From: a virus
Strand: one strand, 5' to 3'
Length of the DNA stretch: 44,646 nt
IMG/VR virus record: IMGVR_UViG_3300048930_000718
Span: 1 to 44,646 of that record
Numbering within the stretch: position 1 is the stretch's first letter; every line of letters starts with the position of its first letter. Below are positions 1 to 44,646 of this stretch, piece by piece. A model generated the notes under the pieces. It did no database searches. It was given only the letters and a program-made list of their open reading frames with translations, and had not been told where the DNA came from. Made by a program: the position numbers and the translations under genes.

Positions 1-7
1 AAGGCGC

Positions 8-36
8 CGGACGCCTGGCCGCAAGGCAGGCGTCCG
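8..36 (+). other. GC-rich hairpin at the left edge, directly before an ATG
   Basis: Bases 8-16 (CGGACGCCT) pair perfectly with 28-36 (AGGCGTCCG). The stem continues with GCC/GGC closed by a GCAA tetraloop, leaving one bulged G. It ends at the base before the ATG at 37. There is no T-run, so it is not a classical terminator. It could mask the first start codon, or it could simply be coding sequence, because the frame stays open to the window edge. Confidence 0.5.
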
Positions 37-759
37 ATGTCTCTCGCGTGGCACGAGATCCGTGATCACCTCATGCATTCCTCCTCCACCCTCAGCTTCC
101 AGCACAGTTTCGACACCATCCGGCGTGCGCGGAAACCTCTCGCATCGTTCCGGGATCCGGCCGCCCTGCTGGACGGGCTGCATCGCGGCACGGCCGATCC
201 GGAAGACAAGAACCTGATCCTCTCGGCGCTGATCGAGGCGGCGCAGGGCGACGGGCCCACGTCCGACTGCGCCCTCACCATGCTGATGCTGGCGCTCTGG
301 CCCGGCCTCGACGCCATCCGGCGCCGGTCGATCTGGCGCAGGATCGGCTCTGCCGATGATGTCGCGTCTGATTTGCTGGCGCGCACCACCGAGGCGGTCC
401 GCGGCCTCGACCTGGGACGCGTCAACCGGATCGCGGCCACGATCATGCGGAACGTCGAGCGCGACATGATCCGTGCGCGCCAGCGCGACGCGGCGCGCGA
501 ACATCTCGCCAGCGGCGCCGATCCTGACGAGGTCATGGACAACGGTGACAGCGGGATCGGCGGGGCCGGGTATGAGCGCCTTAACGGCGCCGTGCGGGAG
601 CTGCTCGGCGACGACGCCCTGCTTGTGATCCGCGTGGCGATCGAGGGCTTTTCCCAAGCCGAGGCGGGAGCCGAACTGGGCCTGACCGAGGCCGCCGCCC
701 GCAAGCGCTACCAGCGCGCCATGCGCCGGCTGCACGACGCCCTCGAAGAAAACCCCTGA
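37..759 (+). CDS. Sigma-70-like (ECF-type) transcription factor, possibly 5'-truncated by the window
   Basis: The C-terminal ~55 residues form a sigma region 4 helix-turn-helix (GFSQAEAGAELGLTEAAARKR, then YQRAMRRL). A stretch around residues 128-155 (RIAATIMRNVERDMIRARQ) resembles the end of sigma region 2. The protein should bind RNA polymerase and direct it to particular promoters, perhaps the phage late or early genes. It is the first gene of the early operon. The ATG at 37 follows a hairpin, and the frame is open upstream to base 1 without a stop, so the true start may be outside the window; another ATG lies at 73. Whether it recognises phage or host promoters cannot be told from sequence. 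Confidence 0.7.
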   Translation: MSLAWHEIRDHLMHSSSTLSFQHSFDTIRRARKPLASFRDPAALLDGLHRGTADPEDKNLILSALIEAAQGDGPTSDCALTMLMLALWPGLDAIRRRSIWRRIGSADDVASDLLARTTEAVRGLDLGRVNRIAATIMRNVERDMIRARQRDAAREHLASGADPDEVMDNGDSGIGGAGYERLNGAVRELLGDDALLVIRVAIEGFSQAEAGAELGLTEAAARKRYQRAMRRLHDALEENP

Positions 760-843
760 GCCGATGTCCCGATCCGATCCCGCCGGTGGCTTTTCTTGAT
801 TGAGCGCCCCGAGCGCCTCACCCCCAACCGAAAGTAGATACGC

Positions 844-1038
844 ATGAACAGCACCGCCGATCTGTCGCTCGAGGATTTCAGGCGGCTCCCGGGGCTCTAT
901 CGGCGCTGGGAACTGACCGAGGTCTGCGAGCCCAACCGCAACTACCAGATCGAGGACGCCGGCACCCATGCCGACGGGACGCCGCTCCTGGCGATCTACG
1001 TCGCCGAACCGGCGCTCGACATCCACGAGACTGCGTGA
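844..1038 (+). CDS. Small hypothetical protein, 64 aa
   Basis: A short acidic protein without a recognisable domain. It starts at ATG 844 behind only a weak purine-rich stretch (GAAAG), and its stop overlaps the GTG start of the next gene (GTGA), which suggests translational coupling. It lies 84 bases after the sigma-like gene. The coupling and consistent codon use make it probably real; the function is unknown. Confidence 0.6.
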   Translation: MNSTADLSLEDFRRLPGLYRRWELTEVCEPNRNYQIEDAGTHADGTPLLAIYVAEPALDIHETA

Positions 1039-1880
1039 CCGTCATGGCATCGCCTGAACATAAGGTAGCCCTGTCGCCATTGCCCTTGTCGGCTGCCGAC
1101 CTGCCCGGCCTGATCGAGCGTGCTGCCGCCGTGCTCAACGGTGCAAGAGCCGCCGCCGAGGTGCTCGAAGCGCGAGACCTGGCGGGACTGGTCTATGATG
1201 TCGCCAGGCGCGCCGCCCGCCTGCAGCGTGCCAAGGGTGCCCATGATGAGCTGGTGGCCGCCGCTCATCGGGCACAGGCGAACGCGCTGGAGATCGAGGC
1301 GCGCGCCAAGCGTCGTCTGGCAGATGAGTATGATGCCGCGCAGGCGCGTGGCGAGGTTCGTCTGGCGAGCGAGCGTACCGCTTCCCGACCGGAAGCGGTC
1401 GGTGTTTCCGAGATCGGCCTCACCCACAAGGGTATTCATGACGCCCGCCTGATCCGCGACGCCGAGGTCGCCGACCCCGGCATCGTGCGCCGCACGCTCG
1501 ATGACCGGCTCGCCCGTGGTGAGGAGCCGACGCGGGCATCCCTGCGCCGTGCCGCGGAAGAGAAACTCGAGCGCTCGCTCGACCGGCTGAAGCGCGTTCA
1601 GGAAAGTGTCAGCCGCCTCGAGGGCGAGAAGGCCTCTCCGCTGACCGCCGAGCAGCGTGCCCGCCAAGTTGCGGTCTTCGGCACGGTTGAGGACCGGGCG
1701 ATCTGCGCACGCCTCGATGAGATCGTCGAGCTGATCGACGAGCAGCCCGAGCCCGCCGAGGCCGTGCGGCGCATCCCGCCGGCGTCCCGCCACGCCATCC
1801 AGACCGCGCCGCTGCGCCGTGCCGCGACCTGGCTTACCGGATTCAGCAACACCTACGAACAGGAGGCCCGCAATGGGTGA
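1035..1880 (+). CDS. Hypothetical early protein, helical, ParB-tail-like
   Basis: 281 aa, almost entirely predicted helix and rich in Ala, Arg and Glu. Residues ~120-170 contain a segment (EIGLTHKGIHDARLIRDAE) that resembles the helix-turn-helix and spacer region of ParB/Spo0J-like proteins, followed by a coiled-coil-like stretch near 180-205. No N-terminal ParB nuclease domain is present. Start is GTG 1035, coupled to the upstream stop; ATG 1044 is an alternative. It overlaps the next gene by 8 bases. A DNA-binding role in replication or partition is possible but unproven. Confidence 0.65.
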   Translation: MTVMASPEHKVALSPLPLSAADLPGLIERAAAVLNGARAAAEVLEARDLAGLVYDVARRAARLQRAKGAHDELVAAAHRAQANALEIEARAKRRLADEYDAAQARGEVRLASERTASRPEAVGVSEIGLTHKGIHDARLIRDAEVADPGIVRRTLDDRLARGEEPTRASLRRAAEEKLERSLDRLKRVQESVSRLEGEKASPLTAEQRARQVAVFGTVEDRAICARLDEIVELIDEQPEPAEAVRRIPPASRHAIQTAPLRRAATWLTGFSNTYEQEARNG

Positions 1881-2370
1881 GATGCGCTTGAATGATGTCG
1901 TTGCCGAAATCGTCGGCGACGTGATCGCCGGCAAGGCCATCAACAAACGCCAGGCCGCGGTCGGCCGCTGGGACGACATCGATGCCGATGGTCAGTACCT
2001 CGCCGGTATCGACGGTGTCATCGGCCGTATCGATCGACGCACCCGCGCCCTTCAGGTCAAGGCCGAACAGACCGCCGGTATTGCGCAGGCTGAACTGCCC
2101 TTCGAGTTGCCGGCGGCGGTTGCAATGGACCTCGAGGGCACGACGCTGGTGGCGACGCGCTCGCTGACGCGCACTGGGCTTGTTCGCGCCATCGAGATCC
2201 GCCGCCGACAGATCGAGCATGATCGTCACGCCATGCGCGAGTGGCAGCAGGCGTTGGCGCAGGCCGATCGCTTCTGGGGCGCACACCCCGACTGGAGCTT
2301 TGGCCAGTGCCTCGACGCCATCCTCGCCGATGCCGGCCGGCGGGCGGCGGTGCTGGAGGTGCTGTCATGA
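1873..2370 (+). CDS. Hypothetical early protein, 165 aa
   Basis: The start at ATG 1873 is chosen because AGGAGG lies at 1861-1866 and the upstream gene ends at 1880; the same frame is open further upstream to 1819 but without support. The protein is helical with charged segments near residues 40-65 and 100-130, and no family is recognised. It is coupled to both neighbours (8-base overlap upstream, ATGA overlap downstream), so it belongs to the replication and recombination operon. Confidence 0.65.
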   Translation: MGEMRLNDVVAEIVGDVIAGKAINKRQAAVGRWDDIDADGQYLAGIDGVIGRIDRRTRALQVKAEQTAGIAQAELPFELPAAVAMDLEGTTLVATRSLTRTGLVRAIEIRRRQIEHDRHAMREWQQALAQADRFWGAHPDWSFGQCLDAILADAGRRAAVLEVLS

Positions 2371-3215
2371 ACGCCACCGCCAACATCAGCACCAATAGCG
2401 CCACCACCGCGGCCACGATCACCACAGCCGGCAGCGCCGCCGCCACGGTCGCCGCCATACCCGTGCACCGGTCCAATCCCTTCGAAGCCCACGGCATTGA
2501 CCACATCTCGGTCAGCCAGTTGAACCTGTGGGCGGCGGCGCCGGGCGTCTGGGTGATGGAGCGTCTGCTGGGGTTGAAGGCGCCGGTCGGTGCCGCCGCC
2601 CATCGTGGTACGGCGGTCGAGGCCGGCGTCATCGCCGGGCTGATGGGCGCCTCGCTCGCCGAGGCGATCGACATCGCCAATGCCGTCTTCACCGAGAGGA
2701 CCGCGCTGTCGTCCGACCCGCGTCGCGACAAGGAGCGCGATGCGCTGGCCGGCATGGTCGAACAGGGAGTTGCCCTTCTCGCGCCCTGGGGTAGGCCGGA
2801 TCGCACGCAGGTACGCAAGGAGTGGCGCATGGACGGCATCATGGTGCCGGTGCTCGGCTTCTCCGATGCCGAATACGATGCGCACGGGCTGATCGTCGAT
2901 TTGAAGACCAGCCACGCACTGCCCTCGGCCATCAGGACGTCGCATGCGCGTCAGGTGGCAAGCTATCTGGGCGTCGGCGCCAATCTCGGCGGTGGCGTCG
3001 CCTATGTCACCGCGAAGAAATCGGCGCTCTACCAGTTGGAGAATGCCGCTGCCCATGTCGCGGCACTGACCCGCATGGCGGCGTCGCTGCAGAACTTCCT
3101 CAGCCTGTCCGCCGACGCCCGAGAGCTGGCGAGCCTGATCACCGTCGACACCGACAGCTACTACCTCGCCGATCCGCGCGCGCGTCAGCATGCATTCGAG
3201 ACGTTCGGCGTCTGA
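2367..3215 (+). CDS. PD-(D/E)XK superfamily nuclease (RecB/Cas4-like)
   Basis: 282 aa from ATG 2367, which overlaps the previous stop as ATGA. After a Thr/Ala-rich N-terminus, HISVSQLNLW matches the opening helix of RecB-like nucleases. HRGTAVEAGV supplies a helix with conserved His and Glu, and the VDLKTSHALPSAIR segment gives the D-x-K core of the metal site, followed by a conserved H-x-x-Q-V helix (HARQVASYLG). Phages use such enzymes as exonucleases in recombination or genome processing. The next gene could be its ssDNA-binding partner. Polarity and substrate are not determined. Confidence 0.8.
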   Translation: MNATANISTNSATTAATITTAGSAAATVAAIPVHRSNPFEAHGIDHISVSQLNLWAAAPGVWVMERLLGLKAPVGAAAHRGTAVEAGVIAGLMGASLAEAIDIANAVFTERTALSSDPRRDKERDALAGMVEQGVALLAPWGRPDRTQVRKEWRMDGIMVPVLGFSDAEYDAHGLIVDLKTSHALPSAIRTSHARQVASYLGVGANLGGGVAYVTAKKSALYQLENAAAHVAALTRMAASLQNFLSLSADARELASLITVDTDSYYLADPRARQHAFETFGV

Positions 3216-3288
3216 GATTCTCGCAGGGAATGGCAGGTCGCCGGCCAGATGGCGACGCAAAGCGCTGAGCGCAGAAAGACACAGTGAC

Positions 3289-3933
3289 ATGACCGGCTTC
3301 GGCTTGAACATCGGCAAGGGCGGCGACTTCCTGCCCTCCATTCGCATCAACGGCAAGGATGGCGGCGTCGAACGCTCGACCTGGGACGGCACCAATCGCG
3401 GCCTCGAGGTGATCGACGATTTCGTGGCGCTGTTCGACTTCGCCACGCTCAAGGTCGGCTGGATCGAATTCTCCGACAAGGGACCCGACAAGCGGCTGGT
3501 GGCGATCGGCGATCCGCTGCCGGCGCGCCCTTCGGAAAAGCACAAGCAGGGCATCGCACTGGTGGTGCAACTGCCCGGCGATCTCGGCTGCCATGAGCTG
3601 TGCTCGACCGCCAGCGGCGTCGTCGCGGCGCTGGAGGCGGTTTACGACGCGACGGTCACCGCACCGCAATGGCAGCAGGGCCAGGTGCCGGTCGTGCGGC
3701 TCGTCGAGTTCATCCGCGAGAAAACCCGCCACGGCAACCGTGCCGTTCCGGTGTTCAAGATCATCGCCTGGAAAGACCGCACCAGTGAGCTGGAGGAGCA
3801 CAAGGCTTCACCCGCGCCACGGGCGACGATGCCGGTCTCCACCACGTTCTCGCAGCCGGCCGCCACCGGTGCCACGCAGATGACGCCGCCGACGCCAGCA
3901 CCGTCCCGTACCCCGGTGCCGGACTTCGGCTGA
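3289..3933 (+). CDS. Putative phage ssDNA-binding protein
   Basis: 214 aa from ATG 3289. The first ~165 residues look like a compact beta-rich fold, followed by a flexible Pro/Thr/Ala-rich tail of about 45 residues ending in PDFG, which is reminiscent of the protein-docking tips of SSBs. Its position between a RecB-like nuclease and the primase-helicase fits an SSB or annealing protein. I do not recognise the family itself, so the function is inferred from tail architecture and context. A reading frame extending upstream to 3190 overlaps the nuclease gene and is not favoured. Confidence 0.55.
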   Translation: MTGFGLNIGKGGDFLPSIRINGKDGGVERSTWDGTNRGLEVIDDFVALFDFATLKVGWIEFSDKGPDKRLVAIGDPLPARPSEKHKQGIALVVQLPGDLGCHELCSTASGVVAALEAVYDATVTAPQWQQGQVPVVRLVEFIREKTRHGNRAVPVFKIIAWKDRTSELEEHKASPAPRATMPVSTTFSQPAATGATQMTPPTPAPSRTPVPDFG

Positions 3934-4004
3934 CGTCAGAGGGGATCGGGAGGCGGCCACCTTCCGATCCCCGTGCACCGCACATGCAGGAATGGGGTTC
4001 GAAC

Positions 4005-6677
4005 ATGAAGGGTACGGGCATGACGATAGAGGCGCCGGACCAGTTTGCAAGCGCCTGCCAATGGGCAGACAGCTACCGTGCGCTGGGTCTGGCGGTCATT
4101 CCCGCCGCCGGCCAGGAGAAGATCCCGCTCGGCAGGTGGCGCGAGTTCCAGAACGGCATTCCGCAGGCCGTCCATGAGCGCTGGTATGGCACCGCCGGCG
4201 AGCATCGCGCCAACTACCGCATGGGGTTTTTGACCGGCGCCGCCTCGCTCGGCGATGGCTGGAAGCTGCTGGTCATCGATCTCGACGAAAAGGGCAGCAT
4301 CTCCGGCTCGGCGACATGGGACCACTGGATTGCCGAGCACGAATTCGGCTGCGATCCGCAAACCTGGCGGGCGCGCACTGGCGGCGGCGGCCAGCACATC
4401 TACTTCAGATACCCCGACCGTCTGTCGATCAGGAACACCCAGGAAACGCTGGCCGGCATCGATGTCCGCGCCGAGGGCGGTTTTGTCATCGCGCCGCCGT
4501 CGATGCACAGGAACGGCAAGCCGTACACATGGTTGTTCTCGCCCTTCGAGACCGAACTGGCCGAAGCGCCGCAATGGCTGCTGACTAAGGTTGGCGCCGT
4601 GGACGCGCTGCCGCTGGCGGGCACGCCCGGTCGTTGTTCGGCGTCGTCGCCGTCATCGCCGCCATTGGCATCAACGTCGCACACACGGCCGATAACAACG
4701 GCCGGCTATCCATCGTCATCCGCATCGCGATCGTCGCCATTGCCATCGTCGTCCCGCGCAGAGGCCACGTCGCATCGTCCGGCCGCGGCGGCGCCGGCCA
4801 CTGACGCCTGGGGCCACATCGTCGATGGCCGCGACGCCTACATGCGCGACATGATCTGGGCGGCGATCGTCGACTGGTATCGTGACTGCCCGATCCCACC
4901 GTCAGACCGCGAGAGCGAAGAGAAGCTGCTCGAGGTCTTTGCCGTCTACGAGCGCAAGGTGCGCCCGCAGGATGCCGGCAATACGCTCGACGGCGAGGGT
5001 CGTGGCCTCACCGCCTTCCGCGACAAATGGGCCTACGCCATGCGGCAGTGGGAGACGAAGATCGCGGCGGCGGCGAAGGAGGAGCCGGCCGCGGCCGAGG
5101 ATACGGCGTGGGCACGGGCATCATCTCCGGCCGATCCGTTCGCGGATGCCGACGACGATAATGTCGATAATAACGACAAGACGACAGCGCATGTCGATGA
5201 CGTCGATCCTGTCGATCTGTGGTCGAAACTGGCGCCGCCCGTGTTGCCAACCGGCTTCCTGCCGCGCCAGATCGAGGCCTTCGCCTTCGACCAGGCCGAG
5301 CAGATGGGCGCCGATCCCGGCGGCTTGGCCATGGCGGCCCTTGCTGTCTGCGCCGCCGCGATCCCCGATCGCGTCAGGATCAAGGTCAAACGACACGGTC
5401 ACTGGTACGAGAATGCCCGTCTGTGGGTTGCCCTGATCGGCTCGCCCAGCGCCAAGAAGAGTCCGATCATCGCTCAGGCGGTGCGCCCGATCGCGCGCCT
5501 CGACGGTCGCCTGGTGCGCAAGTACTTCGCCGACAAGGCGCGCTACGACGAGATGTCGAAGGACGAGCGCAAGGATGCGGAGCGCCCGCGCCAACGTCGC
5601 CTGCGCGTCGAGGACACCACCATCGAGGCGGCGCAGGAAGTGCTGGGCGACAGCCCCGATGGGGTGCTGCTGATCCAGGACGAGCTGTCCGGCTGGTTCG
5701 GCGCCATGGACAAGTACAACAGCGGCGGCAGAGGTGCTGCCAGGGATCGCGCCTTCTGGTTGCAATCCTTCAATGGCGGCCAATATGCCGTCAATCGCGT
5801 CGGTCGCGGTGTCTCGCTGATCGAGAACCTGTCGGTCTCGATGCTGGGCGGCATCCAGCCCGAGGCGATCGCGGCGGTGGCGAAGGAGAGCGTCGATGAC
5901 GGCCTGTTGCAGCGCCTGCTGCCGGTCGTCCTGCAGCGCGCCTCCGTCGGTCAGGATGCGCCGGTCTCCAGCACCGCCGAACGTTACGAGGCGCTGGTCG
6001 AGCAGCTCACCGCCATCAGCATCTCCGGCACCGCCTCGTTCGGCAGCAGTCGTGACGATGACGAGTGTCTGACGCTCTACTTCTGCGACGAGGCGCTCGC
6101 CATTCGCGAGGAGCTGGAAGCCAAGCACCTCGCGCTGATGGATATCGAGGGACTGAACCGCAAGCTGGCCTCGCATATCGGCAAATATGACGGCATCTTC
6201 GCCCGGCTCTGCATCGTCTGGCACTGCATCCTCAACATCAATCGCGGCGTCATTCCGCCCGAGGTGCCGGCCGAGACCGCTGCACGCGTCGGGGCGTTCC
6301 TGCACGAGTTCGTGCTCAAACATGCCGCCGCCTTCTTCGCCGGCACGTTAGGCCTGACCGATGATCTCGACGAGATGCAGGGCATTGCCAGCTACATCCT
6401 GACTGCCCGGCTCAAGGTTGTCACCATGCGCAGCTGTCAACGCGGCGTGCGGGCTGCGCGCGCGCTCGATCGATGGCAATTCCAACGCCGGATGGAGCGG
6501 TTCGAGAGCCTCGGCTGGGTCGCGCAGGCCGAGCCGCCGAAGAATTCCAATGCTCCCAGATGGGCGGTCAATCCGCGTGTCCATGAGCTGTTCGAGCAGC
6601 GCGCCGCCAGCGAAGCGCAGCGCAAGGCGCAGGTGCGCGAGATCATCACCACCCTTGGACTGGAGGAAAAATCTTGA
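4005..6677 (+). CDS. Bifunctional prim-pol primase and DUF3987 helicase-like replication protein
   Basis: About 890 aa. The N-terminal ~190 residues form an archaeo-eukaryotic primase (prim-pol) domain: LVIDLDEKG carries the catalytic D-x-D (92-94) and GGGGQHIYF carries the conserved His (131), followed by GIDVRAEGGFVIAPPS. A Ser/Pro-rich linker (about 205-270) follows. The C-terminal half matches DUF3987, with a P-loop-like GSPSAKKSP (479-487) and an acidic LLIQDELSGW (near 559). It should prime and unwind phage DNA. ATG 4005 is preferred for its purine-rich leader; ATG 3984 or 4020 are alternatives. It sits immediately upstream of an iteron-like locus. Confidence 0.85.
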   Translation: MKGTGMTIEAPDQFASACQWADSYRALGLAVIPAAGQEKIPLGRWREFQNGIPQAVHERWYGTAGEHRANYRMGFLTGAASLGDGWKLLVIDLDEKGSISGSATWDHWIAEHEFGCDPQTWRARTGGGGQHIYFRYPDRLSIRNTQETLAGIDVRAEGGFVIAPPSMHRNGKPYTWLFSPFETELAEAPQWLLTKVGAVDALPLAGTPGRCSASSPSSPPLASTSHTRPITTAGYPSSSASRSSPLPSSSRAEATSHRPAAAAPATDAWGHIVDGRDAYMRDMIWAAIVDWYRDCPIPPSDRESEEKLLEVFAVYERKVRPQDAGNTLDGEGRGLTAFRDKWAYAMRQWETKIAAAAKEEPAAAEDTAWARASSPADPFADADDDNVDNNDKTTAHVDDVDPVDLWSKLAPPVLPTGFLPRQIEAFAFDQAEQMGADPGGLAMAALAVCAAAIPDRVRIKVKRHGHWYENARLWVALIGSPSAKKSPIIAQAVRPIARLDGRLVRKYFADKARYDEMSKDERKDAERPRQRRLRVEDTTIEAAQEVLGDSPDGVLLIQDELSGWFGAMDKYNSGGRGAARDRAFWLQSFNGGQYAVNRVGRGVSLIENLSVSMLGGIQPEAIAAVAKESVDDGLLQRLLPVVLQRASVGQDAPVSSTAERYEALVEQLTAISISGTASFGSSRDDDECLTLYFCDEALAIREELEAKHLALMDIEGLNRKLASHIGKYDGIFARLCIVWHCILNINRGVIPPEVPAETAARVGAFLHEFVLKHAAAFFAGTLGLTDDLDEMQGIASYILTARLKVVTMRSCQRGVRAARALDRWQFQRRMERFESLGWVAQAEPPKNSNAPRWAVNPRVHELFEQRAASEAQRKAQVREIITTLGLEEKS

Positions 6678-6961
6678 CCGTTTCACAGCCCCTTGAAGCA
6701 GCTGCCGCGTCGCCCGGCGGCGCCATTCGGTCGAAAATCAGCCGTGGCAAGGTTGTCACCACTTGTCGACAGCTTGCTGGCGATTTCGGATTTGTCACCA
6801 CTTGTCGACGCCAAAAACGCCAGTTTGTCACCACCTGTCGCTTGGCATGTGAGTACATATTAGATTCTTCTCTCTCCCCCTATTCGCCAGTTTCCATTCG
6901 CTTCACATGCCAAGCGACAAGTGGTGACAAGCCCGGACATGGTATCGGGAGGTCGCGATGA
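6674..6961 (+). CDS. Doubtful small ORF (TTG start) lying over the repeat locus
   Basis: A 95-codon frame starts at TTG 6674, overlapping the primase stop as TTGA, with GGAGG at 6662-6666 seven bases before it. It ends at 6961, overlapping the next ATG as ATGA. These junctions look like real coupling. The product, however, is largely dictated by the DNA repeats (VTTCR appears three times) and resembles no known protein. It may be a leader read through the repeat region rather than a functional protein. Confidence 0.3.
   Translation: MTVSQPLEAAAASPGGAIRSKISRGKVVTTCRQLAGDFGFVTTCRRQKRQFVTTCRLACEYILDSSLSPYSPVSIRFTCQATSGDKPGHGIGRSR
6753..6840 (+). repeat. Three direct iteron-like repeats
   Basis: TTGTCACCACTTGTCGAC occurs at 6753-6770 and again at 6792-6809 with no mismatch. 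A third copy, TTGTCACCACCTGTCG, lies at 6825-6840. Start-to-start spacings are 39 and 33 bases. The unit is longer than chance would give and lies right after the primase-helicase gene. Binding sites for an origin-binding protein or a repressor are the likely meaning; the protein is unknown. Confidence 0.8.
6825..6930. repeat. 28-base inverted repeat around an AT-richer loop; candidate replication origin or operator
   Basis: Arm 6825-6852 and arm 6903-6930 are reverse complements over 28 bases with a single mismatch. Each arm contains one iteron unit plus an extension (CTTGGCATGTGA). The 50-base interval between them is AT-richer and pyrimidine-rich than its surroundings (GTACATATTAGATTC near 6853). 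Iterons flanking an easily melted stretch beside a replicative primase gene are typical of phage origins. A repressor or regulator site is the alternative. Confidence 0.65.
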
Positions 6962-7257
6962 CCATTCGCCGCCTTGGGAAACGCGAAACCGAACTCGGCA
7001 TGCATGACCATTGGCGGCTGTCGAGCTTTACCTGGGCAGGGCGGACAGCGAAGGGCTGGTACAGCTTCAAGCTGTACGACGCCCGTCATGGTCGATTCCG
7101 AAGGGAGGCGTTCTGGCTTTGGTATGACGGCCACCGTTTCACCAAGACCCACCCCATGCCGTTCCTGAAGGAGCGCTATCCCGAAATCTGCGACTGGGCC
7201 CAAAGGCTGATCGTCGACCACGTCGCCGGCAATCGGGAGAACGATCATGGCCTATGA
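6958..7257 (+). CDS. Hypothetical protein, 99 aa, aromatic-rich
   Basis: Starts at ATG 6958 behind GGGAGG (6947-6952). It is rich in Trp, Tyr and Phe (for example FWLWYDGHRF near residue 52), suggesting a small compact domain. It overlaps the next gene by 11 bases. No family is recognised. Good ribosome binding site and codon use support it as a gene of the early operon. Confidence 0.65.
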   Translation: MTIRRLGKRETELGMHDHWRLSSFTWAGRTAKGWYSFKLYDARHGRFRREAFWLWYDGHRFTKTHPMPFLKERYPEICDWAQRLIVDHVAGNRENDHGL

Positions 7258-7810
7258 CTTCGACACCGCCAGGGTCGCGACCAAGCCGAAATCCGAGATC
7301 GTCGTCGACATGATGGCAGCGCTGCACAGGCTCGATGCGCTCGCCCGCGACATGGAACGCAAATGGGGCGCGTGCCGGCTGCCGGCGCTGGTATCCGACG
7401 ATCTGTCAAAACGGTTCTACGCGCAGCACCGCAAGGTCTCGATGGCGCTGCGCGAGGGCCGCGACCAGGACGCGCTCCACGAGATCGCTCGCATGGTCAC
7501 GGCATGGCGCTTCCTCGATCGCGAGGCCGAGCGGATAGGTGCCATGCCGATCCATCCCGAGGTCTGGGAGGTCGCACTCAGCGACGGCACCGTGGTGGCG
7601 ATCGTGCGTGACGAGGACAGCGCCGCCGCCGTCGATCCCGCCGACCGCGCCATGAAGGTTTTCATGCTGTCGGAAATCGCCCGCCTGATCGAGGCCATGC
7701 CGACGATCATGGCGATCAAGGCGCAATGGCCCGGCGCCAAGGTGGTGCCGGCCCGCACCATCACCGCCGACAACTACTGGTGGGAGAACGGCGATGATTT
7801 GCCGTTTTGA
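7247..7810 (+). CDS. Hypothetical early protein, 187 aa
   Basis: Starts at ATG 7247, inside the end of the preceding gene. The protein is mostly helical to residue ~105, with a short beta-like segment (EVALSDGTVVAIVRDED) near 108-124 and an acidic C-terminus. No family is recognised. It is expressed with the early operon. The 141 bases that follow contain no supported gene, only the ribosome binding site of the RuvC-like gene. Confidence 0.6.
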   Translation: MAYDFDTARVATKPKSEIVVDMMAALHRLDALARDMERKWGACRLPALVSDDLSKRFYAQHRKVSMALREGRDQDALHEIARMVTAWRFLDREAERIGAMPIHPEVWEVALSDGTVVAIVRDEDSAAAVDPADRAMKVFMLSEIARLIEAMPTIMAIKAQWPGAKVVPARTITADNYWWENGDDLPF

Positions 7811-7951
7811 GACTCGCCTCGCACCTATCGCCCGTTCGCCTCCGGCGCTGGCTCCTGCGCCGATCCGACGACGGCGGCCCCGTACCGCCAAGCACCAGGC
7901 CGCCGTCGTCTTCCACCCGAGCAACCCACCCTGTCATGAAGGAGGCCACCC

Positions 7952-8488
7952 ATGGCTGTCTCGACTCTGCCCAACCCGATCCGCGATGCAATCCCCCGGC
8001 CGCCGGTTTCGGCGCCTGGCTGCCGTCCCATCCTCGCGCTCGACCTCGGCACCTCGACCGGCTGGGCGCTGCGCAATGCCGATGGCCTGATCACCAGTGG
8101 CACGGTGTCGTTCCGCCCGAGCCGCTATGACGGCGGCGGCATGCGCTACCTGCGCTTTGCCAATTGGCTGACCGGGGTCGACCGGCTGTCCGGTCCGGTT
8201 GCCGCGATCTGGTTCGAGGAAGTCCGCCGTCACGCCGGCACCGACGCCGCGCATGTCTACGGCGGACTGATGGCGACGCTGACATCCTGGGCCGAGCAGC
8301 GCGGTGTGGCCTATGGCGGCGTGCCGGTCGGCACCATCAAGCGCCACGCCACCAGCAAGGGCAACGCCGACAAGGCCGCGATGATCGCCGCGGTCCGCGC
8401 GCGCGGCTTCTCGCCCGCCGACGACAACGAGGCCGATGCCATCGCGCTGCTGCTGTGGGCGATCGAGACCGACGGAGGTGTGCGATGA
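7952..8488 (+). CDS. RuvC-like Holliday junction resolvase / RNase H-fold nuclease
   Basis: 178 aa from ATG 7952 with AAGGAGG just upstream. ILALDLGTSTGWAL opens an RNase H-like fold with catalytic D31. IWFEEV provides E89, and ADDNEADAIALL near the C-terminus provides the last acidic residues (D158, D162). Conserved spacing and order match phage RuvC-type resolvases, which cut branched DNA made during replication and recombination before packaging. It is coupled by ATGA to the following zinc-finger-like gene. Confidence 0.85.
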   Translation: MAVSTLPNPIRDAIPRPPVSAPGCRPILALDLGTSTGWALRNADGLITSGTVSFRPSRYDGGGMRYLRFANWLTGVDRLSGPVAAIWFEEVRRHAGTDAAHVYGGLMATLTSWAEQRGVAYGGVPVGTIKRHATSKGNADKAAMIAAVRARGFSPADDNEADAIALLLWAIETDGGVR

Positions 8489-8967
8489 GCGCCGATCACA
8501 AGCTCGGTCTCGAATTGCGCAACGGCGACGATATCGGTCGCGATCCGCGTCAGATGAGCGGTGACGAGCTCGTGGCGCTGGGGCATGCGCCGATGAGCCC
8601 GCTGCGGGCACTGCGCCTGCGCTGCATCGATTGCTCCGGCGGCTCCGCCAACGAGGTCCGCTTCTGCACCGCGGTGCGCTGCCCGGCCTGGCCGTTCCGA
8701 ATGGGCCGGAATCCGTGGCGGGCGCCACGCAGTGAAGCTCAGTTGGCACACATCCGGACCCTCGCGTCTGGAATGCCTCGTCCCGCCAAAAAACAACCAA
8801 GCCTTGGCGCAGGAAAAAAATTCCAGCGGGTGCCCGCTACCACACTACCTGACGACCTCGACGCAACGCGAAACCTGGTTCCAGTGGAGAGAAAATCGCA
8901 AGGCACACGCAATGATGGTGACGCGAGTCTGCGGCACGCAGGGCGAGTCGATGGAGGCGTGCGATGA
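8485..8967 (+). CDS. Phage protein with Cys-rich probable zinc-binding motif
   Basis: 160 aa. The N-terminal ~80 residues contain RCIDCSGG followed by FCTAVRCPAWPFRMG, so four cysteines are arranged as C-x2-C and C-x4-C, a pattern seen in a common small phage protein next to replication genes. The last ~65 residues are basic, lower in GC and contain two A-runs (near 8790 and 8814), unlike the upstream part. The tail may be a later extension or mark a frameshift. The function is unknown; nucleic-acid binding is plausible. Confidence 0.65.
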   Translation: MSADHKLGLELRNGDDIGRDPRQMSGDELVALGHAPMSPLRALRLRCIDCSGGSANEVRFCTAVRCPAWPFRMGRNPWRAPRSEAQLAHIRTLASGMPRPAKKQPSLGAGKKFQRVPATTLPDDLDATRNLVPVERKSQGTRNDGDASLRHAGRVDGGVR

Positions 8968-9305
8968 GCCGCATCCGCCTTCCCGATCGCCGCGCTGCCG
9001 AGACCATCGCGCTCGAGCATGACGGTGCACGCTTCATGGTCACCATCGGATTCTATCCCGACGGCTGTCCCGGCGAGGTGTTCGTTCACGGCGCGCGCAG
9101 CGGATCGGGCATGGATGCGCTGTTGGCCGATGCCTGCGTGGTGGTGTCGTGCCTGATCCAGCATGGCGCGGTGCCGGGGGACCTCGCCGCCAGCATGGGT
9201 CGCCTCGGCGATGCCCAGCCGGCCTCAATCATCGGCGCGGTGATCGATCTGGTCGCGGATGCAAGCGCGAATCAACACCACGCCGTGGCGGAGGTTGGCA
9301 CATGA
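8964..9305 (+). CDS. TSCPD-like domain protein (ribonucleotide reductase C-terminal-like)
   Basis: 113 aa from ATG 8964. The central part (IGFYPDGCPGEVFVHG, then SCLIQHG) matches the TSCPD domain at the C-terminus of B12-dependent ribonucleotide reductases, here as a stand-alone protein without a catalytic barrel. Similar free-standing copies occur in alphaproteobacterial prophages. It may modulate host nucleotide reduction or have been re-used for another task. It overlaps both neighbours by four bases. Confidence 0.6.
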   Translation: MSRIRLPDRRAAETIALEHDGARFMVTIGFYPDGCPGEVFVHGARSGSGMDALLADACVVVSCLIQHGAVPGDLAASMGRLGDAQPASIIGAVIDLVADASANQHHAVAEVGT

Positions 9306-9559
9306 CCGCCGTGCAGATCCTTGAGCAGGCCGCCGCCGTCATCGCCGAGCGGGGTGATGCCTACGGTGATGCTGCCGACGCCATGGCGATGGTCGCCGCG
9401 CGCTGGTCGCTTACCCTCGATCATCCGGTCACGCCAGCACAGGTCATGCTGTGCATGATCGACCTCAAGCTCACGCGCCTCGCACACGATCCCGGACACC
9501 GCGACAGCCTCGTCGACGTTATCGGCTATGCCGCCCTGCTGCCGGGGGTCACGCCATGA
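9302..9559 (+). CDS. DUF6378-like small phage protein
   Basis: 85 aa. The pattern ILEQAAAVIAERGDAYGDA, a central Trp, and a conserved helix MLCMIDLKLTRLAHDP match a small helical family common in phages (DUF6378-like), some of which resemble MazG-type nucleotide hydrolases in layout. The start at ATG 9302 overlaps the previous stop as ATGA; the open frame upstream to 9149 lies over the TSCPD gene and is not used. Biochemical activity is unknown. Confidence 0.65.
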   Translation: MTAVQILEQAAAVIAERGDAYGDAADAMAMVAARWSLTLDHPVTPAQVMLCMIDLKLTRLAHDPGHRDSLVDVIGYAALLPGVTP

Positions 9560-9768
9560 GGACGGCGAAGTTCACCCCACGCGGGTTCGGCGGCCACCGC
9601 CGCGATCCCGATCAGGTCAAGCGCGACGGCTGGCGCGATCAGGGATTGCTTGCCGTCTCACTCGACGACCATCGGCTCACCTGGCCCGAACGAGAACTGA
9701 TCCGCCAGATCGGGGAGCGCCTCTACGGCACAAGCGGCAAAGCCAACAAGGAGGCCCACCATGGCTGA
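9556..9768 (+). CDS. Small hypothetical protein, 70 aa
   Basis: Starts at ATG 9556, coupled as ATGA to the gene before it. It is basic at the N-terminus (KFTPRGFGGHRRD) with a helical C-terminal half containing ERELIRQIGERLYG. No family is recognised. The tight overlaps on both sides (4 and 8 bases) argue that it is translated. Confidence 0.6.
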   Translation: MRTAKFTPRGFGGHRRDPDQVKRDGWRDQGLLAVSLDDHRLTWPERELIRQIGERLYGTSGKANKEAHHG

Positions 9769-10159
9769 CCGAACGATCGACCGTGTCTGGACCGCCGACG
9801 ATGTCGCCGAGCAGTTCGAGGAGGCGTTCCGCACCCTGCGCAAGCTGCCGCCGGTCAGGGTGCGTGGCTATTTCAACACCTGGCCGGATTATTTCCACTC
9901 CTTCGCCGACCTCGTCGCACAGGAGCCGCAGCCGATGCGAATCATCCCGTCACCAGCAGCAATCTCTCGTTTCGAGCAGACGCTCGACTGGGTGTTGTGG
10001 ATCGAGGAGAGCGAGCGCAGGCTGGTCTGGTCACGCGCCGCCCGCGTGCCGTGGAAGCAGATCAGCTACGAGCTTGGTTGCGATCGCAGCACCGCCTGGC
10101 GGCGCTGGCAATTGGCGCTGACCACGATCGCGGCTCGGCTCAATGCCATGGCCGCGTGA
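9761..10159 (+). CDS. DUF6362-like helix-turn-helix protein
   Basis: 132 aa from ATG 9761, preceded by AAGGAGG-like bases. The family hallmark is a helical N-terminus with a conserved PPVR..GYFNTWPDY segment and a C-terminal helix-turn-helix (PWKQISYELGCDRSTAWRRW, about residues 97-116). It probably binds DNA and regulates the switch to the genes beyond the terminator. It is the last gene of the early operon. Confidence 0.7.
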   Translation: MADRTIDRVWTADDVAEQFEEAFRTLRKLPPVRVRGYFNTWPDYFHSFADLVAQEPQPMRIIPSPAAISRFEQTLDWVLWIEESERRLVWSRAARVPWKQISYELGCDRSTAWRRWQLALTTIAARLNAMAA

Positions 10160-10251
10160 TGCCTCGCAGACGGTGTCAACCGTTCGAAGATGTTGCAACA
10201 CTTTTGTCCGCGACAGCTGCAACGGATTGCTGCTATCAACGCGGCATCATG

Positions 10252-10285
10252 GGGAGAGTGCGCCGCGAGGCTCGCTCTCCCTTTT
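10252..10285 (+). terminator. Rho-independent terminator ending the early operon
   Basis: The arms GGGAGAG (10252-10258) and CTCTCCC (10275-10281) pair, and the stem extends inward with one mismatch to a GCGA tetraloop, about 13 positions in all. TTTT follows at 10282-10285. It lies between the DUF6362-like gene and the next start, so it probably separates early from later transcription. Confidence 0.8.
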
Positions 10286-10310
10286 GCATTCGTGACGGAG
10301 GCCGCCATCC

Positions 10311-10955
10311 ATGACGCAGCTTGTTGCGCGCACCGCTGACGATCTCGTCGCAGCTGTCGCCAGCATGATCGTAGAAGGGTTGATCACCATGGCGCGGATC
10401 GTCGTGCGCTGGGCCGACAACGGCGTTGCCACCTTCGCCGGCAAGATCGATGCGCTGCATCGGCAGCTGCCAAACGTGCTGCCACGCATCGTCAACCAGG
10501 TCGGCGGCCGCGCCAAGACGCAGGTCACGCGCAGCCTGACGAAGCAGACCGGCCTGCCACGCAAGACCATCGTCAAGGCGATCGGCAGGCCGCGTCGTGC
10601 CCATGCCGGCAGGCTTACCTACGAGATGCAGACCGCTGGCGGCAATATCCGGCTCAAATACCTCAAGCCGCGCGAGACGCGGCCGGGCGCCACGGCGGCG
10701 CCGTGGAACAGGCGGCAGCTATTCGCCGGCACGTTCATTCTCGGCGGTGCATTCCCCAATCGTCACGGCCTGGTCCGGAAAGGCCACGTCATGCGCCGGC
10801 TCGACAGTCGCGGTCGCAAGCTCACCTTCGCCCGCTCCGGCATGTTCATCCCGACCGAAATGATCACCGGCGCCACGGCGGCAGCGTTCACGCGCATTGC
10901 AGCGCCGCTGCTGAAACAGCGTGTCGAGGCGGCGGTCGGCAAGCTCGTGTCGTAA
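10311..10955 (+). CDS. Phage minor tail protein Z-like
   Basis: 214 aa from ATG 10311, with GGAG a few bases upstream. The layout fits the prophage minor tail protein Z family: a helical N-terminus, then RRAHAGRLTYEM, IRLKYLKPRET, RRQLFAGTFI, and a closing MFIPTEMITG segment. Such proteins help complete tails. Its place ahead of the terminase genes, rather than with the tail genes, is unusual. It converges on brnA, only 6 bases away. Confidence 0.65.
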   Translation: MTQLVARTADDLVAAVASMIVEGLITMARIVVRWADNGVATFAGKIDALHRQLPNVLPRIVNQVGGRAKTQVTRSLTKQTGLPRKTIVKAIGRPRRAHAGRLTYEMQTAGGNIRLKYLKPRETRPGATAAPWNRRQLFAGTFILGGAFPNRHGLVRKGHVMRRLDSRGRKLTFARSGMFIPTEMITGATAAAFTRIAAPLLKQRVEAAVGKLVS

Positions 10956-10961
10956 TGCGCG

Positions 10962-11270
10962 CTAGACCTTGGCAGCCTTCAGGGCGTCGTTCATTCTGGA
11001 TTGCCAGCCCTTGCCCGTGGCCTTGAACTTGGAGATCACGTCGGGGTCCAGCCGAATAGTGACGGGGGTCTTTATGGTAGCCTTCGGTGGGCGGCCACGC
11101 GCTTTCCTCGCCGTCTTCAGCCCATCGAAGAATGAAGGTGGCAGCACTTCCTTCGCCGGCCGAAAGCTCTTGATTTCCTCGTCCGTCAAGAGCGGGCTAT
11201 CCACGGCGTCCCAGTCGGCCTTGGTGTAACCCTTCTCAGCGGCTTTCTTGGCGTTAAAACGGATAGCCAT
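10962..11270 (-). CDS. brnA: BrnA family antitoxin
   Basis: 102 aa. The C-terminal part (TPVTIRLDPDVISKFKATG, then WQSRMNDALK) is the ribbon-helix-helix-like DNA-binding and dimerisation region of BrnA. The N-terminal half should bind and neutralise BrnT. The start is ATG at 11270 with AAGGAG upstream; the longer open frame runs over brnT and is not used. It overlaps brnT by one base. BrnA with BrnT represses its own promoter, here presumably through the 18-base inverted repeat at 11520-11568. Confidence 0.85.
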   Translation of the reverse strand: MAIRFNAKKAAEKGYTKADWDAVDSPLLTDEEIKSFRPAKEVLPPSFFDGLKTARKARGRPPKATIKTPVTIRLDPDVISKFKATGKGWQSRMNDALKAAKV

Positions 11271-11515
11271 CAGAGCAAGCTCCTTTCCTTGGGTTTTGCG
11301 GGGCGGAAGCTGATGATCGAAATCGCTTCGGTTCCAAGCTTCGCGTAGATCACGACGGCGATCCCGTCCTCGAAATGGCCGATAGCTTTCATCCGGTTGG
11401 AATGGCTCTTGGCGATCAGGGCGGTTTCCCATCCGAAGAACACAACGTCAGCGAAGTCCATATGATGCTTCACAAGGTTGGCCTGTCGCTTTGGTTCGTC
11501 CCACACGATCTTCAT
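11270..11515 (-). CDS. brnT: BrnT family ribonuclease toxin
   Basis: 81 aa, the usual BrnT length. WDEPKRQANLVKHHMDF matches the conserved N-terminal helix (DE-K---N--KH---F), and IISFRPAKPKER is the conserved C-terminal motif of this RelE-like fold. BrnT cuts RNA and arrests growth when BrnA is lost. It is first in the operon, upstream of its antitoxin, as is normal for the family. A candidate -10 box ends six bases before its ATG, so the mRNA may be leaderless. Confidence 0.85.
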   Translation of the reverse strand: MKIVWDEPKRQANLVKHHMDFADVVFFGWETALIAKSHSNRMKAIGHFEDGIAVVIYAKLGTEAISIISFRPAKPKERSLL

Positions 11516-11519
11516 AAAG

Positions 11520-11568
11520 CGTATGTACGATAAATCGAATGGTAGGGCAACGATTTATCGTACATACG
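11520..11568 (-). promoter_or_regulatory. brnTA promoter with 18-base perfect inverted repeat operator
   Basis: CGTATGTACGATAAATCG (11520-11537) is exactly repeated in reverse complement at 11551-11568, with a 13-base spacer. Each arm also contains the near-palindrome CGATAAATCG. On the minus strand, TTGCCC (11545-11550) and TACATA (11522-11527) are 17 bases apart and can serve as -35 and -10. The -10 ends six bases before the brnT ATG. A BrnA-bound operator covering the promoter explains the arrangement. Confidence 0.7.
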
Positions 11569-11866
11569 AGAAAGAAGCCCTCCCATTGTGCTATCCAAAC
11601 GGCAACGTCCGCAGAGGCGTGCTGGGTGGCCCTATGGCGACGCCAGTTTATTCACCAGCGTGCCTCATATGATGCATGCTGTGGTTGTGCATCGTTGCTG
11701 CAGGTGCGAACGCGACTATGCAAAACTCCGCAGAACCGCGCTTCCCCCCGCCACGGGACCCCTTCTGACACAACCAGAAGGTGCGGGGAGGCGCCACGGC
11801 CGGATTTCAGCGTTTTTGCAGTTTCGATTTTTCCACTTTCGTTTCGTTTGGGGGACGAATAGCTCA
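11569..11866. other. 298-base stretch without a supported gene
   Basis: The methyltransferase frame stays open here up to 11588, but its composition and missing homology to the family favour a later start. The stretch holds a 7-base-pair hairpin (CCTTCTG at 11761-11767 with CAGAAGG at 11775-11781) and a T-rich segment from about 11810 to 11850 that could contain the methyltransferase promoter. No RNA gene is recognised. Confidence 0.5.
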
Positions 11867-13312
11867 ATGATATCAAAGGATGCAGTGCAGCGAACGGAAA
11901 ATGCACCACTTCCGCAGATCCGTCTCGCAGCCATCGACGATCTGGTGCCCAACCCGGCCAATGCCAGGACGCACCCCGAGACGCAGGTGGCGCAGATCGC
12001 CGCCTCGATCCGCGAGTTCGGCTTTACCAATCCGATCCTGGTGGACAGGGACGCCGGCGGCGTCATCGTCGCCGGGCATGGCCGCCGGCTGGCGCTGATG
12101 CGGATGCTGGAAGCTGGCGAGACGATCCGGCTGCCCGATGGCCGGGTCCTGCCAGATGGCATGGTGCCGGTCATTGATTGTGCCGGTTGGTCGGAAGCGC
12201 AGCGACGCGCCTACACCCTGGCCGACAACGCGCTGGCGGAATCCTCCGCATGGGACGAGGCGCTGCTCAATGTCGAGCTGAAGTTCCTCGACGAGGCCGG
12301 CTTCGACCTGCCGCTGATCGGCTTCTCGGATGCCGACCTCGACCGGCTGCTGGCGCATGTTCCGGATGCCGATGGCGAGGATGGCGGCTCATCGGCGCCG
12401 ATCACCATTCCTGAGCCGCCGCGCAATCCGGCCTCGCGCACGGGCGACCTGTGGCGCCTTGGCGACCATCGGCTCCTGTGCGGTGACGCTACCTCCCATG
12501 ACGATGTCCGCCGGCTGATGAACGGCGAGCGGGCGATCCTGTTCGCCACCGACCCGCCCTATCTGGTCGATTACGACGGCACCAATCATCCGACGCAGAA
12601 TAAAGATTGGTCGCCGTCCTACGGCGTGACCTGGGACGACTCCTCGCAGGGCGCCGAACTCTACGACAAGTTCATCGCCGCAGCCGTCGCCGAGGCGATC
12701 GAGCCAACCGCCGCCTGGTATTGCTGGCACGCCTCACGCCGCCAGGCGATGCTGGAGGAATGCTGGGAGAAAGCCGGCGCCTTCGTGCATCAGCAGATCA
12801 TCTGGGTGAAGGATCGCGGCGTGCTGACCCGCTCGTGCTATCTGTGGAAGCACGAGCCCTGCCTGATGGGCTGGGTGCGGCCCAACAAGCCGCCGATCTT
12901 CGGCGATCTGGAACCTACCACCTGGCTGCTGCCGGGCTATGGTCGTGACGAGCGCCCGGATCATCCGACGCCGAAGCCGCTCGAGGTCTTCGGCATTCCG
13001 ATGCGCCGGCATGTGGCGCGCGGCGGTCTCTGTTACGAGCCGTTCTGCGGCTCCGGCTCGCAGATCATGGCCGGCGAAGAGAATGGCCGGCGCGTCAACG
13101 CCATGGAGATCAGCCCGGCCTATGTTGATGTCGCCATCGAACGCTGGCAGGCATCGACCGGCAGGAACGCCATCCTTGATGACGATGGCCAGACATTCGC
13201 ACAGGTGAAGGCAGAGCGGCTTGGTAATCAGCCGGCAGAAACTCTCGACAAACCAGCCGAGGACCCGAGCAAAGAGCAAGCTCCGCTGCGCCGGAAGCGC
13301 AAGGCCGCCTGA
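11867..13312 (+). CDS. ParB-like N-terminal domain fused to a beta-class DNA methyltransferase
   Basis: 481 aa from ATG 11867. Residues ~15-125 are a ParB/Srx-like domain (LVPNPANARTHP, then AGHGRRLAL at 69-77). From about 190 follows an amino-methyltransferase: TDPPY (228-232) is the catalytic motif and FCGSGS (393-398) the AdoMet loop. This order (catalytic motif first) marks the beta class of N6-adenine or N4-cytosine enzymes. Phages use these to modify their DNA against restriction or to alter regulation. The recognition sequence cannot be predicted. It converges on the small gene at 13336. Confidence 0.85.
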   Translation: MISKDAVQRTENAPLPQIRLAAIDDLVPNPANARTHPETQVAQIAASIREFGFTNPILVDRDAGGVIVAGHGRRLALMRMLEAGETIRLPDGRVLPDGMVPVIDCAGWSEAQRRAYTLADNALAESSAWDEALLNVELKFLDEAGFDLPLIGFSDADLDRLLAHVPDADGEDGGSSAPITIPEPPRNPASRTGDLWRLGDHRLLCGDATSHDDVRRLMNGERAILFATDPPYLVDYDGTNHPTQNKDWSPSYGVTWDDSSQGAELYDKFIAAAVAEAIEPTAAWYCWHASRRQAMLEECWEKAGAFVHQQIIWVKDRGVLTRSCYLWKHEPCLMGWVRPNKPPIFGDLEPTTWLLPGYGRDERPDHPTPKPLEVFGIPMRRHVARGGLCYEPFCGSGSQIMAGEENGRRVNAMEISPAYVDVAIERWQASTGRNAILDDDGQTFAQVKAERLGNQPAETLDKPAEDPSKEQAPLRRKRKAA

Positions 13313-13335
13313 GGCTCGACCATCCGTGCCAATCG

Positions 13336-13566
13336 TCAGTCACGCCAATAATTGTTGGCAGCGGCAACCGTCTGGAAATGGATAGCGATCACCTGCGAGG
13401 AAGCGATCAGTTGAGCGGTGTCCTGCTCATAGGCGGCGCGCAGCTTGTCGCGGATTTCGGCCGACGGCTGAGTCATCTTGACGCCGACGCGCGCCAGCTT
13501 GGTGGCGAGTTCGAAGCCTTCCTGCGGTGTTGCGGTCTTGAGTGACGGAAGCCAGGTCTCGGCCAT
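13336..13566 (-). CDS. Hypothetical protein, 76 aa
   Basis: Starts at the ATG complementary to 13564-13566, behind AAAGGATC. It is helical, with no recognised family. It is separated by the bidirectional terminator (13642-13674) from the leftward genes upstream, so it probably has its own promoter in 13567-13640. It converges on the methyltransferase gene, 23 bases away. Confidence 0.5.
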   Translation of the reverse strand: MAETWLPSLKTATPQEGFELATKLARVGVKMTQPSAEIRDKLRAAYEQDTAQLIASSQVIAIHFQTVAAANNYWRD

Positions 13567-13641
13567 GATCGGATCCTTTGATTTATGATGCTGCTTACCA
13601 GCATATCGCCGCGATTGTTTCCAGCAAGCCTGTTGCCGAAG

Positions 13642-13674
13642 AAACCGCCGCCCGATGGCTCGAGCGGCGGTTTT
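13642..13674. terminator. Bidirectional terminator hairpin
   Basis: AAACCGCCGC (13642-13651) pairs with GCGGCGGTTT (13664-13673), with three further pairs (CGA/TCG) inside. There is a T-run on the plus strand (13671-13674) and an A-run at the left, which reads as T on the minus strand. It can end leftward transcripts from the DUF3489 group and any rightward reading. Confidence 0.7.
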
Positions 13675-13692
13675 CCCAGATCAACGGCAGGA

Positions 13693-13941
13693 TCAGACGT
13701 TCGTGGCGTCGTAGAGCAATCGCGTCCGCCACACCTCGCTGACGGGCCGGCTCTTCGTCACGGTATAGCCGGTTCGCAGCGCACCGGAACGGCCGACGAA
13801 GAAGAAACCGTCCCGCGTGCCGGCGTCGCGATTGGTGCGGGTCATGACGGTGTAGCGACGGGTGTCGATGTCCTCGGTGATTGCTTCACCGCGCTGCAGT
13901 AGCGCAGCGACGATGCGATCATGGAGCGTCTTCTTCGCCAT
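13693..13941 (-). CDS. Hypothetical protein, 82 aa
   Basis: A small protein with an N-terminal helix (KKTLHDRIVAALLQRGEAI) and a beta-rich remainder ending in a basic segment. The start is at 13941, two bases from the end of the DUF3489 gene, so the two are coupled. No family is recognised; similar small genes accompany DUF3489 genes in rhizobial prophages as far as I recall. The terminator at 13642-13674 follows it. Confidence 0.6.
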   Translation of the reverse strand: MAKKTLHDRIVAALLQRGEAITEDIDTRRYTVMTRTNRDAGTRDGFFFVGRSGALRTGYTVTKSRPVSEVWRTRLLYDATNV

Positions 13942-13943
13942 GG

Positions 13944-14675
13944 TCAGCCCTCCTGCTCGATGTGGTAGACGCGCCCGCGTCCATCGATCTTCTCAGAGGT
14001 GACGCTGAGCCCGAGCTTCTTCTTGAGCGCGCCGGCCATCGCGCCGCGAATCGTGTGTGGCTGCCATCCGGTCGCCTCGACGATCTCGGCAATGGTCGCG
14101 CCCTCCGGCGCACGCAGCATGGCGATCAGCCTGGCCTGTTTGGTGTCCTGATGCGGCGGGCGTGGAGCGCGCGACATTGCGGGTGTGGACGCCGTGGGCG
14201 CGATATCGGTCGGGGTGGCGTCATGGTTCGGTGTGGCGGAAAACGCGCGCGTGTCGGCGCCTGTGGCGAGCTGTGGCGCTTCCGGCTCGGGAGTGTCCAT
14301 GGTCGCCGGCATGCTTTCGGGATCGCCCTCCAGTTCGCCATCGGACACGTTGTCTGATCCAGCATAGTCTTCGCCGGAGGCGGCGTCTTCGTCGGACGCG
14401 GCATCGACGCCATCTGCTTCCGCCGGCGCGATACCGAGCGCGACAAAGGCGTGTTTGGTCAGCACCAGCGTGATACGATGGCCATCGTCGGTCTCGCGCC
14501 AGATCGGGTCGCGGCGCATGGCGTCGACCTCTTCGATCAGACCCTTGCCGAGCAGGCTGGTGACGACCTTGGCGGCGGCGCCGCCCCTGAGATGATCCGG
14601 CAGTGGCAGGACGTGCCAGTCGCTGCGCTGGCTGGCGGCGCTGAGGATGATGAGCTGGGTATCGGAGAGTTGCAT
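13944..14675 (-). CDS. DUF3489 domain protein
   Basis: 243 aa from ATG 14675; the longer frame to 14744 lacks a ribosome site. Residues ~1-90 look like a winged-helix domain (LSDTQLIILSAASQR at the start). An acidic Asp/Glu/Pro-rich linker spans ~95-165. The C-terminal ~70 residues are DUF3489: TKQARLIAMLRAPEGATIAE, TGWQPHTIRG, and GRGRVYHI. DUF3489 resembles a winged-helix DNA-binding domain. The role in phages is unknown. It heads a leftward group, opposite to the surrounding genes. Confidence 0.8.
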   Translation of the reverse strand: MQLSDTQLIILSAASQRSDWHVLPLPDHLRGGAAAKVVTSLLGKGLIEEVDAMRRDPIWRETDDGHRITLVLTKHAFVALGIAPAEADGVDAASDEDAASGEDYAGSDNVSDGELEGDPESMPATMDTPEPEAPQLATGADTRAFSATPNHDATPTDIAPTASTPAMSRAPRPPHQDTKQARLIAMLRAPEGATIAEIVEATGWQPHTIRGAMAGALKKKLGLSVTSEKIDGRGRVYHIEQEG

Positions 14676-14732
14676 CGGGATGCTCCCTTGATCGGGATGC
14701 GGGCGGACCATTCCGCCGCTTCCACGACCCCG

Positions 14733-14753
14733 AGCCCCGGACATTCCGGGGCT
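14733..14753. other. Perfect 9-bp hairpin in a leader region
   Basis: AGCCCCGGA (14733-14741) and TCCGGGGCT (14745-14753) pair perfectly around a three-base loop. There is no T-run on either strand. It lies in the 107 bases between the 72-aa gene and the DUF3489 gene, so it may be an mRNA stability or processing element within the leftward operon, or a protein-binding site. Confidence 0.5.
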
Positions 14754-14782
14754 GGAGCATCCGCTGCTGATGGAGCTATGCG

Positions 14783-15001
14783 CTATCTTGTGTATTCGCC
14801 CTCGTGGAAGGCGCTGTCGCAGATCTCACGCAGCCGGTCGCGGTAATGGCTGATCGTGCCGACATCGCCCCAGTCGATATCGTCGGGATGTGCGTTGAAA
14901 TGCTCGTCGCTGAGGACCTTGAGCCGCTCGAGCATCGTGTCGATCTCGAGCTTGGCGGTGACGAAGGCGTCGATGGCTTTGGCGTTATTTGTGATGGACA
15001 T
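14783..15001 (-). CDS. Hypothetical protein, 72 aa, helical
   Basis: Starts at the ATG complementary to 14999-15001. It is acidic and helical (AIDAFVTAKLEIDTMLERLK), with a conserved-looking DDIDWGDVGT segment in the middle. No family is recognised. It is the first gene of the leftward group. The 124 bases to the small terminase gene, which points the other way, must hold the promoters for both directions. Confidence 0.55.
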   Translation of the reverse strand: MSITNNAKAIDAFVTAKLEIDTMLERLKVLSDEHFNAHPDDIDWGDVGTISHYRDRLREICDSAFHEGEYTR

Positions 15002-15125
15002 GACATCGTCTTTCCGTGCTGGACGATGACACTGATGCTCCGATCGCGCCTGGTATCAACGGCAATGACGATCATCTTGTTGCTGATTTTGCAGCATCTG
15101 CGCCATGACATGAGCGGGCGGGCCG

Positions 15126-15632
15126 ATGGCGGACGATGAACCGCAAGCCGGCACGATCAGCACCGCGCAGGCGGCGCGGCTGCTCATGGTGACGGAAGAC
15201 TGGGTCCGCCAGCTGTCACGCAATGGCTATATCGCGAAGGCCGCCCGCGACCGGTATAACCTGGTCACCGCGGTGCAGGGCTACATCCGGTTCCTGAAAG
15301 ACGAAGAGCGCAGGTCGAGCAAGAACGCGGCCGACAGCCGGGTGCGCGATGCGCGCGCCGCCGAGATCGAGCGCCGCATGGCGCGGGAAGATCGCAAGCT
15401 GATCATGCTGGATGAAGCAATGGACGCCTACGACTTCGCCACCGGTCTCTACCTGCAATCGCTCTCGGGGCTGCCGGCGCGGATGACGAGGAATGCCAGT
15501 GAGCGACGACGGCTTGATACCATCTGCGATGGAGAGCGTCAGCGCCTTGCCGACCGCTTCGCCGAAGGCGCATCTGCTCTACGCACGGGCGAAGCGGCTT
15601 TTGACGCCGACGAGGAGGACGACGCCGGATGA
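15126..15632 (+). CDS. Terminase small subunit (Nu1-like)
   Basis: 168 aa from ATG 15126. ISTAQAARLLMVTEDWVRQL is the N-terminal winged helix-turn-helix of the lambda gpNu1 type, followed by YNLVTAVQGYIRFLKDE and a long charged helix (about 60-110). It binds the packaging start site of phage DNA and recruits the large subunit. Its last 140 bases overlap the large-subunit gene, an unusually long but plausible overlap. Confidence 0.85.
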   Translation: MADDEPQAGTISTAQAARLLMVTEDWVRQLSRNGYIAKAARDRYNLVTAVQGYIRFLKDEERRSSKNAADSRVRDARAAEIERRMAREDRKLIMLDEAMDAYDFATGLYLQSLSGLPARMTRNASERRRLDTICDGERQRLADRFAEGASALRTGEAAFDADEEDDAG

Positions 15633-17544
15633 ATGGGCGCGGGCCAACCGCACCTATCCACCGACGGCGGGCATTCCGGGTCCCCGTGACCCGGGACTGA
15701 CGCCCTATGTGATTCCGTTTGTGCGCGCGGTCCATGCCCGAACGCACAAGCGGGTGGTGCTGGTGGTCGGCGCCCAGATGGGCAAATCCGATTCAATCCT
15801 CGACATCATCGGCGAGCGGATGGACACCGCGCCGGTGCCGACGCTCTATCTCGGGCCGACCAAGCAGTTCCTGCAGGAGCAGTGGGAACCGCGCGTCATG
15901 GACCTGCTCAACGAGGCCCCGGCCTTGCGCGCCAAGGTCTCGCGCGGCAAGCGCATGACCAAGACCCGCAAGATTATTGCCGGGGTGCCGTTGCGGCTGG
16001 CGCATGGCGGCTCGTCAGTCGCCATCAAGTCCGATCCGTTCGGGCTGGCCTTCACCGACGAGGCCGACGAACTGCTGGCCAACGTCAAGGGCTCGGGGGA
16101 CCCGATCACCCAGGTCGATCGCCGCGGCGACACCTATGCCGATTTCGTCCATGCCATCGTGTCGACGCCGACGGAAGGTCCGAGCGACGTGGAGGTCGAT
16201 GAGGCGAGCGGCCTTGCGTTCTGGGCCGAGGTCGATCCGCAGGAGGTGGGCTCGACGATCTGGCGGCTGTGGCAGGCAGGCACGCGCTACCATTGGGCCT
16301 GGCCGTGTCCGCATTGCGGAGAGTTCTTCATCCCCCGGTTCAAATACCTGGGATGGGAGAAGCCGAAGGACGAAAGGGGCCGCGACCTCCGGTCTGACCC
16401 CGCCGTGGCGGCGAGAACCGCGCATCTGGTCTGTCCCCGAAACGGCTGCATCATCGCCGACAGCGACAAGGCGGGCATGAATGCGCGCGGCGTCTATGTC
16501 GCGCCGGGCCAGCACGTTGCGACAGATGGCAGTGTTATTGGTGATCCGCCCGACAGCTGGACCATCAGCTTCTGGGTCTCGGGATTAGCCTCGCCGTTCA
16601 AATCATGGGGCGAGCGCGCGGCGGAATATGTCGAGGCGGTGCGCTCCGGCGAGCCCGGCGAAATCCAGTCCGTGGTCAATGGCGGCTTCGGTGAATTGTG
16701 GGCGCCGGGCGGCGGCGAGGTACCGGAATGGCGCGAGCTCGAGCGGCTCAAGGCGCCCTATGTCTCGGGTGAGGTGCCGCGCGGCATCCGCATCGTCACC
16801 GCCGCCGCCGATATCCACCCCAGGCGCATCAATTATGTGGTGCGCGGCTGGGCCGCCCGTGCGGAAAGCTGGCTGATCGACCAGGGTGAGATTTATGGTG
16901 ATACCATCGAGGACGGACCATGGGCCGACCTCGAGGATGTCCTTACCCGCGACTATGGCGGTCACGCCATCCGTCTCGCCTTGATCGATTCCGGCTTCCG
17001 CCCGGGCAAGCCCGCGATGGTGCCGGAGAACCGGGTCTATCAGTTCTGTCAGCGTCATCACCGCTTCTGCCGGCCGACCAAGGGGCGCGATACCCAGATC
17101 AAGCCGATCATCCCCTCGAAGCGGGAGATCGGCATCACGCTGCATGGCAGGCGCACGACCGTGGGGCTGGAGCTGCTGCTGCTCGATACCGACTACTTCA
17201 AGCGGCTGATCCATGAGCGGTTGCGCTGGCCGGTTGACGAGCCCGGCGCCTTCCATCTGCCGCAGGACATCGACGACGATTATCTGCGCCAGCTGGTCAG
17301 CGAGGCGCGTATCCGCAAGCCCGGCGGCAAGCCGGTCTGGATCAAGCGGGCAAGAGACAATCACTGGCTCGACTGCGAGGCGATGAATGCCGCAGCCGGC
17401 TATTTCCTCGGGGTGCAGCGGCTGCGCGAGCGTCCGCTCGCGCAGGACACTGACCTCACCTCGGACGAGGTCCTCCCACCGCTTCCGGTGCGGAAGCGCT
17501 CGATCGGCGAATACTCGGCAATGCTGAACAGGTCGTATCCGTGA
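15493..17544 (+). CDS. Terminase large subunit, GpA family
   Basis: 683 aa. VVLVVGAQMGKSD (about residues 88-100) is the Walker A-like motif of the packaging ATPase, followed by TLYLGPTKQFLQEQW and LAFTDEADEL (Walker B with catalytic Glu). The C-terminal nuclease domain includes LALIDSGFRPGK. It pumps DNA into the prohead and cuts it. Start ATG 15493 overlaps the small subunit; GTG 15499, six bases after GAGGA, is an equally good start. Its end overlaps the portal GTG by four bases. Confidence 0.9.
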   Translation: MPVSDDGLIPSAMESVSALPTASPKAHLLYARAKRLLTPTRRTTPDEWARANRTYPPTAGIPGPRDPGLTPYVIPFVRAVHARTHKRVVLVVGAQMGKSDSILDIIGERMDTAPVPTLYLGPTKQFLQEQWEPRVMDLLNEAPALRAKVSRGKRMTKTRKIIAGVPLRLAHGGSSVAIKSDPFGLAFTDEADELLANVKGSGDPITQVDRRGDTYADFVHAIVSTPTEGPSDVEVDEASGLAFWAEVDPQEVGSTIWRLWQAGTRYHWAWPCPHCGEFFIPRFKYLGWEKPKDERGRDLRSDPAVAARTAHLVCPRNGCIIADSDKAGMNARGVYVAPGQHVATDGSVIGDPPDSWTISFWVSGLASPFKSWGERAAEYVEAVRSGEPGEIQSVVNGGFGELWAPGGGEVPEWRELERLKAPYVSGEVPRGIRIVTAAADIHPRRINYVVRGWAARAESWLIDQGEIYGDTIEDGPWADLEDVLTRDYGGHAIRLALIDSGFRPGKPAMVPENRVYQFCQRHHRFCRPTKGRDTQIKPIIPSKREIGITLHGRRTTVGLELLLLDTDYFKRLIHERLRWPVDEPGAFHLPQDIDDDYLRQLVSEARIRKPGGKPVWIKRARDNHWLDCEAMNAAAGYFLGVQRLRERPLAQDTDLTSDEVLPPLPVRKRSIGEYSAMLNRSYP

Positions 17545-19244
17545 CAATACCCCTATCCTGGATACGCGCGGGCGTCTCTTCCGGCATCGCTGCCGCCACA
17601 ACCATGGTCGGCACAGTGGTCGGCACACCAAGACCCGGACACGGCAAGGCCGGGCGTGGCGTGCCTTCGGCCGGCTATCTGCGCAACGAGCCGGGCACCG
17701 GCCTCTACATGCCGCAGATCGTGCCGGCATTGCGCGATCGCGCCGAGGATGTGCGCACGGCCTGGATGCAGGCCAACAGCCGCGCCAACGACGCGCAGAT
17801 GAACTCCGGCTGGATCGCCGGCGTGGTCGAGCAGGTCGTGGCGCTGATGATCGGCACAGGATTACGGCTCAACCACAAGCCGGACGGCTCCGTGCTGGGA
17901 TGGGACGAGCAGCAGACGGCGGCATGGGCGCGTCAGGTCGAGAAGCGCTGGGAGATCTGGGCCTCGCAGCCTTACGAATGCGATGCGACCGGTCGCTACA
18001 CCATCGCGCAGATGGAGGCGGCGGCGGTGCGGCAGTGGATCGGCACCGGCGAGATCGTTGCCGCCATCCGCGAGATCGACCGCCCCGGCGCCGAGACCCG
18101 CACCAAGGTCCGGTTGATCCCGAGCCACTGGCTGTCGCAGCGGGATGAGCCGATGGTTCGTCTGGCGCACGGCGTCCATACCGACGGGAACGGTCTGCCG
18201 GTCGGCTACCTGTTCGATCTGCCGGACCCGCTTCATTGCCGCCGCGAGGTCCGCATGCCGGCGCGTGATGCCTACGGCCGGCCGCGCATCGTTCACGTGT
18301 TCGACGGCGCGGCTGGTCAGGTGCGTGGCATCACACCTTTAGCGCCGGCGCTCAGGATCGTGCGGCAATTCGATCAGCTGGCCGATGCCACGCTGACCGC
18401 GGCGATGATCCACGCGATCTTTGCGGCAACGATCGAGAGCGACTACCCGACCGCCGATGTCATGGCGGCATTGCAGGACCAGGATGAAGTTGCGAGTTCC
18501 GTCGAGGGTCCCAGTCTCGCCGGCGCCTTCGATGCCTTCATGGCGCAGAAGGTCGGCTGGCACCGGGAGGTCAATATCGATCTTGGCCGCCACGGCAAGA
18601 TCGCGCATCTGCTGATGGGCGAGAAGCTCAAGCTGCAGGGCTCCGAGCACCCGAACGCGACCTACGAGGCGTTCGCCAACTTCCTGCTGCGCGAGATTGC
18701 CTCCTGCCTCGGTGTCATGCCCTCGGACCTGACCGGAGACTATCGCGGCGACACCTATTCCAGCGTGCGCATGGGCATCGCCAAGAAATGGCCGCTGATG
18801 GAGTACCGCCGCCGGCACATCCCCGGCCGGCTGGCACAGGCGATCTTCGAAGCCTGGCTTGAAGAAGAGATTGATACAGGTCGTATCCCGCTCGATGGCG
18901 GCATCGAGCGATTCGTCATGTTCCGCACCTCGATCGTGCGCGCCGACTGGCGCGGGCCGCCGAAACCGCAGGCCGATGACGTCAAGGCCGCCAAGGCGCA
19001 TGAGACCTGGTACCGGCTTGGCGTCATGTCGCAGGAGATGATCTGCAACGACCTCGGTGTCGATCATGAGGACGTGCACGAGCAGCTCTCGCGCGAGAAG
19101 GCCAATCGTGAGCGCCATGACCTGCCTGATCCGGTCGATCTGCTGACCGGCGGCGGGTCCGGCCTCGATGCCGGCGCGACCGACGGTAATGACGCTGACG
19201 ACCACGCCGGTGCCGATAAGGAAACGACCGGGGGGCGAGATTGA
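17541..19244 (+). CDS. Portal protein, lambda gpB family
   Basis: 567 aa from GTG 17541. AGYLRNEPGTGLYMP opens the family, then NSGWIAGVVEQVV, a central LIPSHWLSQRD, and DYRGDTYSSVRMGI near residue 400, all typical of lambda-type portals. It forms the ring through which DNA enters the head and to which the tail joins. The C-terminal ~40 residues are Asp/Gly-rich and disordered. Translation is coupled to the terminase (GTGA) and to the gpW-like gene. Confidence 0.9.
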   Translation: MTIPLSWIRAGVSSGIAAATTMVGTVVGTPRPGHGKAGRGVPSAGYLRNEPGTGLYMPQIVPALRDRAEDVRTAWMQANSRANDAQMNSGWIAGVVEQVVALMIGTGLRLNHKPDGSVLGWDEQQTAAWARQVEKRWEIWASQPYECDATGRYTIAQMEAAAVRQWIGTGEIVAAIREIDRPGAETRTKVRLIPSHWLSQRDEPMVRLAHGVHTDGNGLPVGYLFDLPDPLHCRREVRMPARDAYGRPRIVHVFDGAAGQVRGITPLAPALRIVRQFDQLADATLTAAMIHAIFAATIESDYPTADVMAALQDQDEVASSVEGPSLAGAFDAFMAQKVGWHREVNIDLGRHGKIAHLLMGEKLKLQGSEHPNATYEAFANFLLREIASCLGVMPSDLTGDYRGDTYSSVRMGIAKKWPLMEYRRRHIPGRLAQAIFEAWLEEEIDTGRIPLDGGIERFVMFRTSIVRADWRGPPKPQADDVKAAKAHETWYRLGVMSQEMICNDLGVDHEDVHEQLSREKANRERHDLPDPVDLLTGGGSGLDAGATDGNDADDHAGADKETTGGRD

Positions 19245-19504
19245 TGCCTGAAGCCTCGATCTTCGAGGGCATCGACACCAGCGATCCCTGCGCGGTGTGG
19301 CCGGTGATGCAGAGAGCGCTCGACCGGCTGCTGGTCGGTGAGAGCGTGGCCCGCGCCCGCTTCGGTGATGACGACGTCGAGTTCGGGCGCGGCAGCATCA
19401 CGGTACTGGAGCGTCGCATCGCCGAGCTCAAGGCTGCGTGCGAGGCCCGGACCACGGGCCGGGTTCGCCGCCACGCCATCCGCGGCGGCTTTGTCCGCAC
19501 CTGA
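19244..19504 (+). CDS. gpW-like head-tail joining protein
   Basis: 86 aa from ATG 19244, which shares one base with the portal stop. The short helical N-terminus and ITVLERRIAELKAACEA with a basic C-terminus resemble lambda gpW, which stabilises DNA in the head and completes the connector. Lambda has W before the portal; here it is after the portal. The assignment rests on size, helix pattern and position. Confidence 0.6.
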   Translation: MPEASIFEGIDTSDPCAVWPVMQRALDRLLVGESVARARFGDDDVEFGRGSITVLERRIAELKAACEARTTGRVRRHAIRGGFVRT

Positions 19505-19514
19505 AAGCTGCTCC

Positions 19515-20843
19515 ATGACATCGCTGATCCACATTGCCGACCGGGTTCTGAACCGGCCGCTGCTGATCGTGCCCGAGAAGGCGCAGGTCATCCTGTCGGT
19601 GCTGGCCGGCCGCATCGGCATCGATACCCCGGAGGCGAGCCGCTTCGAGGGCGACGAGATCGTGGTCGACGCCGGCGGTCAGGTCCGGCCGGTGCCGTAT
19701 CGGGTCGCCAACGGCGTCGGCATCATCACCGTTACCGGCTCGCTGGTGAACCGCGGCGCCTGGATCGGCGCCCATTCGGGTCTCACCAGCTATGAGGGCA
19801 TCGGCCACCAGATCAAGACAGCGCTCGCCGACCCGGCAGTGCAGTCGGTCATTCTCGACCTGCACTCGCCGGGCGGCGAAGCGGTCGGCGCGTTCGAGAC
19901 CGCGGCGCTGGTGCGCAACCTCGCGGCTGCCAAGCATACCGTGGCGCTGGTCAACGGCATGGCGGCATCGGCGGCCTATGCGATTGCCTCCGGTGCCAGC
20001 GAGATCGTCACCACGGAAACCGGGGTGTCCGGTTCGATCGGCGTGGTGTTGCTGCATGCCGACTTCTCGCGTCAGCTCGACCGTGAGGGCATTACACCGA
20101 CGCTGATCCACGCCGGCGCCCACAAGGTCGACGGTAATCCGTTCGAACCACTGTCGGGCGATGTTCGCAACAGTCTGCAGGCCGAGGTCAACGCCTTCTA
20201 TGACGCGTTCCTCACCACGGTCGCCAGGGGACGCGGCAACAGGCTTACCGCCGCCGCCGCTCGCAAGACCGAGGCGCGCACCTTCATCGGCCAGGCTGCC
20301 GTCGATGTCCGTATCGCCGATCGTGTCGGCACGTTCGAGAGCGTGCTGGCCGAGCTTTCCCGCGCATCGATGAAAGTCGGGCGCACCACCTCGCCAACCA
20401 GGAGAACTTCCATGAGCGAGAATATTGGCGCGCCCGCCGCCATGGACGAAGCGGGTCATTCAGGCGCCGAATATGATGCCAGTGCTGTCGCTGCTACGGC
20501 TCGCCGTGAAGGCGAAGCTGCCGGCGCCAGAGCCGCGCTGGACCGCTTTGCGACCATCGTTGCCGCCGACGGCATCAAGGGCAACGCCGCGCGTATCGGT
20601 GCGGCCATCGACCTGGCAGTCAAGTCGCCCAACATGTGCGCCGAGGATGTGGTGGCATTCGTCATCGCCAATATCGCCACCGAGTCTGCCTGGGCAACGT
20701 CACCGGCATCGCTTGCCGCCCGCATGATTGCCGGCGCTGATCCGCTCGCTGTGTCCGAGCAGCCAAATGCCACCTGCGCCACAGCCGGCTGGAACAAGGC
20801 CATCTCTCAAGCCAATGCCCGCTTCGGCAAGGACGCGGCGTAA
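19515..20843 (+). CDS. S49 family head maturation protease (lambda gpC-like) with scaffold domain
   Basis: 442 aa from ATG 19515. The N-terminal ~290 residues are a SppA/ClpP-like S49 peptidase: DLHSPGGEAVG, NGMAASAAYAIAS with catalytic Ser152, and AHKVDGNPF with catalytic Lys204. It trims proteins inside the prohead. The C-terminal ~143 residues are helical and can be translated alone from an internal start at 20412, which provides the scaffold as in lambda C/Nu3. Confidence 0.9.
   Translation: MTSLIHIADRVLNRPLLIVPEKAQVILSVLAGRIGIDTPEASRFEGDEIVVDAGGQVRPVPYRVANGVGIITVTGSLVNRGAWIGAHSGLTSYEGIGHQIKTALADPAVQSVILDLHSPGGEAVGAFETAALVRNLAAAKHTVALVNGMAASAAYAIASGASEIVTTETGVSGSIGVVLLHADFSRQLDREGITPTLIHAGAHKVDGNPFEPLSGDVRNSLQAEVNAFYDAFLTTVARGRGNRLTAAAARKTEARTFIGQAAVDVRIADRVGTFESVLAELSRASMKVGRTTSPTRRTSMSENIGAPAAMDEAGHSGAEYDASAVAATARREGEAAGARAALDRFATIVAADGIKGNAARIGAAIDLAVKSPNMCAEDVVAFVIANIATESAWATSPASLAARMIAGADPLAVSEQPNATCATAGWNKAISQANARFGKDAA
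20412..20843 (+). CDS. Nested scaffold protein (lambda Nu3-like)
   Basis: ATG 20412 is in frame inside the protease gene and has AGGAG at 20400-20404, an ideal spacing of seven bases. It would give 143 aa of Ala-rich helix corresponding to the protease C-terminus. In lambda, Nu3 arises in this way from gene C and guides capsid assembly before removal. Both the position and the strong ribosome site support it; expression is not shown. Confidence 0.7.
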   Translation: MSENIGAPAAMDEAGHSGAEYDASAVAATARREGEAAGARAALDRFATIVAADGIKGNAARIGAAIDLAVKSPNMCAEDVVAFVIANIATESAWATSPASLAARMIAGADPLAVSEQPNATCATAGWNKAISQANARFGKDAA

Positions 20844-20875
20844 TCCATCCTGTTGCATCATAGGAGACCCGGAAT

Positions 20876-21523
20876 ATGGGCACCCTCACCGAAGGCCGGC
20901 ATCCGGTCGAGTTCATCCTCTCGGAGGCGAATGGCAGCCGCTCACGCGGTGTCGCCAACCTGATCGCCAATCAGTCCATCGCGCCTGGTGCGATGATCGA
21001 CCAGCAGCCGGTCATTCCGGAAGTCGTGGCGACCGCCGCCGCGGATGAAGGCAATGCCGGCAACGCCACCATCGCCATGGATCAGACCACGCCGATCAAT
21101 ACGGCCGTCAAGGAAGGTCGCTATGTCGGCATCGCGAGCGCCGCCACCAAGGTGGACTGGACCTGGCCGGACGGCACCAGCCTGGGCGAGTCCACGCATG
21201 GCTCGAGCTTCACCGGCGGCGGTCTCAAGTTCAAGATCACCGCGGGGAACACGGCAACCGAGGTGGACGATCGGTTCTACATCGATGTCGTCATCAAGAC
21301 GTTCGAGCACCTCGAGCGCGCGCATGACAGCGTTCTCGATGTCGCGGGCATCGCCATGTATCCCGCCACGACCGGTGCCGGCGAAACTGGTGGGGTTGCC
21401 ATGATCACCCGCGACGCGGAGGTCAACGGGCACTGCATCGTCTGGCCGGCCGGTATGACCGCCGGGGAGAAGGCGGCGCTTTCTCACAAGCTTGCCGCAC
21501 GCGGCATCGTCATTCGCGCCTGA
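20876..21523 (+). CDS. Head decoration protein, lambda gpD family
   Basis: 215 aa from ATG 20876 after GGAG. The opening pattern TEGRHPVEFILSEANGSRSRG is typical of gpD-like stabilisers, as is the LIANQSIAPGAMI segment. It is about twice as long as lambda gpD (110 aa), with a beta-rich extension from about residue 65 (VKEGRYVGIA and on). It trimerises on the mature capsid to hold it against DNA pressure. A terminator-like hairpin separates it from the capsid gene. Confidence 0.85.
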   Translation: MGTLTEGRHPVEFILSEANGSRSRGVANLIANQSIAPGAMIDQQPVIPEVVATAAADEGNAGNATIAMDQTTPINTAVKEGRYVGIASAATKVDWTWPDGTSLGESTHGSSFTGGGLKFKITAGNTATEVDDRFYIDVVIKTFEHLERAHDSVLDVAGIAMYPATTGAGETGGVAMITRDAEVNGHCIVWPAGMTAGEKAALSHKLAARGIVIRA

Positions 21524-21574
21524 CCCATTCGGCGGCTTTGCCGATCGGACGCACATAACGCCGTTTCCCCGACA

Positions 21575-21598
21575 GGCCCGCTTCGTGCGGGCCGTTTT
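21575..21598 (+). terminator. Terminator-like hairpin between decoration and capsid genes
   Basis: GGCCCGC (21575-21581) pairs with GCGGGCC (21587-21593) around TTCGT, followed by GTTTTCGTTT. It could be a partial terminator or a 3' end protector that gives the decoration transcript its own abundance. The late operon must read through it to reach the capsid gene. Confidence 0.65.
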
Positions 21599-21620
21599 CG
21601 TTTCCGCAGGAGAAGCCATC

Positions 21621-22652
21621 GTGCTCGATATCTTCAATAATGACGCCTTCAGCGTCACCGCGCTCACCGGCGCGATGCGCGAGATCAAGCATCGTCCAGG
21701 TTTCATCAGCCGCCGTGGCCTGTTCCAGACCACCTCGGTCAGTACGCTGTCGGTCGCCATCGAGAAGGACAAGGACGAGAATATCATGATCGTCCCGTCC
21801 TCGCCGCGCGGCGCGCCGGGCGCCACCTTCGGCCGCAACCGCCGCTCCATCCTCAATCTGACCATCCCGCACTTCCAGGTCGATGACGCGGTGCTGGCGG
21901 ACGAGATTCAGGGCGTGCGGGCTTTTGGCCAGGAGCAGGCCGTGGAGACACTGCAGGCGAGGATCGCCAACCGGGCGGCGGAGGCGAGCCAGTTCTTCGC
22001 CATCACCGAGGAGTTCCACCGGCTCAAGGTGCTCACAACCGGCAATCTCTACGATGCCGACGGCACCACGGTGCTCGCCAATTTCGCCACCCTGTTCGGC
22101 GAAATGCTGCCGGCGGAGATCGACTTCTCGTTCGATACCAATACACAGGGTAAGCTGCGCACCTTCTGTGCCGGCGTCCATCGCTCGATGGCGCAGTCCC
22201 TCGACGGGCTGCCCTTCGACGGCATCGAGTTCATCTGCGGCGATGCCTTCTTCGACGACCTGATTGCCAGTGCCGAGGTCCGCGCCGCCTATGAGGGACA
22301 CAGCGGCGCCATGCAGTTGCTCGATGCCTATATCGCCGGCAGCGGCCAGAACGACACCTTCGGCGAAGTCAATTTCGGCGGCATCCGCTTCATCAATTAC
22401 CGCGGCTACTTCAGCGGCAGCCCGGCGATTGCCACCGACAAGGCGCACGGCTACCCGACCGGCGTGCCGATGTTGTTCCAGACCGTCTATGGCCCAGCCG
22501 ACTATATCGAGACGGTCAATAGCATGGGCCAGCGGCTCTATGCCAAGCAGTGGCGCATGGAGAATGACAAGGGCGTCAATCTCGAGTTCCAGACGAACGC
22601 CCTGCATTACTGCACGCGCCCGCGCGTGCTGATCCGCGCCAGGCGCACCTGA
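21621..22652 (+). CDS. Major capsid protein, lambda gpE family
   Basis: 343 aa. The GTG at 21621 is chosen because GCAGGAGAAG lies just upstream; the frame open to 21492 overlaps the decoration gene. Family signatures include the LDIFNNDAFSVTALT opening, KHRPGFISRRGLF, a central QGVRAFG, and FRTFCA-like and YGPADYIETVN segments near the end. Its size matches lambda gpE (341 aa). It forms the head shell. Immediately after its stop lies the leftward higBA cassette. Confidence 0.9.
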   Translation: MLDIFNNDAFSVTALTGAMREIKHRPGFISRRGLFQTTSVSTLSVAIEKDKDENIMIVPSSPRGAPGATFGRNRRSILNLTIPHFQVDDAVLADEIQGVRAFGQEQAVETLQARIANRAAEASQFFAITEEFHRLKVLTTGNLYDADGTTVLANFATLFGEMLPAEIDFSFDTNTQGKLRTFCAGVHRSMAQSLDGLPFDGIEFICGDAFFDDLIASAEVRAAYEGHSGAMQLLDAYIAGSGQNDTFGEVNFGGIRFINYRGYFSGSPAIATDKAHGYPTGVPMLFQTVYGPADYIETVNSMGQRLYAKQWRMENDKGVNLEFQTNALHYCTRPRVLIRARRT

Positions 22653-22693
22653 TCATGGCGGGAGCTTGGATCATGATTATTCCCGCAAGGGGA

Positions 22694-23068
22694 TCAGGCG
22701 GCACGATCGATCCGGTAGGGCTGAACCAGTAATTCCGCGGGAATTTTCCAGGCGTCAACGACCCGATGCACCTGCTGGAGATTAAGGGCGCGGCGCCGGT
22801 TCAGAAGCTCCGAAGCCCGTGAACGCGAGCCGATCACCTCGGCAAAGTCGGCCTTGGAATAGCCGTTCATCGCCATGTGTGCCTTGATGGTATCGATCGG
22901 ATCGAGGTCTTCGACAGGAAAATGCTCTCGCTCATAGGCGTCGACCAGGGTGGCGAGAATGTCGAGCTTGTCGCCTTTCGCCGATCTGGCCGGAGCTCCC
23001 CAGAGCTTTTCGATAGCCTTGATGGCGGCGGCGTGGTCCTTCGCTGTGCGGATGGGGCGGATATCCAT
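22694..23068 (-). CDS. higA: HigA family antitoxin
   Basis: 124 aa from ATG 23068, with TAGGAGG seven bases before it. The C-terminal half is an XRE-type helix-turn-helix (YSKADFAEVIGSRSRASELL, about 75-94) followed by LNLQQVHRVVDAWKIP. The N-terminus (DIRPIRTAKDHAAA) is typical of this HigA subgroup. It neutralises HigB and represses the pair. It lies 11 bases downstream of higB, the reversed order characteristic of hig loci. Confidence 0.85.
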   Translation of the reverse strand: MDIRPIRTAKDHAAAIKAIEKLWGAPARSAKGDKLDILATLVDAYEREHFPVEDLDPIDTIKAHMAMNGYSKADFAEVIGSRSRASELLNRRRALNLQQVHRVVDAWKIPAELLVQPYRIDRAA

Positions 23069-23079
23069 TGTCGTGCCTC

Positions 23080-23382
23080 CTAGAACTGCGCCACGGTGAG
23101 AGCGTCGATCCTGTCGTATTCGGCATGCGTGCCAAGAAACTTGATGAATGCGATCTGCCTGCCGAAATCGAAAGCGGCGATCATGCGATAATTGCCGCCG
23201 GCGATTTCGAAGCGGATACGCTCGCTATTGAGAACCTTGGCCTTGGAAAAGGACGCCAGGACGTCATGGGTCGTGGTCCATTTCGAGGCGCGAGCAACAC
23301 GCAGCCAATGCGACAGCGATTGCCGGACTTCCGGGTGTGCTGCCGCAAAAGCGGCAAGCGTATTGGCGGCAATGATCCTCAC
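23080..23382 (-). CDS. higB: HigB family mRNA interferase toxin
   Basis: 100 aa from GTG 23382. RIIAANTLAAFAAAHP, SKAKVLNSERIRFEI, GNYRMIAAFDF and FIKFLGTHAEYDRID are the standard blocks of the RelE-like HigB_toxin family; the last includes the conserved H-x-x-Y/D. It cuts translated mRNA on the ribosome. It sits between the capsid and a connector gene, pointing against them. Its promoter overlaps an imperfect inverted repeat. Confidence 0.88.
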   Translation of the reverse strand: MRIIAANTLAAFAAAHPEVRQSLSHWLRVARASKWTTTHDVLASFSKAKVLNSERIRFEIAGGNYRMIAAFDFGRQIAFIKFLGTHAEYDRIDALTVAQF

Positions 23383-23388
23383 CTGACC

Positions 23389-23438
23389 TGACTAGCAGAT
23401 TTCCACATTTGGGACAAGACAATTCCCATATCTGGAAA
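23389..23438 (-). promoter_or_regulatory. higBA promoter and operator
   Basis: TTTCCACATTTGGGA (23400-23414) and TCCCATATCTGGAAA (23424-23438) form a 15-base inverted repeat with two mismatches. On the minus strand TTGTCC (23412-23417) and TAGTCA (23389-23394), 17 bases apart, are a possible weak -35/-10 pair ending six bases before the higB GTG. The operator is fairly clear; the core promoter is a guess. Confidence 0.5.
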
Positions 23439-23467
23439 CTGACCACGCCTGTTGAAGCTTACAAACC

Positions 23468-23851
23468 ATGCTCCCAGCGCGCCACCATGCCCTGCGCGAC
23501 CGCATATTACGGGCGGCCGACCAGGTCTTTGCCGAGCCGGTGCGGCTATCGTTCATGAAGGGCGGCGCGGTTGATCCTGCGCGGCCTGTGGTCGAGATCG
23601 AGGCGGTGTTACGCGTCGGTGGCGGCAAGGAAACGTCTGTTTCCGGCCGTGGTGCAGACAGCGTATGGCGCGGTCGCATCCAGGCCCAGCGTGCTGAATT
23701 GCATATCGACCGCACGCGGTATCCGCTTGTCGTCGCGCGCAAGGGCGACCGCGTGAAAGCTCTGTCGCGGCCTGGCGAGCCGTGGTTCGAGGTCATGGCG
23801 ATCGACGACCGCGGCATGACGCGGCTCGTCCTGCAGCTGGGTGAGGTGTGA
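23468..23851 (+). CDS. Probable head-tail connector protein
   Basis: 127 aa from ATG 23468. It opens with a helical segment (HHALRDRILRAADQVF), and is then beta-rich (VEIEAVLRVGG, AELHIDRTRYPLVVARKGD) with a C-terminal strand. Size, fold pattern and position after the capsid resemble lambda gpFII-type head-tail attachment proteins. No clear ribosome site is seen upstream, perhaps because the higBA insertion separated it from its former leader. It is coupled to the next gene. Confidence 0.5.
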   Translation: MLPARHHALRDRILRAADQVFAEPVRLSFMKGGAVDPARPVVEIEAVLRVGGGKETSVSGRGADSVWRGRIQAQRAELHIDRTRYPLVVARKGDRVKALSRPGEPWFEVMAIDDRGMTRLVLQLGEV

Positions 23852-24618
23852 TGCTGGCGCGGCTGGCAATCCGCATCGCCACGGTCGAGGCGCTCAAGGG
23901 CGCGACCTTTGTCGGCGACAATGTGCTCGACAGCCAGATCGGCGCGCTTGATGTTGCCGCCGACGGCTCGATCCGCAGCGACCAGGAGAAGCCGTTCCTG
24001 TCAGTCTATACCGATGCGTCGAAGGTCGAGGACGATCTTGCGCTTCGCGCGCTGCATCGCTGCGGCCAGATCGACCTCACTATCGAGGCGGGCGTCACCA
24101 CGGCGATGGTGGAGACTGACGCCGATACCGGCGAGAGCCAGATCGTCGGCATCGATATTCCCGCGACCGACCCGGCCATGGAGATGTTTCTTGATTGCGT
24201 CGATCGGCAGGTCGCGAATGCGCTGACCGATCCAGCCAACGCCTGGGCGGAGCTTTGGCGCGGGCTGTCGAGCAGCATCGTCAAGATCGAGCGCAAGCGC
24301 ACGTCGGATGCGGCGGGAACGCGCATCGCCGCGCACCAGACCGTGATTACGCTCGACCTGCTGCCGGACCCGGTTTTCGGCGAGCCGGTGGCGGAAACCT
24401 CGATCTGGGCGAAGCTGTTGGCGAAGATGGATGAGGAGAGCAGCCCATACCTCAGCGCCGTGCAGATGCTGATTGGAGACGGCACAGCCGCAAGGCCGAC
24501 AGCGCAACAGCGCCGCTTTGGCGTGACGCTGGATGAAATGCGAGCGATGCTCGACGGATCGGCAGTCGATGGCGCCGAGCCGGATATCGTGTCGGTCGAG
24601 GCTGAGGCCAGCCCGTAA
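23851..24618 (+). CDS. Hypothetical head/tail junction protein
   Basis: 255 aa from ATG 23851, sharing one base with the previous stop. The N-terminus (MLARLAIRIATVEALKG) is followed by SDQEKPFLSVYTD, a pattern seen in phage tail-terminator or tail-completion proteins of this neighbourhood. No Pfam name comes to mind. Position between the connector and baseplate V suggests head-tail joining or tail termination. Confidence 0.5.
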   Translation: MLARLAIRIATVEALKGATFVGDNVLDSQIGALDVAADGSIRSDQEKPFLSVYTDASKVEDDLALRALHRCGQIDLTIEAGVTTAMVETDADTGESQIVGIDIPATDPAMEMFLDCVDRQVANALTDPANAWAELWRGLSSSIVKIERKRTSDAAGTRIAAHQTVITLDLLPDPVFGEPVAETSIWAKLLAKMDEESSPYLSAVQMLIGDGTAARPTAQQRRFGVTLDEMRAMLDGSAVDGAEPDIVSVEAEASP

Positions 24619-25145
24619 TGGCGCAGGGGTTTCTGGACCGGATCGTCGAGCTTGAGCGGCGGGTTGCCGAGCAGGAGCGGCGCAACCGCAATCGCCGCCG
24701 CACCGGCGTCGTCACCGAGATCGACCACGAGAAAGGACTGGCGCGGGTCAAGCTGTCGGACAAGCCGAAGCCGTACATCACGCCATGGATGCCGTGGCAG
24801 GAGATCGCGGCCGGCGGCATCAAGACGCATATTCCGCCGACCGTCGGCGAGCAGGTCGATGTCATCTCCGAGAACGGAGAATTGACCGACGCCGTCATCG
24901 AGATGTCAACGCCGTCGAACCAGAACCCGCGCCCGCACAACGGGCCGGAACTGGTGATCGTGCGCGGCGAAGCCCGCTTCGAGATGACCGACACTTTTGT
25001 GCGCGGCAAGCTCGGTGAGGCGCGGTTCGTGGCGACGGACAAGGTCGCCAAGATTCGCAAGAACGACATGTGGGTGGTGGTGACGAAGGACGATGTCATC
25101 GTCTCGAAGGAGCCGATCGTCGGCGACGACCCCGACCCCAATTGA
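24618..25145 (+). CDS. Baseplate assembly protein V (tail spike) family
   Basis: 175 aa. After a coiled N-terminal helix (DRIVELERRVAEQERRNRN) comes an OB-like domain (GVVTEIDHEKGLARVKLSD, WMPWQEIAAGG, PPTVGEQVDVI), then the beta-helical spike region. These are the hallmarks of P2 gpV and Mu gp45, the puncturing tip of contractile tails. It is the first gene of the P2-like tail set. Confidence 0.88.
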   Translation: MAQGFLDRIVELERRVAEQERRNRNRRRTGVVTEIDHEKGLARVKLSDKPKPYITPWMPWQEIAAGGIKTHIPPTVGEQVDVISENGELTDAVIEMSTPSNQNPRPHNGPELVIVRGEARFEMTDTFVRGKLGEARFVATDKVAKIRKNDMWVVVTKDDVIVSKEPIVGDDPDPN

Positions 25146-25164
25146 ACAACAACAGGAGACAAGG

Positions 25165-25368
25165 ATGAAGGTCATCGTCAGGACCTCCGGCTTCTATGGC
25201 GGCACCTGGTACGAGGCAGGCGCGACGCCCGTCGACATGCCGTACAAGATCGCAAAACAGTTCCTGCCGCCTTATGGCGATCAGCTCGTTGCCCATGTCG
25301 CAGCAGCGCAGAAAATGGTCGGCAAGGCTGCCGCCGGTGAGAAGTCAGGTGACAAGAGAGCGCATTGA
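25165..25368 (+). CDS. Small tail-region protein, 67 aa
   Basis: ATG 25165 has AGGAGA upstream. The protein begins MKVIVRTSGFYGGTWYEAG, a short beta-rich stretch, and ends with a basic Ala/Lys tail. Small proteins of this kind often lie between V and W in alphaproteobacterial myophages. It might be a structural adaptor of the baseplate; the role is unknown. Confidence 0.6.
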   Translation: MKVIVRTSGFYGGTWYEAGATPVDMPYKIAKQFLPPYGDQLVAHVAAAQKMVGKAAAGEKSGDKRAH

Positions 25369-25751
25369 TGTCCTCGACCGGGGTCCATCGCGACAATGGT
25401 ACGGCGCTGCATGACTTCGAGCATGTCCGCCAGTCGATCGGCGATATCCTGACGACCCCGGTCGGCTCACGGGTGCTGCGGCGGGATTACGGCTCCGAGC
25501 TGTTCGACCTGATCGACCGGCCAATGACCGACCGCGTCATTCTCGCGGTCTATGCCGCGGCGGTCATCGCCATCGCCCGCTGGGAACCGCGCTACGCCAT
25601 CACCGGCTGCCGCGTGGCCATGACTGGTGGCGACGGCGTGATCGCACTCGCGTTCAACGGCACCTATTTTCCGCGCGGTCACCTCGGCGACTTCACGCCG
25701 GCCGGCGACCAGCGCGTTATCATCCCGATCCGAGGCGGCGTGCTGGAATGA
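25368..25751 (+). CDS. Baseplate protein W (gp25 family)
   Basis: 127 aa from ATG 25368. IGDILTTPVGSRVLRRDYGS is the classic gp25/gpW signature and RWEPRYAITG a second. These proteins form the inner baseplate wedge and start sheath assembly. It overlaps baseplate J by four bases. Confidence 0.92.
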   Translation: MSSTGVHRDNGTALHDFEHVRQSIGDILTTPVGSRVLRRDYGSELFDLIDRPMTDRVILAVYAAAVIAIARWEPRYAITGCRVAMTGGDGVIALAFNGTYFPRGHLGDFTPAGDQRVIIPIRGGVLE

Positions 25752-26623
25752 GGCAGGCGTCCACCATCGATCTGTCGCAACTGCCGCCGCCGGCACTGAT
25801 CGAGGCACTCGACGCGGAAAGCTACGTCGCCGCGGCGATCGCCAATTACCGCGCCCGCTGGCCGGAATTCGACACGGTGCTGGAATCGGAGCCGGTCATC
25901 AAGCTGATCGAGGTTCTCGCCTACCGCGAGACCCTGATGCGCAACCGCGTCAACAAGGCGGCGCTGGCAACCTTGCTCGCCACCGCCATCGGGGCCGACC
26001 TCGACCATATCGCCGCACGCTTCGGCGTGGAGCGCCTTGTGGTGACGCCGGCGACGGCGACCGCTGCGGCGGTAATGGAGGACGACGCGCGACTGCGCCG
26101 GCGCACCCAATTGGCACCAGAGGCGTTCTCGATTGCCGGTCCGGCCGGCGCTTACGAATATTGGGCACTGACAGTCGCGCCGGAGATTGCCGACGCTTAT
26201 GCGTTCTCGCCAACTCCTGGTGTTGTCCGCGTCGTGGTGGCGATGGCGGCTGGCGAGGACGTGGCGCAGGAGAGCGTCTCCAATATCAGCACCTTCCTCG
26301 GCCGCGAGGATGTGCGACCGCTCACCGATACGGTCTCCGTCATCCCAGCCGACGCGGTGGACTATGAGGTCACCGCCACGCTCGTGATCAAGCGCGGGCC
26401 TGATCCTTCGGCGGTGAAGGACGCGGCTGAGGCAAGCTTGGCGGCTTACGTCCATGAGCGCGACCGCATCGGGGCCGATGCCTACCACTCCGGCATCGTT
26501 TCGGCCCTCGCGGTCGGCGGCGTCGATAATGTGGTGCTGACTGAGCCTGCCGCCGATCTGGCAATCGGGCAGCAACAATTGGCGCGGCTGGTATCGACCA
26601 GCATCGCGGTCGTCTTGTCATGA
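25748..26623 (+). CDS. Baseplate protein J (gp47 family)
   Basis: 291 aa, close to P2 gpJ (302 aa). ESEPVIKLIEVLAYRE near residue 36-51 and the C-terminal region DRIGADAYHSGIVSAL match the family. It forms the baseplate wedge with W and I. Coupling by ATGA on both sides places it in the V-W-J-I operon block. Confidence 0.9.
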   Translation: MRQASTIDLSQLPPPALIEALDAESYVAAAIANYRARWPEFDTVLESEPVIKLIEVLAYRETLMRNRVNKAALATLLATAIGADLDHIAARFGVERLVVTPATATAAAVMEDDARLRRRTQLAPEAFSIAGPAGAYEYWALTVAPEIADAYAFSPTPGVVRVVVAMAAGEDVAQESVSNISTFLGREDVRPLTDTVSVIPADAVDYEVTATLVIKRGPDPSAVKDAAEASLAAYVHERDRIGADAYHSGIVSALAVGGVDNVVLTEPAADLAIGQQQLARLVSTSIAVVLS

Positions 26624-27873
26624 GCGTCCCGGTTCGCGGCGAGCATTTGCTGCCGCCCAATGCCAGCGACACCGAGCGGCGGCTGGCGGCTCTGCTTGGC
26701 CGCGTCTCCGTCATCCCGGCCCCGATCCGGGAGGTTCACCGACCGTTTGATGCCCCGTCCGCATTCCTGCCCTATCTCGGCTGGGAATGGTCGCTCGATA
26801 TCTGGGATGATGCATGGAGCGATGAGCGTAAGCGGCGGATCATCGCCCGCTCCTTCAATCTGCACCGTCTCAAGGGCACGGCGGCCGGCATGCGTGCGCA
26901 TGTCGATCTGGTCGATGCGCAGGTGGCGCAGATCGTTGCGCCGCCGCAGGCCGCCTTCGCCTCGCGCACGCTGACCAAGGCGGAAATGGATGCGTGGCTG
27001 CGCTCCATGCCACAAATCCGCGTCTACATGGCGAGAGAACAGGGCTCCGGGCGCGGTCTGTCCTTCGTCGTGCGGAACTTTCTCGGCCGCGCGGCGGCGG
27101 GCTTCGATGCCGGCCGCGCCCGCTATGGCCGCGCTGCACGGTTGTGGGATCGCGGCGTTCAGACGCCATTGAGGCTGGTCGATATCCGCACTGAGATGCG
27201 CGCGCAGGACGCGCTGCGTATCGAGCGGGTGTCGCTGCCTGGCCGCGCGCTCAAGTCTAGCGCCTTTGTCGGCCGCGCGGCGAATGCTTGCTATTGTGAC
27301 GCAGCGTTGAGTCTGCCGCGCATCGTCACCTATCGGCAGAACTTGAGCTACGAGCATTCGCTGTCGTCGCTCTCGTTGCGGTCGGCACAGCCTGGTCTTG
27401 CCCCAGTCGATGTTCGCTCCGAGCGGCTGAGCGACACAGGCATCGCCGGGCCGTTCGCGTTCGTAAAGGAATTCGTCGGGCAGAGCTTCATCGGTCGAGA
27501 TCGCGCCGAGTGGATGATGTATGACCGCATCGTCCTGCACGATCCAGCCCGCGCTACGCAGAGGGTTGCCGCATGGTCGTTCGCAGACCACGCGCGGCTC
27601 GGCATCCCCGATTACACCGCCAAGGTCGTTATTGACCTGCAAAGCACGGTGCATCCGCGTGCGATGGTGATGGGCCGCTTCATCGGGGGCAGCTACGCCA
27701 AGCCCGATGACACGCACAAGCAGATCGCCTCGCGCTTCGCGGTCCAGGCATCGAAGGCGCTGCGTGACCGCGTGCTGCTGACGCACAAGCTCACACGGCC
27801 GGTGACATTCGCCGACGGCTACCGGCTCGACGGCTCCCATGTCTTCGGCGGGCGCACCACGTTCCGCCTCTAG
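26620..27873 (+). CDS. Tail protein I with a long C-terminal extension
   Basis: 417 aa. The first ~150 residues match P2 gpI (LLPPNASDTERRLA, then FLPYLGWEWSLDIWDD and HRLKGTAAGMRAH). P2 gpI is about 176 aa, so ~240 residues are extra, with repeated short blocks (GRAARLWDRGVQTPLRL, YTAKVVIDLQ) rich in beta strands and Arg. The added part may carry a fibre-attachment function. It links the wedge to the tail fibres. Confidence 0.85.
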   Translation: MSVPVRGEHLLPPNASDTERRLAALLGRVSVIPAPIREVHRPFDAPSAFLPYLGWEWSLDIWDDAWSDERKRRIIARSFNLHRLKGTAAGMRAHVDLVDAQVAQIVAPPQAAFASRTLTKAEMDAWLRSMPQIRVYMAREQGSGRGLSFVVRNFLGRAAAGFDAGRARYGRAARLWDRGVQTPLRLVDIRTEMRAQDALRIERVSLPGRALKSSAFVGRAANACYCDAALSLPRIVTYRQNLSYEHSLSSLSLRSAQPGLAPVDVRSERLSDTGIAGPFAFVKEFVGQSFIGRDRAEWMMYDRIVLHDPARATQRVAAWSFADHARLGIPDYTAKVVIDLQSTVHPRAMVMGRFIGGSYAKPDDTHKQIASRFAVQASKALRDRVLLTHKLTRPVTFADGYRLDGSHVFGGRTTFRL

Positions 27874-27883
27874 GAGAAACAAG

Positions 27884-30154
27884 ATGGAACAACGCGTCGT
27901 CATTCACGAGAATCAGCAGATCACCGCTGTCGATCTCAACAACGTCGGAGAATTCCCGCGCAAGTCACTTGACCATGTGGTGAATGATGCCGTGGACAAC
28001 ACGCGCAAGTTTACCGGTTTTCCGGTCATTGCGTCCGGTCCATTGCAAGTGAGCGTCGGCGGCGGCCGGTTTTATAACCAAGGCAAGGTCTTCTTTCGCG
28101 ATGAAGAAGGCGGTGTGTCGCTGTCGCTCGCCGACTACGTGCCGCTTGTGACGAAAAGGATCGTTACGGTGGCGATCTGGGGGCAAGAGGTCATGACGGC
28201 CGTGCAGCCCCGCACCTTCCTGACCGACGCGGACACGAGCACCACGGAGGCCGAGGCGGTTGCGACCGAGAGCCGCCGCCACGCCGAGGCCAACCTCGCG
28301 GGTGGCACCGAGGCGGTGGAGCCGCAGCCGCCGGCGCTTGATGCGAATGTCCTGGCGGTGGCTTACATCACCATGACGCCGGGCGGCATCGAATCCATCG
28401 TCGCGGTGGAGGACAATCGCCTTGCCTCGGTCAAGGACAACCGCACCCGCATCAAGGCGTTGGAAGTCTGGCGCAACTATGCCGGTGCGCGCCTCGACAC
28501 ACTGGCTTCCGACCTGGCGGGCCTTGCGGCGCGCACGCGCGGCATGGTCTCCCGCACCGACTTCAACGAGGTCGCCGCGGATGTGGCGAGGCTGAAGGAT
28601 ATCGCCGACCTGCCGGTCGATCTGTCGAGTTATGGGGCAGATCACTTTCTTGACATGCGCGACAGCGACGACACCCACCCCGACTGGCTCTGCCGTGTCG
28701 AGGAAGGCATCCGCTTTCCTGCCGCGCAGCAGCATCTTGCGCAGATTGCAATCCTCAACCAGTTCGACGCCAACGTGAAGATCGTCGATGGCTTCATGTT
28801 GCCGAAATACACCGAGGTTGCGCGCATCGCGGTCGTCGGCAATGACAGCGAGTTCTCGTTGTCGCAGTATTCCTACCAGACGGTTCAGATTGACGAGCTC
28901 ACCCGTACTCGCACTCGTACCCGGTACGGCCAGACCTATCTCTATTGCACCAACGCTGCCTTCTGGAAGTCTGGCGACTACAACCAGGCGCAGGAAATCT
29001 TCTCGCGCGGCGGCGAGAACTATGAAGTGATCGAGTGGATAGCTGGAATTTACGGCCCGCGCAGCTTTGCGCGCATTCGGCAATTCTGGGTGGACACATG
29101 GGAGGAAAGCTATACCGAGGCGAGGACGATCACACACAGCGTCTCCGGCTCGATCAGCGGCCAGACCTTCCTCAATGCGCAGGACGGCTGGCTCACGCGC
29201 ATCCGGCTGCCGTTCACCAAGGCCGCGGGCACCGGCGACGTCCACGTGCTGGTGACGGAGACCACAGCCGGCGCGCCGGACCTTTCCAGGGTGATCGCGC
29301 GGGTGACGGTCGCCGCCGAGGACCTGAAGGTGTTGCCGCTGAAGACGTCGGTGCCGATCGGGCCGGTGCATCTGACCGCTGGCCGCTACGGTATTGTCTG
29401 GGTGACTGCGGGCAACCACTTCATGGCGCTGGTTCACGACAACAAGTACCTGGAAGGCTCGTTCTTCCAGTGCACGGACGGGGCCTGGTTCCAGGGCGAC
29501 CTGACGCGCGACGTGCCGCTCGAACTGCTGTTTGCCGAGTTTGCCTCGCCGCGTGTGGAAGTGCAGATGCAGCCGATCACGCTGGAAAATGGCATCGCCA
29601 ATATCGACATCCTCGCCGAGTCGATCGCGCCGGCCGGCACGGAAATCCACTACGAGGTGCAGATCAATTCGGTATGGCGACGCCTCGGTCACGAGGTCGG
29701 CTTGCTCAACGGCCTGCCAGCATTGCTGCCGTTCCGGATCGTGTTCCTCGGAACGACCGACATCCATGCCGGCATTGCGCTCGGTGCACCCTCGACCGTC
29801 ACATCCTGGCGGCCACGCACCGACTTCCAGCACGTCACGAAGACCATCAGCCTTACTGAGTTGTGCGACGAGATCGAGGTCCGTGTGCAGGTCGAATGGT
29901 GGGACAACGCCCGCCACAACGTCGATTGCAACCTTCTTACAGGGGTTGGCTTTGCAGCGGTCGTGGCGAACACCAGCGTCGAAGAGCGACTGCTGCCTGA
30001 CCTCAGCAATGCGCAGGACCGCAGGGAGTATCGCTTCCGATTTTCGCTCGGCACGCCGATTGATGAGTTCAAAATCCACATCGAAGGTGAGACAAACAAC
30101 GCGCTGGTGACTTTCCACGTGTCCGAGCGCGTCTACATCGCCTGGCCGGCATGA
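27884..30154 (+). CDS. Large tail protein, probably baseplate or fibre-network component
   Basis: 756 aa from ATG 27884 with AGGAGA eight bases upstream; an upstream frame to 27839 overlaps gene I. The opening VVIHENQQITAVDLNNVGEF resembles the start of DUF4815-type phage structural proteins, and a helical segment around 185-245 (KDNRTRIKALEVWRN) may be a coiled coil. The C-terminal ~330 residues look like repeated beta-sandwich domains. Position between I and the fibre suggests a fibre-attachment or cell-surface-binding part. The exact family is not certain. Confidence 0.65.
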   Translation: MEQRVVIHENQQITAVDLNNVGEFPRKSLDHVVNDAVDNTRKFTGFPVIASGPLQVSVGGGRFYNQGKVFFRDEEGGVSLSLADYVPLVTKRIVTVAIWGQEVMTAVQPRTFLTDADTSTTEAEAVATESRRHAEANLAGGTEAVEPQPPALDANVLAVAYITMTPGGIESIVAVEDNRLASVKDNRTRIKALEVWRNYAGARLDTLASDLAGLAARTRGMVSRTDFNEVAADVARLKDIADLPVDLSSYGADHFLDMRDSDDTHPDWLCRVEEGIRFPAAQQHLAQIAILNQFDANVKIVDGFMLPKYTEVARIAVVGNDSEFSLSQYSYQTVQIDELTRTRTRTRYGQTYLYCTNAAFWKSGDYNQAQEIFSRGGENYEVIEWIAGIYGPRSFARIRQFWVDTWEESYTEARTITHSVSGSISGQTFLNAQDGWLTRIRLPFTKAAGTGDVHVLVTETTAGAPDLSRVIARVTVAAEDLKVLPLKTSVPIGPVHLTAGRYGIVWVTAGNHFMALVHDNKYLEGSFFQCTDGAWFQGDLTRDVPLELLFAEFASPRVEVQMQPITLENGIANIDILAESIAPAGTEIHYEVQINSVWRRLGHEVGLLNGLPALLPFRIVFLGTTDIHAGIALGAPSTVTSWRPRTDFQHVTKTISLTELCDEIEVRVQVEWWDNARHNVDCNLLTGVGFAAVVANTSVEERLLPDLSNAQDRREYRFRFSLGTPIDEFKIHIEGETNNALVTFHVSERVYIAWPA

Positions 30155-30174
30155 CCCATGAAGGAGAATGAGTG

Positions 30175-30402
30175 ATGGCGAAGGCACCGAAGCAGCAAGC
30201 GGCTGACAACACCGGCACTGGCACCAACACCAGCATCGACGACGGCGCTGAATACCGCGTCAAGTTCCGCAAGCACCATGTTGAGGGGCGGATGGAGTAT
30301 CGCCCCATCCATACCTACTACATGCGCGGGTCGAAGCTGAAGACCATGCCACCGGAGAAGATTGCCAGCTACGATATCGAGGGACCTGCAAGCCATGGCT
30401 GA
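30175..30402 (+). CDS. Small hypothetical protein, 75 aa
   Basis: ATG 30175 has AAGGAG nine bases upstream. The first third is Thr/Asn/Gly-rich and likely disordered; then comes a basic YRVKFRKHHVEGRM segment. It overlaps the fibre gene by eight bases. No family is recognised; a small adaptor of the tail tip is plausible from context. Confidence 0.55.
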   Translation: MAKAPKQQAADNTGTGTNTSIDDGAEYRVKFRKHHVEGRMEYRPIHTYYMRGSKLKTMPPEKIASYDIEGPASHG

Positions 30403-31708
30403 CGACTTCGTGCGGCAATTCTCCGCCGCAAGCCTCAATGTGCTGACGCCGGCAGCCTGGGACCTGCTGATCCGCACGTTGGACGTGCGGCTGAAATCCG
30501 TCGAAGAAAAGCGCGCCTCGTTCGAGGAGGCGGCAGCGCAGCTTGCGCAGATCGGTCTCGACCGGATCAACCAGGCGCTGCTGCCGGCATTCCAGGAGGT
30601 GCTGGCGATCGCGCATCTTGGCGCGATCTTCACCGCAACGTCGGGAACGACCTTGCAGGTCACGACCGGTACCAAGCAATTGACCATCCCCGAGGACCAG
30701 CGCGATCGGTTCGCGCCAGCCGCCTATGTTGCGCTGCGTGCCGTGGGCCATACTGGCATTGCCATGACCGGCGAGGTCTCTGCCTATGACCGGCCGACGG
30801 GAACGCTGACGGTTGCCGCGGAACAGGTGATCGGAACCGGCGAGTTCAATGAATGGGTTGTCTCGCCCGTGCCTGCACCTGATTTTGGCTCCTATACTCA
30901 ATCGGAGATTGATGCGGCAATTGGTGCGGTCAGCGCTGAGCTAAGCACATTGGCCGGCACGGTCAGCAACAAGGCCGCAAACGTGCACACCCACATCAGC
31001 ACTGATGTGACCGGGCTTTCGGATGCGCTCGCAGGCAAAGCGGCGGCTGCGCACACACACGGTACTGACGACATTACCGGACTCGACGCCGCCCTCGCTG
31101 ATCATGTGGCGTTAACCGGCGACGAGACTGTTGCCGGCGTCAAGACGTTCTCATCCATCCCAGTGCTCCCGGCGAGCAGCCCGACAACGGACAACCAGGC
31201 AACGCGCAAGAAGTACGTCGATAATGCTGTCGCCGCCGCTAGCGCGTCATCGCGGACGCTCATAGCATCCAGCACCCCAACCGGCGTATCGTCTGTTACT
31301 TTCACGGACATTCCGCAAACATACCGCTTACTTGAGGTTGTCTTTGCCGACGTTTCTGGAACGGCAGGCTATTCTCTTGTTCGGCTAGCGTACTCACCAA
31401 ACACCGGCGGATCGCCAACCTTCCGAGACGGTCTTGGTGTGTATTACACGGCGTGGAATGGTGAGGACAGCCCAAACTTTTACATAGGTACTTTGGGGTC
31501 AGCAGCCTCCACACTGTCCGGCGCTGTAACAATTAGCGGGATTGCTGCCCGCTCGGGGCGAATGGTTTTCGGGCACATCATAGTATCTGGCAACGGGACT
31601 GGTGTTACGGGCGGCATGGGGCGCGATGAAGCAGTCAACGCCTTGAGAGTTTCGCTATCCTCCGGCAACTTCGACGCCGGCACCATCTCGCTTTATGGGA
31701 TCAAGTAA
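30395..31708 (+). CDS. Tail fibre protein
   Basis: 437 aa from ATG 30395. The first ~170 residues are helical and probably attach to the baseplate. Residues ~180-265 contain fibre-type repeats with HxH pairs (VHTHIS, AHTHGT) and ITGLDAAL, similar to trimeric fibre shafts where HxH can hold metal. The C-terminal ~150 residues form a beta-rich tip ending GTISLYGIK, a common phage receptor-binding end. The DNA for the tip is low in GC (48% in two sampled 60-base rows), which suggests recent exchange. Confidence 0.85.
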   Translation: MADDFVRQFSAASLNVLTPAAWDLLIRTLDVRLKSVEEKRASFEEAAAQLAQIGLDRINQALLPAFQEVLAIAHLGAIFTATSGTTLQVTTGTKQLTIPEDQRDRFAPAAYVALRAVGHTGIAMTGEVSAYDRPTGTLTVAAEQVIGTGEFNEWVVSPVPAPDFGSYTQSEIDAAIGAVSAELSTLAGTVSNKAANVHTHISTDVTGLSDALAGKAAAAHTHGTDDITGLDAALADHVALTGDETVAGVKTFSSIPVLPASSPTTDNQATRKKYVDNAVAAASASSRTLIASSTPTGVSSVTFTDIPQTYRLLEVVFADVSGTAGYSLVRLAYSPNTGGSPTFRDGLGVYYTAWNGEDSPNFYIGTLGSAASTLSGAVTISGIAARSGRMVFGHIIVSGNGTGVTGGMGRDEAVNALRVSLSSGNFDAGTISLYGIK

Positions 31709-32137
31709 ATGGCAACCGCGAATGAGCTTAGAGTTTCACTTGCTGGCACGGAGCCTGTTATCACGACCGTGCAGGTCGAGATCGTGCCGCCGACGCAGAC
31801 GGAACTGTTGCAACACAACGCGACCGAGCGATACCGCCGCGAAACCGGCGGCACCGTCGTCGGCGGCATGCCGGTTGCGACCGACGACAGGTCCAAGATG
31901 ATGATCATGGGCGCGCGCCTCGCGGCGCAGGCGGACCCGGATTTCACTACGCAATGGAAAAACATCGACGGTTCGTTCGCTACGATCAACGCCGCGACCA
32001 TCATCGCTGTCTCGGGCGCGGTATCGGCGCATGTGGCAGCACTTTTCGCCGCCGAAGCTACCATCGCGGCAGACATCAGCGCCGAGATCATCACGACCTA
32101 CGAACAGCTTAACGCGGCGTGGGAGTTGGCGTCATAA
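31709..32137 (+). CDS. DUF4376-like fibre-associated protein
   Basis: 142 aa starting at the base after the fibre stop. RYRRETGGTVVGGMPVATDDRSK and WKNIDGSFATINAATI match DUF4376, a domain common at the C-terminus of fibre assembly or tail-tip proteins. It probably helps fold or attach the fibre. Three small hairpins follow its end. Confidence 0.8.
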   Translation: MATANELRVSLAGTEPVITTVQVEIVPPTQTELLQHNATERYRRETGGTVVGGMPVATDDRSKMMIMGARLAAQADPDFTTQWKNIDGSFATINAATIIAVSGAVSAHVAALFAAEATIAADISAEIITTYEQLNAAWELAS

Positions 32138-32192
32138 CGACGCCGTACAGATCGACACGATCTGCATCCAGATGAGCGCGCCCTAAGGCGCG
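32128..32192 (+). other. Cluster of three small hairpins before the sheath gene
   Basis: GGCGTC/GACGCC (32128-32133 with 32139-32144, spanning the stop codon of the DUF4376 gene), CAGATCG/CGATCTG (32148-32154 with 32158-32164) and CGCGCC/GGCGCG (32177-32182 with 32187-32192) are three perfect short stems in a row. None is followed by a T-run. They may be RNA processing or stability elements that set the level of the abundant sheath mRNA. Confidence 0.5.
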
Positions 32193-32241
32193 ACGATCTT
32201 CCGTCCACCAATATCAACTTCACGACCGAAGGAGAGCCGCG

Positions 32242-33903
32242 ATGGCTTCTGTGTCCTTTCACCACGGCACGCGCGTGTTCCAGTCCGGCGAGACGCCGGT
32301 GCTGGTGCGCACCGCACAAACTGCCGTCATCGGCTTGATCGGTACGGCACCAGAAGCCGACGCGGAAAAGTTTCCGCTCAACAAGCCGGTGCAGATTTTG
32401 CGCACCATCGAAGCCGATGGCCTCGGCGACGACGGCACGCTCAAGGAGGCGCTTGACAGCATCTTCGATCAGGTAGGCTGCCCGATCATCCTGGTGCGGA
32501 TTGCCGAAGGGCAGACGACGGCAGAGACCTGGGGCAACCTGGTCGGCGACCAGATCGCCTTTACCGGGGTGCATGCTTTCCGCCGCGCCAGGCCGGACGG
32601 GCTGTACAAGCCTAAGCTGCTGCTGGCGCCCGGCTTCACCCAGACCACGCCGGCCGATGGCATCGCTTCGATCAATGTGACCGCTGGCGGTTCCGGCTAT
32701 CACCCCGACACCGTCACTGTGACGATTGCTGGTGCGGGCACCGGCGCCAAGGCCAAGGCCGTCGTCGATGCGGGCGTTGTGACGTCGATCATCGTCACCA
32801 ATCCCGGCGCCGGCTATTCCGGCTCGCCGACAGCGACGATCGGCAACGGGCTGGTCGCCGCGACCGCCAACGCCACGATTGCCGACGGCAAGGTGACTGC
32901 CGTCACGATCGTCAACCCCGGCGCTGGCTACACTTCGGCACCGACCATCAGCTTCAGCGGTGGCGGTGGCAGCGACGCCGCTGCAACCGCTGTTGTTGTC
33001 GGCGGCAAGGTGGTCGAGATCACCATCACCAACGAGGGTACGGGCTACGTCTCCGCGCCGAGCGTTTCGTTCACGGGCGGCGGCGGCACCGGCGCCACGG
33101 CCAACGCCAACAAGGGTTCGGTCATCAATCCGGTCGTTACCGAACTGATGGGCGTCGCCGAGACGCTCAAGGCCATCGCCTATGTCGATGGTCCGGACAT
33201 GACCGACCAGGCCGCCGTGCAATATCGTGGGCTGATCAATTCCGGGCGCATCTTCGTCTGCGACCCCAAAGTGCTCAAGTTCGACACCGAGAGCGACACC
33301 CATGTGCCGCAGCCGTCGTCGCCGGTCTGGGCGGCGCGCCAGGCGCGCATGGACCTCGAACAGGGATTCTGGTGGGCCGGCTCCAACGTCGAGGTTGCGG
33401 GGATCACCGGCATCAACCGCCCGATCGAGTACGGCCCGCAGGCCAATTACCTCAACGAGCATCGCGTCAACACCATCGTCAATATCGACAATACCGGCTT
33501 CCGGCTGTGGGGGGTGTGGACCTGCGACAGCGACCTGCTCTGGCAGTTCGTCTCGGTGCGGCGCACCGCCGACGCCATCAACGAGGCGCTGGAAGCGGCC
33601 TATCTCGAATTTGTCGATCGGCCATTCTCCAAGGCCAATCTCAAGTTCATGATCGAGGCCGGCCGCGCCTTCCTGCGCACCATGGAGCTTGAGGGCGCGA
33701 TCCTGCCGGGCTCCGACGTCTGGCTGCTCGACAGCAATACTGACGTCGAGATGGCTCAGGGCATCGTTAAGCTCGGCGTCAAGTTCGAGCCGCCGGCGCC
33801 GATGGTTGATATTCGCCTGACCGCCTACCGCAATATCGCCGCCTACACCCTGCTGCTCAATCAGGTGGCGCAGGAGATCAACGACGGCGCGCTGGCTGCG
33901 TAG
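32242..33903 (+). CDS. Tail sheath protein (P2 FI family) with inserted repeat domain
   Basis: 553 aa from ATG 32242, behind AAGGAGA. The N-terminus (HHGTRVFQSGETPV, TAVIGLIGTAP) and C-terminus (FKFMIEAGRA-like, NIAAYTLLLNQVAQ) are standard contractile-tail sheath. P2 sheath is about 396 aa; here ~157 extra residues (135-291) split LLLAPGFTQ from INPVVTELMG. They consist of four GxGY repeats. The insert probably sits on the outer surface. Sheath contraction drives the tube into the cell. Confidence 0.92.
   Translation: MASVSFHHGTRVFQSGETPVLVRTAQTAVIGLIGTAPEADAEKFPLNKPVQILRTIEADGLGDDGTLKEALDSIFDQVGCPIILVRIAEGQTTAETWGNLVGDQIAFTGVHAFRRARPDGLYKPKLLLAPGFTQTTPADGIASINVTAGGSGYHPDTVTVTIAGAGTGAKAKAVVDAGVVTSIIVTNPGAGYSGSPTATIGNGLVAATANATIADGKVTAVTIVNPGAGYTSAPTISFSGGGGSDAAATAVVVGGKVVEITITNEGTGYVSAPSVSFTGGGGTGATANANKGSVINPVVTELMGVAETLKAIAYVDGPDMTDQAAVQYRGLINSGRIFVCDPKVLKFDTESDTHVPQPSSPVWAARQARMDLEQGFWWAGSNVEVAGITGINRPIEYGPQANYLNEHRVNTIVNIDNTGFRLWGVWTCDSDLLWQFVSVRRTADAINEALEAAYLEFVDRPFSKANLKFMIEAGRAFLRTMELEGAILPGSDVWLLDSNTDVEMAQGIVKLGVKFEPPAPMVDIRLTAYRNIAAYTLLLNQVAQEINDGALAA
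32644..33114 (+). repeat. Four GxGY repeats coding for a domain inserted in the sheath
   Basis: Near-identical protein units of ~38 residues: GSGYHPDTVTVT (150-161), GAGYSGSPTATI (189-200), GAGYTSAPTISF (227-238) and GTGYVSAPSVSF (266-277), alternating with strands such as GKVTAVTIVNPG. The type is known from bacterial and phage surface proteins, where it is thought to help adhesion. Its boundaries are taken from where sheath sequence stops and resumes. Confidence 0.8.
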
Positions 33904-33974
33904 GCCGCCATCTCCAGGCGCCGGCACCGACCGGTGATCTCGCTCTCCACCCTTACCTCGAAAGGTAACCCCCG

Positions 33975-34490
33975 ATGCCGTCGCATTCCGACATGCCGCG
34001 CTATATTCTGCGCAACTGCACCATCTTCGCCGACCGCGTTTCCAAGATCGGCCAGGCGTCCGAGATCACGCTGCCGGTGCCGACCGAGAAGCTCGAAGAG
34101 CTGCGCAACGCCGGCATGGTCATGCCGATCGACGTGCCGCTCGGCTATGAGAAGATCGAAGTCTCGTTCAAGATGACCGGCTTTGACCCGCAGGTGATCG
34201 CGCTGTTCGGCCTCGCCGTCGGCCAGGAGCGCGAATACATGGTCACCGGCGCTCTGGCGCACGAGGACGGCACCGTCATCAACGCCACCGCCTATATCCG
34301 CGGCCGCCTGACCAAGACCGACCATGGGTCGTGGAAGCCAGGCGACATGGCCGAGAACGAGTATTCGATCACGCTGCGCTACTACAAGCTCGAGGTCGAT
34401 GGCCGTGTTCTGGTCGAGATGACCCCGTTTGAGGTCGTGATCGGCGGCGTCTCGCAGACCAGCGCCATCCGCGCCGCGCTGCTGGCGTAA
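33975..34490 (+). CDS. Major tail tube protein (P2 FII family)
   Basis: 171 aa from ATG 33975, close to P2 FII (172 aa). RNCTIFADRVSKIGQASEIT near the start and YYKLEVDGRVLVEMTPFEV near the end are family signatures. It polymerises into the inner tube through which DNA passes. It directly follows the sheath gene as in P2. Confidence 0.92.
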   Translation: MPSHSDMPRYILRNCTIFADRVSKIGQASEITLPVPTEKLEELRNAGMVMPIDVPLGYEKIEVSFKMTGFDPQVIALFGLAVGQEREYMVTGALAHEDGTVINATAYIRGRLTKTDHGSWKPGDMAENEYSITLRYYKLEVDGRVLVEMTPFEVVIGGVSQTSAIRAALLA

Positions 34491-34505
34491 TAGTGGGAGC
34501 CTGAC

Positions 34506-34805
34506 ATGACCGACAAGGCAACCGTCACCGTCAAGCTCGACACCCCCGTCGAGCATGACGGCAAGACCTATTCGTCGCTGACGTTTCGGAAAATGAAGGC
34601 AAAGGACATGATCGCCGGCGACCTGGTGCAGGGCGACCAGCGCAAATCAATGGCGATCTTTGCCTCCATGGCCGGCGTCCCTATCGCCGTGATCGAGGAG
34701 CTCGACATCGACGACTATGCCACAGTCGGCGCGGAGGTCGCGCCGCTCATGGGAAAGTCAATCCAGGCCAGGGTGGCGCAGGCTCTGGCCGAGGCGGACG
34801 CGTAA
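34506..34805 (+). CDS. Tail assembly protein E
   Basis: 99 aa from ATG 34506. VKLDTPVEHDGKTYSSLTFRKMKAKDM is the family opening (broken here only for quoting). P2 gpE works as part of a chaperone for the tape measure. A GGGAAAG slippery heptamer (34751-34757) lies 46 bases before its stop, allowing a share of ribosomes to continue into E'. Confidence 0.88.
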   Translation: MTDKATVTVKLDTPVEHDGKTYSSLTFRKMKAKDMIAGDLVQGDQRKSMAIFASMAGVPIAVIEELDIDDYATVGAEVAPLMGKSIQARVAQALAEADA

Positions 34806-34939
34806 TCGACGCGGTCGCCTTCGTCTGCCGTCACCTGCACACGCCGATCAGCGAGGTCGAAGACATGGAATGGGATCGCTTCGACCTCTATGTCGGTGCC
34901 GTGGTGCGCTTGCTCCAGAGCGAGATGCCGAAGACGTAA
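34506..34939 (+). CDS. Frameshifted tail chaperone E-E' (minus-one shift at 34751-34757)
   Basis: At GGGAAAG the codons are G GGA AAG, the X-XXY-YYZ slippery arrangement and the same heptamer used in lambda gene G. A -1 shift gives 84 codons of E, then 60 codons from 34757 to the TAA at 34937-34939 with no stop between, ending in RFDLYVGAVVRLLQSEMPKT. The downstream frame has no good start of its own, as expected for E' or GT extensions. P2 uses a T-run; this site is lambda-like in a P2-like tail. Confidence 0.75.
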
Positions 34940-34944
34940 TCCGG

Positions 34945-35394
34945 CTATCCCTGTTTCAGCACGGTTCCGTCCGCTCCCTTCACGGTGACGTTGAAAGGAA
35001 TGCCCGAGCGGACGCTTTGCGAAACGGTGCAGAAATCCTCAAACTGTTCTAGCGCACGGTCAAGGCGCGGCAGAGTGTCCGCGGCAACCCCGAGCGTGAT
35101 CGTCACATTGACGCCGGTGACCCGCAGCCGATTCTGCTCATTGCGTCCCACTTCCCAGGTGGCCGTGGTGACGATTTGCCCAGGGTCGCCCTTAAACTTG
35201 CCGATGGCGAATACCAGGCTTGCCGACAGGCAATTCGCCATCGCCGCCGCCAGAAGATGCGTGGGCGCTGGCCCCGCGCCGTCACCAAGCGGCGGCGTTT
35301 CGTCGGCCACAAGCTGGCCAAGACCGGGTTCGAAATCGATCAGAAACCGGAACTTGTCCTGGCGCGTGATCGTGACGGAATGCGTTTCGCTCAT
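34945..35394 (-). CDS. OsmC/Ohr-family redox protein (moron)
   Basis: 149 aa from ATG 35394; GGAG lies nine bases upstream and longer frames lack support. PTHLLAAAMANCLSASLV places the first active Cys at 55, and FEDFCTVSQSVRSGIP the second at 122, both at family positions. Such proteins reduce organic hydroperoxides with thiol help. It points against the tail operon, five bases after E' and 179 before the tape measure. It is a cellular-type gene, probably carried as cargo. Confidence 0.85.
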   Translation of the reverse strand: MSETHSVTITRQDKFRFLIDFEPGLGQLVADETPPLGDGAGPAPTHLLAAAMANCLSASLVFAIGKFKGDPGQIVTTATWEVGRNEQNRLRVTGVNVTITLGVAADTLPRLDRALEQFEDFCTVSQSVRSGIPFNVTVKGADGTVLKQG

Positions 35395-35573
35395 CAGACA
35401 GAGCTCCATTGACGGGGGATAGGCGCTTGCGGCGACTGATCGCCACGGCGACGTTCGCGCGTAACGGCACCATCCCTGCCATGAGCTCCTTTGGCAAGCC
35501 CGCCGCCGGACTGGCGGCAAGGCTTCGTGCCGCATCTACCCCCAATTGAGACCAAACCGCTGATCTTGTTGTC

Positions 35574-37811
35574 ATGGCCACACTGACCTCCAAACTGATC
35601 GTCGAACTGGTCGATCGGGCGACAGCGCCGTCGCGCGCGGTGGCCAGTGCGATCAACCGGCTCACCGCGGCGCAGACCCGCAATGCCGCTGCCCTGGCGC
35701 AGGCGCAGTCGAAGATGCTCGGCGCCGTCGGCATGGCCTACGCCCTCGGCAGGGCAATCTCAGCGCCGGTGAAGGCAGCGAAGGATTTTCAGACAATACT
35801 GACCGACATCGAGCAGAAGTCCGGCGTCTCTGGTATCGCGTTCAAGGAACTGGGCACCCAGCTACGCGGAATCGCGGCGGCAACCAACCAGCTGCCGTCC
35901 GACACCGTGAAGACCTTCGATGCGTTGATGGCGCTGGGCCTTGGCGGCAAGACCGACGCCGAGAATGTCGAAGCGGCATTGAAGCTGCTGCCGGCGATCA
36001 ACAAGACCGCGACAGCCTTCCGCGCCTCCAATATGGACGTCATGGCGGCCGGTCAGGCCGTGTTCGCCAACCTCAAGGTGCCGGCAGAACAAATCCTGCG
36101 CGTGTTCGACGCGATGGCCGAGGCTGGCAACCAGGGCGCCTTCGAACTGCGCGATATGGCGCAGTATTTCCCCGAGATCACCTCGAAGGCGGCGGCACTT
36201 GGCTACCAGGGCGCCAAGGCCGCCTCTGACCTCGCCGCTGCATTACAGGTCGTGCGGCAGGGTGCCGGTTCCGCCGGCCAGGCGGCAACCAATCTGAGCC
36301 AGCTGTTCACGCAGATGATGTCGCCGCGACTGGCCAACAACTTCAAGAAATTTGGCGTCGACCTCCGCGCCGGGCTCGACGCCGGCCGCAAGCGTGGCCT
36401 GTCCCCGATCGACACCCTTGTCACCCTGACAAAGACGGCGATGAAGAAGGGCGCCAGGCTTGGCGATCTGTTCCGCGAGGAAAGCTCGTTCCTGGCCATC
36501 CGACAGCTGATCAGCGACGTCGAGCGCTTCCACCAGATCAGGGATGCATCGAACAACGCGAGCGGCCTTATCGACCAGCAATATGTGCGGCGCATCCAGG
36601 ACGCGGATGCGGCGCTGACGCGGTTCAATGCCGCGGTCGAGAACCTGTCCATCGAGCTCGGCACCGGGCTGCTGCCGCTGCTGACTGGCGTCATCGATAA
36701 CGGCATTGCGCCGTTCGCGCGCGCCGTCACCGAGGTGGTGAGGACCTTTCCGCGTGCATCCGGCGTCATCGTCGGGACCGCTGCCGGCTTGATCGGCCTG
36801 CAGATCGCAGCCACCGCGGCGCAGTTCGCCTTCCTGTGGATGAAGGGCGGCGCGCTTGCCGTCGCTGCCGCCGGCCTGCGTGGCGTGCAGGTTGTTTTAC
36901 GGGGTCTGGCGTTTGCCGCGTGGCCGATCACCGCCGCCTTCGGCGCACTGCGCGCGGCGACCGTCGGCTATCTCGCAAGCGCGGCGATCCTCGGCCATGG
37001 CGGCGCATTGAAGGTCGCGGCGGCATCCCTGCTCGGCCTGATCAGTCCGATCAACCTCGTTGCCGGTGCCATGCGGGTGCTCAGGCTGGCGGTGATCGGT
37101 ACCGGCATTGGCGCCGCGCTCGTTGCCATCGCCGCCGCCGGAACCTGGATTTACAACAACTGGTCCGGCATCAAGGAGATGTTTTCCGGCATTTGGGAGG
37201 GTTTTACGAGCGCGCTGGCGCCGGTCGAACCGGCGCTGCGGCCCGTGATCGACGGGCTGACCTGGCTCTACGACAAATTCACGGCGATGACCGGTCCGAT
37301 CGATGCCTCGAAGGAAAGCTGGCGCTCGCTCGGCGTCACCATCGGTGAAGCGCTTGGCGGGGCGATCACCGTCGTCATCGAGAAGGTCAAAGCCCTGTTC
37401 GGGCTGCTGTCGTCCGTGGGCAGCGCCATCGGCAGTGCCGGCAGTTGGGCTGCCGGCGTATTCTCGCCTCCTTCTGCTCCTGCTGCTGGCGCCCGTGCGC
37501 TCGGTGGCGCCGTGCGCGCCGGCAGCCCGTACCTGGTGGGCGAACGCGGCCCGGAACTGTTCACGCCCGCTGCCGCAGGCACCATCCAGAGCACATCGCG
37601 GACGGTTGCGGCGCTGCGTGCCGCCGCTGCCGCGTCGATGCTGGCGGCGACGCCCGCCGCCGCAGGGACCACAAATAACAACAGCATCTCGATTGTCGTC
37701 AACGCGGCACCAGGTCAATCGGCGGAGAACATTGCCACCGAGGTCGAGCGGGTGTTGTCGGCCAGGCTCAATGCGCTGTCGCGTGGCGCTCATTCGGACG
37801 GGGTGTATTGA
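35574..37811 (+). CDS. Tail tape measure protein (TP901 type)
   Basis: 745 aa from ATG 35574. The N-terminal ~330 residues are the conserved TP901 core (DFQTILTDIEQKSGVSG, AFELRDMAQYFPEITSKAAA). Hydrophobic segments lie at about 395-420, 440-475 and 480-530, followed by a Ala/Gly-rich end with YLVGERGPELF. It sets tail length and helps DNA cross the membrane. No clear ribosome site precedes the ATG, perhaps because the OsmC cassette lies between E' and this gene. Confidence 0.9.
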   Translation: MATLTSKLIVELVDRATAPSRAVASAINRLTAAQTRNAAALAQAQSKMLGAVGMAYALGRAISAPVKAAKDFQTILTDIEQKSGVSGIAFKELGTQLRGIAAATNQLPSDTVKTFDALMALGLGGKTDAENVEAALKLLPAINKTATAFRASNMDVMAAGQAVFANLKVPAEQILRVFDAMAEAGNQGAFELRDMAQYFPEITSKAAALGYQGAKAASDLAAALQVVRQGAGSAGQAATNLSQLFTQMMSPRLANNFKKFGVDLRAGLDAGRKRGLSPIDTLVTLTKTAMKKGARLGDLFREESSFLAIRQLISDVERFHQIRDASNNASGLIDQQYVRRIQDADAALTRFNAAVENLSIELGTGLLPLLTGVIDNGIAPFARAVTEVVRTFPRASGVIVGTAAGLIGLQIAATAAQFAFLWMKGGALAVAAAGLRGVQVVLRGLAFAAWPITAAFGALRAATVGYLASAAILGHGGALKVAAASLLGLISPINLVAGAMRVLRLAVIGTGIGAALVAIAAAGTWIYNNWSGIKEMFSGIWEGFTSALAPVEPALRPVIDGLTWLYDKFTAMTGPIDASKESWRSLGVTIGEALGGAITVVIEKVKALFGLLSSVGSAIGSAGSWAAGVFSPPSAPAAGARALGGAVRAGSPYLVGERGPELFTPAAAGTIQSTSRTVAALRAAAAASMLAATPAAAGTTNNNSISIVVNAAPGQSAENIATEVERVLSARLNALSRGAHSDGVY

Positions 37812-38236
37812 TGCCGACACCGATGGCACTCGGCCCGTTCGCCTTCGAGGCGCTGCGGTTTGGTTATCATGGGGTTGGTCGCGATCTCTCAACCCGCTGG
37901 GCAGAGATATCGACCGTCGGCAGCCTCAACCGTCTGCAATGGACCGGCGGCGACAGTGACAGCGTCACCATCAGCGGCGTCGTGTTCCCGGAGGAGTTCG
38001 GCGGCTTGTCGAGCCTCGAGGGGATACGCTCGGCAGCATTGAGCGGCAGCGTGCTGCCGCTGGTCACCCTCGGTGGCAACGTGTTCGGCATGTATGTGGT
38101 CGAGAAGGTCGGCGAGGACCAAAGCTATCACACCGCAAGCGGCCTGCCGCGCAAGGACGCCTTCTCGATCGAGCTGCGCCGCTTTGTCGGCAACAACTTC
38201 TCGCCGATCTCGATCGTGCAGGCGCTGTTCGGATAG
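37811..38236 (+). CDS. Tail protein U (P2 gpU family)
   Basis: 141 aa from ATG 37811, which shares one base with the tape measure stop. ALGPFAFEALRFG and RLQWTGGDSDSVTISG match gpU, and YVVEKVGEDQSYH near the middle is family-typical. P2 U caps or finishes the tail. Coupling and order T-U-X-D equal those in P2. Confidence 0.9.
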   Translation: MPTPMALGPFAFEALRFGYHGVGRDLSTRWAEISTVGSLNRLQWTGGDSDSVTISGVVFPEEFGGLSSLEGIRSAALSGSVLPLVTLGGNVFGMYVVEKVGEDQSYHTASGLPRKDAFSIELRRFVGNNFSPISIVQALFG

Positions 38237-38241
38237 CACCG

Positions 38242-38454
38242 ATGACAACCCTCTATACAACCAAGCAGGGCGAGATGCTCGACGCCATCTGCTGGCGCCT
38301 GTTCAACGCCACCAGCGGTTATGTCGAGCAGGTGCTCGACCTCAATCCGAGATTGGCTGAGCTGCCGCCAATCCTGCCAATCGGCACCATCGTCACGCTG
38401 CCCGATCTGCCGCGCATGCCGGCGGAGCGGAAGATCGTGAGTTTGTGGAGTTGA
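38242..38454 (+). CDS. Tail protein X (P2 gpX, LysM-like)
   Basis: 70 aa from ATG 38242. TKQGEMLDAICWRLF, GYVEQVLDLNPRLA and LPIGTIVTLPD are the LysM-like gpX pattern. It acts in tail completion and may bind peptidoglycan. It converges on the leftward antidote gene, 41 bases away. Confidence 0.9.
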   Translation: MTTLYTTKQGEMLDAICWRLFNATSGYVEQVLDLNPRLAELPPILPIGTIVTLPDLPRMPAERKIVSLWS

Positions 38455-38495
38455 GGGAGCGCTACGAGATAGCCAATTCCAGTATCACTCTCCTG

Positions 38496-38780
38496 TCAGG
38501 CGGGATGCACCGACACCGTCAGCCCAAGACTCTTGAGCACGCCCAGAAATGTCGTCAGCCGAGGGTCTCCATCCGCGCTCAACGCCTTGTAGAGACCTGC
38601 GCGGGTGACACCTGCATCCTTGGCGATCTGGCTGATGCCCTTGGCGCGCGCTACATTGCCAAGCGCATGAGCGATGACCTTGGCATCACCATCTTCGAAT
38701 GCAGCTTCGAGATAGGAAGCGATCGCCTCGGGAGTGTCGAGGAAATCAGCGCCGTCCCACTTGGTGGTTTTGATCGTCAC
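38496..38780 (-). CDS. Addiction module antidote protein, HI1420 type
   Basis: 94 aa from GTG 38780, with AGGAGG seven bases upstream, which decides this start over the long open frame. The N-terminus (TTKWDGADFLDTPEAIASYL) and C-terminal helix-turn-helix (ISQIAKDAGVTRAGLYKALS) are typical of the family. It binds its toxin and probably represses the operon. It follows the toxin gene by two bases. Confidence 0.88.
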   Translation of the reverse strand: MTIKTTKWDGADFLDTPEAIASYLEAAFEDGDAKVIAHALGNVARAKGISQIAKDAGVTRAGLYKALSADGDPRLTTFLGVLKSLGLTVSVHPA

Positions 38781-38782
38781 GG

Positions 38783-39070
38783 TCAAACCTCCTGAGCCAT
38801 TTCGATGGCACGCTTGATGTCCTGGTTCTGTGTGCGCTTGCTGCCACCGCAGAGCAGAATAATGACCGTACTGTCGCGCTTGACGATGTAAACGCGATAA
38901 CCCGGCCCGTAGTCGATGCGAAGCTCGCCGATCCCGCTGAAGAACTTGACGTCGCCGAGCAAACCAAGCTCCAACCGGTCGATCCTGACGCGAATGCGTG
39001 CCTGCGCTCGGACATCGCGAAGCCCGGCGAACCAATCGAGAAACTCCGTGGTCTTGCGCACTTCGACCAT
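38783..39070 (-). CDS. RelE/ParE superfamily toxin, HI1419 type
   Basis: 95 aa from ATG 39070. RKTTEFLDWFAGLRDVRAQ opens this family, followed by RIRVRIDRLELGLLGDVKF and the C-terminal YRVYIVKRDSTVIILLCGGSK, with GGSK typical of the group. It is predicted to inhibit translation. It is the first gene of its operon, with the consensus -10 box ending six bases upstream, so its mRNA may have no leader. Confidence 0.88.
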   Translation of the reverse strand: MVEVRKTTEFLDWFAGLRDVRAQARIRVRIDRLELGLLGDVKFFSGIGELRIDYGPGYRVYIVKRDSTVIILLCGGSKRTQNQDIKRAIEMAQEV

Positions 39071-39074
39071 GCGT

Positions 39075-39114
39075 AAACTATAGTAAGCATAAACTGCATT
39101 GTCAACTATAGTTT
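39075..39114 (-). promoter_or_regulatory. Consensus promoter and inverted-repeat operator of the RelE-type TA pair
   Basis: On the minus strand, TTGACA (39100-39105) and TATAGT (39077-39082) are 17 bases apart, a near-perfect sigma-70 promoter. AAACTATAGT (39075-39084) and ACTATAGTTT (39105-39114) are perfect inverted copies 20 bases apart that overlap both boxes. The predicted transcript start falls at or next to the toxin ATG at 39070. Confidence 0.85.
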
Positions 39115-39130
39115 GCGGTGCGGAAATCCA

Positions 39131-40231
39131 ATGAAAACCCCTCGCGCCGAAATCCACGCCAACGGCAGGCCGGTCGCCTCGATCTTCAACGACCGGCTGA
39201 TCTCCGTGACCATCACCGACAAGGCAGGCGTCACCAGCGACACCATCAGCTGCGAGTTGAACGACGGCAATCCGTTTGCCGAGATTCCCCGCAAGGGCGA
39301 CACCATCGAGGCCTGGCTCGGCTATGTCGAGACCGGCATTGCCTATTTCGGCAGGTTCATCTGCGACGACCCGGTCGTCCATTGCCTGCCTTACCGGCTC
39401 ACGGTCAACGGCAAGGGCACCGATATGCGCGAGAAGCTCAAGCAGCACAAGGCGCGCCATTGGGACAGGAAATCGGTCAGGGACATCGTCAGCGAGATCG
39501 CCGGCGACCATGGCCTGCAGGCGAAGGTCGATGGCGCCGTCGGCGCGTACAAATACGAATGGTTCGGCCAGGAGGACGAGAGCGACCTGCATGTGGTCGA
39601 GCGTCTGGCGCGACGTCATGACGCCACGTTCGCAATCAAGAACGGCATGCTGATCCTGGCGCCGCGCGGGTCTGGCAAATCGCCGAGCGGCGCGGCGCTG
39701 ACGCCGGTGATCGCCACGCCCTTCAATATCGTCAAGGGCACCTGTCAGACGACATTTGCCCACCGCAACAGCTTTGCCAAGGTCAGGGCGCATGCGCAGG
39801 ACAGAAAGAAGGCCGAGCGCGTCGAGGTCGACGAGGACAGCGACGATGACGGCGACGCCGATTACACCATCCCGGAACCCTTTGCCGACCAGGACGAGGC
39901 GCAAAGGGCAGCCAGGACCAAGGCCCGCGACCTGAAAGCCAACACTGTCACCACCTCCGTCGACCTGTTCGGCGATCCGACAATCCGCGCCGCGGCGCCA
40001 TTCCGCTACGCGGGCGTGCGGCCACAGCTCGATGGCATCGCCTTCATCGTCGAGACCGCGACCCACAAGCTGTCGAAGCAGGGCTACACCACCTCGGTCG
40101 AGGCGAAGCTCGGCGGCCAGGGATCGGGCGGTGCCGGCAAGAGCGCGGCATCGGCGGGCGATGTTGCGCCTGGCGGCACCGGCATCGAGGTGCCGGGTGA
40201 GACCGACTACACCGTGCCGCCGATGTCGTGA
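39131..40231 (+). CDS. Late control protein D / tail hub (P2 gpD family)
   Basis: 366 aa from ATG 39131. The N-terminal beta-barrel region (ISVTITDKAGVTSDTISCELND, GDTIEAWLGYVETG) and the central hub block (ESDLHVVERLARRHDATFAIKNG) match gpD/gp27-type hubs. An acidic stretch (about 232-247) separates them from the C-terminus. It joins the tube to the baseplate spike. A weak GGAAA precedes the start; the TA pair lies right before it. Confidence 0.9.
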   Translation: MKTPRAEIHANGRPVASIFNDRLISVTITDKAGVTSDTISCELNDGNPFAEIPRKGDTIEAWLGYVETGIAYFGRFICDDPVVHCLPYRLTVNGKGTDMREKLKQHKARHWDRKSVRDIVSEIAGDHGLQAKVDGAVGAYKYEWFGQEDESDLHVVERLARRHDATFAIKNGMLILAPRGSGKSPSGAALTPVIATPFNIVKGTCQTTFAHRNSFAKVRAHAQDRKKAERVEVDEDSDDDGDADYTIPEPFADQDEAQRAARTKARDLKANTVTTSVDLFGDPTIRAAAPFRYAGVRPQLDGIAFIVETATHKLSKQGYTTSVEAKLGGQGSGGAGKSAASAGDVAPGGTGIEVPGETDYTVPPMS

Positions 40232-40267
40232 TCGGCGCCGCCGGCATCGCGACGGCTATCGCCGCGA

Positions 40268-40303
40268 TAGAGCATCCTCAGCAAAAGTGATCTCCGCTTT
40301 TGC
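40268..40303. repeat. Degenerate rhizobial-type intergenic hairpin
   Basis: TAGAGCAT (40268-40275) is followed by GCAAAAG (40281-40287) and its complement CTTTTGC (40297-40303). The order and sequence resemble the abundant rhizobial palindromic element beginning GAGCATGATCCGGAAAAG. Only part is conserved here. It lies in the 206 bases between gene D and the endolysin, which otherwise show no gene. Confidence 0.45.
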
Positions 40304-40437
40304 GGTCCGGAAACGCGGCCGCTCACAGACCTGACGGTACCCTTCGCCCCCCCACTGAAACAACGAAAACCCACCAGCGCGGCGCCGGCATCAGTCGGCG
40401 CGGCGATGCCGTGGTGTGCCCAACCGGGAGACAATGG

Positions 40438-41244
40438 ATGGACAAGCTGCAAGACGCGCCGACGGACGGCGACAGCTATTGCGGCATCTCGCAAGACGCA
40501 TTCGACCTGATCGTCGGCTTCGAGGTATCGAGCCGCGCGGTCTACGAGAAGAAATACACCCGTCCCATCCGTCCGGGCGGTGCCTCCGGTATCACCATCG
40601 GCATCGGCTATGATTGCGGCTATGCAACCGTTGCTCAGATCGCCACCGACTGGGGCAGGCTGCTGCCCGCCGCCATGGTCAAGGCACTGCAAGGTGTCGC
40701 CGGGCTGACCGGGATGAACGCGCAGGCCGCGCTGGCGAAGGTCAGGACCAGGGTCGAGGTGCCCTGGGAGGCGGCGCTCATCGTGTTCGCCAGGACCAGC
40801 TTGCCGAAATATGCGGCTCTTACCGCCAGGCTGCCGAACTACGAGCGCCTGCATCCGCACTGCAAGGGGGCGCTGGTCTCGCTGGTCTATAATCGCGGCG
40901 CATCATTTTCGACGGCTGGCGCACGATACCAGGAGATGCGCGCCATCAAAGCGCACATGGCGGCTGAACGGTTCGCGGCGATCCCGGCCGAGTTTCGCGT
41001 CATGAAGCGCCTATGGGCCGGCGATTCGAGCCTCAAGGGTTTGCTCACGCGGCGCGACAAGGAGGCCGACCTGTTCGAGTTCGGCCTGCTCGCCGCTCCC
41101 GATGAGCCGCTCGTTGCTGATCACAAACCGCCCGATCCCGATCCACAACGACTGTTGTCGTCAACGGATGATCCTCAACCGCAGCCACCCTCTCGGGTGG
41201 CTTCTTTTTTGGCCGCCATCGCGGCGCTGTTTCGGAGGGCCTGA
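40438..41244 (+). CDS. Endolysin, lysozyme-like
   Basis: 268 aa from ATG 40438 with GGGAG upstream. VGFEVSSRAVYEKKY with E29, and SGITIGIGYDCGY with T53 and D59, give a Glu-Thr-Asp set as in pesticin and related lysozyme-fold muramidases. There is no signal peptide, so a holin must release it. The last ~45 residues are a Pro/Asp linker and an amphipathic basic helix (VASFLAAIAALFRRA). A terminator-type hairpin lies within the coding frame shortly before this helix. Confidence 0.75.
   Translation: MDKLQDAPTDGDSYCGISQDAFDLIVGFEVSSRAVYEKKYTRPIRPGGASGITIGIGYDCGYATVAQIATDWGRLLPAAMVKALQGVAGLTGMNAQAALAKVRTRVEVPWEAALIVFARTSLPKYAALTARLPNYERLHPHCKGALVSLVYNRGASFSTAGARYQEMRAIKAHMAAERFAAIPAEFRVMKRLWAGDSSLKGLLTRRDKEADLFEFGLLAAPDEPLVADHKPPDPDPQRLLSSTDDPQPQPPSRVASFLAAIAALFRRA
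41184..41210 (+). terminator. Terminator-type hairpin inside the endolysin gene
   Basis: GCCACCC (41184-41190) pairs with GGGTGGC (41195-41201) around TCTC, followed by TTCTTTTTT (41202-41210). This is a textbook rho-independent terminator, yet the endolysin frame continues through it to the stop at 41242-41244, and the lysis genes lie beyond. Confidence 0.75.
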
Positions 41245-41246
41245 CC

Positions 41247-41444
41247 ATGGCACTATTCATTCGCATTGCTCTGCGCTGGATCGCCGGTGCGCTGATCGCC
41301 GCCGGCTACCTCACCGCCGAGGATCGGACGCTGTTCGGCGACCCCGATCTGGTTGCCGTCGTCACCAGCATCGTGGGCCTTGTGTGCGGGCTGGTTGCCG
41401 AGCTCTGGTACTGGGCCGCCCGCAAGCTGGGATGGCAGACATGA
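41247..41444 (+). CDS. Small holin-like membrane protein
   Basis: 65 aa from ATG 41247 with CGGAGGG upstream. It has two hydrophobic segments (about 4-22 and 34-52) with a short charged loop and a basic end, typical of class II holins. It overlaps the next gene by ATGA. Family not named; function from size, topology and position after the endolysin. Confidence 0.6.
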   Translation: MALFIRIALRWIAGALIAAGYLTAEDRTLFGDPDLVAVVTSIVGLVCGLVAELWYWAARKLGWQT

Positions 41445-41845
41445 CCGCGATCCTGTCCTGGCTGGCCTCGCTCCTGTCCGGTCCCATCGTCCGCAGCGCG
41501 CTCGATGGCTACAAGGCCAGGTTGGAGGCCGGCAACACCACCGAGCGTATCGCCGCCGACCTCGCTTTGCGCGAGCTCGACGTCCAGGCCCGCGAGATCG
41601 AGGCCAACAGGCAGCTCCGTATCGCCCAGGTTGGGCACTGGTACACGCCGGAATCCCTGTTCGGCTACATCATGGTGATCTACTTCGCCAAGATCGTGCT
41701 GTGGGACAAGGTGCTGGCGCTCGGCACCACCGATCCGATCACCGGCGCCGCCGCCGAATGGGCCGGCTGGATCATGCTGTTTTATTTCGGAAAGCGCGGC
41801 GCCGAGAATGTCGCCCGCATTGTCACCGGAGCCTTGCGCAAATGA
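41441..41845 (+). CDS. Holin-like protein with C-terminal membrane segments
   Basis: 134 aa from ATG 41441. A central helix (ADLALRELDVQAREIEANRQ, ~38-57) is followed by GHWYTPESLFGYIMVIYFAKIV and WAGWIMLFYFGK, two membrane segments. The pattern helix, HWxxP-like, then membrane resembles the 3TM phage holins described in gene transfer agents and rhizobial phages. It may work with the neighbouring small membrane proteins. Confidence 0.6.
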   Translation: MTAILSWLASLLSGPIVRSALDGYKARLEAGNTTERIAADLALRELDVQAREIEANRQLRIAQVGHWYTPESLFGYIMVIYFAKIVLWDKVLALGTTDPITGAAAEWAGWIMLFYFGKRGAENVARIVTGALRK

Positions 41846-42078
41846 CCGACGATGAAATCGAGACCGTGGTCCGCAAGGCGGTCAAGGATACCTTGCTGGC
41901 GTTGGGATTCGATGTCTGCCATCCGCTCGACCTGCAGGCTGACATGCAGCACCTGCGGACCTGGCGGCAGGCCGTCAACACCGTCCGCCGCCAGTCGCTG
42001 ATCACCGCCATCGGCGTCATCACCGCCGGCATCCTCGGGCTGATCTACATGGCCATCAGTGGGCGCTGGGGGCCATGA
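41842..42078 (+). CDS. Small membrane protein of the lysis cassette
   Basis: 78 aa from ATG 41842. The N-terminal ~50 residues are soluble and charged; a single membrane span lies near the C-terminus (LITAIGVITAGILGLIYMAI). It could be a holin partner or antiholin. The start overlaps the previous stop by ATGA. Last gene that clearly belongs to the phage. Confidence 0.55.
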   Translation: MTDDEIETVVRKAVKDTLLALGFDVCHPLDLQADMQHLRTWRQAVNTVRRQSLITAIGVITAGILGLIYMAISGRWGP

Positions 42079-42217
42079 GAGACAGAGCTGTATTGCTCGA
42101 GCCGATCTTGTGCCCTGAGCCGCGGCCGCGTTCAAATGCGACATCCAATCAATTGAATGACCCACCCCGTCATCGTGCCCCGGCGGTGTGACTTCCAAAG
42201 CTCGAGAGGATGTCCCC

Positions 42218-42682
42218 ATGCAACAACGCCTCGATTACAAAACCACCTCGCCTGACGCATTCAAGGCCCTGCTCAATACCGAGACCCAAGTTCATCATAG
42301 CGGTATCGAGCCATCGCTGCTGGAACTGGTCAAGACACGTGCGTCGCAGCTCAACGGCTGTGCCTGGTGCCTGGACATGCACACCAAGGATGCCCGTGCG
42401 CGTGGCGAGACTGAGCAACGCCTCTATCTTTTGACGGCCTGGCGTGAGGTGCCCTGCTACAGCGATCGCGAGCGCGCCGCTCTGGCCTGGACCGAGGCGC
42501 TCACGCAGATTCCAGAACATGGCATACCAGACGAACTGTACGCCGAGACGCGTCGTCATTTCGATGAAAAGGCGCTCGTCGACCTTACGCTCGCTATCAT
42601 CGCCATCAACGGCTGGAATCGGATGAATGTTGCGTTTCGCACAACGGTTGGCAGCTACACCAGCCCGCACGCAAGGGCGTAG
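42218..42682 (+). CDS. AhpD-like/carboxymuconolactone decarboxylase family protein
   Basis: 154 aa from ATG 42218 with GAGAGGA upstream. LLELVKTRASQLNGCAWCLDMHTKDAR (quoted in parts: NGCAWCLDMH) supplies E36, C48, C51 and H55, the AhpD-type alkylhydroperoxidase site. It removes peroxides using a thiol relay. It could be a second anti-peroxide moron or a host gene next to the integration site; 140 bases separate it from the lysis genes. Confidence 0.85.
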   Translation: MQQRLDYKTTSPDAFKALLNTETQVHHSGIEPSLLELVKTRASQLNGCAWCLDMHTKDARARGETEQRLYLLTAWREVPCYSDRERAALAWTEALTQIPEHGIPDELYAETRRHFDEKALVDLTLAIIAINGWNRMNVAFRTTVGSYTSPHARA

Positions 42683-42787
42683 GAAGCCGCTTTTATCGGT
42701 TGGACCAGACGTCAGGTTACGCCACTGAGTTCCAGCTAACCGCGATCTTCTATGGCTTGATCCAAGTTCGCGAGCTTCGCGGCTAGA

Positions 42788-44646
42788 CTACCAACTTCTT
42801 CGCAACTGGGCCCGGCCGGCGTAAGAGTTTGTACTACCCGAGAATTCGCCGTCAAAATCGGCCGCCACCGACCAGCCCTGCGCAAACGCATACCCGATAC
42901 CGGCGGAGATCAGCGCGGAGTTGGCGTCCGGCTCGGCGCCGTTGACGGTAAAAATCGCGCCGGGAAGCGTCTGGAAGATTGATGTCGCACCCTGGCCGCT
43001 GCGCCAATCATGCGCCCAGGCTGCGCGGCCTCTCAACGTGACAATACCGTCGCCTGCCGCATAGGCATTTTCCAGCCGCAGACCCAGTTCGCTGCGGATC
43101 GTCGTCGCAGTGCGCGCCTCGTAGCTCATCGCGAACTGGTTGGAGCCCGACGTCGCCGTCTCGGCATAGGCCGGCAGGCGCAGGCTTGTCACCTGCACGG
43201 CACCATAGGGTGTGACGTCGCCGACCGGCATCGCCAGACGATACCCTGTCTCGGCGCGACCGCTGAACGCCTGCGGGCGATACGACGCATGAAGGATGTC
43301 CGTGCCGGCGACCGTCACCGTGCGATCGGTCTCGGCGTCCTGCCAGGCATAGCCGAGCAGCCCCGCTACATAGACCTGGCCGAACTCCTGCCGGCCATAG
43401 AGCGCCGCATGGAAGACGTCGGCCTTGCCGGAACCGAAGCCGTTGGCGATCGTAAAGCGGTTATCGGCACCGCCGACGGCGAAGCCGACCAGAGCGCCCG
43501 GCGCAACCTTGTAGTTTGCGCCAACAGCCATACCGAAGGCGCGGCTGGTGGTTATATTGGTGCCCGCGACGTCGTCACCCGACACGCGGTTGGTGCCGCC
43601 ATAGGCTGCCGCCCAGACGCTCCAGCGCTCGGCAAAGGACGAGGCCGCCCCCGCCTTGACCGGCAGCGCGGCAAAGGCTTCGGCCGCCTCGCGCGACACA
43701 CGAGACTGAGGCGCATAGCCAATGGCGCTGCCGCCGGCATCGGCTCTGAAGTCGCTGAGGCCGCGTTGGGACACGGTATGGATGAAAAGATTGATGTCGC
43801 TCATCAGCGACAGCGGCATCGTGGCGGCGGGCTGGCCCGAAATCTGGCTCAGATCATTCGGCGAGAGATTGGTGAAGACCGCCGGAATGCCGCCGGTGGT
43901 GTTGAAGTAGTTGGTCAGCGCGTTGGAGACACTCTGCTGGTTTGTATTGAGACTGCCCCCTGCCGGGGTATAGCTCAGGGTGAGATCCAGATAGGCGTTG
44001 TTGGCGTCATAGCTCAGCGCCGCATTGATATTCGACGGCTTGTTGGCGTTTGTAAGGGCGCCGAATGTTCCGGTAATGCCGTTTGTTGCATTGAGGATCG
44101 TGTAGCGTTTGGCCGTATATGTGCCTGTCTGATAGGTCGCATTCACGCCGCCAGCGAGCGTTGCAGCACCTGTGACGTTCGTGCGGTCGGCATCCGTCGG
44201 CGAGACATCGACATCGTAGTTTGCGCCCGCGTCAAAGATAAGGTTGCCGTTGACACCGATTGTGCCGACTGTACCGATTGGATTGCCGGGAGCCAGCGTG
44301 CCGCCCGCGTAGATCGTTGTCCCGCCAACCGTGCCGGTACCGCCGAGGAATCCACTGAGTACATTTACGCTCCCCGCAAGACCGTTCACTATAAACCCGC
44401 CGGCGTTCACGGTTGTAACGCTCGAGATAATCGAACCGCCGGTCGCGACCTCGATAATGCCGGCGTCGATTGTCGTGGAGCCCTGGTAGCTGTTCACGCC
44501 CGTCAGGGTAAGGGTTTCGCCGCCCTGCTTGGTCAGCGAGCCCGTACCGGTGATGTTGCCGGCATAGGTCAACGCATCCGACCGGTTGAAGGCCAGCGCC
44601 GCATTGTTGGTGATGTCGCCGGCGATCGAGCCCGACGTGCCGCCAT
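42788..44646 (-). CDS. Autotransporter, C-terminal part (runs off the window)
   Basis: The frame stays open to the right edge, so at least 618 aa of a longer protein are present and the true start is outside. The N-terminal part shows passenger beta-helix repeats (TGTGSLTKQGGETLTLTG). The last ~280 residues are the outer-membrane barrel, with WSVWAAAYGGTNRVSGD, a linker before it, and terminal QLRRSW ending in an aromatic residue. A host surface or adhesion protein, not a phage gene. It converges on the AhpD-like gene. Confidence 0.9.
   Translation of the reverse strand, partial: GGTSGSIAGDITNNAALAFNRSDALTYAGNITGTGSLTKQGGETLTLTGVNSYQGSTTIDAGIIEVATGGSIISSVTTVNAGGFIVNGLAGSVNVLSGFLGGTGTVGGTTIYAGGTLAPGNPIGTVGTIGVNGNLIFDAGANYDVDVSPTDADRTNVTGAATLAGGVNATYQTGTYTAKRYTILNATNGITGTFGALTNANKPSNINAALSYDANNAYLDLTLSYTPAGGSLNTNQQSVSNALTNYFNTTGGIPAVFTNLSPNDLSQISGQPAATMPLSLMSDINLFIHTVSQRGLSDFRADAGGSAIGYAPQSRVSREAAEAFAALPVKAGAASSFAERWSVWAAAYGGTNRVSGDDVAGTNITTSRAFGMAVGANYKVAPGALVGFAVGGADNRFTIANGFGSGKADVFHAALYGRQEFGQVYVAGLLGYAWQDAETDRTVTVAGTDILHASYRPQAFSGRAETGYRLAMPVGDVTPYGAVQVTSLRLPAYAETATSGSNQFAMSYEARTATTIRSELGLRLENAYAAGDGIVTLRGRAAWAHDWRSGQGATSIFQTLPGAIFTVNGAEPDANSALISAGIGYAFAQGWSVAADFDGEFSGSTNSYAGRAQLRRSW

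Follow-up and report, generated by a model that had tools for sequence, protein, structure and literature searches.

Organization of the repeat locus and its upstream gene

The stretch of DNA analysed here, hereafter the window, is a 44,646-base IMG/VR virus record with terminase, portal, protease, major head, tail and tape-measure genes. On its plus strand, the gene at 3984-6677 encodes an 897-aa replication protein that combines a Prim-Pol primase-polymerase domain (residues 30-198, Pfam PF09250, E 8e-27), a DUF3987 ATPase/helicase (best stretch residues 528-781, PF13148, E 1e-50) and, in the predicted structure, a C-terminal winged helix (about residues 795-897). The PF13148 match scores 177.6 bits against a gathering score of 27, all of the 40 aligned relatives match the same family at E 0.01 or better, and the PHROG assignment of the product is DNA helicase/primase. 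No record covering 80% of the protein was found in the phage reference collection, and a sequence search of solved structures gave no credible match.

For the helicase part, DUF3987 is the only Pfam assignment. An AlphaFold2 model of the C-terminal 495 aa, built from the alignment of 40 relatives (pLDDT 89.5), is AAA+-like, and its closest PDB folds are MCM helicases (E about 1e-4), with low TM-scores of about 0.35. The last 112 aa, modelled separately, form a winged helix (pLDDT 93) with MarR-like PDB matches (best E 4e-3). As modelled, an AAA+ domain nearest to MCM and joined to a C-terminal winged helix is the fold expected of an origin helicase.

An earlier note, made from the letters alone, had described three direct copies and one inverted copy of a repeat unit following this gene, and all four are present. 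Copies of TTGTCACCACTTGTCG lie on the plus strand at 6753-6768, 6792-6807 and 6825-6840 (the last with one mismatch, C for T) and on the minus strand at 6915-6930. At up to three mismatches these are the only matches in the window, compared with a chance expectation of 0.24 (mean of 100 dinucleotide shuffles, maximum 2). The copies at 6825 and 6915 form the outer parts of two facing arms, which lie 50 nt apart and, as the note had it, match over 28 bases with one mismatch. The left arm (6825-6852, plus strand), TTGTCACCACCTGTCGCTTGGCATGTGA, consists of two TGTC half-sites followed by GCTTGgca; the right arm (6903-6930) reads TTGTCACCACTTGTCGCTTGGCATGTGA on the minus strand, and the inner part of the window arm is GCTTGGCATGTGA. 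This inverted repeat gives a score of 25 in the 300 bp 3′ of the Prim-Pol/DUF3987 gene; 100 shuffles reach 11 at most, and 290 other window stretches of that length no more than 12.

The spacer between the arms (6853-6902) is indeed AT-richer than its surroundings, at 56% AT compared with 36% for the window, and contains a 21-nt near-continuous pyrimidine run on the plus strand, making it a candidate melting site. The claim that the locus directly follows the primase-helicase gene holds within limits: the gene ends at 6677, the first repeat begins 75 bp on and the inverted repeat 147 bp on. Similar binding-type units, an AT-rich stretch and an adjoining initiator-type gene are features of an iteron-type (theta) origin, and the locus has all of them.

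DnaA boxes beside iterons are common but not universal and hence not decisive; we found no TTWTNCACA match at up to one mismatch between 5.2 and 9.4 kb. GC skew, proposed in the earlier note as a check, is uninformative in the window, where it does not point at the repeat locus. The open reading frame at 6674-6961 (95 aa, TTG start), which spans both repeats and arms, was dismissed as a chance frame; the aligned region is shortened and rearranged in two relatives (L019 and L020). An RNA element was likewise rejected: the sole Rfam match, to a plant microRNA model, scores 25.8 bits where the cut-off is 90 and reflects hairpin shape rather than membership.

Elsewhere in the window, a sigma-70 region 4 protein encoded at 37-759, at the start of the early region, could direct phage gene transcription. 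The gene at 11588-13312, which starts in the most AT-rich kilobase of the window, encodes a 574-aa protein with a ParB-like nuclease domain and an N6/N4 DNA methylase, and a 771-aa protein encoded at 27839-30154 matches, along its entire length, a phage family of unknown function.

Facing arms are conserved 3′ of DUF3987 helicase genes

Relatives were collected by searches with the protein and with an alignment of its DUF3987/winged-helix part, and came from viral contigs and named Alphaproteobacteria (Chelativorans, Pararhizobium, Mesorhizobium, Bradyrhizobium, Sphingopyxis, Sphingobium, Paracoccus and others). Removal of near-duplicates left 43 loci, and a plasmid (L099) and a locus found by its motif (L101) brought the set to 45. 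One further contig, the 11,261-base L018 (IMGVR_UViG_3300048587_000287), is 99.97% identical to the window across the primase-origin region.

Combining alignment with a wider search, we found an arm pair of like layout and different letters 3′ of the DUF3987 helicase in 42 of the 45 nonredundant relatives (41 of 44 without the motif-found locus), which supports the origin reading offered in the earlier note; that reading thus withstands the refuting check which the note proposed for related phages. Arms could be aligned in 39 of the 42, and in the remaining three (L029, L034 and L041) it is found 0.65-1 kb beyond the gene. No such repeat was found in L061, L087 or L097, the first of which offers only about 1.2 kb after the gene. 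An automatic arm search gave a score of at least 12 within 300 bp 3′ of the gene at 30 of 43 loci, compared with 27 of 3107 control stretches of 300 bp taken from the relatives' loci themselves; at a score of at least 14, the corresponding figures were 22/43 and 8/3107. This search overlooked some loci or placed their arms wrongly. In L032, L035, L057, L062, L069, L077, L079, L083, L086 and L093 the arms were placed manually from the sequence, which leaves 30/43 as the unbiased figure.

Two facing arms of the form TGTC-N5/6-TGTC-[CG]CTTGCGCG recur at these loci, with the consensus TGTC-N5/6-TGTC-[CG]-CTTG-CGCGCG from the outside inwards. Spacer length ranges from 43 to 105 nt (33 loci measured). 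Spacers have a mean AT content of 58% compared with 40% for the loci, the spacer being the higher in 33/33, and their longest pyrimidine run is 14.8 on the gene strand compared with 9.6 on the other. The number of extra direct repeats differs: there are two in the window (at 6753 and 6792, the latter with one counterpart in L019/L008), one in L019, three in L020 (with a different half-site) and none in L027. Across relatives, the extra direct copies are thus the variable part and the two facing arms the conserved part; as far as sequence comparison goes, the conserved feature is layout, not letters.

The repeat unit itself did not hold up as a conserved marker. Only 2 of 13 exact matches to the 16-mer in viral contigs lie near a DUF3987 gene, and one of these is essentially the window's phage again. 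The other 11 are single copies without such a gene, and exact matches elsewhere are mostly chance.

The arm pair follows the DUF3987/winged-helix module

The earlier note had tied the repeats to prim-pol/DUF3987 genes, an association that stands for the DUF3987/winged-helix half of the protein and fails for the Prim-Pol half. Some relatives have only the Prim-Pol half in common with the window protein (L021-L023, L025, L030, L033, L036 and L037), the closest of them being 66-70% identical there. These encode another type of helicase (AAA_25 in the six scanned), and no such arm pair lies within 700 bp. The pair is kept in L040, L043, L044, L051 and L062, whose DUF3987 proteins have no Prim-Pol match. 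Similarly, the gene that follows the locus in the window, at 6958-7257, is absent from L019 and L020, yet the arms are common to all three. Because Prim-Pol-only relatives lack the pair, DUF3987 proteins without Prim-Pol keep it and the following gene differs, the pair belongs to the DUF3987/winged-helix module, which it follows almost without exception, rather than to the primase.

The exchange of halves is visible in the proteins. In L021-L026, L030, L033, L036 and L037 there is a sharp module swap at about residue 410-426 of the window protein: a Prim-Pol half up to 70% identical to the window protein is followed by another helicase instead of DUF3987.

We also scanned all viral contigs in the reverse direction, from motif to gene, with the pattern CTTGCGCG-N46..76-CGCGCAAG[CG]GAC. 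Among seven matches, three have arms that continue beyond the pattern, and all three lie directly 3′ of a DUF3987 gene; one of them, L101, is new relative to the protein searches. The other four have neither extended arms nor a DUF3987 gene.

An arm pair on a plasmid

RHOAph (L099) is a 10,690-bp plasmid of Rhodovastum atsumiense, one of eight plasmids in a hybrid short/long-read assembly (PMC9938234). Its one recognised replication protein belongs to the DUF3987 family and shares 34% identity with the window protein. A perfect 24-nt inverted repeat, TGTCGACATTGTCGCTTGCGCGCG, with a 63-nt spacer, starts at the base after the stop codon of the DUF3987 gene. Since every replicon must contain an origin, this repeat is the best single argument for the function of the candidate origin. 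The GC-skew minimum of RHOAph lies about 640 bp from the repeat, with a non-significant amplitude (P 0.12); with skew uninformative in the window as well, we discarded it as proof of an origin.

RHOAph also codes for a protease/major capsid fusion gene and ParA, and may be a phage-plasmid or satellite. A second plasmid, pDSM110093_d of Sulfitobacter (L098), has a single arm-like sequence after its DUF3987 gene (11936-11960), together with a separate RepA replicon and a separate PriCT-2 gene; the arm-like sequence is perhaps a decaying second origin.

Arms vary in concert with each other and with the winged helix

Across loci, the left and right arms change together. At the position that follows the second TGTC, they carry the same base at 39/39 loci, with all four letters occurring and an expected agreement of 0.36. 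Agreement reaches 95-100% at several half-site and box positions, is 51% at the base before the second TGTC and is low at some spacer positions.

In L035, L045 and L050 the half-sites have changed together from TGTC to TGCT, and their winged helices read QSS where the TGTC relatives L031 and L062 read QRS. More generally, arm distance correlates with distance in the winged-helix helix-2 motif when the ATPase is controlled for (partial Mantel r 0.31, P 0.0005). The partial Mantel test for the ATPase given the winged helix is also significant; the winged-helix signal is thus shared with the rest of the protein, and co-inheritance explains part of it. Furthermore, because the QRS/QSS motif sits in helix 2 of the modelled winged helix and not in the classic recognition helix 3, we do not call it a contact surface.

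As a protein that might bind the repeats, the earlier note had put forward the product of the open reading frame at 1035, which is similar to a family of DNA methyltransferases. The C-terminal winged helix of the helicase itself is the better candidate.

A candidate origin of replication

Together, these findings suggest that the locus is a phage replication origin whose initiator is the product of the gene directly upstream, a reading to which we assign a probability of roughly 0.82. Both the origin activity and binding by the winged helix are inferred from sequence. We weighed this reading against three others. The repeats could instead form an operator set, bound by a repressor or by an autoregulating replication protein that controls the early genes that follow. 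Intergenic direct and inverted repeats are typical of operators, and the modelled winged helix is MarR-repressor-like in shape. The pair, however, tracks the upstream DUF3987 module and not the downstream gene, as the shared arms and missing 6958-7257 counterpart of L019 and L020 illustrate, and in L029, L034 and L041 it lies well away from the helicase gene. Moreover, a scan covering the sigma-70 type alone found no such promoter in 6600-7300, and an operator would not need an AT-rich spacer of 43-105 nt between facing sites. An operator therefore seems improbable and weaker than an origin, with which binding that also regulates genes would be compatible.

We consider it about equally improbable that the locus is an origin of a structural kind, in which the arms would act as a cruciform or hairpin, as proposed for the Sulfolobus plasmid pRN1, rather than as two duplex binding sites. 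The 28-nt arms and 50-nt spacer do resemble the pRN1 stem-loop, with its 21-nt stem and 58-nt loop (PMC4234260), and agreement between left and right arms cannot by itself separate a cruciform from duplex binding. However, the arms often mismatch where the sequence is variable but seldom do so at several of the half-site positions, and further direct copies of the arm unit lie outside any hairpin; this combination has the look of protein sites. Long inverted repeats also occur at attachment sites, cos/pac sites, transposon ends and rho-independent terminators, and the pair could in principle be such a recombination, packaging or terminator element, or the remnant of an insertion. This is very improbable: the two terminator-like matches in 6600-7300 are on the minus strand and outside the inverted repeat, the spacer contains no gene, and phage contigs, chromosomal contigs and a plasmid all carry the same pair in association with the helicase.

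If the locus is an origin, the C-terminal winged helices of several Prim-Pol/DUF3987 protomers would bind the arm half-sites, and the extra direct repeats would contribute affinity or copy control. Through the mirror-image arms, two AAA+ helicase assemblies would come to sit head to head on the spacer, and the spacer would melt; the Prim-Pol domain would then lay the first primers, and two forks would leave in opposite directions. Head-to-head loading and bidirectionality are guesses from the symmetry of the arms. More speculatively, and with considerable doubt on our part, these loci may represent one widespread undescribed class of origin, in which DUF3987 proteins are MCM-like AAA+ initiator-helicases whose own winged helix recognises two mirror-image sites. 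Such proteins would load themselves as a head-to-head pair of rings, filling the role of ORC/Cdc6/Cdt1 unaided, and their arm specificity would have been repeatedly re-tuned against cross-replication of related phages and plasmids.

For a helicase family whose label is still 'unknown function', and which occurs in phages, at chromosomal loci of Alphaproteobacteria and on at least one plasmid, the locus provides a candidate origin and a candidate binding code. Origins in DUF3987 elements would become callable from sequence, and the natural pairs of half-sites (TGTC in L031/L062, TGCT in L035/L045/L050) make recognition directly testable. A module of one gene and one origin could also seed replicons for alphaproteobacterial hosts.

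Comparison with known replication systems

Replication proteins of the PrimPol-PV1 supergroup that carry DUF3987 are among the closest known systems. For DUF3987, a helicase role in mobile elements was predicted by Kazlauskas et al. (2018), as was origin recognition by the C-terminal winged helix (PMC5862659); we found no origin sequence described in that paper and no mention of iterons or stem-loops, and the present locus supplies a candidate. In the open-access literature we found no paper joining DUF3987 with iterons. Within that literature, the earlier note's statement that no described origin has this unit stands; it does not extend to the general layout, which has been described for PICIs (PMC6092414).

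In PICIs, the origin lies immediately 3′ of the initiator gene and has two sets of iterons, between which an AT-rich region is thought to melt; plasmid replication is driven by the gene together with its origin, and the layout was stated to be known in no other bacterial replicon (PMC6092414). The window resembles this PICI/SaPI pri-rep-ori arrangement in having an origin-type locus 3′ of the rep gene and iterons that flank an AT-rich stretch. In contrast to PICIs, its arms are compound mirror images with an inner [CG]CTTGCGCG box, a pyrimidine tract is present, and the protein is a DUF3987 protein, of a kind often fused to Prim-Pol. With its terminase, portal, protease, major head and tail genes, the window is also a full phage and not a PICI member.

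The pRN1 stem-loop, which starts 54 bp after its gene (PMC4234260), is similar: it too is a long inverted repeat that follows a gene for Prim-Pol, helicase and winged helix. The pRN1 helicase belongs to SF3; for the window protein Pfam gives DUF3987 only, and the model is AAA+-like, nearest to MCM at a low TM-score. In pRN1 the search for iterons found none, nor were any accepted as the origin of Bordetella phage BIP-1; the authors prefer a structural stem-loop, its binding motifs not yet identified (PMC4234260); here, by contrast, iterons are present as repeated half-sites in each arm and as extra direct repeats. An origin of the pRN1 type has also been proposed for the Bordetella phages BIP-1/BPP-1 (PMC4234260). 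In BPP-1 (L107) we found 23-nt arms at 1087-1184, 78% complementary and 52 nt apart, that overlap the end of the primase gene, and GCGCGC in one of them recalls the inner box of window-type arms.

The alpha protein of P4 primes, unwinds and binds origin repeats through a winged helix as a single protein (PMC4234260), a combination of functions that we infer for the window protein as well. The P4 primase is of the bacterial Toprim type, in contrast to the Prim-Pol domain found here, and the helicase families differ. By analogy with these systems, the locus is best read as working like the origins of PICIs, P4 and pRN1.
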